Positions 1 through 51,480 of a DNA stretch of 51,480 nucleotides are shown here, piece after piece. This DNA comes from Sideroxydans sp. (GTDB taxonomy: Bacteria > Pseudomonadota > Gammaproteobacteria > Burkholderiales > Gallionellaceae), in contig PNNY01000004.1 in NCBI GenBank assembly GCA_013824485.1, forward strand, positions 1 through 51,480, read 5' to 3'. The notes beneath the pieces were generated by a model that was given only the letters and a program-made list of their open reading frames with translations, was not told the DNA's origin and did not search any database. Numbering within the stretch: position 1 is the first letter of the stretch; every line of letters starts with the position of its first letter. Position numbers and translations under genes: made by a program.

Positions 1-26
1 ATTATCAACCCACACAAGGAGCCACC

Positions 27-464
27 ATGAAGAAGCAATCGATCTTAGTCGCATCTCTTATCACATTCGCACTTTCCATACCTCAGGCACAAGCAGCAGA
101 GCCCCTCGAACTGCAAAAAGTTATGAAGGATCTGGGTAGGAATATGCAGGTCATCACCGACGGTATCTCACGCGAAGATTGGGAGTTGGTTGCCAAGACA
201 GCTCCGTTGATCGCGTCTCATCCCCAGCCCCCAGTTTCTGAAAAGATGCGCATCATGAAATTCATGGGGCCAGAGATGTCCAAGTTCAAAGCATTAGACG
301 GCGAGACGCATGAGGCCGCGCATAGTCTTGAGCATGCCGCACATGAGAAGGACGGGCAAAAAGTCATCGCGGCTTTTCAGCAGGTGCAAACCAGCTGTTT
401 GAATTGCCACCAGACCTTTCGGGGCAAGTTCGTCGAACATTTCTACGGTACTGCAAGTAAGTAA
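27..464 (+). CDS. Cytochrome c'/c556-like periplasmic monohaem protein
   Basis: The 145-residue product has a typical Sec signal peptide (KK, a hydrophobic core, then AQAAEP at about residues 20-26) and one haem-binding CLNCH motif close to the C-terminus. That layout (helical bundle, C-terminal CXXCH) is the cytochrome c'/c556 fold. It should be a periplasmic haem protein for electron transfer or gas binding; which one cannot be read from sequence. A clear AAGGAG lies just upstream of the ATG. It is followed by a second cytochrome of the same general type and a membrane protein, apparently as one transcription unit. The operon's 5' end lies outside the window. Confidence 0.85.
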   Translation: MKKQSILVASLITFALSIPQAQAAEPLELQKVMKDLGRNMQVITDGISREDWELVAKTAPLIASHPQPPVSEKMRIMKFMGPEMSKFKALDGETHEAAHSLEHAAHEKDGQKVIAAFQQVQTSCLNCHQTFRGKFVEHFYGTASK

Positions 465-503
465 ATCGGTCGTTGATGCGTCATCACCCAGAGAGAAAAC
501 AAT

Positions 504-971
504 ATGAGGAATTGTAAATTGAGCTGGATTTTGGTTGCCTTGCTGGCCATTGTCGTTGCTGCATTGGGCTACAAATTCACAGTCGGCAATGTGCAACCCT
601 CTGACGATGGGCGGCAGGCGGTCATGTTGAGTAAAGATGAGCGTAATGCGCTGTTGTTAGAGATGCGTGTGTGGTTGCAAAGTTCGCAAGGCATCTTGGC
701 GGCCGCATCAGAGAAGGATTTTGATGCCGTCATCAAGTCTGCCAAAGCATCCGGCATGGAAGCCGAGGCAGATACACCGGGTTCGTTGTTCAGGAAACTT
801 CCCGTCGAAATGAAGACGCTGGGTTTCGATACACGCAGCAAGTTCGACAACATTGCTGTTGAGGCCGAAAAGTCGAAGGATAGTAGTCTCGTCGTCAAGA
901 AATTGAGCATGGCCATGAATAACTGCATCGCCTGCCACGAGATGTATCGCTTCGTTGAAGAAACCAAATAA
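504..971 (+). CDS. Membrane-anchored or secreted cytochrome c'/c556-like protein
   Basis: The 155-residue product starts with a short basic stretch and a strong hydrophobic helix (about residues 8-23) that lacks an obvious AXA cleavage site, so it may be an uncleaved anchor. A single CIACH haem motif sits about 11 residues from the C-terminus, as in the preceding gene. The two proteins share the C-terminal CXXCH architecture but little obvious sequence, so they are probably distant paralogues. The gene lies 39 bases after its neighbour and is likely co-transcribed. The physiological partner is unknown. Confidence 0.8.
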   Translation: MRNCKLSWILVALLAIVVAALGYKFTVGNVQPSDDGRQAVMLSKDERNALLLEMRVWLQSSQGILAAASEKDFDAVIKSAKASGMEAEADTPGSLFRKLPVEMKTLGFDTRSKFDNIAVEAEKSKDSSLVVKKLSMAMNNCIACHEMYRFVEETK

Positions 972-988
972 TCCAAGGAGACATAAGC

Positions 989-1396
989 ATGACTTCACTT
1001 AAACAACCCCGAGGATGGCTGATCAGTTCACTCGCCATCGTGGCGGTTCTATTTGGTTTGATGACGATTAAGGAAGGTGGCGCTGTGTTGCTGGGCAATG
1101 AGGCGGCAGTAGAAGCGGCCGGGAACTATGTCCCATTCGTCCTCTGGTTCAACTTCTTGTCGGGCTTTGCCTACATAGCTGCCGGCGTTGGATTGTGGCT
1201 ACAGCAACGTTGGGCCATTTGGCTAGCAGTGGCAATTGCCGCAGCAATCGCACTCACATTCATCGGTTTCGGCATGCACATAAGTTCCGGTGGTGCTTAT
1301 GAGAAACGCACGGTTATTGCAATGATTATGCGTACTGTGGTGTGGTTCGTAATTGCGGGAGCAACGATTCAAATGTTGTTGCGCAAACGTAATTGA
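989..1396 (+). CDS. Four-helix inner-membrane protein of unknown function
   Basis: The 135-residue protein has four predicted membrane helices (about residues 11-28, 46-66, 72-94 and 108-128) and ends with a basic tail (RKRN). No domain was recognised. An AAGGAGA precedes the ATG, and only 17 bases separate it from the second cytochrome gene, so it is probably the last gene of the cytochrome operon. A role as membrane partner of the cytochromes is only an inference from context. Confidence 0.75.
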   Translation: MTSLKQPRGWLISSLAIVAVLFGLMTIKEGGAVLLGNEAAVEAAGNYVPFVLWFNFLSGFAYIAAGVGLWLQQRWAIWLAVAIAAAIALTFIGFGMHISSGGAYEKRTVIAMIMRTVVWFVIAGATIQMLLRKRN

Positions 1397-1950
1397 AGAT
1401 ATTACTAAAGGTGAGTTGCTTCAGGTCTCCTGATTTGAATGTTTCGGAGTATGAAGAGTGGCGGATTGATTGTCCCCTTTAGGATGGAATGCGGCCATCC
1501 CCTTGGAATGATTCGTCAGTCATTTCATAAAATGACCAACGTCTCTTTAGGCCGAGAAGCGGACTTCAATACAACATCTTCGACCGACGGTTCAGTCCAC
1601 TATCCCGCCCATGGTAAACGTCAGCTTTCTGGCATCGAACCCTCAAGCCTGACTGACTCAAAGTGGCCGGTAGTGCTAGTTCGACATGTTACTCGACTAA
1701 CGGCTCTTAAATTGCAACAGACACTTTTCATATGGATAATTGCCGCCGTAAATAGGCATCAAACCCAGTTGCGCTCCTGAGCATTTTGATTGGCGGGTTT
1801 CACCAGAATACGCAAGCGACTAAGTTTGGCATTTTTTCACGCTGGTCGATACGACAGCCACCTGCGTCGGTGTTGGAATTTATGCTGTGTAGGAGAACTC
1901 CGCCGCGTATCGGAGGAGTTGGTCTAGAAAACACACCGAAGGCGCTACGG
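1397..1950. other. About 550 bases without a convincing gene, left flank of the recombinase operon
   Basis: The open frames here (plus strand 1439-1780 and 1786-2058, minus strand 1800-2051) have no recognisable domain, no good ribosome-binding site and an unnatural residue mix, so I read the stretch as non-coding. The left end of the mobile element should lie here or further left. I searched by eye for the missing 3' half of the redoxin gene that is cut at 7908 and did not find it. Confidence 0.5.
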
Positions 1951-2373
1951 TCAATTTGGGGATTTCTGTCCCCGGAGCTTTTTGCCAAAGATCGATGTGA
2001 CCTTTTCACCCGTGAGCGCCGCCTTCTCTTTGGCCCACTGCTCACGTTCATCCCATAACTGTTTTATCAAGGAGACCTCGCGGGTCAGCGCATCCTCCCA
2101 TAAATTTCGGTACTTATCGACATCCGCCTTTAGATTCTCAATCCTCTCTTTCTGCGAATCGTCCGGTTTGGACAGCTCTACCTCGGCGTTATCGATAGCC
2201 TCAATGAGATCCTTGAAGATAGGACGTATACGCTTTATCGCCCCTTTCTTTCTTCCGGCCTCAAGAGCTACTGTGTCATTATTGATGCGGGATCCTTTGG
2301 GGACGACTTTCGGCTTTCCCTTTTTAAGTCGCTCCAGCGCATCGAAGTAGTCTGCGAGATAGTTATTATCCAT
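1951..2373 (-). CDS. Small coiled-coil accessory protein of the recombinase operon (TnpC-like)
   Basis: This 140-residue, highly charged protein has an N-terminal segment around INNDTVALEAGRKKGAIK (about residues 33-50), like the short helix-turn-helix-like start seen in small accessory proteins of Tn554-type elements. A long heptad-like helix follows (about residues 55-120). The ATG at 2373 overlaps the stop of the preceding recombinase gene by eight bases, which argues for translational coupling; a start six bases earlier would be TTG. In Tn554, TnpC influences frequency and orientation of transposition, and a similar role is inferred here only from position and shape. Confidence 0.6.
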   Translation of the reverse strand: MDNNYLADYFDALERLKKGKPKVVPKGSRINNDTVALEAGRKKGAIKRIRPIFKDLIEAIDNAEVELSKPDDSQKERIENLKADVDKYRNLWEDALTREVSLIKQLWDEREQWAKEKAALTGEKVTSIFGKKLRGQKSPN

Positions 2374-4423
2374 GACCAACCCCTGTTGAATGTGTCTCAG
2401 GGACTCCTACAGGCCGCCAAAGTGCCTCAACCTGTTCCAATGCCTGCAGATCTTCACTCTCGACCCGGTGGGTGATGGTGTCAGGGCTAATGTGTGCCAG
2501 CATGCCGCGTTTGGCCTTGATGACTTGGATAATTTTAGAATGCTTGCCGACCAGGTTCTTGCAGCCCTTAGTTGCGCAGACTGTGTTAACAAGCGCTATG
2601 CCAGTCCTCTTTTCGCATGGGCCAAGCTTGGTACAACCTCCGATTGGTCCACTCTTATAGGCCATTGTCCCGCTCTTGATGGCTACCTGAACCTGTTCAC
2701 GTGTCATCAGCTTGCCTTTCTGCCTTTGAGTATCATAGAAGTTTCCAGCTCCTCCATAGAGAGGCTCCTCACTCTTTAGAACGTCCCATACGAACGAAAG
2801 AAGCTCTGCTTCTTCCTCTGTTTCCTGCCACTCCTTGACGACATGCTTATTGAAGCCCTTTGGGTCCTCAATAAAGAAGTTTTTGGCAAATGTGCTGCCA
2901 TTCGCGTAGTAGGAACTCATGTCGTTGCTGATGTGCTGCAGCTGGCGACGGAGAGATGACAGACGGACACACCCACTGGCACGCGCATATAGCGCGAGCG
3001 AACGCCGAAGCTGGTGCGACCTCAGCGGCCATATCCGGCCAACTTGGAATTCTTCTTCGTCATGCCAGTTGCGGAATGGGTCGATGTCCTCCAGTTCGGC
3101 AACGTCTTCCTCCTTGATTACAGGAATAAGCCTTGCAACAAGTGATTCATAATATTTTGTAGATACCCTTAAGTTCGTTACCACCCTAAAAGGCACAGAC
3201 CCGGATGTATCGAACCCTTGACTGTTATTCCAAGGCAAATAGTTGGTGGAGATAAATAGTCGAAATATGTCCTTATCATCGTCCTTCTTACTTGGCTTTA
3301 TGCCTATGGATTCGTAGATCACGGACGACAGTTTCTGCGCGATGCGAATTGCACGGAAACCGTTCTCTTCGGTAGTTACCCATTGGGCTCTTCGTTTTCG
3401 TCCACCATTCAACTTGGTGGTGTATCCCTCAATCAGGGCATATTTGCGACCATTACGGCCCTCTGTCTTCATGCAGTCAAAGGGCAGATATATAACCTCT
3501 TTGTCACGCATGGCCGAAAAGGTGTGAATCTGTTGTTTGCATACCAGATACACAGCGTGCACGACTGAGCATAATCCATTCAGTTCTCTATTTTTGCCGT
3601 ACCTGTCAAACAGGTCACCCAGTGAGGTTTCCCCAAGTAAATCCGGGCCAACCACAACACCTCTGGTTCCCGTGCGCTTTGCATCAGCGTCGCGCCAAGC
3701 TTTCACTGCACCACGCAGGGTGGAGATTAATTTGTCTAGGTGACTCTCGATAAACGTCAACTCGGTATCAAGATTATTAATCCACTCGGAGTAAATCCGC
3801 GTAGGTAGAGGGGCGTGTTGTTTAATGCTTTCTTGATGCTTGATGGCTAGCAGACTCAATTTATCCCAGAACGTCGTGCGAGCTACGGGAAATGCCGCCT
3901 TATCTGAGTTTTGGGCATAAAGCGAATTAAGCAAATTTCGCAAGTGCATCGCGTCTTTATTGCGGATTTTGCCTATGAACTTATCCAACAACTCAGCACG
4001 CCTCAATACCTCCCCAACGCCGCAATCCGCCTCTTCAGCATACAACGCAATTTTGCGCGACATATACTGAATGTGGTGAAGACTTGAAACACCGATACCT
4101 GTATAGCTTTTGCTATACATAATATTGCACATCAGGTGCTGCAATTCTCGAATACGCATCAATCTTTGTGGAGTTATTTCGGATTCATTGATTTTTCGAT
4201 TGGCTTTGTTTTGCCAGTAATCAAAGTACAACCTCGTCGTCTGTCCGTGCGCGTGGTAGGAAGTCAAATCCCATACCAAATCGCCTGCTCTGGAGACAAC
4301 CTCTCCTTTGTTATTTCGAGCCACAACGTGATCTAGATGTAACTCAGTACCATCACCCATCCAAGGATCGGGCGGTAGCGCCCCCTTTGGTAGCTTGATG
4401 CGAGATTCTGCTTCCAAAATCAT
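2366..4423 (-). CDS. Large tyrosine-recombinase-like protein, third of the operon
   Basis: The 685-residue protein shows a tyrosine-recombinase C-terminal half: a box I-like arginine in AMRDKEVIYLP (about 306-316), an HQLRR motif near residue 468 for the HxxR pair, and QHISNDMSSYY near 490-500 carrying the second histidine and candidate nucleophile tyrosines. A cluster of four cysteines follows near residues 600-625 (CTKLGPC, CATKGC) and may bind a metal. The N-terminal 300 residues resemble nothing I recognise. Its ATG overlaps the stop of the upstream gene as ATGA. The length exceeds simple phage integrases (about 400 residues) and is close to Tn554 TnpB. Confidence 0.7.
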   Translation of the reverse strand: MILEAESRIKLPKGALPPDPWMGDGTELHLDHVVARNNKGEVVSRAGDLVWDLTSYHAHGQTTRLYFDYWQNKANRKINESEITPQRLMRIRELQHLMCNIMYSKSYTGIGVSSLHHIQYMSRKIALYAEEADCGVGEVLRRAELLDKFIGKIRNKDAMHLRNLLNSLYAQNSDKAAFPVARTTFWDKLSLLAIKHQESIKQHAPLPTRIYSEWINNLDTELTFIESHLDKLISTLRGAVKAWRDADAKRTGTRGVVVGPDLLGETSLGDLFDRYGKNRELNGLCSVVHAVYLVCKQQIHTFSAMRDKEVIYLPFDCMKTEGRNGRKYALIEGYTTKLNGGRKRRAQWVTTEENGFRAIRIAQKLSSVIYESIGIKPSKKDDDKDIFRLFISTNYLPWNNSQGFDTSGSVPFRVVTNLRVSTKYYESLVARLIPVIKEEDVAELEDIDPFRNWHDEEEFQVGRIWPLRSHQLRRSLALYARASGCVRLSSLRRQLQHISNDMSSYYANGSTFAKNFFIEDPKGFNKHVVKEWQETEEEAELLSFVWDVLKSEEPLYGGAGNFYDTQRQKGKLMTREQVQVAIKSGTMAYKSGPIGGCTKLGPCEKRTGIALVNTVCATKGCKNLVGKHSKIIQVIKAKRGMLAHISPDTITHRVESEDLQALEQVEALWRPVGVPETHSTGVGHG

Positions 4424-6360
4424 GTGATTACTCCTAACTCAAGGAAGAGATGATATTTTTCAGCCCAGAAATGCGTCAGTTCCCCATCTTCAAATACTTC
4501 CACCTTTACCCGCTTAACCATCGACTCGCAGTCACCAACACTGGCAATGGCTGTCAGATCCTCCTCACATTTCTGTATAAGCGGGCGCAGAGCTTTTTCG
4601 TGTGCTGGACCAAGGATTAGCTGTTCCATCAGAAACGCAGCCGATGCAATTTTTCGTGCGTCCTCTTCGTCCGCAACGAGACACCGGTGCAAACAGTACC
4701 AACACCCTCCATCACAACTAGGCTGAAACATGGGGTCGTCACTCATTCCATCCGGGTGTCCATAGCTTTCGCAACCGCCGCCTTGCTCAAGAGGCGCCGC
4801 CCCCCCCAATTCGTCGCGCGACACAACCACTTTTTGCTTCTTTGCAGTGTCGGAAATTTTCCGGAGGAAGGCCGTCATGTCATCGCGGTGATCTACTGAT
4901 GAGCCGCGCCCATATTTCTTGTTTTCAGTCTCTTCGTCGTGTCCCATCACTTTTGCAGCGATGGCGGTCTCGTAATGCCTCAGATACCAGTCGTCTACTG
5001 TGGCACGGATTTGCCTAGGGCGGATGACGGTTATTTTCACATCAATGCTTTTCATTAATGCGTAAATCGTTTCCAGCCCCTTGTCTGTGATTTGAGTTGG
5101 GGCGTCCAAATTTTTTTGCTTAACGCCCACAGCAAGGAACAAATATGGGTGGTGTTGGTTATCCAGCATGTAATTGCGTAATTCCATGAACTTACGCAAC
5201 GATGGCATAAAGCTGACCGGCACTATTAATGTCACAACTTTCCCAGAAGCGCGGTATTTAATTGCGCGGTAGTTTTGGTTAACTACTTCTGCATCAATAA
5301 CGTCTCCGGATTCGATCTCCCGTATAACTGCAAGATTTCCACCTGTGTTTGCCATAAAAAGCAACAGGAATGCATGATGTGCTGACGTAGCTAGTTGAAT
5401 ACGTATTCGATGACGATAATTCGCATTTGCCTCATCGATCAGCCGCTTCGCGTCAGTTATTAATTTGTCTGCTAGAACACGTTTGGCCCTTTCAGTTTTA
5501 ACCTTGTACCAATGCCAGATTTCATCAATTGTGGCCAAACGGCCTCTTTTGTAATCATATGGCCAATTGGGTTTGCCAAGTCTTACCCTTTCTTCTCCCC
5601 ACAAGTGTGGAGGCAAGTTCCATACGTTCGTCGGAAATATCCAAAGATGGTTTCCAGTTTCCCAATTCAGGGACTCGGGTAGTTTCAGCTCGTACGGAAA
5701 TGGCTTGTTGTTTAGCAGCAGGTCAGCTAGGCCATCGAACATCATCTCAGCCATGGCAAGCGTATGCGCAAAGTCATCGCTGTTTGCAGGCTCTGTTCCT
5801 TTCCGTGCCCCTTGGTTCCTATCTCTAATCAGACAAACACCTTGGCCAAACTCTGGATTTCCAGTGACGGCTGCAAGGAGTTTCATGACATGCGACTGCC
5901 TTGCAAAGGCAGTCGGAGCTTCAATGTTTCCCTGTTGAAAAATCTCGTTCACATGGGCCACATAACCAAGGTATGCTCTCTCCATCACGTCTTTACATGT
6001 CAAACATTCGACATGGTCATTGCGATCCGACCAATCTACAAACATACCAAAGGCGAGCAACTCCCCATACATTGTTGAAGGTCGCTTGCTGACCATCATT
6101 TCAGAGGCTACTTTGATGAGCTGTTTAACCACCGCACGCCTTTTTGGCAGGAGTGTTGACTCTTCTACCTGCGAGGGCTTTTTTGCTGCGCGCTGTTCTT
6201 CTGAGCGTAACGCATAACATAGAGAACCCACATCGATAAACTTAGAGCCAACCTTCACGATCACCTGCTCCGGATGAAGGATTCGCACCGCAGTTCTTAA
6301 TGGTAATTCCAGAACATAGTGCTGACGCGTGGTGAATATGGGGTCAGTCGGCTTATTCAT
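4420..6360 (-). CDS. Large tyrosine-recombinase-like protein, second of the operon
   Basis: The 646-residue protein has a late recombinase-like domain: TGGNLAVIREI near residue 345 in the place of box I, RPRQIRAT near 450 where HxxR is usual (here RxxR), then MGHDEETENKKYGRG near 472-486 with the second histidine and a tyrosine. A compact cysteine cluster follows near 535-560 (CDGGCWYCLHRC), probably a metal site. The altered box II means it might act as a non-catalytic or specialised partner. The ATG at 6360 overlaps the upstream stop by eight bases. An in-frame start at 6417 would overlap far more and is less likely. Confidence 0.7.
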   Translation of the reverse strand: MNKPTDPIFTTRQHYVLELPLRTAVRILHPEQVIVKVGSKFIDVGSLCYALRSEEQRAAKKPSQVEESTLLPKRRAVVKQLIKVASEMMVSKRPSTMYGELLAFGMFVDWSDRNDHVECLTCKDVMERAYLGYVAHVNEIFQQGNIEAPTAFARQSHVMKLLAAVTGNPEFGQGVCLIRDRNQGARKGTEPANSDDFAHTLAMAEMMFDGLADLLLNNKPFPYELKLPESLNWETGNHLWIFPTNVWNLPPHLWGEERVRLGKPNWPYDYKRGRLATIDEIWHWYKVKTERAKRVLADKLITDAKRLIDEANANYRHRIRIQLATSAHHAFLLLFMANTGGNLAVIREIESGDVIDAEVVNQNYRAIKYRASGKVVTLIVPVSFMPSLRKFMELRNYMLDNQHHPYLFLAVGVKQKNLDAPTQITDKGLETIYALMKSIDVKITVIRPRQIRATVDDWYLRHYETAIAAKVMGHDEETENKKYGRGSSVDHRDDMTAFLRKISDTAKKQKVVVSRDELGGAAPLEQGGGCESYGHPDGMSDDPMFQPSCDGGCWYCLHRCLVADEEDARKIASAAFLMEQLILGPAHEKALRPLIQKCEEDLTAIASVGDCESMVKRVKVEVFEDGELTHFWAEKYHLFLELGVIT

Positions 6361-7828
6361 TTTTAAAGCCGTTTTTTGCGGTATCGATCCATGCCTGGAC
6401 TTGATCGCCGTACTCATTAACGGCCGTGAAGATCCTCTCCATCTGCGCCCTGTAGTCCAAATACTGGTCGGTTGTTGCGCTTGATTCGTGCCACATTAAA
6501 GTTCTGAGAATCTGCCTTGCCTTGTCTAAAGTTATCACGCCCGCTTGCACCATTTTGACCAACTTAGCCTCGGTGTTCATTCCGAATGTTGCGCGCAAAT
6601 CATGAATGCGGAAGTGGAAGTTTTTGTCGTGCCTCTCCTGAATCATTGGAATTAGGCGATCCTTCAGATACTGCCGGACGGTGCCACCCTTTTTATGGTG
6701 CCGCCGTTTAAATTCTGGATTGAAATTGAGCGTGGTTTCCTTGCTCTCAAAGTAGTGGGTTCCTTGCTGCGTGAGAAAGAGGTGCTGTTCTAAGTGATCC
6801 CCCCCTGGGGCACGGCTGCAGCGGGATCGAGTACGCGGGGAAAGTGCATATGAATGCATGACATCGTAGAGCGCCTTAGGGACCATTAGAATCGCTTTTT
6901 TATCGTTTTTTGTATCGATGCCAGTCCCGGGGCCTGCAGTGATTTTCACGACCTCGCCCCCTCCACTTATCGACTTTGAAAGCTTGGGATGTGGATTTGC
7001 AAAGTGCCTTCTTCTAAGCGTACCTACCGTCTGAATGCGAGCCCCTGTCAGCACAATGAAGAGCAAGATCAAGTAAATCTCGGGATTGCGTAATTCCTTT
7101 GCCGCATCAAAGACCCATCGTTGTTCGATTTCCGGAAGAGGGCGCAACTCTCCTCCATCCATGATGGTGCCGTCGAAAGGATCGGTCGTTTCCGGGGTCT
7201 TAATGCTCAAGTTCGTTGTTTTTACGTTCTTTGATACGGAGAACCCCTGCTTGTTTTTGTAGATCAGGTTGTAAGTTCTTTCTTCCCAGGGAGCGAAATC
7301 AAACTGGAAGTATTGCTTCTCCATGAGCCAACGATAAAAGGCTATGACAGTTCCCATTCGTCTCTTGGCCGTCTTGGGTTTCACCTCCTGCGCATATATC
7401 CAACTTTGTAAGAATTCGCGATATCGATAAGTAACACGCGCCTGTTTGAATTTTGGGAAATGAAACAGTAGGTCGCCTGGATGATCGTCATTGTCAATCC
7501 ACTCCTTGAAGGCGCCAAGATCCTCCGCGATGCTCCCGTAGGACTCCATGTTGGGCCGAGTTTCCCCTTCCAACTTGTCCAAAATATAGAGGCAGGCTAG
7601 GTCCCAAGGGCTTCCGTCACGATTAAATGCAATCGGAAAGAGGTTGTAGTTGCACCTAGCCCCGGTGTCGGAATCAACGAAAGGCCTGTAGAAATAAGTC
7701 AGGGCCTTTCTCCCAATTCCCTGTTTGATAGGGCGAGTTAACGCGCCTTCATCATCTTTGTCGCAAGTTTCCGAGAGAACAAAAACTGGAAGATCAATCT
7801 TGCGTTCTACAATCTTTAATGTGGACAC
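6353..7828 (-). CDS. Tyrosine recombinase/integrase, first gene of the mobile operon
   Basis: The 491-residue protein carries the full catalytic set of the family: box I arginine in TGARIQTVGTLRRR (about residue 262), HDLR near 409, and WHESSATTDQYLDY near 447-460 with the second histidine and the nucleophile tyrosine. The N-terminal part should be the core-binding domain. It starts with GTG, preceded by GGAG at a good distance. The gene begins only about 80 bases inside the presumed right end of the element, as expected for an integrase gene next to its attachment site. It probably does the strand exchange with the next two proteins as partners. Confidence 0.85.
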   Translation of the reverse strand: MSTLKIVERKIDLPVFVLSETCDKDDEGALTRPIKQGIGRKALTYFYRPFVDSDTGARCNYNLFPIAFNRDGSPWDLACLYILDKLEGETRPNMESYGSIAEDLGAFKEWIDNDDHPGDLLFHFPKFKQARVTYRYREFLQSWIYAQEVKPKTAKRRMGTVIAFYRWLMEKQYFQFDFAPWEERTYNLIYKNKQGFSVSKNVKTTNLSIKTPETTDPFDGTIMDGGELRPLPEIEQRWVFDAAKELRNPEIYLILLFIVLTGARIQTVGTLRRRHFANPHPKLSKSISGGGEVVKITAGPGTGIDTKNDKKAILMVPKALYDVMHSYALSPRTRSRCSRAPGGDHLEQHLFLTQQGTHYFESKETTLNFNPEFKRRHHKKGGTVRQYLKDRLIPMIQERHDKNFHFRIHDLRATFGMNTEAKLVKMVQAGVITLDKARQILRTLMWHESSATTDQYLDYRAQMERIFTAVNEYGDQVQAWIDTAKNGFKNE

Positions 7829-7887
7829 CTAAACGCTCCGCTAAGAGATTAGCAGTCCATTTTACTATAACTTGGGTGGGGTGGTAT

Positions 7888-8046
7888 TTACAAAGAAACT
7901 TGCCTGTAGTTGCAGATGAACATCACCAGCAGACCGTTCTTACCGCGCGCACTTTCGAGTGTGTGGCGCTTGCCATCTACGCCCAGCAAGTCAAACGGGC
8001 GTGCCTTCCAGCCGAAATCACAAAGAGGGGGTTGCAGACTGACCAT
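7888..8046 (-). pseudogene. 5' fragment of a redoxin (AhpC/TSA, thioredoxin-like) gene, cut by the mobile element
   Basis: Translated leftward from the ATG at 8046, the first 45 or so codons read as a redoxin N-terminus: CDFGWKARPFDLLGVDGK, then GKNGLLVMFICN. In this family MFICN is followed by HCPYV, with the active-site cysteine. Here homology stops exactly after FICN at about 7909 and eight unrelated codons run to a stop at 7888. The remaining roughly 140 residues of the family are missing. The gene is therefore broken, and the junction marks the right end of the recombinase element. The intact gene would have been divergent from rsmE. Confidence 0.8.
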
Positions 8047-8126
8047 TCTAGATACACTCCCAAAATACAGCGTTATTCTTCTGCCCGTTATATTATCACG
8101 CCCATCCCCAATGCCCTTTGATTGCT

Positions 8127-8864
8127 ATGGCTGCACCACGCTTCTACTGCCCACCTCCGCTACCGCTGAGTACTAACGCCGAGCTGCCGCCCGATGCGGC
8201 CCATCACGCCAGCCGTGTGTTGCGTCTACGCGTCGGCGATGCGGTGCAGATCTTCGATGGTTTGGGCAATGCGCTGGATGCGACCATCCATGCCATCAAC
8301 GGCAAGCATGTGTTGCTAGGTAACCTGCAGACCGTGCTTGATACCAGCTCGTCGAATCTGCACATTCATTTGGCGCAAGCCATGTGTTCCAGCGAAAAGA
8401 TGGATTGGGTCATTCAAAAAGCGACCGAATTGGGTGCGACGAGTATCCAGCCCGTGCAGACGCAGCGCAGCGTGGCAAAGCTGTCCGAGACTCGTGCTGA
8501 AAAACGCAGCGCGCACTGGCAAGGCGTCACCGTCGCCGCGTGTGAACAAAGCGGGCGCAACACCTTGCCTGTCACTCATGCGCCTATGGAGTTGGAGGCG
8601 TGGCTAGAAACTCAGCGCGGCAGTTCGCATAAGAAGTTCATCCTACTGCCCGAAGGTGCGAATGGCCTACATGAACAGATGGGGATCGAGAAGGATGTCG
8701 TACTACTGATCGGTCCCGAAGGCGGCTTTACCTCTGACGAGGCGCTTAGAGCACAACATACAGGCTTCGTCCCCATCCGTCTTGGCCCGCGCGTGCTGCG
8801 CACTGAGACGGCTGCCATTACGGGTATCGCGGCCATGCAGACACTGTGGGGCGATTTTCGTTAA
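8127..8864 (+). CDS. rsmE: 16S rRNA (uracil-1498-N3)-methyltransferase RsmE
   Basis: The 245-residue protein matches RsmE: an N-terminal PUA-like part (RFYCPPPL, then HHASRVLRLRVGD) and a C-terminal SPOUT methyltransferase knot with LLIGPEGGFTSDEA (about 195-208) and LGPRVLRTETAAITGIA near the end. It methylates U1498 of 16S rRNA in the 30S subunit, using S-adenosylmethionine. I take the ATG at 8127, which gives the usual MAAPRFYC start; an in-frame TTG lies three codons earlier. The gene is followed closely by a small tautomerase. Confidence 0.93.
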   Translation: MAAPRFYCPPPLPLSTNAELPPDAAHHASRVLRLRVGDAVQIFDGLGNALDATIHAINGKHVLLGNLQTVLDTSSSNLHIHLAQAMCSSEKMDWVIQKATELGATSIQPVQTQRSVAKLSETRAEKRSAHWQGVTVAACEQSGRNTLPVTHAPMELEAWLETQRGSSHKKFILLPEGANGLHEQMGIEKDVVLLIGPEGGFTSDEALRAQHTGFVPIRLGPRVLRTETAAITGIAAMQTLWGDFR

Positions 8865-8873
8865 GGAGTGACT

Positions 8874-9059
8874 ATGCCGTATGTGAATATCCGTATCGCC
8901 GGAACATTGAGCCGAGAACAGAAAGCCAAGATCGCTGAAGAGATCACTGACACCTTGGAGCGCATCGCTCTAAAACCAAAGTCATACACCTACATCGCCT
9001 TCGACGAACTGCCCGATGAGAATTGGGCGATAGCGGGTAAGCTATTGGATGAGGCGTGA
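8874..9059 (+). CDS. 4-oxalocrotonate tautomerase-family small protein
   Basis: The 61-residue product begins MPYVNIRIAG, giving the N-terminal catalytic proline (Pro after Met removal) that defines the 4-OT family. The rest (LSREQKAKIAEEIT, then the YIAFDELPDENWAI end) fits the beta-alpha-beta unit that assembles into hexamers. The natural substrate is unknown. A start six bases earlier (GTG) would hide the proline, so the ATG at 8874, preceded by AAGGAG, is chosen. A second copy of its last 24 codons follows at 9116-9190. Confidence 0.85.
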   Translation: MPYVNIRIAGTLSREQKAKIAEEITDTLERIALKPKSYTYIAFDELPDENWAIAGKLLDEA

Positions 9060-9060
9060 C

Positions 9061-9121
9061 GGTGTATGCGACCGTTCCCGCACCAGCGGGCTACGCCCCA
9101 CCGTGTCGCGGTCGCTACACC
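9061..9121. repeat. REP-like palindromic repeat with GTAG-headed hairpin
   Basis: The 61 bases form an inverted repeat: GGTGTATGCGACCG at the left pairs with CGGTCGCTACACC at the right, with one base skipped. Inside, read on the minus strand, GTAG is followed by CCCGC-TGGT-GCGGG, the GTAG-plus-hairpin layout of REP sequences mobilised by RAYT transposases. The minus-strand left end also starts with a GTAG. It separates the tautomerase gene from the decayed second copy. Confidence 0.6.
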
Positions 9122-9190
9122 TACATCGCCTTCGATGAACTACCAGATGAGAACTGGGCCATCGCAGGTAAGTTACTAGATGAGGAATAG
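9116..9190 (+). pseudogene. 3' remnant of a second 4-oxalocrotonate tautomerase gene
   Basis: These 75 bases align without gaps to the last 75 bases of the intact tautomerase gene (8985-9059), including the stop, and encode the same peptide (YTYIAFDELPDENWAIAGKL) with one change before the stop. Almost all base differences are at third codon positions. That pattern shows the copy evolved for some time as a functional protein before its 5' part was lost. No start codon or ribosome-binding site remains. Confidence 0.75.
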
Positions 9191-9225
9191 CAAGTAAGAT
9201 AGCGCATCAAACTGAAAGGACTGAC

Positions 9226-10551
9226 ATGCCTGCTGTAACCACCCCAGTGGATTTCGTTGCTTGGTTCCGCTCTGTTGCGCCCTATATCAATGCCTTTCGC
9301 GGCAAGACATTCGTCATTGCGTTTGGCGGCGAGGTGGTGGCGGACGGTAAGTTCGTCGAGCTGACGCATGACTTTAATCTACTTGCTGCCCTAGGTATCC
9401 GCCTAGTGTTGATACACGGTGCACGCCCACAGATCGAGCAGCATCTGTCCAAGAACAATTTGGCTGGCACTTATCATCAAGGCATTCGCCTGACAGATGC
9501 CGAGACCATGCAATGCGTGAAAGAAGCTGTGGGCCGCACGCGTGTCGAGATCGAGGCGCTGCTCTCCATGGGCTTGGCCAACTCGCCGATGGCGAATGCG
9601 GACATCCGGGTGGCGGGCGGCAACTTCATCACCGCACAACCGATCGGCGTCATCAACGGGGTAGATCTGCAACATACCGGCACCGTGCGTAAGGTCGATG
9701 TCGCAGCGCTTAGAGATCGCATGGAGTTCGGTGAAGTGGTGCTGCTGTCACCGCTGGGATATTCACCCACGGGTGAGGTGTTCAACCTCACCTTGGAAGA
9801 CATCGCCACGGCGACGGCCATCGCGCTGGATGCCGACAAACTGGTGTTCATGATGGACACAGACGGCGTGCAGGACAAGAAAGGTAAGCTGGCCAAGGAA
9901 CTCACCATCGCGCAAGCGCAGGACATCTTGAGCAAGAAGAACAAGCTACCCGATGACATCGCGCTGTTCTTGCCTTGCGCTGTACGCGCTTGCGAAGCGG
10001 GCGTAGCACGTACTCACCTCATCAGTCGTCACACCGACGGCGCCTTGTTGCAAGAGCTGTTCAGCGATGATGGCATCGGCACCATGGTGGTTGAGAGCAC
10101 GCTCAATACCTTGCGCGCGGCGACCATAGAAGACGTGGGCGGCATCATCCAGTTGCTACGCCCATTGGAAGAGGATGGCATCTTGGTGCGGCGTTCGCGT
10201 GAGTTGTTGGAGCGCGAGATCGCCCGCTTCGAGGTGTTGGAGCATGACCATCGCATCGTTGGCTGTGCAGCGTTGTATCCATTCCCGAACGAGGCATCGG
10301 CGGAGCTCGCTTGTCTGGCGGTGGACGCGCAATGCCGTGACCGTGGTTACGGCGAGGCCATCCTCAATCATATGAGTAGTCTGGCGAAGTCGCAGAAGAT
10401 GAAGAAGCTGTTCGTGCTGACGACGCGCACGGCACATTGGTTCGTCGAGCGTGAATTCAAAGAAGCGGATGTGGACCAACTGCCTAAAGAGAAGAAGGCG
10501 CTGTATAACTATCAGCGTCGGTCCAAGGTGTTCGTAAAGAATCTGAAATAG
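9226..10551 (+). CDS. argA: N-acetylglutamate synthase (amino-acid N-acetyltransferase)
   Basis: The 441-residue protein combines an amino-acid kinase-like domain (about residues 10-285; FVIAFGGEVV, LVLIHGARPQIE) with a C-terminal GNAT acetyltransferase domain (about 290-440; acetyl-CoA loop CRDRGYGEAI). This is the classical bacterial ArgA, which makes N-acetylglutamate from glutamate and acetyl-CoA, the first step of arginine synthesis, in the cytoplasm. The kinase-like domain normally binds the feedback inhibitor arginine. AAAGGA precedes the ATG. It lies upstream of an Fe(II)-trafficking protein gene with 41 bases between. Confidence 0.95.
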   Translation: MPAVTTPVDFVAWFRSVAPYINAFRGKTFVIAFGGEVVADGKFVELTHDFNLLAALGIRLVLIHGARPQIEQHLSKNNLAGTYHQGIRLTDAETMQCVKEAVGRTRVEIEALLSMGLANSPMANADIRVAGGNFITAQPIGVINGVDLQHTGTVRKVDVAALRDRMEFGEVVLLSPLGYSPTGEVFNLTLEDIATATAIALDADKLVFMMDTDGVQDKKGKLAKELTIAQAQDILSKKNKLPDDIALFLPCAVRACEAGVARTHLISRHTDGALLQELFSDDGIGTMVVESTLNTLRAATIEDVGGIIQLLRPLEEDGILVRRSRELLEREIARFEVLEHDHRIVGCAALYPFPNEASAELACLAVDAQCRDRGYGEAILNHMSSLAKSQKMKKLFVLTTRTAHWFVEREFKEADVDQLPKEKKALYNYQRRSKVFVKNLK

Positions 10552-10592
10552 GCGTGTAACAATCAGTCGTTAATCTATAAGTGGAGAAGCAA

Positions 10593-10865
10593 ATGGCAAG
10601 AATGGTGCAGTGTGTGAAATTGGGTCGCGAAGCAGAAGGCCTTGAAAGACCGATGTATCCCGGCGCGCTAGGGCAACGTATCTACGACAACGTATCGAAA
10701 GAAGCATGGCAAGGCTGGATAAAATTCCAAACGATGTTGGTGAACGAGAACCGCCTCAATCTGGCCGATCTAAAAGCACGTCAGTATCTGGCGCAACAGA
10801 TGGAGAACTACTTCTTCGGGGAATCGACGCAGATGCCGACCGGCTACGTCCCACCGAAGGCTTAA
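10593..10865 (+). CDS. yggX: Fe(2+)-trafficking protein YggX
   Basis: The 90-residue protein begins [20 protein letters not shown] and ends with GYVPP, matching YggX throughout. This small cytoplasmic protein helps protect iron-sulfur clusters from oxidants and is linked to handling of Fe(II); it has a conserved cysteine at position 7, present here. The family start MARMV fixes the ATG at 10593; a GTG four codons upstream is in frame but not favoured. The ppk gene follows about 15 bases after the stop. Confidence 0.93.
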
Positions 10866-10879
10866 GCAGTTCGAAACAA

Positions 10880-12967
10880 TTGGCCAAAACCTATCCAGCG
10901 CAGAATTTCCTCAATCGTGAACTCGGCCTGTTGGAGTTCAACCGTCGAGTATTGGCTCAAGCGGAAGATCCCAGCGTACCGTTGCTGGAGCGCCTAACCT
11001 ACCTTTGCATCGTCAGTAGCAATCTGGATGAGTTCTTTGAGATCCGCGTCGCGGGTCTCAAAGAACAGATCAAGTTGGGCGGCATCGCCGCTGGACCGGA
11101 TGGTCTAGAAGCTTCGCAGATCCTCAAGCGTCTGTTCGCACCTACGCATCAACTCATCTCTCGCCAATACGAACTGTTCAACAAAGAACTGGTGCCTGCG
11201 CTGGCGGCTCAGGGCATCAAGTTCATCCGCCGTACACACTGGAACGAAGCGCAGCAAGCGTGGGTGAAGGAGTTCTTTCTGCGCGAGGTCATGCCAGTGC
11301 TCACGCCCATCGGACTTGATCCGTCGCATCCTTTCCCGCGTGTGGTGAACAAGAGTCTGAACTTCGCCGTGGAGTTGCAAGGCAAGGATGCCTTCGGGCG
11401 CAATTCCGCCAAAGCCATCGTACAAGCGCCACGCGTACTGCCGCGCGCCATACCGATGCCGCCGGAGATCGCGGGTTGTCCGCATGCTTTCGTATTCCTT
11501 TCGTCCATCATCCATGCCCATGTCGGCGAGTTGTTCGCGGGGATGGAAGTATTGGGCTGTTACCAGTTCCGTGTGACGCGTAACAGCGACTTGTTCGTCG
11601 ATGAAGAAGAAGTGAAGAACCTGCGGGTCAGCCTGCAAGGCGAGTTACCGCAGCGTCACTTCGGAGATGCAGTGCGTCTGGAGGTGGCAGACAACTGCAC
11701 GCCTGAGTTGGCGAATTTCCTGTTGCGTCAGTTCGAACTGAAACCGGAAGACCTTTACCGTGTTCATGGCCCTGTGAATCTGGTGCGCTTGATGCGCATC
11801 CCCGCTCAAGTGCCGCGCCCTGATCTGAAGTTCCAACCCTTCGTGCCGGGTGTGCCTGCACTCATCCAGAAGAAGGGTGCGGATATGTTCAAGGCGATCC
11901 GCAAGGGTGACCTGTTGGTGCATCACCCTTATCAGTCATTCAAGCCCGTACTCGATTTCATTCAGCAAGCAGCCAACGATCCCGATGTCGTCGCCATCAA
12001 GCAAACGGTGTATCGCACGGGTGAAGATTCAGAACTGATGGAAGCGCTCATTGTGGCCGCACAGCGCGGCAAAGAAGTCACGGTGGTGGTGGAGCTGTTG
12101 GCGCGCTTTGACGAAGAAGCGAACATCAACTGGGCGGGACGTTTGGAATCGGTGGGCGCGCACGTGGTGTATGGCGTGGTCGGACACAAGACGCACGCCA
12201 AGATGCTGATGGTGGTGCGCCGCGAAGACAAGAAACTGCGTCGCTACGTACACCTCGGCACAGGTAACTACCACCCACGTACCGCCAAGCTCTACACCGA
12301 TTTTGGTTTGTTCACCTGCGAAGAAGCCGTGTGCTCAGACGTGAATCAGATATTCATGCAACTCACCGGCTTGGGCAAAGCGGCCAAGCTGAACCATCTA
12401 TGGCAATCGCCGTTCACCTTGCACAGCAAAGTGCTCGAATCCATCCGCAACGAGACCAAGCTCGCCAAGGCAGGGAAGACGGCACACATCATCGCCAAGA
12501 TGAATGCGCTGCTCGAACCTGAGACCATCATGGCCTTGTACGAAGCCTCGCAAGCGGGTGTGAAGATCGACCTCATCGTGCGCGGTGTGTGCGCCTTACG
12601 ACCTGGTGTGAAAGGGCTGTCCGAAAACATCACTGTACGTTCTATCATCGGTCGTTTTCTGGAACATTCCCGCATCTTCTACTTCCGAAATGAAGCCAAG
12701 CACGATGTGTATCTAGCCAGTGCAGACTGGATGGATCGCAACTTCTTCCGTCGTATCGAGGCTTGTTTTCCGTTGCTCGATGCCAAGCTGAAGAAGCGCG
12801 TACTGGATGAAGGATTGAAGATCTATTTGAAGGACAACTGCCAAGCGTGGGAGATGGATTGCAACGGTTTCTGGCATCGCAAGACCAGTGCGCGGGGCGC
12901 GCAGATCTGCGCGCAGACTGACCTGATGGAGAATTTAGGTCAGCCTTTATTGGCCGAAGAGGATTAG
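10880..12967 (+). CDS. ppk: Polyphosphate kinase 1
   Basis: The protein has all PPK1 parts: an N-terminal helical domain (NFLNRELGLLEFNRRVL, SSNLDEFFEIRVAG), a head domain, and two phospholipase-D-like C-terminal domains with KTHAK (about residue 436, the phosphorylated histidine) and HLGTGNYHP (about 458). It reversibly makes long-chain polyphosphate from ATP. The start is uncertain: the frame is open further upstream inside yggX, but family alignment points to TTG at 10880, giving about 695 residues, the usual length. No strong ribosome-binding site precedes it, so it may be coupled to yggX. The 3' end overlaps a convergent gene by four bases. Confidence 0.93.
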   Translation: MAKTYPAQNFLNRELGLLEFNRRVLAQAEDPSVPLLERLTYLCIVSSNLDEFFEIRVAGLKEQIKLGGIAAGPDGLEASQILKRLFAPTHQLISRQYELFNKELVPALAAQGIKFIRRTHWNEAQQAWVKEFFLREVMPVLTPIGLDPSHPFPRVVNKSLNFAVELQGKDAFGRNSAKAIVQAPRVLPRAIPMPPEIAGCPHAFVFLSSIIHAHVGELFAGMEVLGCYQFRVTRNSDLFVDEEEVKNLRVSLQGELPQRHFGDAVRLEVADNCTPELANFLLRQFELKPEDLYRVHGPVNLVRLMRIPAQVPRPDLKFQPFVPGVPALIQKKGADMFKAIRKGDLLVHHPYQSFKPVLDFIQQAANDPDVVAIKQTVYRTGEDSELMEALIVAAQRGKEVTVVVELLARFDEEANINWAGRLESVGAHVVYGVVGHKTHAKMLMVVRREDKKLRRYVHLGTGNYHPRTAKLYTDFGLFTCEEAVCSDVNQIFMQLTGLGKAAKLNHLWQSPFTLHSKVLESIRNETKLAKAGKTAHIIAKMNALLEPETIMALYEASQAGVKIDLIVRGVCALRPGVKGLSENITVRSIIGRFLEHSRIFYFRNEAKHDVYLASADWMDRNFFRRIEACFPLLDAKLKKRVLDEGLKIYLKDNCQAWEMDCNGFWHRKTSARGAQICAQTDLMENLGQPLLAEED

Positions 12968-13323
12968 ACCTTCTTCGGACGTCCGGTCTTGATCTTCTCC
13001 AGATCAGCCACTGATTTTTTCAGCTGAGCAGCTGTCAATTTCGAGAGTAGACGCAAACCAGCGCGTAACAGTTCGCTCTTCTTCACATGTATGCCATTTG
13101 CTTTTTCTTTTAGCGCGGCGATCAGGTCGTAATCACTTTGTGGCATGGTGAAGCTATCGCGTACGACCTTTACTTTGTCGCCGGACTTCTTTTCCTTCTT
13201 GTGTTTCTTTGCGGGTTTCGCTGGTGCCTTTACAGGCGCGGCTTTTGTGGCGACTTTGGGGGCGGCAGGTTTACGGGTAGATGCAGGTTTGGCTGAAGCA
13301 GGGCGAGTCGTTCGAGTGACCAT
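12964..13323 (-). CDS. Lysine/alanine/proline-rich basic protein with histone-H1-like tail
   Basis: The first 50 or so residues of this 119-residue protein are of low complexity (repeats of AKPA, KAAP, then KKHKKEKKSGDK), as in bacterial histone H1-like and AlgP-type tails. The remainder is a compact folded-looking segment (SFTMPQSDYDLIAALKEK, KSELLRAGLRLLSKL) with the look of a ribbon-helix-helix or short helical DNA-binding unit. Nucleic-acid binding is likely; the exact role is unknown. It lies between ppk and sixA on the opposite strand, so its polycationic tail next to polyphosphate genes is notable. An imperfect palindrome (around 13357-13371) lies in its promoter region. Confidence 0.7.
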   Translation of the reverse strand: MVTRTTRPASAKPASTRKPAAPKVATKAAPVKAPAKPAKKHKKEKKSGDKVKVVRDSFTMPQSDYDLIAALKEKANGIHVKKSELLRAGLRLLSKLTAAQLKKSVADLEKIKTGRPKKV

Positions 13324-13410
13324 GATCTATATCCTTATTTTGATTGTGGCAAAAACAGTATATACGGTATATCCTGCAATCTCATTAGTAATATTCGCGA
13401 GGTGTTGATC

Positions 13411-13863
13411 ATGGAATTGATACTGTGGCGACATGCTGAAGCGCATGACGGATCACCCGATATGGCCCGCGAGCTGACAGGCAAAGGTCAGAAGCAAGCA
13501 GACAAAATGGCCACGTTCCTGCGTGCCCGTATCCCCGAAGACACCCGCATCCTAGTCAGTCCAGCCAAGCGCACACAACAAACAGCGCACGCACTCACCA
13601 AACATTTCCACACCGAAGCAGCACTTGCTCCTGGCGCAGACGCGCAAGACATCTTGGATGCCATAGGCTGGCCCGACCTCGATACCACCGTGCTGATCGT
13701 CGGTCATCAGCCCTCTTTAGGGCAGATTGCAGCGCTGCTGTTAGCGAACTCGAAGACTGGTTTTAGTGTGAAGAAAGGATCGGTGTGGTGGCTCAGTCGT
13801 CACACCAGCGATGGCGATTATCAGACCAATCTACGCCTAGCCATCGCGCCAGAAGCTTTGTAA
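13411..13863 (+). CDS. sixA: SixA-type phosphohistidine phosphatase
   Basis: The 150-residue protein belongs to the histidine phosphatase superfamily: MELILWRHAEAHDG at the N-terminus supplies the catalytic RH, and LIVGHQPSLG (about residues 95-104) supplies the second conserved histidine. It is short, as in SixA, which removes phosphate from histidines of phosphotransfer proteins. The ATG at 13411 is preceded by GAGG; the frame extends three codons upstream to a GTG. SixA genes are often found near polyphosphate genes, as here between ppk and the polyphosphate:AMP phosphotransferase gene. Confidence 0.85.
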   Translation: MELILWRHAEAHDGSPDMARELTGKGQKQADKMATFLRARIPEDTRILVSPAKRTQQTAHALTKHFHTEAALAPGADAQDILDAIGWPDLDTTVLIVGHQPSLGQIAALLLANSKTGFSVKKGSVWWLSRHTSDGDYQTNLRLAIAPEAL

Positions 13864-13926
13864 TTTTAGTTGCGACTAACCTAAAGGTAAGTCTGCACTG
13901 AAACTGCGTTTTCAAAGGAGAGCATC

Positions 13927-15414
13927 ATGTTTGAATCAGCGGAACTCGGACACAAGATAGACAAAGCCACTTACGACAAAGAAGAACCTAAGCTACGCGA
14001 AGCGTTGCTGAACGCGCAGTTCGATCTGGCGCAGAAAGCCAAATTCCCCGTCATCATCCTGATCGGCGGCGTGGATGGTGCTGGCAAGGGCGAAACGGTC
14101 AATCTGCTCAACGAATGGATGGATCCGCGCCACATTCAAGTGCATGCCACCGGCGAGATGTCCGACGAAGAGCGTGAGCGCCCGCCCATGTGGCGCTTTT
14201 GGCGTGCACTGCCGCCCAAGGGCAAGATCGGTGTTTTCTTTGGCTCGTGGTACACCGCGCCTATCGTGCAGCGTGTGCTCAAGAAGAGTAGCGCTGCCAC
14301 CCTTGCGCAAGATATCGAGCAGATCAATCGCATGGAGAAGATGCTGACTGACGAAGGCGCAGTGGTGCTCAAGTTCTGGTTCCATCTTTCTAAAGATGCG
14401 CAGAAGAAACGCCTCAAAGTCTTGGAGAAAGATCCCAAGACCCGTTGGCGTGTCACCAAGTTCGATTGGGAACGTTTCGAACTCTACGACAAGTTTCGCA
14501 AAGTGTCCGAGCACACATTGCGCGAGACCAGCACCGCTGAAGCACCATGGATCGTGGTGGAAGGTTCGGATGCGCGTTATCGTAGCCTGACCGTCGGCAA
14601 GATAATTCTGGAGTCGTTGCGTAAACATCTGGCCACGCAATCTAAAGCCACTGTCGCCAAGGCACCACCGTTACAAGCCGCGATCGATGGCATCGATGTG
14701 CTCGATAAATTGGACATGACCCAAGTCATCGCCAAGAAGAAATTCGATGCCGAGTTGGAGAAATATCAGGGCAAGCTCGCCCTGCTCACACGGAATCCGA
14801 AGTTCAAAAAGATCGCCGTCATCGCTGTGTTCGAAGGTTCGGATGCGGGCGGTAAAGGCGGAGCTATCCGCCGCATCACGGGCGCATTGGATGCGCGGCA
14901 CTATCGCATCACCCCCGTTGCCGCACCTACTGAGGAAGAACGCGCACAACCCTATTTGTGGCGCTTCTGGCGCAACGTCCCGCGAATCGGTCGTTTCACT
15001 ATCTTTGACCGTTCTTGGTATGGTCGTGTACTGGTCGAACGTGTAGAGAAGTTCTGCTCCGAAGCGGATTGGATGCGCGCCTATGGCGAGATCAACGACT
15101 TCGAAGAACAGCTCACCAACAACGGCGCAGTGGTGGTGAAATTCTGGCTCGCCATCACCAAAGAAGAGCAGCTACGCCGATTCAAAGAGCGCGAGAAGAT
15201 CGGCTTCAAACGTTTCAAGATCACCGAAGAAGATTGGCGCAACCGCGAGAAATGGGATGCCTACGAACGCGCCGTGTGCGATATGGTGGATAGGACCAGC
15301 ACTGAGATCGCACCGTGGACGCTGGTGGAAGCCAACGACAAGAACTTCGCTCGCATCAAGATCTTGAAGACGCTGTGCGAGCGTATCGAACGTGCGATGA
15401 AGAAAGTGAAGTGA
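13927..15414 (+). CDS. pap: Polyphosphate:AMP phosphotransferase (two-domain PPK2 family)
   Basis: The 495-residue protein consists of two tandem PPK2 domains. The N-terminal one has a Walker A-like GGVDGAGKGE (about residues 47-56), the C-terminal one EGSDAGGKGG (about 306-315). The C-terminal domain keeps FDRSWYGRVLVERV (about 360), whereas the N-terminal equivalent reads FFGSWYTAPIVQRV and lacks the Asp-Arg pair. This matches known PAP enzymes, in which only the C-terminal half is catalytic, transferring phosphate from polyphosphate to AMP to give ADP. Together with ppk it forms a polyphosphate storage and recovery set. AAAGGAG precedes the ATG. Confidence 0.92.
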   Translation: MFESAELGHKIDKATYDKEEPKLREALLNAQFDLAQKAKFPVIILIGGVDGAGKGETVNLLNEWMDPRHIQVHATGEMSDEERERPPMWRFWRALPPKGKIGVFFGSWYTAPIVQRVLKKSSAATLAQDIEQINRMEKMLTDEGAVVLKFWFHLSKDAQKKRLKVLEKDPKTRWRVTKFDWERFELYDKFRKVSEHTLRETSTAEAPWIVVEGSDARYRSLTVGKIILESLRKHLATQSKATVAKAPPLQAAIDGIDVLDKLDMTQVIAKKKFDAELEKYQGKLALLTRNPKFKKIAVIAVFEGSDAGGKGGAIRRITGALDARHYRITPVAAPTEEERAQPYLWRFWRNVPRIGRFTIFDRSWYGRVLVERVEKFCSEADWMRAYGEINDFEEQLTNNGAVVVKFWLAITKEEQLRRFKEREKIGFKRFKITEEDWRNREKWDAYERAVCDMVDRTSTEIAPWTLVEANDKNFARIKILKTLCERIERAMKKVK

Positions 15415-15423
15415 CGAAACAGG

Positions 15424-16416
15424 TCAGTTCGCCTCGTTGAACAGCATTTCTAGACGCATCACCAAGGCAGGACTGGTGTGGAATTGTTTCTCAGCGGGGA
15501 AGTGTAGTTGCGGGTCGAGCTCAAAAAACAGCCAGTCTCGATGCAAACGATAGCGATACGACACCAAAAAAACGTAATCGGTCACATGTGTCTGTGGTTT
15601 GCTGATGCCCAACGCGCTGGCTTGATAGAGCAGAGCAGTGCGTTCATCCCACGTATGGAACAGCGAGAAGTCTTGGCGTAGGTCGAAGTTTTGTCGGTCG
15701 TGCAGCCAAGTCGCATTGCTGCTGATGCGGAACAGCAAGGGCTCGCTGATCAGTCTCTCAAAATCGAACCGCGTCGTTTCACCCGCGCCGATGGTGTTGA
15801 ACCAGAACACGGTCTCACTCGCCTTGGCGTGCCACGAACCCAGCGTGCCAGTCACGCTGCCACGCGCCCGTGTGAACGGTGTCGTTGCCGTGCCTTGGAA
15901 CTGCAATCCCGTATCCGTGCTGAAGTGCCAGCGTTCGTTGTACATCCGTTCGAAGCGCAACGCTGCCGCGATGCTCTGCACCGTACTGCGTTTGGTCGCG
16001 GCCTGTTGGGTGCGAGACTGGTCGGTGGATAGGTTCTGGTCCGCGTCACTTTCGATCGTCAGATGTAGTCGTTCTTCGGTATTGGGAAGATCGAGCTTGG
16101 CCCTACCTGAGAGCACATACAGACCATCTCCGTTGTAGCCCGTCACCCTCGTGAGGTCGAGCTGCAATACGCTCTTGTTACTTTCCTGAAAGTGGCGATC
16201 ATCACCAAAGAAACGGTCGACCCTGCCTACGAACCCCGTGAACTGTTCAGAAACGTAATCGCGTGGGACATCCATCACATCGAGTGATGGTTGAGGAATT
16301 AAAGAGATCAGAGGCTCTGTGACAGGGGGTTCGGTCAGCGTTTCTTCGGCGCATGCAGGCATCGACGACAGCGCCGCCATCAACAACCATGCTGCCTTCA
16401 GGCGGCGAGAAGCCAA
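15424..16416 (-). CDS. Secreted beta-strand-rich protein, possibly outer membrane, unknown function
   Basis: About 330 residues begin with a signal peptide (RRLKAAWLLMAALSSMPACA). The body is rich in alternating hydrophobic/polar strands with aromatic girdles (VLQLDLTRVTGYNGDGLY, LQFQGTATTPFTRARGSVTG, FLVSYRYRLHRDWLFFEL) and ends in a hydrophobic strand (ALVMRLEMLF). This looks like an outer-membrane barrel or surface protein, but I recognise no family. The frame is open upstream to 16608, overlapping the next gene. I place the start at the TTG at 16416 because it gives a normal signal peptide; an ATG at 16380 is also possible. Confidence 0.6.
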   Translation of the reverse strand: MASRRLKAAWLLMAALSSMPACAEETLTEPPVTEPLISLIPQPSLDVMDVPRDYVSEQFTGFVGRVDRFFGDDRHFQESNKSVLQLDLTRVTGYNGDGLYVLSGRAKLDLPNTEERLHLTIESDADQNLSTDQSRTQQAATKRSTVQSIAAALRFERMYNERWHFSTDTGLQFQGTATTPFTRARGSVTGTLGSWHAKASETVFWFNTIGAGETTRFDFERLISEPLLFRISSNATWLHDRQNFDLRQDFSLFHTWDERTALLYQASALGISKPQTHVTDYVFLVSYRYRLHRDWLFFELDPQLHFPAEKQFHTSPALVMRLEMLFNEAN

Positions 16417-16429
16417 AGATGCGACGGCG

Positions 16430-16744
16430 TTACTGATCGCGGTTCTTGTCTTGCACCAAAACATAAGGTCGTGCCACCACTGCCCACAACAAAGCATCTG
16501 CCTCATACCAAGCCAATGCCTGCTTATCGGTGACCTTGCCGATCTGACCAGACTCCAGCCATTGCGCCACTTGGGCTTTATTGTCTTTGGAGATCTGGAA
16601 TGCGACATCCACCAGATCGAGAGTCGAATCTACTGCTACCGTCGCACCGCGTGCGAAGTAGGGCTGCAACTCGCGCCAGCCGATTTGCGCGGTCTCCATG
16701 TTCACTTGCGCGCGGTCGATGTCATCAATAGTCGGTTGTTTCAT
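16430..16744 (-). CDS. DUF2288 family protein
   Basis: The 104-residue acidic protein (WRELQPYFARGATVAVDSTLDLVDVAFQI is characteristic) matches the small DUF2288 family found in proteobacteria and cyanobacteria. It has no signal peptide or membrane helix and is probably cytoplasmic. The biochemical role is unknown to me. It sits in a leftward cluster between the gamma-carbonic anhydrase/hypothetical pair and the barrel-like protein. Confidence 0.75.
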   Translation of the reverse strand: MKQPTIDDIDRAQVNMETAQIGWRELQPYFARGATVAVDSTLDLVDVAFQISKDNKAQVAQWLESGQIGKVTDKQALAWYEADALLWAVVARPYVLVQDKNRDQ

Positions 16745-16754
16745 GTGTCAATTC

Positions 16755-17123
16755 CTACGGTGCCATGTTGTCCGGATTACGTGCTTCAAGTTCATTCCAT
16801 AAGGCCTGCGCGATAGCCGCCCAAGCGGATTGATGTTCTGTCACCTTGGCGAACTGGCTCAGGTAGTTGCTGCCGAAGGTCGCCGAGTTGGTCTTGTGCA
16901 TAAGCATCGCCAAGCCATATAGCTCTACCTTGATGCGAGCTTGCATATCGCCCTCACGTGCCGCTTTGCGCAGTCTGTCGATGTTTTGCAACACGTCGCG
17001 CGCGAACATCCGCACTTGATAGTCGTCATGGAAGTCCAACCCCAGCGCGATGCAAGTGCGTTCGATCTGCAACTCCAGCTCGTTCCCGTCATGCATCATG
17101 ATGTCGTTACCGAACATCGTCAT
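16755..17123 (-). CDS. Hypothetical cytoplasmic protein coupled to the carbonic anhydrase gene
   Basis: The 122-residue soluble protein (start MTMFGNDIMMHDGNELEL) is mainly helical by composition and I recognise no domain. The ATG overlaps the stop of the upstream gamma-carbonic anhydrase gene as ATGA, and the DUF2288 gene follows 10 bases later, so the three genes are very probably co-transcribed and translationally coupled. No function is proposed. Confidence 0.7.
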   Translation of the reverse strand: MTMFGNDIMMHDGNELELQIERTCIALGLDFHDDYQVRMFARDVLQNIDRLRKAAREGDMQARIKVELYGLAMLMHKTNSATFGSNYLSQFAKVTEHQSAWAAIAQALWNELEARNPDNMAP

Positions 17124-17659
17124 TGTGCAGAGCCCTTCAGATAATTGTCCTTGTTGCGCACGTAATGCTCAGCGGAGTAGCGCAAATATTTCATCTCATC
17201 CTCCGTCAGCGCGCGCACCAACTTGGCTGGGCGCCCCATGTAAAGCATGCCACTCTCCAAAACCTTACCCGGCGAGATGAGGCTGCCCGCGCCGATCATC
17301 ACAAGATCAGGGATCACCACATCGTCCATGATGATCGAGCCCATGCCGATAAGGCAGTCGTTGCCGATACGGCACCCGTGCAAAATGACCGAATGCCCCA
17401 CCGTCACATAATCGCCGATGATGAGCGGCGAGCCCTCGGGCTTGTCCGCCGTCTTGTGCGACACATGGCACATCGTCAGGTCTTGCACGTTAGAGAAACG
17501 TCCGATCTCGATGCGGTTCACATCACCGCGCAATACCGTGTTGCACCACACTGAGCTGTCATCACCTATCTTCACATCGCCGATGACTTGGCAGGAAGGA
17601 TGCAGATAGATGCGGTCGCCTAGAGTGGGGGAGGTGTTGAGGTAATTGGAGACGGGCAT
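17120..17659 (-). CDS. Gamma-class carbonic anhydrase family protein
   Basis: The 179-residue protein is a left-handed beta-helix of hexapeptide repeats (IGDVKIGDDSSVWCNTVLRG, then VTVGHSVILHGCRIGNDCLI). It carries the three histidines expected for the metal site of gamma-carbonic anhydrases (MCHVSH, VGHS, LHGC). Proteins of this family either hydrate CO2 or act as ferripyochelin-binding-like scaffolds, so catalysis is likely but not proven. I prefer the ATG at 17659 (MPVSNYL), matching the family start, over a GTG eight codons earlier. Confidence 0.85.
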   Translation of the reverse strand: MPVSNYLNTSPTLGDRIYLHPSCQVIGDVKIGDDSSVWCNTVLRGDVNRIEIGRFSNVQDLTMCHVSHKTADKPEGSPLIIGDYVTVGHSVILHGCRIGNDCLIGMGSIIMDDVVIPDLVMIGAGSLISPGKVLESGMLYMGRPAKLVRALTEDEMKYLRYSAEHYVRNKDNYLKGSAQ

Positions 17660-17706
17660 GGTTGTTAAAGAAAATTTTTTCACGGATACGCGATTCTAAC
17701 GCACAG

Positions 17707-18114
17707 CTAGCTCTGTGAAAGACGAGAGTCAGATCGTTTGCGTTGGATGTACCGAAACAAGGTGAGCGTTAAAGCTGCGGCGACTGGAAGCAACAGCAAA
17801 AGCAAGCTGGTGAGTGCGCCTAGTGCGAACCATGCGCGCGCTTCTGAACTGCCAAAACCATAGTTCGCAAGGTTCATCCCCAGATAAGCGCACAGCAAGA
17901 ACAACAAGCAAATACGCGCGCGGTAGTGCCACGCCATAAGCATCACGGGGAGGGTGAGAAAGAGTTGATTGATAAATAAGCCGCTGCTTGAATCGAAAGG
18001 CTCAAAGTGGCCGGAGATCATCCACGCCATCAGCCAACTGAACGTACCCGTCAGCCCACCACCGATGGCCACCCATAAGAGGCGAATCTCGCGCACAGAA
18101 TTAGCTGCGCGCAT
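17707..18114 (-). CDS. Small multi-pass membrane protein, unknown
   Basis: About 135 residues with four likely membrane helices (LLWVAIGGGLTGTFSWLMAW, LFINQLFLTLPVMLMAW, ICLLFLLCAYLGMNLA, then LLLLLPVAAALTLTLF) and a basic C-terminus. No family is recognised. The ATG at 18114 overlaps the stop of the upstream gene; the frame extends seven codons further to a TTG. It is the last of four consecutive overlapping genes for small membrane proteins. Confidence 0.65.
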   Translation of the reverse strand: MRAANSVREIRLLWVAIGGGLTGTFSWLMAWMISGHFEPFDSSSGLFINQLFLTLPVMLMAWHYRARICLLFLLCAYLGMNLANYGFGSSEARAWFALGALTSLLLLLLPVAAALTLTLFRYIQRKRSDSRLSQS

Positions 18115-18472
18115 CACGTGACAACCACCAAGCAAGGGGAGAAAGGAGCGCGCACGCCATCAGCTGAAGGATGGGTGTCAGCGCCACTGCAATTGCACCT
18201 TGCGCATCGCGATGCCAATAGATGACATCCAACAGAAAAATTATCCCACCACCAGAAATAAGAATGGCGAGCGCACACCAATACACCGTTGCGCGACCTG
18301 CCTTTTGCAAATAGAACAGCGCCACGCCCATTGCCATATACGGTGCAGTTAGCCAAACGGCAAAAAACAAGAAGGCGCTGAAACTGCTTGGTTTGAGAGC
18401 CATGTTGAAATAGATCGTGGCACACATTGCCAACGCCATTACTGAGTAGGCAAGAAGAGTGGGAAGCTTCAT
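18101..18472 (-). CDS. Small four-helix membrane protein, unknown
   Basis: About 123 residues with four likely membrane helices (LLAYSVMALAMCATIYF, AFLFFAVWLTAPYMAMGVAL, VYWCALAILISGGGIIFLLD, ALTPILQLMACALLSPLAWW). The GGAGCGACATG context supports the ATG at 18472, which overlaps the end of the upstream gene by four bases. No domain was recognised. It is probably translated in a coupled series with its neighbours. Confidence 0.65.
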   Translation of the reverse strand: MKLPTLLAYSVMALAMCATIYFNMALKPSSFSAFLFFAVWLTAPYMAMGVALFYLQKAGRATVYWCALAILISGGGIIFLLDVIYWHRDAQGAIAVALTPILQLMACALLSPLAWWLSRDARS

Positions 18473-18924
18473 GTCGCTCCTTTCCAATCACTAGGTGAAG
18501 CACGTGCACGCTGAACGCGCCATAGCGATACGCCTCCTGCTACGGCAGCCGACACAACAGCGTACCAAAGGTCAAGCATCAATATCAGAACAAAGAGCGA
18601 ACAAGCTAGGCCAATCACATAAGCGATCAGCGCCACAGGCTTGCGGTGAGTGGGTGCAATGAGCGCAGGCAGTGACACCACCAAAGCACCTGCCAAAACA
18701 GAGCCAATAATGATCGCAACACCCTCAATCCAAGCTGACCAATGCGCATGACACATACCAGAAACAAGATAGTGCGTCGGGCATAACGCTTCGTTCGCCT
18801 TGAAGATCAGGATCGCGACGATCACCCCGATATACCACCCAACGAAAGCGGAAGGAACGACCAGCAACCAGCGCACCCAACGTAGCGCACTCACTAGGCT
18901 ACGAGATGAAGCGGTCTCAGACAC
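18469..18924 (-). CDS. Small four-helix membrane protein, unknown
   Basis: The 151-residue protein has likely helices near residues 17-40, 65-85, 92-112 and 115-132, with a Cys-His-containing loop between the first two (ALCPTHYLVSGMCHAHWSAW). Loop cysteines and histidines could bind metal or form a disulfide in the periplasm, but this is only a guess. The start overlaps the upstream gene by eight bases. No family was recognised. Confidence 0.65.
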   Translation of the reverse strand: MSETASSRSLVSALRWVRWLLVVPSAFVGWYIGVIVAILIFKANEALCPTHYLVSGMCHAHWSAWIEGVAIIIGSVLAGALVVSLPALIAPTHRKPVALIAYVIGLACSLFVLILMLDLWYAVVSAAVAGGVSLWRVQRARASPSDWKGAT

Positions 18925-19210
18925 TTTTTGATTGGCGAGAATATTTTAGATAAGCCTTTAACGCCATCACAGAGACCATAGCCAACAGCGGATAGAACAA
19001 CAACAGATCGACACGGATGTTGCATTCACCCGTACACAGAATGCGCAGTTTCATTGCCTGCTCATAAGGGAAATAAGCGAACCAAGCCAGAGCAGCAACC
19101 AGCGTGACGCGACGTTTGCTACGCACATAAAAGAACGCGAAAAGAGCGGAAGGCAGTAACGCCAAGAAAGGGGAGCCGATGAAGATGCCTAAGAGAACGC
19201 CGATGTCCAT
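18917..19210 (-). CDS. Small membrane protein, first of a four-gene membrane cluster
   Basis: The 97-residue protein has about three membrane helices (MDIGVLLGIFIGSPFLALLP, VTLVAALAWFAYFPY, LLLFYPLLAMVSVMALKAYL). A pair of cysteines (ILCTGECNI) lies in the central loop, comparable to the loop cysteines in the next protein. AGGTAATC before the ATG is a reasonable ribosome-binding site. This is the promoter-proximal gene of the cluster 19210-17707. No function is assigned. Confidence 0.65.
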   Translation of the reverse strand: MDIGVLLGIFIGSPFLALLPSALFAFFYVRSKRRVTLVAALAWFAYFPYEQAMKLRILCTGECNIRVDLLLFYPLLAMVSVMALKAYLKYSRQSKSV

Positions 19211-19281
19211 GTGATTACCTGAGGTGAGGTATTGGGTTAGGTATCAGTTTAGAAGTGAAAATTAAATCGAGCCTGCCCCCA

Positions 19282-19911
19282 TTAATTTCCAGTACACCAT
19301 TGGCTCTCACAAGGAATGCCGTTAGATTGGCCCCCATCCATTTTTACGCCAGGGCAGTTATTTAAGAAAAAAGTGGCTTCTGCGCACGAGGACATTTGCG
19401 AACAATATATTCTGCCATCACATTGGTAATTGCTTGAAGTAACAGGGGTTACCTTTTCAATTAATTGTTCTGCAATTGCATCATTGTCCCCCGTTTGAAC
19501 TTTGAAAGAAGCGAGGTTATTTTCAGGCTGAGCTTGACTTGGGATTGTGGGTTCAATTGTGATGTCGTTAGTCTTATCAAAAAAATTCCCGTATCCATAA
19601 ACGGCAAGTACAACTAGAAATGCAGGTATCAAACGGCTCACCAAGCCCCATTTTTTGTAGGAACGCTCTGGCTTGTAATGTGAGTGCCGCAGATTTTTGC
19701 TACGCGGAGGATAAGAAATTGCCATTGCTCTCTTTTTGCCAGATTGGTCAATTTCAATTTCAAACAAAACCAATTCACCAAGTTTTGGACGTTCACCACT
19801 AGCTGGAAAAGCGGAAATGTGTGCGAAAATTTCTTGCCCTCCATTTGTGGGCAAGATGAATCCAAAGCCACGATCATCATTCCATCTAGCGAGCTTGCCT
19901 TCAATTTTCAT
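19282..19911 (-). CDS. Cold-shock domain / transmembrane / Excalibur fusion protein
   Basis: The 209-residue protein has an N-terminal cold-shock domain (about 1-68) with RNP1-like DDRGFGFI and RNP2-like EIFAHIS, a single membrane helix near 90-110 (LIPAFLVVLAVYGYGNFF), a linker, and a C-terminal cysteine-rich Excalibur-like domain (about 165-205; CDGRIYCSQMSSCAEATFFL, then NGIPCESQWC). The cold-shock part would lie in the cytoplasm and the calcium-binding-like part in the periplasm. Such fusions occur in bacteria, but the role is unclear. The coding sequence is visibly richer in A and T than its neighbours, which may point to transfer. Confidence 0.8.
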   Translation of the reverse strand: MKIEGKLARWNDDRGFGFILPTNGGQEIFAHISAFPASGERPKLGELVLFEIEIDQSGKKRAMAISYPPRSKNLRHSHYKPERSYKKWGLVSRLIPAFLVVLAVYGYGNFFDKTNDITIEPTIPSQAQPENNLASFKVQTGDNDAIAEQLIEKVTPVTSSNYQCDGRIYCSQMSSCAEATFFLNNCPGVKMDGGQSNGIPCESQWCTGN

Positions 19912-19956
19912 GCGGTATTTCCATAACAGTTCTAAGGGCGAAAAAGACTATACCAT

Positions 19957-20988
19957 TCAAGAAAGTTTCCACTTCATCATTTCCCCTGCCCTGAGCGGCA
20001 CGAGCTGATGCTCACCAAACCCCACCGACGCAGGCACTTGCCACTCCTCCTTACGTAAGGTGACGGTTTCTTTGTTGCGAGGCAGGCCGTAGTAATCGGC
20101 ACCATAAAAACTGGCGAAGGCTTCAAGTTTGTCTAACGCACCCGCCGCCTCGAACGCTTCTGCATACAACTCGATGGCGTTGTGTGCGGAGTAGCAACCG
20201 GCGCAGCCGCAGGCATTCTCTTTGGTGTGTTGTGCGTGTGGGGCACTGTCGGTGCCGAGGAAGAATTTCTTGTTGCCGCTGGTGGCGGCCTTCACCAAGG
20301 CTTCGCGGTGTGTCTCACGTTTCAGAATCGGCAGGCAGTAGAAGTGCGGACGGATGCCGCCGACCAGCATGGCGTTGCGGTTATAGAGCAGATGTTGCGG
20401 GGTGAGCGTGGCGGCGATGGTGTCGGGCGCACTCGTCACGAACTGTGCGGCATCCTTGGTGGTGATGTGTTCGAACACCACGCGCAGGTTCGGCAAGTCT
20501 TTCAACAGCGGTTGCATCACGCGCTCGATGAACACGGCTTCGCGGTCGAAGATGTCGATGTCGGCGTTGGTCACTTCGCCGTGCACTAAGAACGGCATAC
20601 CGCAGCGTTGCATCTCTTCCAGTGCGGCGTAGGTCTTGCGCAGATCGGTGACACCCGCGTCGGAGTTGGTGGTCGCTCCAGCGGGATATAGCTTCACCGC
20701 ATGCACCACACCACTCGCTTTGGCTTTGCGTATCTCTTCCGCGCTGGTGTTGTCGGTGAGGTACAGCGTCATCAACGGTTCGAACTTCGCACCTGCAGGC
20801 AATGCCGCCACGATGCGGTCGTGATATTCGATGGCTTGCGCGGTGGTGGTGACGGGTGGGCGCAGGTTCGGCATGACGATGGCGCGCGCGAATTGGCGTG
20901 CGGTGTCGGGCAATACTGAACGCATCAGATCGCCATCGCGCAGATGCAAGTGCCAATCGTCGGGGCGGGTGAGGGTGAGTTGTTGCAT
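19957..20988 (-). CDS. pyrC: Dihydroorotase (class II)
   Basis: The 343-residue protein matches homodimeric Pyr[21 protein letters not shown] holds the HxH zinc ligands, then [10 protein letters not shown], a lysine segment ([17 protein letters not shown]) for carboxylated Lys, FLVHGEV, and [13 protein letters not shown] with the catalytic aspartate. It closes N-carbamoyl-aspartate to dihydroorotate in pyrimidine synthesis. The ATG at 20988 gives the family start; a TTG six codons upstream is open but unlikely. Confidence 0.95.
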
Positions 20989-21052
20989 GAAATGATTCCG
21001 GCTCAATGGATGAGTCGGAATTGTAACGCTATTGAGCCTGCTTCAGACCGGG

Positions 21053-24000
21053 CTAGTCGTCTTCGTACTCAGCCTCGTTGCGCGCATGCCCAGGGAAGAA
21101 CTTGCGCACCACCACGAAGAACACGGGTACGAGGAATACGGCCAGCACGGTGGCGGCCAGCATGCCGCCCATCACACCGGTGCCGATAGCGTGGCGGCTT
21201 TGTGCGCCCGCACCAGTGGAGAAGGCCAGTGGCGACACCCCCGCGATGAAAGCGATGGAGGTCATCAGGATGGGACGGAAACGTAGGCGGCAGGCTTCGA
21301 CGGTGGCGTCGATGAGCTTCATGCCGCCGTCCTGCAACTTGCGTGCGAACTCGATGATCAGGATCGCGTTCTTCGCCGACAAACCGATGATGGCGATGAG
21401 GCCGACCTTGAAGTAGATGTCGTTAGGTAGGCCGCGCAGGTTCACCGCCAAGATCGCACCGAAGATGCCGAGCGGCACCACCAGCATGACGGCAAAAGGA
21501 ATCGACCAACTCTCGTACAACGCCGCCAGACACAGGAATACCACGAACAGCGAGATGGCGAACAGCAGCGGTGCTTGCGCGCCCGACATCATTTCTTCGC
21601 GTGAAGTGGCCGACCACTCGTAGCCAAAACCGGGTGGCAGTTTCTGTGCGATGTCTGCCATCGCGGCCATCGCTTCACCGGTACTGCGACCGGGTGCGGC
21701 TGCGCCCGAGATCTTCATAGAAGGGATGCCGTTGTAGCGGTCCAGCTTGGGCGAGCCGACGGTCCAACGTGGAGTTGCCAACTCAGATAGCGGCACCATG
21801 CCGCCCTTGTTGTTGCGCACGGTGACCTTGAGGATGTCTTCCGGTGTGCGGCGTGAATCAGCTTCGGCCTGCATCTGCACGCGCAAGATGCGTCCCTGCC
21901 GCACGAAGTCGTTGATATAGGCCACGCCCAACAGCGATTGCAAGGTCTCGTTCAAGTCCGCAGAGGAGACGCCCAATGCTTCCGCTTTGAGGCGGTCGAT
22001 GTCGAGTAACAGTTGCGGGCCCGCTTCTTGTCCTTCGGGGCGCACGCCTGCCAAGGCGGGGTTCTGCGCCGCCATACCCAACATCATGTTGCGCGCTTCC
22101 AGCAACTTCTCGCGGCCTTGGCCGCTGCGATCTTGTAAGCGGAAATCAAAACCGCCGGTAGCAGAAAGCTCGGGGATGGAAGGCGGGTTGATAGCGAAGA
22201 TCATCGCCTGTTTGATGCGCGATAATTCTCGGTTCGCTTTGCGTACCAACGAAGGGGCGCTGCTTTCTTTTTCGGGGCGCACATCCCACCCTTTCAGTCG
22301 CACGAAAGCGATAGCGGCGTTCTGCCCGCGACCGAAGAAGGAGAAGCCCGCCACGGCCACTACGTGTTCCACTTCAGGCAGCTTGAGGTAGTGCTGCTCG
22401 ACCTGTTCCAACACTTCCATCGTGCGTTCTTGCGTCGCCCCCGCAGGTAGTTGGATGACGTTGACGAAATAGCCTTGGTCTTCTTCCGGCAGGAAGCTGC
22501 CCGGCAACTTGGTGAACAACCAACCCATGGCGACGATGATGACCAGGTAGATCACCAGATAACGCGCAGTCTTGCGCACCACTGAATTGATGCTTCGTGT
22601 GTAGCGCTGAGTCACCTTCTCAAAGAACAGGCCGAAGATGCCGTGCGGTTTAGCGTCATCCTTTTTCAGAATAGAGGCGCACAGAGCAGGGGTGAGCGTC
22701 ACCGCCATCAAGGCCGAGAAGCCCATGGTCAGCAACAGCGTCACAGCGAACTGGCGATAGATCGCACCCGTCGAACCGCCGAACAGCGACATCGGGATGA
22801 ACACTGCTGACAACACCAAGGTGATGGCGATGATGGCACCGATGATCTGGTCCATCGCTTTGCGCGTGGCATCGCGTGGCGAGAGTCCTTCCGTCGCCAT
22901 GATGCGTTCCACGTTCTCCACTACCACGATGGCATCGTCCACCACGATACCGATGGCGAGCACCATCGCGAACAGCGTCAGCACGTTGATGGAATAGCCC
23001 AGCAGATACAGGCCGACCAAGGCGCCCACGAGCGCGACGGGAATGACGATGGTAGGGATGATGGTGGCGCGGATGTTGCCGAGGAACAGGTACATCACCA
23101 ACACCACCAGCAGCAGCGCTTCGGCCAGACTCTTCAACACTTCCTTGATGGAGATGTCGATGAACTTGGAGGTGTCATACGGCACCAGCCAAGTCACCCC
23201 CTTGGGGAAGGACTTCTCCAACTCGCCCATGCGCGCCTTCACTGCACCAACGGTTTCCAACGCGTTCGCACCCGGTGCCAAACGGATGGCGATGTTGGCG
23301 GAGGGTTGACCATCCAGGCGTGATTGGCGTGCGTAATCCTGCGCGCCGAGTTCGACGCGGGCGACATCCTTCACGCGCAAGCTAGAGCCGTCGGGATTGG
23401 TGCGGATGATGACGTTGCCGAACTCCTCCACCGAGGCCAAGCGACTGCGCGTGACGATCACGGCGTTGAGTTGTTGCCCGGGCGCAGCAGGTAGTTGTCC
23501 TAACTCGCCCATCGCCAGTTGAGTGTTCTGCGCGCGTACCGCCTTGGAGATATCCGCAGGGGAGAGGCCATAGGCTTGTAAGCGATCCGGCTTCAGCCAC
23601 AAGCGCATCGAGTACTCGGTACCGAACATCAACGCTTCGCCCACACCCGGTACGCGCTTGATACTGTCGATCACGCTAGCGCTGACGAAGCTACCTAGCG
23701 CGACCGAGTCCATGCTCTTGTCAGGTGAAATGAGCGCGACGAACATCACATAGTTGCGTGCCGATTTGTTGGTGGTGATGCCAAGACGACGCACCTCTTC
23801 CGGCAGGCGCGCTTCGACACGCTTCACGCGGTTCTGTGCTTCCACCGATGCGAGATTGAGGTCGGTGCCGGTCTCGTAGGTCAGCGTGATGCTGCCGCTG
23901 CCGAGTTCAGAGGCCGACTCCATGTACAGCAGATTCTCGACGCCGTTCAATTCCTGCTCGATGAGCGCGATCGCGGTCTCTTCGATGACTTGCGCCGATG

Positions 24001-24157
24001 CGCCGGGATAGGTGATGGAAACGGAAAGTGCAGGCGGCGCGACGGGGGGATACTGCGTCACCGGCAAACCACGCAAAGCAAGCACACCCGCCATCAAGAT
24101 GATGATGGCGATGACCCACGCGAAGATGGGGCGGTCGATAAAGAATTTAGCGAACAT
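21053..24157 (-). CDS. RND efflux transporter, HAE1 (AcrB/MexF-type) permease
   Basis: The 1034-residue inner-membrane protein has the full RND layout: a first helix at the N-terminus (FFIDRPIFAWVIAIIILMAG), a large periplasmic loop, helices 2-6 with the proton-relay aspartates in GIVVDDAIVVVENVERIM (about residue 405), a second loop, and the C-terminal helix set. It would expel hydrophobic compounds using the proton gradient, with the adjacent adaptor and an outer-membrane channel. No channel gene lies beside it, so a TolC-type protein elsewhere is expected. The gene starts six bases after the adaptor gene. Confidence 0.93.
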   Translation of the reverse strand: MFAKFFIDRPIFAWVIAIIILMAGVLALRGLPVTQYPPVAPPALSVSITYPGASAQVIEETAIALIEQELNGVENLLYMESASELGSGSITLTYETGTDLNLASVEAQNRVKRVEARLPEEVRRLGITTNKSARNYVMFVALISPDKSMDSVALGSFVSASVIDSIKRVPGVGEALMFGTEYSMRLWLKPDRLQAYGLSPADISKAVRAQNTQLAMGELGQLPAAPGQQLNAVIVTRSRLASVEEFGNVIIRTNPDGSSLRVKDVARVELGAQDYARQSRLDGQPSANIAIRLAPGANALETVGAVKARMGELEKSFPKGVTWLVPYDTSKFIDISIKEVLKSLAEALLLVVLVMYLFLGNIRATIIPTIVIPVALVGALVGLYLLGYSINVLTLFAMVLAIGIVVDDAIVVVENVERIMATEGLSPRDATRKAMDQIIGAIIAITLVLSAVFIPMSLFGGSTGAIYRQFAVTLLLTMGFSALMAVTLTPALCASILKKDDAKPHGIFGLFFEKVTQRYTRSINSVVRKTARYLVIYLVIIVAMGWLFTKLPGSFLPEEDQGYFVNVIQLPAGATQERTMEVLEQVEQHYLKLPEVEHVVAVAGFSFFGRGQNAAIAFVRLKGWDVRPEKESSAPSLVRKANRELSRIKQAMIFAINPPSIPELSATGGFDFRLQDRSGQGREKLLEARNMMLGMAAQNPALAGVRPEGQEAGPQLLLDIDRLKAEALGVSSADLNETLQSLLGVAYINDFVRQGRILRVQMQAEADSRRTPEDILKVTVRNNKGGMVPLSELATPRWTVGSPKLDRYNGIPSMKISGAAAPGRSTGEAMAAMADIAQKLPPGFGYEWSATSREEMMSGAQAPLLFAISLFVVFLCLAALYESWSIPFAVMLVVPLGIFGAILAVNLRGLPNDIYFKVGLIAIIGLSAKNAILIIEFARKLQDGGMKLIDATVEACRLRFRPILMTSIAFIAGVSPLAFSTGAGAQSRHAIGTGVMGGMLAATVLAVFLVPVFFVVVRKFFPGHARNEAEYEDD

Positions 24158-24163
24158 GGCGGC

Positions 24164-25303
24164 TTACTTGGAAGGTGCAGGAGCGGTGAGCTGCTTGTCC
24201 AACTTCATCGTCTCGACGAGAGGGATAGGTTTCACCACCGTGCCGGGACGTGCTTTTTGCAGGCCGTTCACGATGACCTGTTCGCCACCTTTGAGTCCGT
24301 TGAGGATGACGAAATCGGTCGAAGCCATGCCGCCGGTCTTGATCGGCTGTGGGTTGGCTTTGCCATCCGCACCCACCACCATCACGAACTGACCAGAGGT
24401 GTTGGATTGCACTGCGCGTTGCGGTACGCGGATGACGTTCTCGGCGATGGCTTGAGGGAAGCGGATGCGCACGAACATGCCGGGCAACAGATCACGTTTC
24501 GCGTTGGGGAACTCGGCGCGCAGTGAGACTGTGCCGGTGGAGGGATCGACAGCCAGATCGCTGAAAGAAAGATTGCCTGCCTGCGGATAGACGCTGCCGT
24601 CTTCCATCAGCAACTCGACCTTGGCACCATCCGCGCGCTTCAACAACCCCGTGGCGACCGCGCGACGCAAGCGCGACAACTCGGCACTGGATTGGGTGAA
24701 GTTCACATAGACCGGATCGAGTTGCTCGATGGTGGCGAGCAGGGTCGCACCACTCTTGCTGACCAATGCGCCCTCGGTGACTTGTGCGCGACCGATGGAG
24801 CCGGTGAGTGGCGCAGGCACGTTGGCGTTCTGCAAGTCCTCTTCCGCTTTGATGAGGGTGGCGGCAGCTTGCTTGGCTTTGTTGTGGGCGATATCGAGGT
24901 CTTGTTGGCTGATGCCGTTGATCTCGCGCAGGCGCTTGTAACGTTCCACGGTCTCCTTCGTCAGCGCGGCATCTGCTCTGGCGGCATCCGCAGTGGCTTG
25001 GTAACTACGCGAATCGATGCGGAACAGCAGCGTGTTGGCTTTCACCTCGCTGCCTTCCTTGAACAAACGCGCTTCCACCACGCCATCCACGCGCGCACGC
25101 ACCTGTGCAGTGCGGTAAGCCTGCACACGTCCCGGCAGGTCTTGCGTGAATGTGGCATCGCCCGTAGCCACAGTGATGACTTCGACTTCAGGTGGCGGTG
25201 GTGCGGAAGCGGCGGGTGCAGCGGTCGGCGCGGCCGGTTTGTCGCCCGCACCGCAAGCGCTCAACAGCGCTATCAAAGAAAGAGAGATGAATTTGTTCAG
25301 CAT
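24164..25303 (-). CDS. RND efflux periplasmic adaptor (membrane fusion lipoprotein)
   Basis: The 379-residue protein has a lipoprotein signal peptide (SLIALLSAC, then a Pro/Ala-rich linker) and the lipoyl/barrel adaptor structure: LPGRVQAYRTAQVRARVDG, a helical hairpin (about 100-160), PAPLTGSIGRAQVTEGALVS, and a beta-barrel (LLPGMFVRIRFPQ). It links the RND pump to an outer-membrane channel. It is the promoter-proximal gene of the pair. No regulator gene is adjacent, so control of the pump is not visible. Confidence 0.92.
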   Translation of the reverse strand: MLNKFISLSLIALLSACGAGDKPAAPTAAPAASAPPPPEVEVITVATGDATFTQDLPGRVQAYRTAQVRARVDGVVEARLFKEGSEVKANTLLFRIDSRSYQATADAARADAALTKETVERYKRLREINGISQQDLDIAHNKAKQAAATLIKAEEDLQNANVPAPLTGSIGRAQVTEGALVSKSGATLLATIEQLDPVYVNFTQSSAELSRLRRAVATGLLKRADGAKVELLMEDGSVYPQAGNLSFSDLAVDPSTGTVSLRAEFPNAKRDLLPGMFVRIRFPQAIAENVIRVPQRAVQSNTSGQFVMVVGADGKANPQPIKTGGMASTDFVILNGLKGGEQVIVNGLQKARPGTVVKPIPLVETMKLDKQLTAPAPSK

Positions 25304-25379
25304 GATGTCTTTGAACCTTTAGGACATTCGACGTTGGAGGTGCAGTTTAGCAAAGGATGTCGAAATAAAAACCGCTTAC

Positions 25380-26240
25380 TTATTGTTGTTTGAGGGCAAG
25401 CGCACGTTCATACAGTTCGTTCTTGTTTCCGCCCGTGATCTTCACCGCCAGTTGCACGGCTTGTTTGAGCGGCAGTTCTTCCAACAGCAAAGACAGGGTC
25501 TTCTCCGTCTCCACATCCAAACCTTCATTGGGCGTGGCAGCAGAGACCAGCAACACGAACTCGCCGCGCAGATTGTTGGGGTCGCTGTTCAGCCAATCCA
25601 AAGCCTCGCTCAATTTGCAACGATGGATGCTCTCGAACAGTTTGGTGATCTCGCGGGCGAATACGACCTCGCGCTCACCGCCGAACACATCGAGTAGGTC
25701 CTTTGCACAATCCAAGATGCGGTGGGGTGCTTCGTAGAACACCAAGGTGTAAGGATGTTCGACCAAGGTCTGCAGGGCGCTACAGCGTGCGCTGGATTTG
25801 TTAGGAAGGAATCCGTAGAACAGGAAGTGCGGAGCACTCAAGCCAGAAGCCGACAAGGCGGTGACGACGGCACTCGCGCCAGGGATGGGGATGACGCGGA
25901 ATCCAGCTTTGCGTACCGCTTCGACCAATATCGCGCCGGGGTCGCTCACGGCGGGCGTACCCGCATCCGTTACCAGCGCGACGCTGAGACCTTGGCCCAA
26001 TAGCGTGACGATCTTCTCTGCCGCGCCGCGCTCGTTATGCTGATGCAAAGCCAATAGGCGCGCGTCATTGATGCCGTGATGTTGCAATAGATACTTGGTG
26101 TTGCGAGTGTCCTCTGCCGCGATGGTGTCAGCTGCGCTCAACACGTCGAGCGCGCGAAAAGTAATATCGCTTAAGTTCCCAATCGGGGTGGCGACTACAT
26201 ATAATGCGCACTCCAATTTTTGATCGGTCTTGATATGCAA
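25380..26240 (-). CDS. rsmI: 16S rRNA (cytidine-1402-2'-O)-methyltransferase RsmI
   Basis: The 286-residue protein has the RsmI signature segments LYVVATPIGNLSDITFRAL, IAAEDTRNTKYLL, VALVTDAGTPAVSDPGA and FYEAPHRI. It methylates C1402 of 16S rRNA. The start appears to be TTG at 26240, preceded by GAGG at seven bases; a second TTG at 26216 is possible. The gene is divergent from lpoA and the two 5' ends overlap by a few bases, an arrangement that keeps the rsmI/lpoA synteny known from enterobacteria but with no free intergenic space. Confidence 0.93.
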   Translation of the reverse strand: MHIKTDQKLECALYVVATPIGNLSDITFRALDVLSAADTIAAEDTRNTKYLLQHHGINDARLLALHQHNERGAAEKIVTLLGQGLSVALVTDAGTPAVSDPGAILVEAVRKAGFRVIPIPGASAVVTALSASGLSAPHFLFYGFLPNKSSARCSALQTLVEHPYTLVFYEAPHRILDCAKDLLDVFGGEREVVFAREITKLFESIHRCKLSEALDWLNSDPNNLRGEFVLLVSAATPNEGLDVETEKTLSLLLEELPLKQAVQLAVKITGGNKNELYERALALKQQ

Positions 26241-27467
26241 ATCGTTGCCTCTGAGTCGAAATGGTTGCGCGGTGTTCTGGTCGCCGCACTATACGTGAGC
26301 CTATATGGCTGCGCCACTCCGCCAGCAACGACATCTGCAGCAACTGCGCCCGCACCGGTCGTCATTGCGCCGACACCCGCACCTGTGCCACCTGTTGCAA
26401 CAACAAGCGTGGTCACCGCGCCAGCTGTCGTGGTTTCACCTACGATCGATGGCGTTCCCGTCGAAGCGGCTGAACATCACATCGCACTCATCTTGCCCTT
26501 GAAATCGGCCGCGTTCGGTAAGGCAGCTGAGGTAGTTCAACAAGGTTTCATGGCGGCCGCTGCACAGCAGTCGAATGGTTTGCCTGTGCGTGTGTACCCT
26601 TGCAACGACGAGAAGACCGAAGTGTTGGCGCTCTATCAACAAGCCATCAAGGCCGGTGCGGTGGCCGTAGCAGGGCCACTCACACGTAACGGCGTGGTCG
26701 CGATGGCAACGCTGCCGAACGTGTCGGTGCCCACCTTGGCGCTGAACGTGGTCGATTCCACACGTGCCGATCAGCTCTACTTCTTTGGTTTGCCCGCAGA
26801 GCAGGAGTCCAAGCAGATCGCCCAACTGGCCACCAAGGGTGGTCTCTTGAGTGCGACTATCGTGCGCACCAATACGGCTTTATCGAAGCGTCTTGCGCAA
26901 TCTTTTTCAGATAACTGGCAACGCTCTGGCGGCATCATCTTGTCCGAGATCGTCTATACGGGTGACCCTGCCGCACTGAAACTTATCCCGACCGATCCGG
27001 GCAACATGGTGTTCCTCGCGGCCGAAGTAGATAAGGCGCGTTTGTTGCGTCCCTACATCAGCAACATGCTTCCGGTGTATGCCACCTCGCAAGTATTTTC
27101 GGGCAATGCCAACAACCTCGTGAACTATGACTTAGCCGAAGTGCGCTTCATCGATATGCCTTGGGTGTTGCAAGCGGATCATCCGGCGGTGATGGTGTAT
27201 CCACGTGCTGCCGCTCCTTTGCCGCAAGACATGGAGCGCTTGTACGCATTGGGTATCGACGCTTACCGTCTACTTCAGATCTTCTACCAACACGACACCA
27301 TCAATTCCTTGCCTTTGGATGGCGTGACGGGCAAGGTGAGCTTGAACGGGCACTTGCTTGAACGCGAAGCCATGCCAGCGGTATTGCGTCAGGGGCTAGG
27401 CATACCTCACGATGGACGTCCTCCGGTACCCCCTCCCGTTGTCGTGGATGTCGTCTCGAAGAAATGA
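26235..27467 (+). CDS. lpoA: Penicillin-binding protein activator LpoA-like lipoprotein
   Basis: The 410-residue product has a lipoprotein signal (LRGVLVAALYVSLYGC), a Pro/Ala/Thr-rich linker, and a periplasmic-binding-protein-like domain (HIALILPLKSAAFGKAAEVV, AVAGPLTRNGVVAMA) as in the C-terminal half of LpoA. The N-terminal TPR-like domain of the enterobacterial protein is absent. It would sit in the outer membrane and stimulate a class A penicillin-binding protein, but that is transferred from E. coli. The ATG at 26235 gives a good signal peptide. It is the first gene of lpoA-yraN-SIS-BON-rfaE2, with ATGA coupling to yraN. Confidence 0.87.
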   Translation: MQIVASESKWLRGVLVAALYVSLYGCATPPATTSAATAPAPVVIAPTPAPVPPVATTSVVTAPAVVVSPTIDGVPVEAAEHHIALILPLKSAAFGKAAEVVQQGFMAAAAQQSNGLPVRVYPCNDEKTEVLALYQQAIKAGAVAVAGPLTRNGVVAMATLPNVSVPTLALNVVDSTRADQLYFFGLPAEQESKQIAQLATKGGLLSATIVRTNTALSKRLAQSFSDNWQRSGGIILSEIVYTGDPAALKLIPTDPGNMVFLAAEVDKARLLRPYISNMLPVYATSQVFSGNANNLVNYDLAEVRFIDMPWVLQADHPAVMVYPRAAAPLPQDMERLYALGIDAYRLLQIFYQHDTINSLPLDGVTGKVSLNGHLLEREAMPAVLRQGLGIPHDGRPPVPPPVVVDVVSKK

Positions 27468-27808
27468 AGTCAGGCGCACAGGCTGAACAGACTGCCGCGT
27501 GCTTCCTGCAGCAGCAAGGTCTGCGACTCGTCCAATCTAATTACCGTTGTCGCTTTGGTGAGATCGATCTCATCTTGAAGGACGGCGACATCCTGGTTTT
27601 TGCTGAAGTGCGGATGCGTAGCAACAAGGACTTTGGTGGTGCCGCTGCCAGCATCGATGCGCGTAAACAATCCAAACTCATTCTCACTGCGCAACATTAT
27701 CTTTCTAGCTTGCCGCGCACTCCGCCGTGCCGCTTCGATGCGGTGCTGATGGCGACAGCAGAGGGGCAAGATGGCATCGAGTGGGTGAAGAACGCATTCG
27801 AGCTTTAG
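27464..27808 (+). CDS. yraN: YraN family endonuclease-like protein (UPF0102)
   Basis: The 114-residue protein matches YraN: QAEQTAACFLQQQGLRLVQ, then CRFGEIDLILKDGDILVFAE with the nuclease-fold acidic residues, and the Lys/Arg-rich stretch DARKQSKLILTAQHYL. It is a predicted Holliday-junction-resolvase-like fold of unproven activity. The ATG overlaps the lpoA stop (ATGA). Confidence 0.9.
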   Translation: MKSGAQAEQTAACFLQQQGLRLVQSNYRCRFGEIDLILKDGDILVFAEVRMRSNKDFGGAAASIDARKQSKLILTAQHYLSSLPRTPPCRFDAVLMATAEGQDGIEWVKNAFEL

Positions 27809-28994
<1,186 letters not shown>

Positions 28995-28995
28995 C

Positions 28996-29481
28996 GTGTA
29001 CCCACTTCCTAGTTACGAAAACAAGATCGCCACGGCTGCCGACCTCGCAGCCAAGGTCGCCGCGTTGCCGCGTCCGCTGGTGTTCACCAACGGCTGTTTT
29101 GATGTGTTGCATCGCGGTCACGTCACTTACTTGGCACAAGCGCGTGCGTTGGGCGCGTCGCTCATCGTCGGTGTGAACAGCGACGCTTCGGTGAAGCGTC
29201 AAGGCAAAGGCGACGACCGCCCCATCAATCAGCAAGACGACCGCATGGCGGTATTAGCTTCGCTGGAATCGGTGAGTTTGGTGGTGCAGTTCGATGAAGA
29301 CACACCGCTCAACCTCGTCCTCGCCTGTCATCCAGATAAGCTGGTGAAGGGCGGTGATTGGAAGCCAGAGAACATCGTGGGCAGCAAAGAAGTGCAAGGC
29401 TGGGGCGGATCGGTACACAGCATCCCTTTCCTGCACGAGCGCTCCACCACTGCGTTGTTGAAGAAGATACGCTCGCTATGA
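28996..29481 (+). CDS. rfaE2: D-glycero-beta-D-manno-heptose 1-phosphate adenylyltransferase
   Basis: About 161 residues match the stand-alone C-terminal (HldE-C/RfaE2) nucleotidyltransferase: FTNGCFDVLHRGHVTYLAQA carries the HxGH motif, then VGVNSDASVKRQGK and ISTER-like HERSTTALLKK. It makes ADP-heptose precursor for LPS inner core. The GTG at 28996, two bases after the BON gene stop, gives the usual length; the frame is open further upstream within the BON gene. The stop overlaps the next ATG as ATGA. Confidence 0.9.
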   Translation: MYPLPSYENKIATAADLAAKVAALPRPLVFTNGCFDVLHRGHVTYLAQARALGASLIVGVNSDASVKRQGKGDDRPINQQDDRMAVLASLESVSLVVQFDEDTPLNLVLACHPDKLVKGGDWKPENIVGSKEVQGWGGSVHSIPFLHERSTTALLKKIRSL

Positions 29482-29828
29482 CCCCCACCGACATCATCCT
29501 GCACCAGAAGTCCAAGGTGCTAGAAGTCGCTTTCGATAACGACACGCGCTACAAACTGCCCGCCGAGTTCCTACGCGTGTTCTCACCTTCTGCCGAAGTG
29601 CGTGGTCATGGCAAAGGGCAAGAGACCTTGCAGGTCGGCAAACGTGATGTAGGTATCACCAGCATCGAACCTGTTGGGCAATACGCACTCAAGATCAGCT
29701 TCGATGACGGGCACGATACCGGGTTGTACTCGTGGGACTACCTGCACGAGCTAGGACAATTCCAAGATGCCAAGTGGCATGACTACCTGACTAAATTGGA
29801 AGCAGCTGGCGAGAGCCGCGATAAATGA
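29478..29828 (+). CDS. DUF971 domain protein
   Basis: The 116-residue protein contains the DUF971 (gamma-butyrobetaine hydroxylase N-terminal-like) fold: [52 protein letters not shown]. The function is unknown; it is often encoded next to ubiE in betaproteobacteria, as here. The ATG at 29478 is fixed by the family start [10 protein letters not shown] and overlaps the upstream stop. Confidence 0.88.
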
Positions 29829-29841
29829 ACGGAGAAAGACC

Positions 29842-30573
29842 ATGAGCAAGACCCACTTCGGATTTCAGACTGTCGACGAGAACGAAAAAGCCAAGAAGGT
29901 CGCGGGCGTATTCACCTCTGTCGCCAGCAAATACGACATCATGAACGATCTCATGTCGGTCGGTCTGCATCGTGTGTGGAAACCGTTCGCGGTGGGTCTG
30001 GCGAACGTACACGAAGGCCAGCGCGTGTTGGATGTGGCGGGTGGTTCAGGTGACCTGTCCAAGCTATTCCTGAAGAAGGTAGGCAGCCGTGGTCAGGTCA
30101 TCCTGACTGACATCAACAACGCCATGCTGCGCGTCGGCCGTGACCGCATGATCGACAACGGTACCCCAACGCCCACCGCGCAATGTGACGCCGAGCATCT
30201 GCCTTTCCCCGACAACTATTTCGATTGCGTCAGCATCGCCTTCGGCCTACGCAACGTCACCCACAAAGATGCTGCCCTGCGCGAGATGAAGCGTGTACTC
30301 AAACCCGGTGGCCGCGTCATCGTGCTCGAATTTTCCAAGGTCGCCAAACCGCTAGAGAAAGTCTACGACCTGTACTCCTTCAAGCTACTCCCCAAGATGG
30401 GCGAGCTGATTGCGAATGATGCCGACAGCTACCGTTACCTCGCCGAATCCATCCGCATGCATCCCGGACAGGAAGAGCTGAAACAGATGATGGTGGATGC
30501 AGGGCTAGAGCGTGTCGAGTACTTCAACATGACGGGCGGGGTGGTGGCTGTGCACCGGGGATATAAGCTGTAA
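29842..30573 (+). CDS. ubiE: Demethylmenaquinone/ubiquinone C-methyltransferase
   Basis: The 243-residue protein is UbiE throughout: [40 protein letters not shown]-binding [14 protein letters not shown] (about 61-74), [17 protein letters not shown] and [12 protein letters not shown]. It is the SAM-dependent C-methyltransferase of ubiquinone (and menaquinone) synthesis. GGAGAAAG precedes the ATG. It follows the DUF971 gene closely. Confidence 0.96.
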
Positions 30574-30598
30574 TTTTTTCAGCCATTAAGGTAGCGAT

Positions 30599-31033
30599 AT
30601 GCATGGACATTGCTTTTGTGGACAGATTGGATTTGAAATTGATAGCGAACGCTTCAAACTTTATCAATGTCACTGTTCTCAATGTCGGCGACAGGGTGGT
30701 TCGTCGTCGAATACAGCGACCATTGTTGCGAGTAGCAAATTTCGATGGCTTCAAGGCAAAGAGCGTATTTCTTCGTGGACGCATGAAACAGGCTTCCGCT
30801 CTGATTTTTGTTCTGTCTGTGGCTCGCCTGTACCCAATCCATTAAAAGGTTTGCCCTATGTTTGGATACCCGCCGGACTTTTGGACGATGATGTTCAACT
30901 TGAGATAGTTGCTCATGTTTGTGTGTCCTCGAAAGCTGCTTGGGATAAAGCAACACTGCAAGGTGTGTGCTTTGAGCACTTGCCAGAGTTGCAGGAGTTT
31001 TTCGCTATGCTGGATGGTGAGAAGAAAGCGTAA
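30599..31033 (+). CDS. GFA/CENP-V family zinc protein
   Basis: The 144-residue protein has the zinc-binding pattern of the glutathione-dependent formaldehyde-activating (GFA) fold: HGHCFCGQIGFEI, CHCSQCRRQGG, and FCSVCGSPVPN (about 70-80). Most members have no proven substrate, so formaldehyde activity should not be assumed. The coding sequence is noticeably more A/T-rich than ubiE upstream. It begins a run of short accessory genes. Confidence 0.85.
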   Translation: MHGHCFCGQIGFEIDSERFKLYQCHCSQCRRQGGSSSNTATIVASSKFRWLQGKERISSWTHETGFRSDFCSVCGSPVPNPLKGLPYVWIPAGLLDDDVQLEIVAHVCVSSKAAWDKATLQGVCFEHLPELQEFFAMLDGEKKA

Positions 31034-31044
31034 GGGAAATCGTT

Positions 31045-31242
31045 ATGCCAAATCAATTTAGACCAGACAGGTCGATTGCAACTGAAGTTGGGGAAACTCA
31101 AAACGCTTTTATAGCGCGTGGTTTGGCTTCGCTTGAGGCAGCCAAAAAGAGTGGCGAATATGTTTCGTCCGATGAAGTCTTAAGGGCGCTGGATGAAATA
31201 ATCGCAAACGCTAAAAAGAAACAGAGAAGTAAATCTACATAA
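31045..31242 (+). CDS. Small ParD/ribbon-helix-helix-like protein, no partner toxin
   Basis: The 65-residue protein ends with FIARGLASLEAAKKSGEYVS, then SDEVLRALDEIIANAKKKQR, a pattern like the toxin-binding tail of ParD-type antitoxins (GEYVSSDEV resembles the ParD tail). No toxin gene follows: the next gene is a YjdM-like protein. It could be an orphan antitoxin or an unrelated small regulator. The sequence is A/T-rich like its left neighbour. Confidence 0.55.
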   Translation: MPNQFRPDRSIATEVGETQNAFIARGLASLEAAKKSGEYVSSDEVLRALDEIIANAKKKQRSKST

Positions 31243-31270
31243 TCATTAATCTCAATTATACGGAGTCGTA

Positions 31271-31612
31271 ATGTCCGATCTACCAAAATGCCCTAAATGC
31301 GATTCCCCTTTCACCTACGAAGACGGCGACAACTATGTATGCCCTGAGTGCGGCTGGGAGTGGAGTAAGACAGCGACCGCTGAAACGGGTGAGCAAGCCA
31401 AGGTTTTCAAAGACGCGTTTGGTAATGTACTCGTCGATGGCGACTCCGTCACGGTCATCAAAGATCTGAAGATCAAAGGCTCGTCTTCTGTTGTGAAGGT
31501 GGGCACTAAGGTGAAGAACATCCGGCTGGTGGATGGCGATCACGACATCGACTGCAAGATCGACGGCATCGGCGCGATGCAGTTGAAGACCGAGTTCGTG
31601 AAGAAGGCTTAA
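31271..31612 (+). CDS. yjdM: YjdM/PhnA-like zinc-ribbon protein
   Basis: The 113-residue protein has an N-terminal zinc ribbon ([13 protein letters not shown], then CPECGWEW) and a C-terminal SH3-like PhnA domain ([39 protein letters not shown]). It was once thought to act in phosphonate use, but the E. coli protein's role remains unclear. Ribosome-binding site is CGGAG before the ATG. Confidence 0.92.
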
Positions 31613-31623
31613 GAGGCGCAAAC

Positions 31624-31818
31624 ATGAGCGGTTGGGGTTGTCCGCATGAGGTCAATGATCAGTGCCAGAAGGTGCTGAACAAGCCGTGCGACATCGGCAT
31701 GAAGGGTTGTGTACTGGCGGGGCGCTTCAACTTTGCTGACCCGAGCAAGAACCGCCCAAAGAAGAAACCACTCGATGAAGCCAATACACCTGCACCGACC
31801 GCCGATAAAGATGAATGA
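31624..31818 (+). CDS. Small cysteine-containing protein, unknown
   Basis: The 64-residue protein has four cysteines in the first 30 residues (GCPHEVNDQCQKVLNKPCDI, then GCVLAGRF) followed by a lysine- and proline-rich tail. The spacing suggests a small metal-binding or disulfide-stabilised knob. It is closely linked to the YjdM-like gene (11 bases) and overlaps the next gene by eight bases (ATGAATGA). I recognise no named family. Confidence 0.65.
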   Translation: MSGWGCPHEVNDQCQKVLNKPCDIGMKGCVLAGRFNFADPSKNRPKKKPLDEANTPAPTADKDE

Positions 31819-32725
31819 GTTCGTGAATTGTCTCTGTCGTCATTCCCGCGAAAGCGGGAATCTAGTTAATAAAAAGTACTGGATTCCCGCTTTCGCGGGA
31901 ATGACGGTAGTTTTTGTATTTTTGTGGGTAGCTCAATCCGCTATCGCAGCAGAAATCGCTTTGCCACGTCCTGATCACATCGTCATCGTGGTGGAAGAGA
32001 ACCGAGGCTATTCCAAGATCATCGGCAATGCTGATGCGCCCTACATCAACGCCCTCGCGCAACGCGGTGTGTTGTTCACCAATTCGTATGGTGTCACCCA
32101 TCCCAGTCAGCCCAACTATCTAGCCTTGTTCTCTGGCACGACGCGGGGCATCAGCAGCAACGCCTGCCCGTTGGAATTGAAGGGAGAGAATCTGGGTGGG
32201 GCGCTCATTGAGAAGGGGCTGAGTTTCGTCAGCTATTCAGAGTCGCTGCCTGAGACGGGTTACGAAGGGTGTCGCTACGGTGCGTACATGCGCAAACACA
32301 ATCCGGCGGCGAATTGGAAAGAGCTGGCTACATTCAACCAACCCTTCACCGCGTTCCCACAAGATTTCTCGCAACTGCCTACCGTGTCTCTAGTGGTGCC
32401 CGATCAGCGCAACGATATGCATGATGGCAGCATTGAGGAAGGGGATGCGTGGCTGAAACAAAACATCGAGGCTTATGCGCAGTGGGCGATGACGCATAAC
32501 AGTTTGCTCATCGTGACGTTCGACGAAGACGATGGCCGCGAAGGGAATCGCATCGCGACGATGTTTGTGGGTGAGATGGTAAAACCCGGAAAATCAGCGC
32601 AACGCATCAACCACTACACGCTACTGCGCACGCTTTCCGAGATGTACGGATTAACTATCTTGGGCGAGAGCAAAGATCAGCAGCCCATCACAGGTGTGTG
32701 GAAGAAGGCTGGCAAGAAACACTAG
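31811..32725 (+). CDS. Secreted phosphoesterase/acid-phosphatase-family protein
   Basis: The protein (about 304 residues) has the phosphoesterase family segments PRPDHIVIVVEENRGYSKII, THPSQPNYLALFSGTT (about 105-120) and LLIVTFDEDDGREGNRI, as in bacterial acid phosphatases and phospholipase-C-like enzymes. It should act in the periplasm or outside. The signal peptide hydrophobic core is VVFVFLWVAQSAIAA, but the ATG at 31811 lies 23 codons further upstream than needed because a 69-bp palindrome is inserted in frame. A start inside the repeat at 31901 is also possible. It converges on ntrC, with two bases between the stops. Confidence 0.82.
   Translation: MNEFVNCLCRHSRESGNLVNKKYWIPAFAGMTVVFVFLWVAQSAIAAEIALPRPDHIVIVVEENRGYSKIIGNADAPYINALAQRGVLFTNSYGVTHPSQPNYLALFSGTTRGISSNACPLELKGENLGGALIEKGLSFVSYSESLPETGYEGCRYGAYMRKHNPAANWKELATFNQPFTAFPQDFSQLPTVSLVVPDQRNDMHDGSIEEGDAWLKQNIEAYAQWAMTHNSLLIVTFDEDDGREGNRIATMFVGEMVKPGKSAQRINHYTLLRTLSEMYGLTILGESKDQQPITGVWKKAGKKH
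31838..31906. repeat. 69-bp palindromic repeat with two 25-bp arms, inserted in the phosphoesterase signal-peptide region
   Basis: The arms CGTCATTCCCGCGAAAGCGG... (31838-31862) and their complement (31882-31906) are perfect inverted repeats of 25 bp, each itself containing a palindrome (CCCGCGAAAGCGGG), around a 19-base A/T-rich spacer. This GTCATTCCCGC type of repeat is widespread in proteobacteria and reads as SRESGN and IPAFAGM when translated. Here the length is a multiple of three and it lies in frame within a gene. Confidence 0.9.
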
Positions 32726-32727
32726 CC

Positions 32728-34128
32728 TTACTCTCCTCCACCATCCAAACCCAATTCCTGTATTTTCCGCGTCAAGGTATTACGCCCCATGCCGAGTAAT
32801 GTGGCGGCTTCGATTCGTCTTCCGCCTGTGTGTTGCAAAGCCTGCGTGATGAGCGTGCGCTCGAACTCTTTGGTGAGTGTGTCGAGGATGTTTGATTCGT
32901 TGCGTTGCAGCGCCATCGCGGCTTGTTGAGCGAGGGCAGAGCGCCAGTCGCTAGCGGCAGGTGCCGTTTGTGCACCATCTCGCCATTCAGCAGGCAGGTC
33001 GGCGATCTCAACTTGTTGTGTCGGCGTCATCACGGTGAGCCAGTGGCACAGGTTCTCTAGCTGACGCACGTTGCCGGGGATGTCTTGCGCAGAGAGGTAG
33101 TTCAGCGCTGACTCGCTCAATATCTTTTGCTCGACGCCCAATTCCTTTGCGCTCTTCTGCAAGAAATGTTTCGCCAACACAGGGATGTCTTCGCGCCGCT
33201 CACGCAATGGTGGCAGACGCAGACGGATGACGTTGAGGCGGTGGAACAAGTCCTCACGGAACAAACCCTGCTTCACGCGTTCGTCTAGGTTCTGGTGGGT
33301 CGCGGCGATGATGCGCACATTCGCTTTGATGGGTTGATGTCCGCCCACTCGGTAGTAGTTGCCGTCCGACAACACACGTAGCAAACGTGTCTGCAATTCC
33401 GCAGGCATGTCACCGATCTCGTCGAGGAACAGCGTGCCACCCTCGGCTTGCTCGAAGCGTCCGTGACGTGTCGCCGCTGCGCCAGTGAACGCACCTTTCT
33501 CATGACCGAACAATTCTGATTCGAGTAAGTCTTTAGGTATCGCGGCAGTGTTGATGGCGACGAAAGGTTTGTCGGCGCGCGCGCTATGGCGATGCAGTGC
33601 TTGCGCGACCAATTCCTTACCCGTTCCCGATTCACCGTTGATGAGCACGGTGGCGTTGGACTGCGCGAGGCGGCCGATGGCTCGGAACACCTCTTGCATG
33701 GCAGGTGCATGACCAAGGATGTCCGGCGCATCGGGCAACTCTTGGCTACCTGTGCTCTTGCGTTGGCTCTGCGCCAATGCGCGGCGTATCAACTCTACGG
33801 CGTGGTTCACGTCAAAGGGTTTGGGCAGATATTCGAACGCCCCACCTTGGAAGGATGACACCGCGCTTTCCAGATCGGAGTAGGCGGTCATGATGATGAC
33901 GGGCAGTGTCGGATAATCGCGGCGCAGTATCTGCAATAGGTCAAGGCCAGAGCTGCCGGGCATGCGGATGTCGCTAATGACCATCTGCGGAAGTTCGGAG
34001 GGCAGTTCGACTAGTGCTTCATCGGCCGAGGCGAAGCTCTTGTACTCGATCTGCTCACGCGCTAATGCTTTTTCTAGCACCCAGCGGATAGAACGGTCGT
34101 CGTCGATGATCCATACAGCTTTGCTCAT
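32728..34128 (-). CDS. ntrC: Nitrogen regulation response regulator NtrC
   Basis: The 466-residue sigma-54 activator has a receiver domain (VISDIRMPG with the phospho-aspartate, about residue 54), an AAA+ domain with GESGTGKE (Walker A, about 168), GAFTGA (sigma-54 contact), and [10 protein letters not shown] (Walker B), and a Fis-type C-terminal helix-turn-helix ([20 protein letters not shown]). It is the partner of NtrB, whose stop overlaps its start as ATGA. A likely target is the sigma-54 promoter and NtrC site upstream of glnA in this window. Confidence 0.96.
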
Positions 34129-35186
34129 GATTTCTTTTCCATGTTGGTGAGTGGGAGCATGACCGTAAAGCAGGTACGCCCCGGTTCGCTTTCAAATTCG
34201 ATACTACCTTGATGTTGACTGACGAAATCCTGCGCCAGCGTGAGTCCCAGCCCGTGACCATCAGCGCGCCCGGACACCAGCGGGTAGAAGATCTTGTCGC
34301 GCAGGTGGGTGGGGATGCCGGGGCCGTTGTCGATGATCTGCACCGAGATGGCGAGACGATGAAGTTTTTTCATCAAGGTGACCTGACGCGAGATGCGGGT
34401 GCGGAAGGTGATGATGCCGTGTCCCTTCATGGCTTGCGCCGCATTGCGCACGATGTTCAACACGACTTGGATGAGTTGTTCCTTGTCGCCGTGTAACTCG
34501 GGCAAGCTCAAGTCGTAATCGCGCTGGATGAGTAGGCTCTCGGGTAATTCCGCCAGTACTACGCTACGAACTCGCTCCAATACCTCATGGATATTGAGCG
34601 CACTAAAATGGGGCACATGCTGCGGCGTGAGTAGTTTTTCCATGAGCGAACGCAGACGGTCCGCTTCTTGGATGACGACTTGGGTGTATTCCCGTAGTGC
34701 GGGTCTTTCTAGCTCTTGTTCCAACAACTGCGCAGCACCACGGATGCCGCCTAAAGGATTTTTGATCTCATGCGCTAGGTTGCGTAACAACATGCGGTTG
34801 GCTTGCGTCTGGTCCAGCATCTGTTCTTCACGCGCCATCTTAAGCGGACGATCGATGGTGTGGAACTCCAGCAATAGGGCGTAGCCTTCCAAATGCAGTG
34901 GCGTCACGGTGCAGCTCAAATGCAGCTTGGTCGTTAGCGTGTGCGCGCCCAACATCAGGTCGTGCTCGATGTGAGCGGCATTGCTAGAGAGGGCCGATTG
35001 CACCGCTACCCACAGCTGATCGGCGTGGGTGAATGCATGCTGCAAAGGATGGCCGAGCAAGTTGCTATGACTGACTGCGAACAGATGCTCTGCCGCCGGA
35101 TTCAGGAACGCGATGCGGGATTGGTCATCCAGCAGTAAGACCGCTGTAGCGAGATGATCTAGTGATGGAAGGAGCTTGTTTGGCAT
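34125..35186 (-). CDS. ntrB: Nitrogen regulation sensor histidine kinase/phosphatase NtrB
   Basis: The 353-residue cytoplasmic kinase has an N-terminal PAS domain (about 5-115), HisKA with NLAHEIKNPLGGIRGAAQ (phospho-His near 140), and a HATPase domain with NIVRNAAQAM, IIDNGPGIP and GHGLGLTLA. No membrane helix is present, as expected for a soluble sensor that reads nitrogen status through PII. It is followed by ntrC with overlapping stop/start, so the two are co-translated. Confidence 0.95.
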   Translation of the reverse strand: MPNKLLPSLDHLATAVLLLDDQSRIAFLNPAAEHLFAVSHSNLLGHPLQHAFTHADQLWVAVQSALSSNAAHIEHDLMLGAHTLTTKLHLSCTVTPLHLEGYALLLEFHTIDRPLKMAREEQMLDQTQANRMLLRNLAHEIKNPLGGIRGAAQLLEQELERPALREYTQVVIQEADRLRSLMEKLLTPQHVPHFSALNIHEVLERVRSVVLAELPESLLIQRDYDLSLPELHGDKEQLIQVVLNIVRNAAQAMKGHGIITFRTRISRQVTLMKKLHRLAISVQIIDNGPGIPTHLRDKIFYPLVSGRADGHGLGLTLAQDFVSQHQGSIEFESEPGRTCFTVMLPLTNMEKKS

Positions 35187-35223
35187 GTCAGATTAGTGAG
35201 CAGAAAACATGCCAGTGAATTAA

Positions 35224-35712
35224 CTATCGGAGATTGGAGATCTCAGTCTTTAACGCCTTGATGTTGTTCTCGTGTGACTTCACATCTTCCTGCGCTGCAT
35301 TCACCTTCTCTTCATATTTCGCGACGTTGCGGAAGGTCTGTCCGGTCGAGGTCTTGAACACTTCGGGGTTGTCTTCAGCTTCTTTCAGTTTGATGCGCGC
35401 TTCTTCGAGTGCACGTTCTTCTGTGGCGAGTTCGTCATCCAATATCTTACGGCGAGTGTCGTCGCGACGGTTCTGTGTCTCGGAATTCACGCGCAGGTCG
35501 GATGAAGATTCGCTGTATTTGCGTTGCTTGGGCGGAACGGGTTGTGCTGCCATCGTGGGGAGCGGTTCGAGTTCGAGCTTCTTCGCACCTTTGAGCGGCG
35601 CGCTGGAGTAAGTCACGTTGCCGTCTTTGTCCACACGCTTGTATATCTCGGCTTGGGCGGTGCTGGTGAAAGCGATGGCGCTATACAAAAGGGTCAGGCG
35701 AAATAGGTTCAT
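35224..35712 (-). CDS. DUF4124 periplasmic protein
   Basis: The 162-residue protein has a Sec signal peptide (LFRLTLLYSAIAFTSTAQA) followed by the DUF4124 core (EIYKRVDKDGNVTYSSAPLK) and a long charged coiled-coil-like C-terminus (about 85-160, rich in E, K and R). DUF4124 proteins are common upstream of ntrB in betaproteobacteria; the role is unknown. The ATG at 35712 gives the signal peptide; an in-frame extension to 35793 would place it deep inside the protein. Confidence 0.82.
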   Translation of the reverse strand: MNLFRLTLLYSAIAFTSTAQAEIYKRVDKDGNVTYSSAPLKGAKKLELEPLPTMAAQPVPPKQRKYSESSSDLRVNSETQNRRDDTRRKILDDELATEERALEEARIKLKEAEDNPEVFKTSTGQTFRNVAKYEEKVNAAQEDVKSHENNIKALKTEISNLR

Positions 35713-35796
35713 GGTTCTGCCTTGCAAAAGGATGGCGGGAGTATAGGTTATGGCCGCGTATGTGACAAACACCAACCGGTATGGGTTCCACAAAAG

Positions 35797-35826
35797 AAAA
35801 CGGAGCCACTAGGGCTCCGTTTTCAT
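35797..35826 (-). terminator. Rho-independent terminator of glnA
   Basis: On the minus strand, AAAACGGAGCC and GGCTCCGTTTT form an 11-bp stem around a CTAGT loop and are followed by T-rich sequence, directly downstream of the glnA stop. The stem is flanked by A/T on both sides, so it could work in both directions. It separates glnA from the DUF4124-ntrB-ntrC unit. Confidence 0.9.
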
Positions 35827-35841
35827 TACCTGTGATCCAGA

Positions 35842-37257
35842 TTACAGGCTGTAGTACATGTCGAACTCGACTGGGTGAGTCGTCATGCGCACACGGTTCA
35901 CTTCTTCCATCTTCAGATCGATGTATGCATCCAAGAAGTCGTTAGAGAACACGCCGCCACGAGTCAAGAACTCACGGTCTTTGTTCAGTGCTTCTAATGC
36001 TTCGTCCAGAGATGCGCAAACGGTTGGGATCTTTGCATCTTCTTCTGGTGGCAGATCGTACAGGTTCTTGTCTGCAGGATCTCCTGGGTGGATCTTGTTC
36101 TGGATACCATCCAAGCCCGCCATCATCAGTGCTGCGAAGCACAAGTATGGGTTAGCAGAAGGATCTGGGAAACGTGTCTCGATACGGCGTGCCTTGTCGC
36201 TAGCGACGTGAGGGATACGGATCGAAGCGGAACGGTTCTTAGCAGAGTAAGCCAACTTCACTGGTGCTTCGTAGTGAGGAACCAGACGCTTGTAAGAGTT
36301 GGTGCCTGGGTTGGTGATCGCGTTCAGTGCCTTAGCGTGCTTGATGATACCGCCGATGTAGTACAGCGCCAATTCAGACATACCAGCGTAGCCGTTACCT
36401 GCGAACAGGTTCTTGCCGTCTTTCCAGATAGATTGGTGAACGTGCATGCCGGAACCGTTGTCGCCAACGATTGGCTTAGGCATGAAGGTCGCTGTCTTGC
36501 CGTATTGGTGAGCGACGTTCTGGATCACGTACTTCTGAGTCTGTGTCCAGTCAGCGCGTTTCACCAATGTGCTGAACTTGGTACCCAATTCGCATTGGCC
36601 CGCGTTCGCAACTTCGTGGTGGTGAACTTCGACAGGGATGCCGATCTCTTCCAACAGCAAGCACATCTGTGCGCGGATGTCGTTCAAGCTATCGACTGGA
36701 GGAACTGGGAAGTAACCACCCTTCACTGTTGGACGGTGACCAGTGTTGCCGCCGTCGAATGCGTGGCCAGTAGACCAAGCACCTTCTTCCGAGTTGATCT
36801 TCACAGAGCAACCGGACATGTCGATGTGCCATTGCACGGAATCAAAGATGAAGAATTCTGGCTCTGGACCGAAGAATGCGGTGTCGCCCACGCCGGAGGA
36901 CTTCAAGTAAGCCTCAGCACGTTTAGCGATGGAACGTGGGTCGCGGTCGTAACCTTTGCCATCTGTTGGCTCGATGACGTCGCAAGTCATGACGATGGTC
37001 GGCTCGTCGAAGAATGGGTCGATGTAAGCAGAATCAGGATCCGGCATCAGCAACATGTCGGAGGCTTGGATGCCTTTCCAACCAGCGATAGAAGAACCGT
37101 CGAATGCGTGACCTTCTTCGAACTTGTCCATGTCAACGTGGGAGACTGGCACGCCAACGTGCTGTTCTTTACCACGGGTGTCTGTGAAACGTAGATCGAC
37201 GAACTTGATACCTTGTTCTTTGATCAGCTTCAGAACGTCAGCTGCTGTTTTAGCCAT
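35842..37257 (-). CDS. glnA: Glutamine synthetase type I
   Basis: The 471-residue enzyme is GlnA-I: beta-grasp N-terminus ([19 protein letters not shown]), [15 protein letters not shown]/metal-binding segments ([30 protein letters not shown]), [10 protein letters not shown] and the adenylylation loop NLYDLPPEE with Tyr near 397-400. It condenses ammonia and glutamate and is normally controlled by adenylylation and NtrBC. The ATG at 37257 (MAKTAADVL) with GGGAG upstream is chosen over an upstream TTG. A sigma-54 promoter and NtrC site lie upstream. Confidence 0.97.
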
Positions 37258-37332
37258 ACTCAAATCTCCCAATTAGAAAAATTAAACGATGCTTTTTTTG
37301 AAACGAACTTAATGGTGCGACTAGTTTTCAAC

Positions 37333-37348
37333 AGCAGAAACTGTGCCA
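37333..37348 (-). promoter_or_regulatory. Sigma-54 promoter of glnA
   Basis: Read on the minus strand, TGGCACAGTTTCTGCT fits the sigma-54 consensus TGGCAC-N5-TTGCW with one mismatch, and keeps the invariant GG and GC ten bases apart. It lies about 75 bases upstream of the glnA ATG. With ntrB/ntrC in the same window, this is a coherent nitrogen-regulated promoter. Confidence 0.8.
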
Positions 37349-37405
37349 TCACCCTGAATCCTGCAAGACGTGCATTGTGCCATATTTGCGCGGGGTCATG
37401 CCGTA

Positions 37406-37436
37406 GCTTGAGCGCCCTCGATTGGGGCGCTCAAGC
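37406..37436. repeat. 12-bp perfect inverted repeat between the CDF gene and the glnA promoter
   Basis: GCTTGAGCGCCC and GGGCGCTCAAGC pair perfectly around a seven-base loop. It lies just downstream of the CDF gene stop but has no U-run in that direction, so it is at best a factor-dependent or atypical terminator. GTAG directly precedes it, as in REP repeats. It sits between the NtrC site and the glnA promoter. Confidence 0.7.
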
Positions 37437-37444
37437 ACAGTAGC

Positions 37445-37459
37445 GCACTATTTTGGTGC
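37445..37459. promoter_or_regulatory. NtrC-binding site upstream of glnA
   Basis: GCACTATTTTGGTGC matches the NtrC enhancer consensus GCACY-N5-GGTGC at every defined position. It lies about 100 bases upstream of the sigma-54 promoter of glnA, a normal enhancer distance, and overlaps the stop codon of the convergent-unit CDF gene. Confidence 0.8.
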
Positions 37460-38635
37460 AACGCTTTGAAGCAGGCCGATCGAGCGGAAATACGGGTCAT
37501 CGGAGATGATGGTCGCGCACTTGCTTTGTAGGGCGGCGATATCAACGGGGGTGTCGAGCAAAATCTCTGCGTCTATCTTCCCATTGAGATAGTGCAGCAC
37601 GATGCGAGTAGAGCTTGGAAGGTTCTCGCCCAAGCGGTTGTATAGATGCGACAACAACAGGTGGCGTTGCGGTAGATGCGCATTTGGTCTGGCGTGCGCG
37701 TCATCTTCTGGATCGATATGCACCATCACATCCATCACGTGATGGCCTTTCAATACCGCCCCACGGGCAGCCTCGGCGATGTAATGACCTTCTGACACGC
37801 TGATCTTCGGGTCGACCATGATGTGCGCATCGACCAAGGCGTTGTCCGCCATCTTGCGGGTGCGCAGATCGTGTAAGCCCATCACACCCGGTACAGCCTT
37901 GAGCGTGTTGCGGATGGCGCGGACTTCTTCCTCATCGAGTCCCGTGTCCACTAGTTCTAGCAGCGCATCGCGTGAGAACTGGATGCCCATGTAAGCGATC
38001 ATCACGCCAACTACGGCGGCGGCGACCAAGTCGAGGAAGGTATAGCCCAGCAGGTTGCCGATGATACCCACCACCACCACCAGCGAAGAGGCTGCGTCTG
38101 AACGCGCATGCCAAGCGTTCGCCACCAACATCTGCGAGCGCACGCGTTGAGCAACGGCCAACATGTAACGGAACATGCCTTCCTTTGCGGCGAGTGCGAA
38201 GAGGGCGACCCACAGCGTGAAGGGGTGCACAGTCTGAACTTGTTCTGGATGTTGTAGACGCATGCCTGCCGCGATGAGCAAGCCGATACCGAGCGCAGCA
38301 AGACTGGCACCTAATATGAGTGAGGCAGCCGTCTCGATGCGTGCATGGCCATAAGGATGGTTCGCATCCGCGTGTTTGTTGCCGTGACGATTGGCGAACA
38401 GCACCAGCACGTCTGAAAGTAGATCGGCGAGTGAATGCAGGCCATCGGCCATGAGCGATTGTGATCTACCAAAATAGCCAGCGAGGACTTGAACGATTGT
38501 CAGAACAAGATTGATGAGGATACTTACCCAAGTGCTCTTACGCGCTGCCGCGAAGCGTTCGGGGTGTGCCGGCTCAAAGGCGGCAGACTTGTCGTGTGAA
38601 TGATTGTGCCCGTGAGCGTGTGTGTGATTTTTCAT
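37448..38635 (-). CDS. Cation diffusion facilitator metal transporter
   Basis: The 395-residue inner-membrane protein has an N-terminal histidine-rich tail (HTHAHGHNHSHD), six helices with the metal-site motifs ADGLHSLADLLSD (about 70) and ANHPYGHARIE, and a C-terminal cytoplasmic domain (HDLRTRKMADNALVDAHIMV). It would export divalent metals (zinc, iron, manganese or similar); the metal is not set by the motifs seen. The ATG at 38635 gives the histidine-rich start; a TTG seven codons earlier is open. Its stop overlaps the NtrC site. Confidence 0.93.
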   Translation of the reverse strand: MKNHTHAHGHNHSHDKSAAFEPAHPERFAAARKSTWVSILINLVLTIVQVLAGYFGRSQSLMADGLHSLADLLSDVLVLFANRHGNKHADANHPYGHARIETAASLILGASLAALGIGLLIAAGMRLQHPEQVQTVHPFTLWVALFALAAKEGMFRYMLAVAQRVRSQMLVANAWHARSDAASSLVVVVGIIGNLLGYTFLDLVAAAVVGVMIAYMGIQFSRDALLELVDTGLDEEEVRAIRNTLKAVPGVMGLHDLRTRKMADNALVDAHIMVDPKISVSEGHYIAEAARGAVLKGHHVMDVMVHIDPEDDAHARPNAHLPQRHLLLSHLYNRLGENLPSSTRIVLHYLNGKIDAEILLDTPVDIAALQSKCATIISDDPYFRSIGLLQSVAPK

Positions 38636-38712
38636 TGCCGTTGGGATAGTATGCAAGCGAGTGCGCAGGATAACATTGACGCATCGAACCTAAAATAAAT
38701 AGAAAGCACATC

Positions 38713-39165
38713 ATGGGCAAGATCACCGAGATATTGAGCAAAGCGCAGCAGCGCGCGAAGGAAGCAAACCTACCTTACGAAGGGGCAATATTGCCGAGCG
38801 AGGCTTACGAGATTTTGAAGAGCGCGCCGGGTGCGAAGTTGGTCGATGTGCGTACGCGTGCTGAGATCGACTGGGTAGGCAAAGTCCCGGGTGCGGTCGA
38901 GATCGAGTGGGCGAGCTATCCAGGCATGAAGCCCAATCCGAACTTCCTCGCCGCATTGCAACAGCAGGTGGATAAAGAATCTTTGGTGTTGTTCCTCTGC
39001 CGTAGTGGTGCGCGCTCACACAACGCCGCAGTCGTTGCGACACAGGCAGGCTTCACCGATAGTTACAATGTGCTAGAAGGTTTTGAAGGCGACAAGAGCA
39101 GTGGCAATCAGCGCAACGGTGTGAACGGCTGGCGCAAAGCAGGCCTGCCTTGGGAACAGAGTTAA
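38713..39165 (+). CDS. Rhodanese-domain sulfurtransferase
   Basis: The 150-residue protein has one rhodanese domain: KLVDVRTRAEIDWVGKVPGA (about 38-57) and the active-site loop LFLCRSGARSHNAA with the catalytic cysteine near 98. It should move sulfane sulfur in the cytoplasm. The C-terminal NGWRKAGLPWEQS is the usual end for the family. The TAA stop is in the same reading frame as a short hydrophobic ORF that starts three codons later. Confidence 0.92.
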   Translation: MGKITEILSKAQQRAKEANLPYEGAILPSEAYEILKSAPGAKLVDVRTRAEIDWVGKVPGAVEIEWASYPGMKPNPNFLAALQQQVDKESLVLFLCRSGARSHNAAVVATQAGFTDSYNVLEGFEGDKSSGNQRNGVNGWRKAGLPWEQS

Positions 39166-39174
39166 TTTGCACCG

Positions 39175-39291
39175 ATGCGTGACTTGCTAGCGCTACTTCT
39201 GCGCATCAACGGCTCGACCAAGAAGTACACCAACCTCAACCTCATTGAGATCGTCATCCTTGGGCTTGTCCTCGCCATCTTGGCGGGATGA
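39175..39291 (+). CDS. Possible 38-residue small membrane protein
   Basis: An ATG nine bases after the rhodanese stop opens 38 codons: a short basic/amphipathic start (MRDLLALLLRINGSTKKY) followed by a 16-residue hydrophobic helix (LIEIVILGLVLAILAG) ending at the stop. Composition and codon choice resemble host genes. It is in the same frame as the rhodanese gene. No strong ribosome-binding site was seen, so it could be coupled to the rhodanese or not translated. Confidence 0.4.
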   Translation: MRDLLALLLRINGSTKKYTNLNLIEIVILGLVLAILAG

Positions 39292-39304
39292 GGCGCCCTT
39301 GTTG

Positions 39305-40411
39305 TCAGTGGACCGAGATTTCCTGTGTCACGTCTTCGAACAGCCAAAAACGTCCAAGGCAGCCGCGACTCTCTGGTGCGATCACCACATTGGAAGTCAG
39401 TCGTAGGATGCGACCATTCTTCAAGTTGATGTATTCAGAGTCGGATTGCGACTTGGTATCCAAGATCGCTGTGATAGCCTGAAGAAATTGGCTTGCATCA
39501 GTGACAGCGAGGCCGATACGAGAAACCATCGCATCGTTCCTCATGCCAACCAAATCCTCACTTTCAAACTTGAACATCTTGCGGAACGCAGAGTTGCAAT
39601 AGCGGATGTGGGTGTGATCAGCAAAGAACACGCCTACAGGAAGGGACGCCAGCAGCGTGTCCAAAACCGATTTTTCGTCATTCAACGCAGACATCGTGGC
39701 TTCTTGCCAGTCACGATTCTTTGCTAAGGCTTTTGCCATGCCTTGGAAGTTGCTGGCCAATTGACCTACTTCATCCTTCCTTTCGAGAAGCGCAGGGATG
39801 GAGTGATCGAAATTACCTTGCGAGAATTGCAACGCAGATTCAGATAGCTGATTCAACGGTTGCATCATGCGTCGGATCTGAATGAAGAAAGGCAACAAGA
39901 ACAGTGCAAACAGGAACACCGATATCATCACGCTCTTCTGTATCAGATCGTTTCTTGAACTTGCGATCTCTTCCGTGCTGATCCCAAAGCGCAGCATCCC
40001 GATCGTATCTTCACCGCGCACGACAGGCAGCATCGTGTCATAACAGCCGTCGAAGCTATTGGGGCTGAATCCAGAATCGAGACGCGCAGAAGAAATGCCG
40101 CGTTTGAAGATGACATTGCCGCTGTCATCTTTCAGTTGCATCCCACAACGTGGATTGCGCGCTTGAATGGTCTTGAGACGAGCTTGCAACAGAGTGAGGT
40201 CGCGTTCGAACAGCGGGTCGGCAAGGACGCGGCTCAATAGATAGTTACTGTTGCGTAGGTTTGATTCAGCTTGATGGACGAAGTAATCCTGTACCAAAAA
40301 GACTTGAGCGGCCAGCGTCAGAACCAAGCTCGTCGCGACCACGGCGGTTAGCGAGAAGAAAAGCTTGAGTTGGAGCGAACTGCTGTATTTTTTCAGGAAG
40401 CTAGGCAACAT
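39305..40411 (-). CDS. Membrane sensor with periplasmic domain, HAMP and PAS, no output domain
   Basis: The 368-residue protein has a helix near 18-40, a periplasmic sensing region (about 41-160, with two cysteines in RCGMQLK and GCYDTML), a second helix near 163-180, a HAMP segment (about 180-232), and a PAS domain (about 248-360, LPVGVFFADHTHIRYCNSAF). It then ends. Histidine kinases and diguanylate cyclases of this layout continue with an output domain, which is absent here. No frameshift remnant of a kinase follows. GGAGGA precedes the ATG. Confidence 0.8.
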   Translation of the reverse strand: MLPSFLKKYSSSLQLKLFFSLTAVVATSLVLTLAAQVFLVQDYFVHQAESNLRNSNYLLSRVLADPLFERDLTLLQARLKTIQARNPRCGMQLKDDSGNVIFKRGISSARLDSGFSPNSFDGCYDTMLPVVRGEDTIGMLRFGISTEEIASSRNDLIQKSVMISVFLFALFLLPFFIQIRRMMQPLNQLSESALQFSQGNFDHSIPALLERKDEVGQLASNFQGMAKALAKNRDWQEATMSALNDEKSVLDTLLASLPVGVFFADHTHIRYCNSAFRKMFKFESEDLVGMRNDAMVSRIGLAVTDASQFLQAITAILDTKSQSDSEYINLKNGRILRLTSNVVIAPESRGCLGRFWLFEDVTQEISVH

Positions 40412-40514
40412 GAATCCTCCTCACACATCGTGGACTCACAACATACGCTTGAAAGTGTAAAAAGTGAATCAGTATTAACCTATTACTTTTTAAGCGATTA
40501 ATGCTGAATGAACC

Positions 40515-41339
40515 TCAAGCCGCTGACCAGCTCACCACACCAGTATAGGCAGTGAGCAAAACGATCACGCCGAATACGATGCGATACCACGCGAAGACAA
40601 CGAAGGTGTGGTTGGAGATGAAGCGGATAAAGGTCTTTACTGCCCACATGGCGGCAATGAACGATGTCACGAAACCTACTGCGAACACAGGCAGGTCAGA
40701 GGCGTGCAGTAGCGACCAGTTCTTGTATAAGTCGTAAGCCGTCGCGGCGAACATCGTCGGGATGGCAAGGAAGAACGAGAACTCCGCTGCTGTCTTGCGC
40801 GACATCCCAAAGATCAAACCACCCATGATGGTGGCGCCCGAGCGAGAGGTGCCGGGGATCATCGCCAGCGCCTGCGCGAAGCCCACCTTGAGCGCATCCT
40901 GCCAACGCATCTCATCCACCGAATTGATGGTTGGGTGGTAGGCGCGGCGTTCAACGTACAAGATGATGAAGCCGCCCACGATCAGCGCCGTGGCGACGGT
41001 GATCGGGTTAAACAAAAGCGCTTTGATGGTGGAGTGGAACATGAAACCAAGTACCGCCGCAGGTAAGAAGCCAATGAACAGCAGCGTGGCGAAACGTTGC
41101 GAAGGCGCATCGCTGGGCAAACCAACGACCATCTTGGTGAGGCGTTCACGGTAGTCCCAGCATACCGCAAGGATGGCAGCGAGTTGAATGACGATCTTGA
41201 ACACTTTGCTGGTCTCATCGTTGTAACCCATCAAGTCACCCAAGATGATGAGGTGGCCGGTGGAGGAGATAGGCAGGAATTCGGTCAGACCTTCCACTAC
41301 GCCAAGGATGGCGGCTTTGAGTAACAGGATGATGTCCAT
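40515..41339 (-). CDS. uppP: Undecaprenyl-diphosphatase UppP
   Basis: The 274-residue integral membrane protein is BacA/Upp[21 protein letters not shown] (about 15-34) and [13 protein letters not shown] (about 165-177) are the two catalytic motifs. It dephosphorylates undecaprenyl diphosphate to recycle the lipid carrier for peptidoglycan and other surface polymers. It sits a few bases downstream of the DUF1289 gene. Confidence 0.96.
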
Positions 41340-41342
41340 GGA

Positions 41343-41549
41343 TTAGTGTCGTTTTAGTTTTAGGGTGGCGATACGTTGGTTCACTGCACAGCGTTCGGCG
41401 TCATTCATCTGTACCCAGCGCGTGATTTCTTCGAAAGTGCGATGACAGCTGCGGCACACATCGTCACCCAACACGGTCGTGCAATGACCGCTGCAAGGGG
41501 AATCGGAGGTGATCTCGGACGAAGGGAGTAGAGAGTGACTGCGTGACAT
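41343..41549 (-). CDS. DUF1289 small cysteine protein
   Basis: The 68-residue protein has the DUF1289 pattern: SPCSGHCTTVLGDDVCRSCH (two CX3C/CX2C-like pairs) followed by RTFEEITRWVQMNDAER. It probably binds a metal. The ATG at 41549 fits the family; a longer frame to 41795 runs over the next gene in another frame and is not real. It lies just upstream of uppP. Confidence 0.82.
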   Translation of the reverse strand: MSRSHSLLPSSEITSDSPCSGHCTTVLGDDVCRSCHRTFEEITRWVQMNDAERCAVNQRIATLKLKRH

Positions 41550-41556
41550 GGCGCGA

Positions 41557-41820
41557 TTATACCGAGGGTCGCGTGGCAAGCTCCAAGCTTGATAGCCACT
41601 GCATCGCCTGCTCGCGTGATTCGCCGCACATCTCAGTCGAAGGTCGTAGTCCACCACAGAAGGTGGGGCGCTCTGGTTTGCCGAACACGGCACAACGATC
41701 GTCATCCAGCAGTTGTGCGCATCGCACGCCAGCCGGTTTGCCTTGCGGCATGCCGGGCAGGGGAGAGGTGATGGAAGGGGCGATGCAACACGCACCGCAC
41801 CCGCTACGACATTCCATCAT
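41557..41820 (-). CDS. YkgJ-family cysteine-cluster protein
   Basis: The 87-residue protein has eight cysteines, with [14 protein letters not shown] at the N-terminus and [14 protein letters not shown] and [13 protein letters not shown] later, the YkgJ (zinc- or iron-cluster-like) pattern. The role is unknown. The ATG at 41820 with AAGG five bases upstream is preferred to a GTG at 41835. It lies between thiC and the DUF1289 gene, all leftward. Confidence 0.85.
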
Positions 41821-41838
41821 CGAGCCTTGTGCCACGGT

Positions 41839-43725
<1,887 letters not shown>

Positions 43726-43746
43726 TTAGCGGGGAGCATCATCGGA

Positions 43747-43833
43747 TGCTTCCCTACGACGGCATGACCCGTACAGGTTCAAAGGGTGTGTCTCACTGCC
43801 GCGATTTTTATTTCTCGGGCAGACCCCTAGCGA
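43747..43833 (-). promoter_or_regulatory. TPP riboswitch (THI element) of thiC
   Basis: On the minus strand, AGGGGTCTGCCC, then GTGAGACACACCCTTTGAAC, CTGTACGGGTCATGCCG and TCGTAGGGAAGC give the conserved pieces of the TPP aptamer in order. The 3' edge is followed by a hairpin (GGGAAGCATC with GATGCTCCCC, nine of ten bases paired) just before the thiC ATG. That hairpin may be the expression platform. Confidence 0.93.
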
Positions 43834-43976
43834 GGGACGCAAGGTACTGGAAACAGGGGAGAAAGACAAGCTTTGCCCCCCTTGGGTGAGGTGGTATGGC
43901 GGATACGGGATGGCGTAGAAATAGACGGTGTGAGCACTACTCAATCAATTGTGAGCAGATTTCATTCATCAAGCCC

Positions 43977-44252
43977 TCAATACACCACATCATGGTCGCC
44001 AACGTTCACAGGAATGATCTCTTCGTCTTGGATCAGCAATTCCAGTGTGATGCGATACGAAAGATTGATGGAGACAGAATGCAATCCTTGCAGTTTGCCG
44101 CTCAAGGCATGCAAGCGTAATGAGGGGTGATGCGGATTCAATTCCAGTAGTTGTAGCGTCTTGAGATATTGCTTCTCTAGTTCTGGATGACGCTTCAGAA
44201 AACGTGAGGCGCGTTTTTCGTACTGCGCAGTGAAGATAAGCTGGAAGCTCAT
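43977..44252 (-). CDS. RelE/ParE-family toxin
   Basis: The 91-residue protein fits the RelE/YafQ-type toxin fold: FQLIFTAQYEKRASRFLKRH, then LHALSGKLQGLHSVSINLSY and a C-terminal EIIPVNVGDHDVVY. Members of this superfamily cleave mRNA on the ribosome or poison gyrase; the subtype is not certain. It overlaps the upstream antitoxin gene by four bases. Confidence 0.85.
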   Translation of the reverse strand: MSFQLIFTAQYEKRASRFLKRHPELEKQYLKTLQLLELNPHHPSLRLHALSGKLQGLHSVSINLSYRITLELLIQDEEIIPVNVGDHDVVY

Positions 44253-44509
44253 GCGGCAGATTTTTTCACGCGCTTCACATGGGCTGCGGCTGATTCTTTG
44301 ACATAACGCCCAGCCGCTACATCGGCATGCGTCTCGGCGAGTGCGGCTTCCAACTCACATTCGCGCAGGTAGTGATAGTGCGCAATATCCATCACCACAA
44401 ACCGATCCTTGCCGCGTACCGACAAGATTGCTTCTGGTCGATCAGATAGCGCAGCTTCGATAGCAACGATACCTCTGGTCTTTAAGTCATTTGCGGTCAG
44501 GTTGGACAT
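44249..44509 (-). CDS. Phd/YefM-type antitoxin
   Basis: The 86-residue protein has an N-terminal Phd-like part (LTANDLKTRGIVAIEAAL, VRGKDRFVVMDIAHYHYL) and a charged C-terminal tail that would wrap the toxin. Antitoxin-first order with overlapping stop/start is typical of type II modules. A good promoter lies upstream at 44545-44573. Confidence 0.85.
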   Translation of the reverse strand: MSNLTANDLKTRGIVAIEAALSDRPEAILSVRGKDRFVVMDIAHYHYLRECELEAALAETHADVAAGRYVKESAAAHVKRVKKSAA

Positions 44510-44544
44510 ATGGCATTTCCTACGTGTTGTTTCAAGTGCGATAT

Positions 44545-44573
44545 ATAGTACGGTAGATAGTGCGATTAATCAA
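44545..44573 (-). promoter_or_regulatory. Sigma-70 promoter of the toxin-antitoxin pair
   Basis: On the minus strand TTGATT, a 17-base spacer and TACTAT make a good -35/-10 pair. The spacer and -10 contain related half-sites (CGCACTATC and CTATATATCGCAC), a plausible operator for the antitoxin. Confidence 0.6.
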
Positions 44574-44628
44574 CTATTCAAAACCGCGATGACTAATATC
44601 GTTTTCCGCTTACATATTACTAAGACAT

Positions 44629-44666
44629 AAAAATGCCCGCCCCCACTTATAGCGGGAAGAGGGCAT
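44629..44666 (-). terminator. Terminator of ppsA
   Basis: Read leftward, GCCCTCTTCCCGC and GTGGGGGCGGGC form a G/C-rich hairpin with an internal loop, followed by ATTTTT. It lies about 20 bases after the ppsA stop. Confidence 0.75.
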
Positions 44667-44688
44667 CAGATGTATTGCTAGAAAGTGC

Positions 44689-47058
44689 TTACTTCTTCTC
44701 GACCTGTCCCAACTTGCGCCAAGTCTCCAGCAAGGTGTCTGGGTTGAGCGACATGGTTTGGATACCTATCTCCATCAACCATTGCGCGAAGTCAAAATGG
44801 TCGGATGGGCCTTGGCCGCAGATACCAACATATTTGCCTTTACGGTTGCAGGTCTCGATGGCCATCTTGAGCAAGGCTTTCACGGCATCGTCGCGTTCGT
44901 CGAAGCGGTCTGCCACCAAGCTGGAGTCGCGATCCAGACCGAGCGTGAGTTGCGTCAGGTCGTTGGAGCCGATGGAGAAGCCGTCGAAGTATTCGAGGAA
45001 CTGCTCCGCCAGCAAGGCGTTGGAAGGGATCTCGCACATCATGATGAGACGCAAGCCATTCACGCCGCGCTTCAAGCCGTTCTTTTCCAAGGTGGCGACG
45101 ACTTCGCGTGCTTCGCCTACAGTACGCACGAAGGGGATCATCAACTCGACGTTGGTGTAACCCATCTTCTCGCGCACACGCTTCATGGCGCGGCATTCGA
45201 GTTCGAAGCAGTCGCTGAAGTTAGCGGCGACGTAACGACCCGCACCACGGAAGCCAATCATCGGATTCTCTTCCATCGGTTCGTAGATCTCGCCGCCGAT
45301 GAGTTTGCGGTATTCGTTCGACTTGAAGTCGGACATACGCACGATGACTTTCTTCGGCCAGAACGCAGCCGCCAAGGTGGCGACGCCTTCGGTGATCTTC
45401 TCTACATAGAACTCGACTGGATCGGCATAGCCTGCGCAACGTTGCATCACTGCTTCGTGGATCTTGGACGGCAGGCGGTTGTGTTCCAGCACGGCCTTGG
45501 GGTGGATGCCGATGAGGTTGTTGATGATGAATTCCAAGCGCGCCAAGCCCACACCTGCCGATGGCATCTGTGCGAATTCGAACGCCAGCGTGGGGTTACC
45601 CACGTTGAGCATCAACTTCACCGGGATCTGCGGCAGCGCTTCTTCGCTATGCACCACGATCTCGAACGGCAATTTGCCGTGATACACGAAACCAGTGTCG
45701 CCCTCGGCACAAGACACGGTTACCGATTCGCCTTCTTGCAATGCCGTGGTCGCATGGCCGCAACCCACGATGGCGGGGATGCCTAACTCACGCGCGATGA
45801 TGGCAGCGTGGCAGGTACGCCCGCCACGGTTGGTGACGATGGCGGCGGCCTTCTTCATCACCGGTTCCCAGTTGGGATCGGTCATGTCGGTGACCAGCAC
45901 GTCGCCCGCTTGTACTTTGCTCATCTCGGAGATGTCGTGAACGATACGCACGCGACCTGCCCCGATCTTTTGACCGATGGCGCGACCTTCCACCAATACG
46001 TCACCACGTTGTTGCAAACGATACTTCTCAGTGCCTCCTGCGGCTGCGTTCGACTTCACTGTCTCGGGACGCGCTTGCAGGATGTATAGCTTGCCATCTA
46101 AGCCATCTTTGCCCCACTCGATGTCCATCGGACGACCGTAGTGTTTCTCGATAGACATGGCGTAACGCGCCAGTTGCAACACGTCTTCGTCAGTGAGAGA
46201 GAAGCGACGTTGGTCAGCGACAGGAACAGGCTCGATGCGGCATGAGCGTCCAGCGGAACGCTGCTCGTCGAACACCATACGTTGTTGTTTGGAACCTAGG
46301 CCACGGCGCACGACCGCAGGGAAGCCCGCTGCCAGCTGTTGTTTGTGCACGTAGAACTCGTCGGGATTTACCGCGCCTTGCACCACCATCTCGCCCAAAC
46401 CATAAGACGAGGTGATGAATACCGCATCGCGGAAACCAGATTCGGTATCCATGGTGAACATCACACCCGATGCGCCCATGTCGGAACGCACCATGCGCTG
46501 GATACCGGCGGACAGTGCCACATCGGCGTGGGTGAAGTCTTTGTGTACGCGATAGGAGATGGCGCGGTCGTTGTACAAGGAAGCGAACACCTCACGGATG
46601 GCGTGCAGGATGTTGTCGATGCCATGGATGTTGAGGAAGGTCTCTTGCTGACCTGCGAAGGACGCGTCGGGCAAGTCTTCTGCGGTGGCAGAGGAGCGCA
46701 CGGCGAAGCTGCCTTCACCTTCGGCAACTAGCTTGTCGTAGTGGGTGCGGATCTCGGCATTCAGACGATCTGGTAGCGGCGCTTCCACTATCCAACTACG
46801 GATGGTGCGCCCCGCTTCTGCTAGCGCGGACACGTCATCCACGTTCAGGGTGGAGAGTCGCTCTTCGATACGCTTGTCCAGCCCGCCATACGCCAAGAAG
46901 TCGCGGTAAGCCTGTGCCGTGGTGGCAAAGCCGCCAGGGACGTGAACGCCTGATGAGCTCAGGTTCGAGATCATCTCGCCGAGAGAGGCGTTCTTTCCGC
47001 CCACCTCTGGAATGTCCGCGATACCGAGGGACTGGAATGGAATGACGTAGGGTTGCAT
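44689..47058 (-). CDS. ppsA: Phosphoenolpyruvate synthase
   Basis: The 789-residue enzyme has the N-terminal ATP-grasp-like domain ([38 protein letters not shown]), the swivelling phosphohistidine domain with [15 protein letters not shown] (about 420), and the C-terminal PEP/pyruvate barrel with [16 protein letters not shown] and GICGQGPSD. It makes PEP from pyruvate and ATP for gluconeogenesis. The ATG at 47058 has GGAGATAG upstream; a longer frame to 47088 is not needed. A MITE-like repeat lies in its upstream region. Confidence 0.97.
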
Positions 47059-47082
47059 GACTATCTCCTGATGATTAGTAAC

Positions 47083-47223
47083 GGGCACATCTATAAATCC
47101 AAATTTCGTCGCAATACTGCGTTGCTCACAAAAAATTGCTTCTCACATATTTCATATATGCCGCGTCGCAATTTTTTGCTCGCGCCTTGTCTTGCTTAGA
47201 ACTTTGAATTTCTAGAAGCGCCC
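47083..47223 (-). repeat. MITE-like element, copy 1 (141 bp, 4-bp target duplication TAAC)
   Basis: The 141-bp segment is bounded by imperfect 18-bp terminal inverted repeats, read on the minus strand as GGGCGCTTCTAGAAATTC at the left end and, at the right, the complement of GGGCACATCTATAAATCC (14 of 18 match). It is flanked on both sides by TAAC. A related copy of the same length lies at 48036-48178. It contains no open frame and can fold into a long hairpin. It sits between the last gene of the rnf operon and ppsA. Confidence 0.8.
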
Positions 47224-47257
47224 TAACTACGATTGAATACATTCGCCGACTGGCAAC

Positions 47258-47452
47258 TTACCCCTGTTTACTTACAGATTTCTTGCATTGAGATTCACCG
47301 CATTTGTGATTGCCGCAGCCGCAACCTTCACCCTCTTCGCGTAAGGGGCCGAACTCGGGATGGCGTTCGGCGTAACGTCTTGCGGCGTTGCGCACTAAGA
47401 TGAACGCAGTCATCAGCGTCAGTACGATCAATATGGTCTGTATGTAGATCAT
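47258..47452 (-). CDS. Small membrane protein with cysteine-rich tail, downstream of rnfA
   Basis: The 64-residue protein has one N-terminal membrane helix (IQTILIVLTLMTAFILV), a basic stretch, and a cysteine-rich tail (GCGCGNHKCGESQCKK). Its architecture resembles small FeoB-associated cysteine-rich membrane proteins, but I cannot assign a family. It overlaps the rnfA stop by four bases and so is part of the rnf operon, in the place where rnfB stands in C-D-G-E-A-B operons. Confidence 0.7.
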   Translation of the reverse strand: MIYIQTILIVLTLMTAFILVRNAARRYAERHPEFGPLREEGEGCGCGNHKCGESQCKKSVSKQG

Positions 47453-48033
47453 TCCCCACCCCCCAATCCAGCGAATCCCATGAAGGTCAGCGACAGCAAT
47501 CCCGCCAAGATGAGCGATAGCGCCGTGCCCTGTACTAGTGTCGGCACATTCGCCAGTTGCAGACGCTCACGCAGCGAAGCCATCAACACCAAAGCCAGCG
47601 TGAATCCTGCACCGCCCCCAAACGAGAAAGTGAGCGATTGTGCGAAGTCGTAGTCACGTGCTGTCTGGAACAATGCTACGCCTAACACCGCACAATTGGT
47701 GGTGATGAGCGGCAGATAGATTCCCAGCGCGCGGAACAAGGCAGGGCTGTATTTCTTCATCACCATTTCGACCAGTTGCACAGATGAGGCGATGACCACG
47801 ATGTAGGAGATGAGGCGCAAGAAGTCGAGGTGGAAATAGCTCAACAACAAGTTCAATCCATAGGCACACAACGAGGCGACCAGCATCACGAAAGTAGTGG
47901 CGATACCCATCGGCAAAGCAGTCCCCAAACGACCAGACACGCCCAAGAACGGACACAGCCCCAAGAACATCGCCAACACGAAGTTGTTGGTGAGCAGGGT
48001 GGCGATAAAGATCTGGCTCAATGACTCATTCAT
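47449..48033 (-). CDS. rnfA: Electron transport complex subunit RnfA/RsxA
   Basis: The 194-residue protein has six membrane helices and is RnfA-like: NFVLAMFLGLCPFLGVSGRL near the start, GIYLPLITTNCAVLGVALFQ (about 105-125), FSFGGGAGFTLALVLMASLR. RnfA is an integral subunit of the ion-pumping ferredoxin:NAD oxidoreductase (Rnf) complex. The ATG at 48033 is formed at the junction with a MITE-like repeat, whose end supplies the ribosome-binding-like AAGGTG. Confidence 0.94.
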   Translation of the reverse strand: MNESLSQIFIATLLTNNFVLAMFLGLCPFLGVSGRLGTALPMGIATTFVMLVASLCAYGLNLLLSYFHLDFLRLISYIVVIASSVQLVEMVMKKYSPALFRALGIYLPLITTNCAVLGVALFQTARDYDFAQSLTFSFGGGAGFTLALVLMASLRERLQLANVPTLVQGTALSLILAGLLSLTFMGFAGLGGGE

Positions 48034-48035
48034 GT

Positions 48036-48178
48036 GGGCACCTTTGTAAATTCATTTTGCGGGCGAATCGCTGCGTCGCGTGCTCGTTCACGCCTCGCCT
48101 ATCTATCTGATATGTCTCGTTGTTCACTGCGCGGCTCCTTGCGCTTCATCCCGCAAAACAGAATTTCCAAAAGCGCCC
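48036..48178 (-). repeat. MITE-like element, copy 2 (143 bp, 4-bp target duplication ATGT)
   Basis: The 143-bp segment has terminal inverted repeats GGGCGCTTTTGGAAATTC and GGGCACCTTTGTAAATTC (15 of 18 match on the minus-strand reading), extended by TTTTGCGGG/CCCGCAAAA. ATGT flanks both ends. Left ends of the two copies match at 16 of 18 positions, and the copies share the same asymmetric ends and a related A/T-rich centre. It separates rnfE from rnfA. Confidence 0.8.
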
Positions 48179-48185
48179 ATGTTCT

Positions 48186-48812
48186 TCACTCTGTTGCCGA
48201 ACGACTGCGCATGAATGAGAACAGCAGCAGCCAAGCACCTAAAACGAAGAAGCCACCGGGTGGCAACACCATCACCACCCAAGGTTGGAAGTGTTCACCG
48301 AACAGCGAGAAGCCGAACAATTTGCCCGCGCCCAATATCTCGCGCGTCGCGCCCAAGGCCAGCAAACCGATGGTGAATCCGATGCCCATACCGAGTGCAT
48401 TCACGACAGCCTTGAGCGGCGGGTTCTTGGAAGCATGCGCCTCGGCACGCCCCAAGATGATGCAGTTCACCACGATGAGTTGGATGAATGCACCTAGTGC
48501 TTCGTACAGCGACAGACTCACCGCTTGGATGATGTAGTCCACCAGCGTCACGAAGGTGGCGATGATGACGATGTAGGTGGCGATACGGACTTCCTTCGGC
48601 ACCAAGTTGCGGATGAGTGAGACCAGCAGGCAAGAACTCACCAGCACGAACAAGGTGGCGATACCCATCGACACCGCGTTCACTGCGGAGACAGTCACCG
48701 CGAGCGTGGGGCACATACCCAACACCATGACGAACACGGGATTCTGCCGCCATACACCTTCCATGAAGGTATCGAAGGTGATGCCTTCGTCGATCTCTTT
48801 TTTCGGGTTCAT
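48186..48812 (-). CDS. rnfE: Electron transport complex subunit RnfE/RsxE
   Basis: The 208-residue protein has six membrane helices with the RnfE segments QNPVFVMVLGMCPTLAVTVS, FIQLIVVNCIILGRAEAHAS and LGMGIGFTIGLLALGATREI. It pairs with RnfA in the membrane part of the Rnf complex. It overlaps rnfG by four bases. The stop would have been seven bases from the rnfA start before the MITE-like insertion. Confidence 0.95.
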   Translation of the reverse strand: MNPKKEIDEGITFDTFMEGVWRQNPVFVMVLGMCPTLAVTVSAVNAVSMGIATLFVLVSSCLLVSLIRNLVPKEVRIATYIVIIATFVTLVDYIIQAVSLSLYEALGAFIQLIVVNCIILGRAEAHASKNPPLKAVVNALGMGIGFTIGLLALGATREILGAGKLFGFSLFGEHFQPWVVMVLPPGGFFVLGAWLLLFSFMRSRSATE

Positions 48813-49480
48813 GGAAGCAACTCCTTAACATGTGGCACTAACAGCGGCATCAACTTCTGCGCACTCTCATTGATGCCGCGACCGACGGCCTTGGTCGTGA
48901 CGGTCGCGCCTGCGATGGCATCGATCTCCCACGCGTTCTGCTTGCTGCCGTGCTTCACGACCTTCACCGCGTTCGCCAGTGCGCTCATCTCCGCGTTCAC
49001 GCGCACATCCAAGGCATCGAAGTTCTTGAGGAACTCCTTATCGGTGATGATCTTGTCGCCGATGCCGGGCGTCTCGCGCATAGACACCACGCCGATGCCG
49101 ATGATGCACTGGCACTTCGTATCGTAGCCGTACAGCACGCGCACCATGTCGGCGTAACCTTTGCCTGCCGCTTCTGCCGCGATGCCTTTGAGCACCCCCG
49201 CTTGGTCGTAAGCGGCGTAGAACTTCATGCCCCCTTCAGGAACGTTGCCTGTGAGGGCTTGGATACCACTTGGCGTGGCAACGTACTCGCTCACCTTTGC
49301 CGCCCCGGGCAGCACTTTGAACACGGCGCGCTCGACCATGATGCGTTTATTATTGGCGATAGCGTCTTGCGTACTTTCGTAAGCGCCCACGATGAGCACG
49401 CCGCAGATGCTCGCGACCAGTCCCATGGTGATGATCATCTTATTGCTGGGGCTGGTGTGCACTGGGATCGGTTCGCTCAT
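48809..49480 (-). CDS. rnfG: Electron transport complex subunit RnfG/RsxG
   Basis: The 223-residue protein has one N-terminal helix (MIITMGLVASICGVLIVGAY) and a periplasmic FMN domain. The covalent flavin site is the threonine of the DAIAGATVTTKAV segment (about 185-197). It carries electrons across the Rnf complex. Its start overlaps rnfD by four bases. Confidence 0.95.
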   Translation of the reverse strand: MSEPIPVHTSPSNKMIITMGLVASICGVLIVGAYESTQDAIANNKRIMVERAVFKVLPGAAKVSEYVATPSGIQALTGNVPEGGMKFYAAYDQAGVLKGIAAEAAGKGYADMVRVLYGYDTKCQCIIGIGVVSMRETPGIGDKIITDKEFLKNFDALDVRVNAEMSALANAVKVVKHGSKQNAWEIDAIAGATVTTKAVGRGINESAQKLMPLLVPHVKELLP

Positions 49481-50514
49481 GGCTTTTCCTTTCGGCCTGT
49501 GCCATACACGCGCGGTTGGGTGTATTGGTCGATGAGTGGCGTCAGTGCATTGCCCAGCAATATGGCGTACATCACCCCTTCAGTGAGGCCGCCGAAGTAA
49601 CGGATGATGACCGTCATCACGCCGATGATGACACCGTAGATCCACACACCGACGGGCGTGACGGGTGAGGTCGCCATATCGGTCGCCATGTAGATCGCAC
49701 CGATCATCAATCCGCCAGAGAGCAGCACGAAGAGCGGCGCGGGATAGTGCGCCGGGTCATACAGCTGGAACGCCCAAGCGGTGAGTGCTGCCGAACCTAG
49801 TACCGCGACAGGGATGCGCCAGTCCATGAATTTGCGTATGGCGAGATAAGCGCCGCACATCAGGATGAGCAGGGCGGAAGTCTCGCCTGCGGAGGCAGTC
49901 ACGGTGCCAGTCAGCAGGTCATGTGCCGAGGCGGTCACGTTCTCGAACTTCCAACGTGCCAAGGGTGTCGCGCCCGTGAAGGCATCCACGCCTTGCTGTT
50001 TCACCCAGCCCACGATGTCGGGCGGCATCATCAACGGTGCGGTGAAGGTGGTGGGGACGAACTCGCTGAAACGGTTGGCCGAGAACGCGGGTACCCAAGT
50101 GGTGATGGCCACGGGGAAGGCTGCTTGCACGAAGGCGCGGCCGACCAGGGCTGGGTTGAACGGATTGTGTCCCAGTCCGCCGAACATCGCCTTACCGATG
50201 GCGATGGCGACGAAACCGGCGACGATAGCCATCCACAAGGGGAAGGCGGGGGGCAGGGTCAGTCCCAGCAGGATGCCGGTGATCGCCGCGCTCCAGTCGC
50301 CCAGCGTGTTCGCATTGCGATTGAGCAGACGTTCAGTGGCAAGACAGGTGGCGGTGACGGTGAGCAACAGTGCCAGCGCCGACAAACCGTATTGCCACAC
50401 AGAGAAGCCGCAGATGGGCAGCAAGGAATACACCACGTTGCGCATGATGGTGGGTACGCTGTGTCCGCTGTGCTGATGAGGAGCGGCGCGTAGCTCGATA
50501 CGATGTTTACTCAC
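49477..50514 (-). CDS. rnfD: Electron transport complex subunit RnfD/RsxD
   Basis: The 345-residue membrane protein has about ten helices and the RnfD segments FGGLGHNPFNPALVGRAFVQ and FTGATPLARWKF, the latter carrying the covalent FMN threonine (about 185). The start is GTG at 50514, overlapping the rnfC stop. A cofactor-carrying membrane subunit of the Rnf complex. Confidence 0.95.
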   Translation of the reverse strand: MSKHRIELRAAPHQHSGHSVPTIMRNVVYSLLPICGFSVWQYGLSALALLLTVTATCLATERLLNRNANTLGDWSAAITGILLGLTLPPAFPLWMAIVAGFVAIAIGKAMFGGLGHNPFNPALVGRAFVQAAFPVAITTWVPAFSANRFSEFVPTTFTAPLMMPPDIVGWVKQQGVDAFTGATPLARWKFENVTASAHDLLTGTVTASAGETSALLILMCGAYLAIRKFMDWRIPVAVLGSAALTAWAFQLYDPAHYPAPLFVLLSGGLMIGAIYMATDMATSPVTPVGVWIYGVIIGVMTVIIRYFGGLTEGVMYAILLGNALTPLIDQYTQPRVYGTGRKEKP

Positions 50515-51480
50515 GTCACCTTCTCCCGGTTCTTAAGAAAATACTTGGCGACACGAAATTGTTGCACCAGGGGAATATGTGAGGGACACACATAGCTGCA
50601 ACAGCCGCATTCAAAACATTCGCCAAGTAAAAACGATTCTGCCATCACGTCGTATTCACGTTTGGCAGCCAACATGCCCAACTGGGTCGGATTAAGTTTC
50701 TTCGGACAGGCGTTCACGCACTCTCCGCAATGGATACAAGGATAGATCTGAGGGGGTTCCGCATCCTTCTTGCCAAAGGCCAATACGCCGCAAACACCTT
50801 TGGTGATGGGCACGTCCACCGAGGGGATGGTCGTCCCCATCATTGGGCCACCCAAGATGATCTCGTTCGCTGTGCTGCGCGCGCCTACATATTCAAGTAC
50901 GAAGCGTAAAGGGGTGCCGATAGGGATGATGTAGTTGCCAGGCCGTTCGACCGAGGGGCCTGCGATGGTGATGACGCGTTCGGTCATGCCTTCACCCAGC
51001 GGCAATAATCTACCGATGTAGGCGAGCGTCATCACGTTGTTCATCACCACGCCGACGGCGGAGCTGCGTTTGCCTGCGGGGACTTCGCGACCTAGCAAGG
51101 CTTTGATCAGTGTCTCGGCCGCACCTTGCGGGTATTTGGTCGCCACGACTTTGACGGATACCGAACCATCAGCCGGTAATGCGGCTTTCAAAACAGCGAC
51201 CGCATCCATCTTGTTGTCCTCTACCGCGATGATGGCGTGGGGTGCACCGCACACACGGCGTGCGTACTTGATGCCCTCCATGATGTCCTGCGCACGCTCC
51301 ACCATCACGCGATGGTCGCAAGTGAGGAAAGGTTCGCACTCCGCGCCGTTGACGATGATGGTGTCGATAGTGCAACCATTGGGTGGGATGAGCTTTGCGT
51401 GAGTGGGGAAAGTGGCGCCACCTTTACCGGCGACACCGACTTCTTGCATCACTAAAGCGAGCTCTCGTCCGCTCAGTTTC
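50511..51480 (-). CDS. rnfC: Electron transport complex subunit RnfC/RsxC, partial (5' end outside window)
   Basis: The visible 3' part (about 323 residues) contains GVAGKGGATFPTHAKL, the NADH/FMN-binding Rossmann-like segment (IIVNGAECEPFLTCDHRVM), VPAGKRSSAVGVVMNNV, and two 4Fe-4S motifs CIHCGECVNACP and CFECGCCSYVCPS near the C-terminus. The frame stays open to the window edge (LSGRELALV), so the start is missing. RnfC takes electrons from or to NADH. It is the promoter-proximal visible gene of the rnf operon. Confidence 0.95.
   Translation of the reverse strand, partial: KLSGRELALVMQEVGVAGKGGATFPTHAKLIPPNGCTIDTIIVNGAECEPFLTCDHRVMVERAQDIMEGIKYARRVCGAPHAIIAVEDNKMDAVAVLKAALPADGSVSVKVVATKYPQGAAETLIKALLGREVPAGKRSSAVGVVMNNVMTLAYIGRLLPLGEGMTERVITIAGPSVERPGNYIIPIGTPLRFVLEYVGARSTANEIILGGPMMGTTIPSVDVPITKGVCGVLAFGKKDAEPPQIYPCIHCGECVNACPKKLNPTQLGMLAAKREYDVMAESFLLGECFECGCCSYVCPSHIPLVQQFRVAKYFLKNREKVT

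Follow-up and report, generated by a model that had tools for sequence, protein, structure and literature searches.

Strand-biased circularizing integrative elements (SEs), which form strand-biased circles and leave no empty site, were characterised in 2022-2023, and their homologues were reported in Gammaproteobacteria only and as absent from Betaproteobacteria (PMC9345347, PMC10214605). One of them, SE-6283, splits the peroxiredoxin-type gene bcp and also carries a bcp homologue (PMC9345347), which is the precedent for a "break and replace" mode of insertion. Another published four-gene type, the GInt (ginABCD island), encodes three recombinase-like proteins and is found in Betaproteobacteria (PMC10214605, PMC5385486). 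Tn554 and Tn552-II comprise three genes; the latter bears a target-gene-like gene that was proposed to act as a rescue (PMC12486829). Here, we compare these systems with a locus from Sideroxydans sp., contained in a window of 51,480 nucleotides, i.e. the whole stretch of DNA that was analysed.

Results

A four-gene operon of the SE type

An earlier note, made from the sequence alone, had described an operon of four open reading frames. The operon was confirmed at that position, on the minus strand (Table 1). The tfp reading frame as listed starts at an upstream ATG and encodes 665 aa; in the alignment, the closest homologues start at the position chosen in the note. For srap, an alternative TTG start at 2379 would yield 142 aa. 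With the starts given in Table 1, the genes overlap by 8, 4, and 8 bp, in agreement with the coupling that had been noted.

Table 1. Features of the element and its surroundings in the window (C1, second contig of the same genome)
Feature	Position	Strand	Description
intA	6353..7828	-	GTG start; 491 aa; tyrosine recombinase of ordinary type, full catalytic set
tfp	4420..6360	-	646 aa; tyrosine-recombinase fold; Asn for first catalytic Arg, RxxR for HxxR, Tyr position retained; four C-terminal cysteines
intB	2366..4423	-	685 aa; large tyrosine recombinase; full catalytic set and four C-terminal cysteines
srap	1951..2373	-	Small accessory protein; 140 aa (ATG at 2373)
Motif C, intA-side terminus	7896..7908	-	TACAGGCAAGTTT, inward reading
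attL 6-bp spacer GTTGCA	7909..7914	.	Host's own; identical in 15/18 relatives
AhpC/TSA-family target gene, N-terminal part	7915..8046	-	C-terminal part from C1:17917 on
ATGGAC site	7855..7860	-	48 bp inside the left end; offset equal in the G011 element
Cargo	27..1396	+	Two genes of the cytochrome c' family plus a third, small one, inside the element

The catalytic residues that had been read from the first three genes were all recovered. In IntA, R264, K307, H409xxR412, H447, and Y456 were unchanged in 14/14 alignment rows. In Tfp (665-aa numbering), N361 occupies the position of the first catalytic Arg; by our reading, 13 of the 15 rows have Asn in this column, one has Tyr, one has Thr, and Arg is absent (0/15). 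R468xxR471 stands instead of HxxR, and K387, R471, Y502, and the cysteines C549/C568/C572/C575 were invariant in 15/15 rows as well as in 27/27 rows of a second alignment. The first reading can be refined in that the catalytic Tyr position is retained. The Tfp proteins of SEs have been described as lacking the RHRY residues, whereas the Tfp analysed here retains the Tyr and the second Arg; both are likewise retained in the row of a named SE (L004). In IntB, R306, H470xxR473, H497, Y506, and a different cysteine cluster, C597/C603/C616/C621, were unchanged in 26/26 rows. The alignments revealed that the two cysteine clusters, for which the earlier note had suggested a possible role in metal-organised integration complexes, are traits of the whole Tfp and IntB families and not of this locus alone. 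The predicted models of Tfp and IntB had tyrosine recombinases as their best matches, which supports the recombinase fold assumed for both proteins. Members of the fourth family gave weak Pfam matches to coiled-coil models (TolA_bind_tri in 3 of 11), which fits the published description of Srap.

When the proteins were set against their SE-type counterparts in a 4x4 profile matrix, matches occurred only between like pairs, in the order IntA/Tfp/IntB/Srap (100, 99.7, 100, and 97.1%), while all 12 unlike pairs remained at or below 4.8%. The RHRY set is present in both IntA and IntB, as the SE definition requires; for the second protein, the definition names a recombinase fold without RHRY, and Tfp lacks the first Arg and the His while its fold is supported. 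The host, a member of the betaproteobacterial Gallionellaceae, lies outside the reported SE host range, which is a reported distribution and not a structural criterion. Of the 66 loci with SE-type operons, 41 belonged to Betaproteobacteria, an occurrence that goes beyond the published reports. Cultivable environmental carriers include Rhodoferax sp. TS-BS-61-7 (L072) and Vogesella alkaliphila (L078). For one of the homology comparisons, the E-values were scaled to a set of 18 proteins and not to a database. The IntA tree, calculated without L074 (contig C31 of the congener genome G127), L069, L089, L114, L100, and L125 and without loci having no long IntA, carries a long-branch warning; its root serves for drawing only, and its single "rescue" change refers to rescue rows versus SE rows alone.

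Taken together with the anatomy described below, these sequence comparisons make it highly probable that the four genes are the core operon, and thus the movement machinery, of a complete SE-type integrative element of about 25.9 kb. The four-component recombinase module proposed in the earlier note was borne out. The note had also suggested that it might be a less described one; all four proteins largely fall into one known four-gene family, which was already characterised in 2022-2023.

Both ends of the element

The ends were located at window position 7908 and at C1:17910. The terminal inverted repeats comprise 13 bp and are imperfect, with 11/13 bases alike; the imperfect repeats of SEs measure 13-19 bp. 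The attL spacer differed by one change each in the remaining three of the 18 relatives. The attR spacer, GTGATG, shares only 2/6 bases with GTTGCA and is foreign. The polarity thus equals that published for SEs, i.e. the native 6 bp lie beside C at attL and the imported 6 bp beside C' at attR. By our reading, the spacer polarity of a second element, in genome G011, is the same.

The element is spread over two contigs of a MAG. In the relatives G132 and G133, C1:1 adjoins window:1, and in G134 the order is rearranged. From G132 and G133 we infer that the window contig and C1 join across a gap of about 50 bp, and the approximate element length follows from this adjacency. In relatives, the cargo is contiguous with a transporter module (C1:1-3696); in the stretch read from G150, the cytochrome part alone was found. 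We also considered that the cytochrome genes could be host flank, with recombination between two element copies. This was dropped in view of the missing target half on C1 and of the relatives with C1:1 beside window:1.

One ATGGAC site lies at the left end, whereas the far end contains four in an alternating arrangement (offsets 0/+22/+44/+95). This right-end array was present in 29 of 82 stretches versus 0 of 40 shuffled ones, and was absent from 493,386 control bases on both strands. The four-site array goes beyond the SE descriptions consulted.

The split gene and its putative replacement

The AhpC/TSA-family target gene, a redox gene of the host, was unbroken across the insertion site in 18/18 congener loci, and a complete native homologue was present in 33/33 other congener genomes. 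Its missing half was recovered from C1. Next to its right end, the element carries an intact homologue of the split gene, which probably replaces its function, as judged from sequence. Counting this AhpC/TSA gene, an apparent "break and replace" arrangement was seen for five targets in addition to the published SE-6283/bcp case, the others being an ABC permease-ATPase pair, a glyoxalase gene, hrpB, and a likely metalloprotease gene.

Alternatively, the element-borne homologues could be ordinary cargo or chance paralogues that do not replace the split genes. Genome-wide searches did not reveal a second copy of the comM-like target (L091), the DUF924 target (L092), or the DUF486 target (G011, G127); none was found near the P. 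yangonensis glyoxalase target, and an Acinetobacter gene has no Pfam name. A copy screen argues in the other direction. Twelve of 60 eligible loci were positive and seven of 60 were retained after inspection, compared with 3/56 in a control region and 5/240 across loci. The matches dropped were a plasmid duplication that was positive in its own control region, too (L067), a match that we take to be transposase-like (L097), matches of just 20 aa (L098) and 23 aa (L116), and an integrase matching an integrase (L101). L083 was counted after an early exclusion as a repeat. The hrpB copies on the elements of two hosts are 99.3% identical, versus 74% for the native genes of those hosts. No complete glyoxalase match other than the element-borne one was found in C. 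lacunae, and in L083 the permease and the adjoining ATPase are carried on the element together. In view of these cases and of the SE-6283/bcp precedent (PMC9345347), we regard ordinary cargo or chance paralogy as unlikely.

Discussion

An inactive remnant of an SE-type element would be compatible with the single copy, found in a MAG, and with a target gene that remains split. However, the four core genes are open, IntA and IntB retain an undamaged catalytic set, and the element still has its two termini, its two spacers, and the array, so that a remnant appears rather improbable. Even less probable is a GInt. GinC lacks the first Arg, as Tfp does, but GInts carry the catalytic set in proteins one and two and place the Arg-less protein third, whereas here it is second. 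In addition, each window-type profile finds its own counterpart among the SE-type proteins, whereas GInt and SE proteins were reported mostly not to match each other (PMC10214605). The search for authentic GInts yielded none. A more distant four-gene operon on the P. aeruginosa plasmid pWTJH6 (L141; 99.4, 80.5, 97.7, and 32.9% against the IntA, Tfp, IntB, and Srap profiles) was excluded as a GInt by its gene order, as its Arg-less protein is also second. Tn554, RIT, and Gamma-Mobile-Trio, which the earlier note had named as the nearest ideas, are very unlikely: Tn554 resembles the locus in its 6-bp polarity and in having a large recombinase as well as a small third protein but has no Tfp counterpart, RIT proteins comprise 315-410 aa and all have the catalytic Tyr (PMC10214605), and no NCBIfam model matched the four proteins meaningfully (best TIGR02224, 17.4 bits versus a cut-off of 335; the GMT models had no positive control). 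Pfam searches with the four proteins likewise gave no meaningful match, and PADLOC gave none.

For the SE-type element, we infer the following mechanism from sequence features. The two ends would be cut by IntA and IntB. Tfp, with its recombinase fold and lost first catalytic Arg, would sit in the partner positions, so that only one strand pair would be exchanged; its role as a strand blocker is a tentative proposal. The ends may be held by Srap and/or Tfp via the ATGGAC sites, one on the left and four on the right. The single-strand joint would then be copied out as a circle bearing the 6 bp adjacent to motif C. Upon insertion, the circle's 6 bp would end up beside C', while the target's own 6 bp would remain beside C, and the homologue by the right end would substitute for the gene broken by the insertion.

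A wider reading is conceivable, although we would not yet favour it. Betaproteobacteria might be the centre of a large SE clade that has gone unrecognised and pursues a "break and replace" lifestyle. Its members might insert into those coding motifs of housekeeping genes that evolve slowly, and might capture working divergent replacements repeatedly and independently, once with the next operon gene. The fixed four-site right array and the one left site might load an accessory protein asymmetrically and thereby set the exchanged strand. SEs disseminate resistance genes in Gammaproteobacteria and have an unusual one-strand, copy-out-like movement; betaproteobacterial SE-type elements with mapped ends would provide non-pathogenic models of this mechanism. 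The asymmetry of the end sites is a candidate cause of the strand bias, and a Tfp without the first Arg but with the Tyr position is a second one. Recurrent carriage of replacement genes would explain how the elements persist despite breaking housekeeping genes at conserved motifs, and would imply that some genomic housekeeping genes are element-borne stand-ins.

Comparison with known systems

Tn554 (tnpA-tnpB-tnpC) and likewise Tn552-II consist of three genes without a counterpart of the Tfp present here. Both share a small third protein, and the imported right-hand site comprises 6 bp in Tn554, as here, and 7 bp in Tn552-II (PMC12486829). RIT elements also have three tyrosine-recombinase genes in a row, but no small fourth protein has been described for them (PMC10214605), and their terminal repeats are 34 bp long, versus 13-bp repeats and recombinases of 491/646/685 aa here. 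GInts likewise have a recombination operon of four genes, which encodes one small and three recombinase-like proteins and lies at one end of a cargo island (PMC5385486); their published position of the Arg-less protein, third (ginC) and not second, sets them apart. Compared with SEs, the proteins have a low identity of only 16-30% to the SE-type alignment rows, Tfp is longer (646 versus 576 aa in L004), and the right-end four-site array was seen here but not for a named SE. The imperfect inverted repeats, the 6-bp spacer, and its native (attL) and foreign (attR) copies are as in SEs, and the four genes have the same order as in SE-6283, SE-6945, and SE-PaeBT2436. Where SE-6283 splits bcp, the element described here splits an AhpC/TSA-family gene.

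Identity of the operon and its proteins

The order of the four overlapping genes, encoding an ordinary recombinase, an Arg-less protein of recombinase fold, a large recombinase and a small protein, is also that of intA, tfp, intB and srap in the published strand-biased circularizing integrative elements (SEs). Profile searches against Pfam and NCBIfam named none of the four proteins. Profiles built from 7-8 window-type sequences (the window, two genomes of its family and five plasmids) were compared with profiles built from 2-3 SE-type sequences, i.e. those of loci L004, L064 and L065, the last being left out for Srap. L004 is a plasmid locus that encodes WP_034039553.1, which the accessible text of PMC10214605 gives as the Tfp of SE-PaeBT2436. 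The like pairs scored 100, 99.7, 100 and 97.1%, whereas 12 of 12 unlike pairs stayed at or below 4.8%. In an IntA tree of 67 rows, rooted for drawing only, a supported branch separated L004, L064 and L065 from the window type. The four-gene module, which the earlier note had taken to be possibly less described, already has a name, the SE, and the window operon very probably belongs to a real and complete betaproteobacterial element of this type.

The catalytic residues and cysteines had been described correctly from the sequence alone, as was verified in aligned family rows. In gene 2 (Tfp), Asn replaces the first catalytic Arg, RxxR replaces HxxR, and four cysteines are present; Lys, second Arg and Tyr position are retained throughout its family (27/27 rows). 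The gene 3 (IntB) family retains R, H, R, H and Y as well as four cysteines (26/26 rows). AlphaFold2 models reached pLDDT values of 82.2 (gene 2) and 76.7 (gene 3). Tyrosine recombinases came out as the best PDB matches of both models. They fill the top 17 places for gene 2, including Cre, XerA, an integrase and an integron integrase, and the top 14 for gene 3, including Cre and the Tn1549 integrase. The top probabilities are 1.00, but the best E-values only 1.6e-3 and 6.6e-3, respectively.

Ends and extent of the element

At about window position 7905, the sequence switches to DNA common to relatives, and 18 of 18 congener loci (L011-L028) run across the insertion point without a break. The protein encoded there is of the AhpC/TSA type, as judged by Pfam from the C-terminal half in the window genome; the missing half lies on another contig of the same genome, C1. 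The two terminal repeats, C at the intA side and C' at the far end, are alike at 11 of 13 bases, and at both ends 6 bp separate the repeat from host DNA. The spacer at the intA end, GTTGCA, is the host's own (identical in 15 of 18 relatives, with one change in the other 3), and the far-end spacer, GTGATG, agrees with it at 2 of 6 positions. According to the accessible text of PMC10214605, the 6 bp of the target remain beside C and the imported 6 bp beside C' in SEs, and the polarity of the window element fits this rule.

Relatives suggest how the two contigs join. In G132 and G133, window 1-1325 follows on from the module C1 3696-1, except for about 50 bp in between; G134 also has these genes side by side, though in a different order, and in G150 the cytochrome part alone was found within the stretch read. 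Because the genes adjoin in relatives, the element would comprise window 7908-1, about 50 bp, and C1 1-17910, i.e. about 25.9 kb. Its features are listed in the table; the sugar-related and signaling genes are perhaps a sugar-sensing and c-di-GMP unit. Elsewhere in the window, positions 18001-19000 exhibit a strong AT skew (0.335) and several overlapping minus-strand ORFs.

Features of the window element and its borders
Feature	Position	Remarks
Chromosomal neighbor of gene 1	window 8118	presumably rsmE-like
C, intA-side terminus	window 7908-7896	TACAGGCAAGTTT, read inward
intA-tfp-intB-srap operon	window 7828-1951	minus strand
Two sugar-binding periplasmic proteins, LamB porin, PfkB kinase, GGDEF, GGDEF-EAL and HD-domain proteins	C1 4224-14441	cargo
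MqsR-like toxin and MqsA-like antitoxin genes	C1 15800-16715	in element, near right end
Intact AhpC/TSA gene	C1 17569-17009	inverted relative to target; between MqsR/MqsA pair and right end
Four ATGGAC sites	C1 17790, 17812, 17834, 17885	just inside C', alternating orientation
C', far-end terminus	C1 17910-17898	CACACGCAAGTTT, read inward; mirrors C
Missing half of the split AhpC/TSA target	from C1 17915

An operon of this kind also interrupts a DMT_6/DUF486 gene in G011, a single-contig genome of the same family. The junctions were read as CACCTG/CAACAG/TACATGCAAGTTT (attL) and TAACTTGGGTGTC/GAAGCA/ATATTCG (attR), about 12.8 kb apart, with terminal repeats alike at 9 of 13 bases. Two relatives with an intact gene read CAGTAG and CAGCAG there, which is close to the attL spacer CAACAG but not to the attR spacer GAAGCA. 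Judged from these junctions, the spacer polarity appears to be that of the window element.

An array of sites at the right end

All four ATGGAC hexamers of the right end were found exactly in G011, L091 and L072, with steps at most 2 bp off those of the window element. With at most 2 mismatches allowed in 24 bases, the array was detected in 29 of 82 stretches, some of which overlap and many of which end short of the right end, versus 0 of 40 shuffled stretches; it was absent from both strands of 493,386 bases of control DNA. A distance of 26 bp separates the fourth site from the outer end of C' in both the window element and G011, and L072, L078 and L128 show the same 26-bp layout up to their putative ends. 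The left end of the window element and of G011 has a single ATGGAC site, 48 bp in. The array was not found in the stretches of L002-L005, L064, L065 and the Acinetobacter and Pseudomonas loci, some of which may lack right ends.

Probable break and replace

The window element splits a host gene and carries an intact homologue of it, which is 57-62% identical to the native genes of relatives. A strong native AhpC/TSA match (at least 231 bits) was present in 33 of 33 other congener genomes; weak paralogues aside, the window genome has only the split native gene and the copy of the element. G139 had two strong matches, the second homologue (C34 6685-7230) being 61% identical.

A homologue of the left-flank gene was sought downstream of the core at 60 eligible loci. 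The screen was positive at 12 of 60; a control region located farther upstream gave 3 of 56, and comparisons across loci gave 5 of 240, three of which involve loci with the same target. After inspection, 7 of the 12 were kept (L083, L096, L121, L131, L134, L086 and L093). At L083, a native ABC permease gene is split, its N-terminal side being read beyond the array; just inside the array, the element carries permease and adjoining ATPase genes (BPD_transp_1 and ABC_tran in Pfam), presumably modBC, and copy and native share 71% DNA identity over 1,244 bp. At L096, the native glyoxalase covers 115 of 121 profile positions, the copy is complete, and no third match exists genome-wide. L121, L131 and L134 target hrpB. 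The native HrpB_C domain of L121 stops at 126 of 133, whereas the copy is complete; the copies of L121 and L134 are 99.3% identical, their natives 74%. In the Acinetobacter loci L086 and L093, the target gene, which has no Pfam hit, is broken at FIHE, probably a metalloprotease motif; L094 resembles them, with too little DNA for eligibility. Together with L094 and the window, the kept loci occupy five places in the IntA tree and represent five different targets.

Against generality, a genome-wide search found no second copy of the comM-like, DUF924 and DUF486 targets, and the sole other glyoxalase match in P. yangonensis (L108) was weak and on a different contig. In six Pseudomonas loci with insertions at the 3' end of hrpB, upstream of intA (L118, L122, L123, L124, L126 and L127), hrpB continues into a shared alternative C-terminus (LFHKLDPW...). 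If this is element-side, as we assume, it is possibly a second route of target repair. At L130, hrpB appears whole.

Host range and gene order

An IntB profile scan of 84,980 genomes yielded 66 loci: by record title, 41 from Betaproteobacteria, 17 from Pseudomonas or Stutzerimonas, 3 from Acinetobacter, and one each from Methylobacter, Kiloniella (Alphaproteobacteria), Mariprofundus, a MAG labelled Geobacteraceae and an unplaced record; these counts are not rates, because the profile was seeded with betaproteobacterial sequences. With 14 others, several of them used in profile building, 80 core-hit loci were available. All four genes were present in 67, always in the same order and on one strand (67/67); the remaining 13 were incomplete, many of them at a contig end. 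The accessible text of PMC10214605 reports Tfp and Srap homologues as absent from Alpha- and Betaproteobacteria.

Two further operons were observed. On P. aeruginosa plasmid pWTJH6 (L141, 10442-15485), mercury-resistance genes adjoin a recombinase operon of four genes (385/538/617/117 aa) that is more distantly related; against the respective profiles it scored 99.4 (IntA), 80.5 (Tfp), 97.7 (IntB) and only 32.9% (Srap). The SE-type operon of Cupriavidus necator pHG1 (L069, 12016-21135) contains three opposite-strand recombinase genes between intA and tfp, presumably a RIT element.

Mechanism and comparison with known elements

As far as PMC10214605 is accessible, SE-6283 intA, intB and srap knockouts gave no attS (the junction in the circle), complementation restored the srap knockout only, a tfp knockout was unobtainable, and SE circles bear the C-side 6 bp. 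For the window element, we propose the following mechanism. Tfp would occupy the position of a second active recombinase and, its first Arg missing, would stop the second exchange; the site asymmetry (one left versus four right) would orient the recombination complex. SE Tfp was published as lacking RHRY; nonetheless, 15/15 and 27/27 rows, including that of the named SE at L004, retain both the second Arg and the Tyr position. Given the retained Tyr position, Tfp could still have a conditional role.

Replacement of the target gene is an idea already in print. In the texts as accessible, SE-6283 splits the peroxiredoxin gene bcp and carries a homologue "as if it complements" bcp (PMC9345347), Tn552-II has a target-gene-like gene for which rescue was suggested (PMC12486829), and satellites are described with an intact backup copy of an interrupted prophage gene (PMC10111431). 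Neither rescue nor target gene nor paralog appears in the main text of PMC10214605; rescue is likewise absent from PMC5385486, and ATGGAC from the main text of PMC9345347. Searches on these elements in Betaproteobacteria and on target-gene replacement, with most subscription journals outside their coverage, found nothing further among the papers listed. As far as these searches show, novelty lies in the host clade and the array, in the breadth of the break-and-replace pattern and in its two-gene copy. The mapped ends, the clade, the array and the repeated carriage of replacement genes are of use and open to testing.
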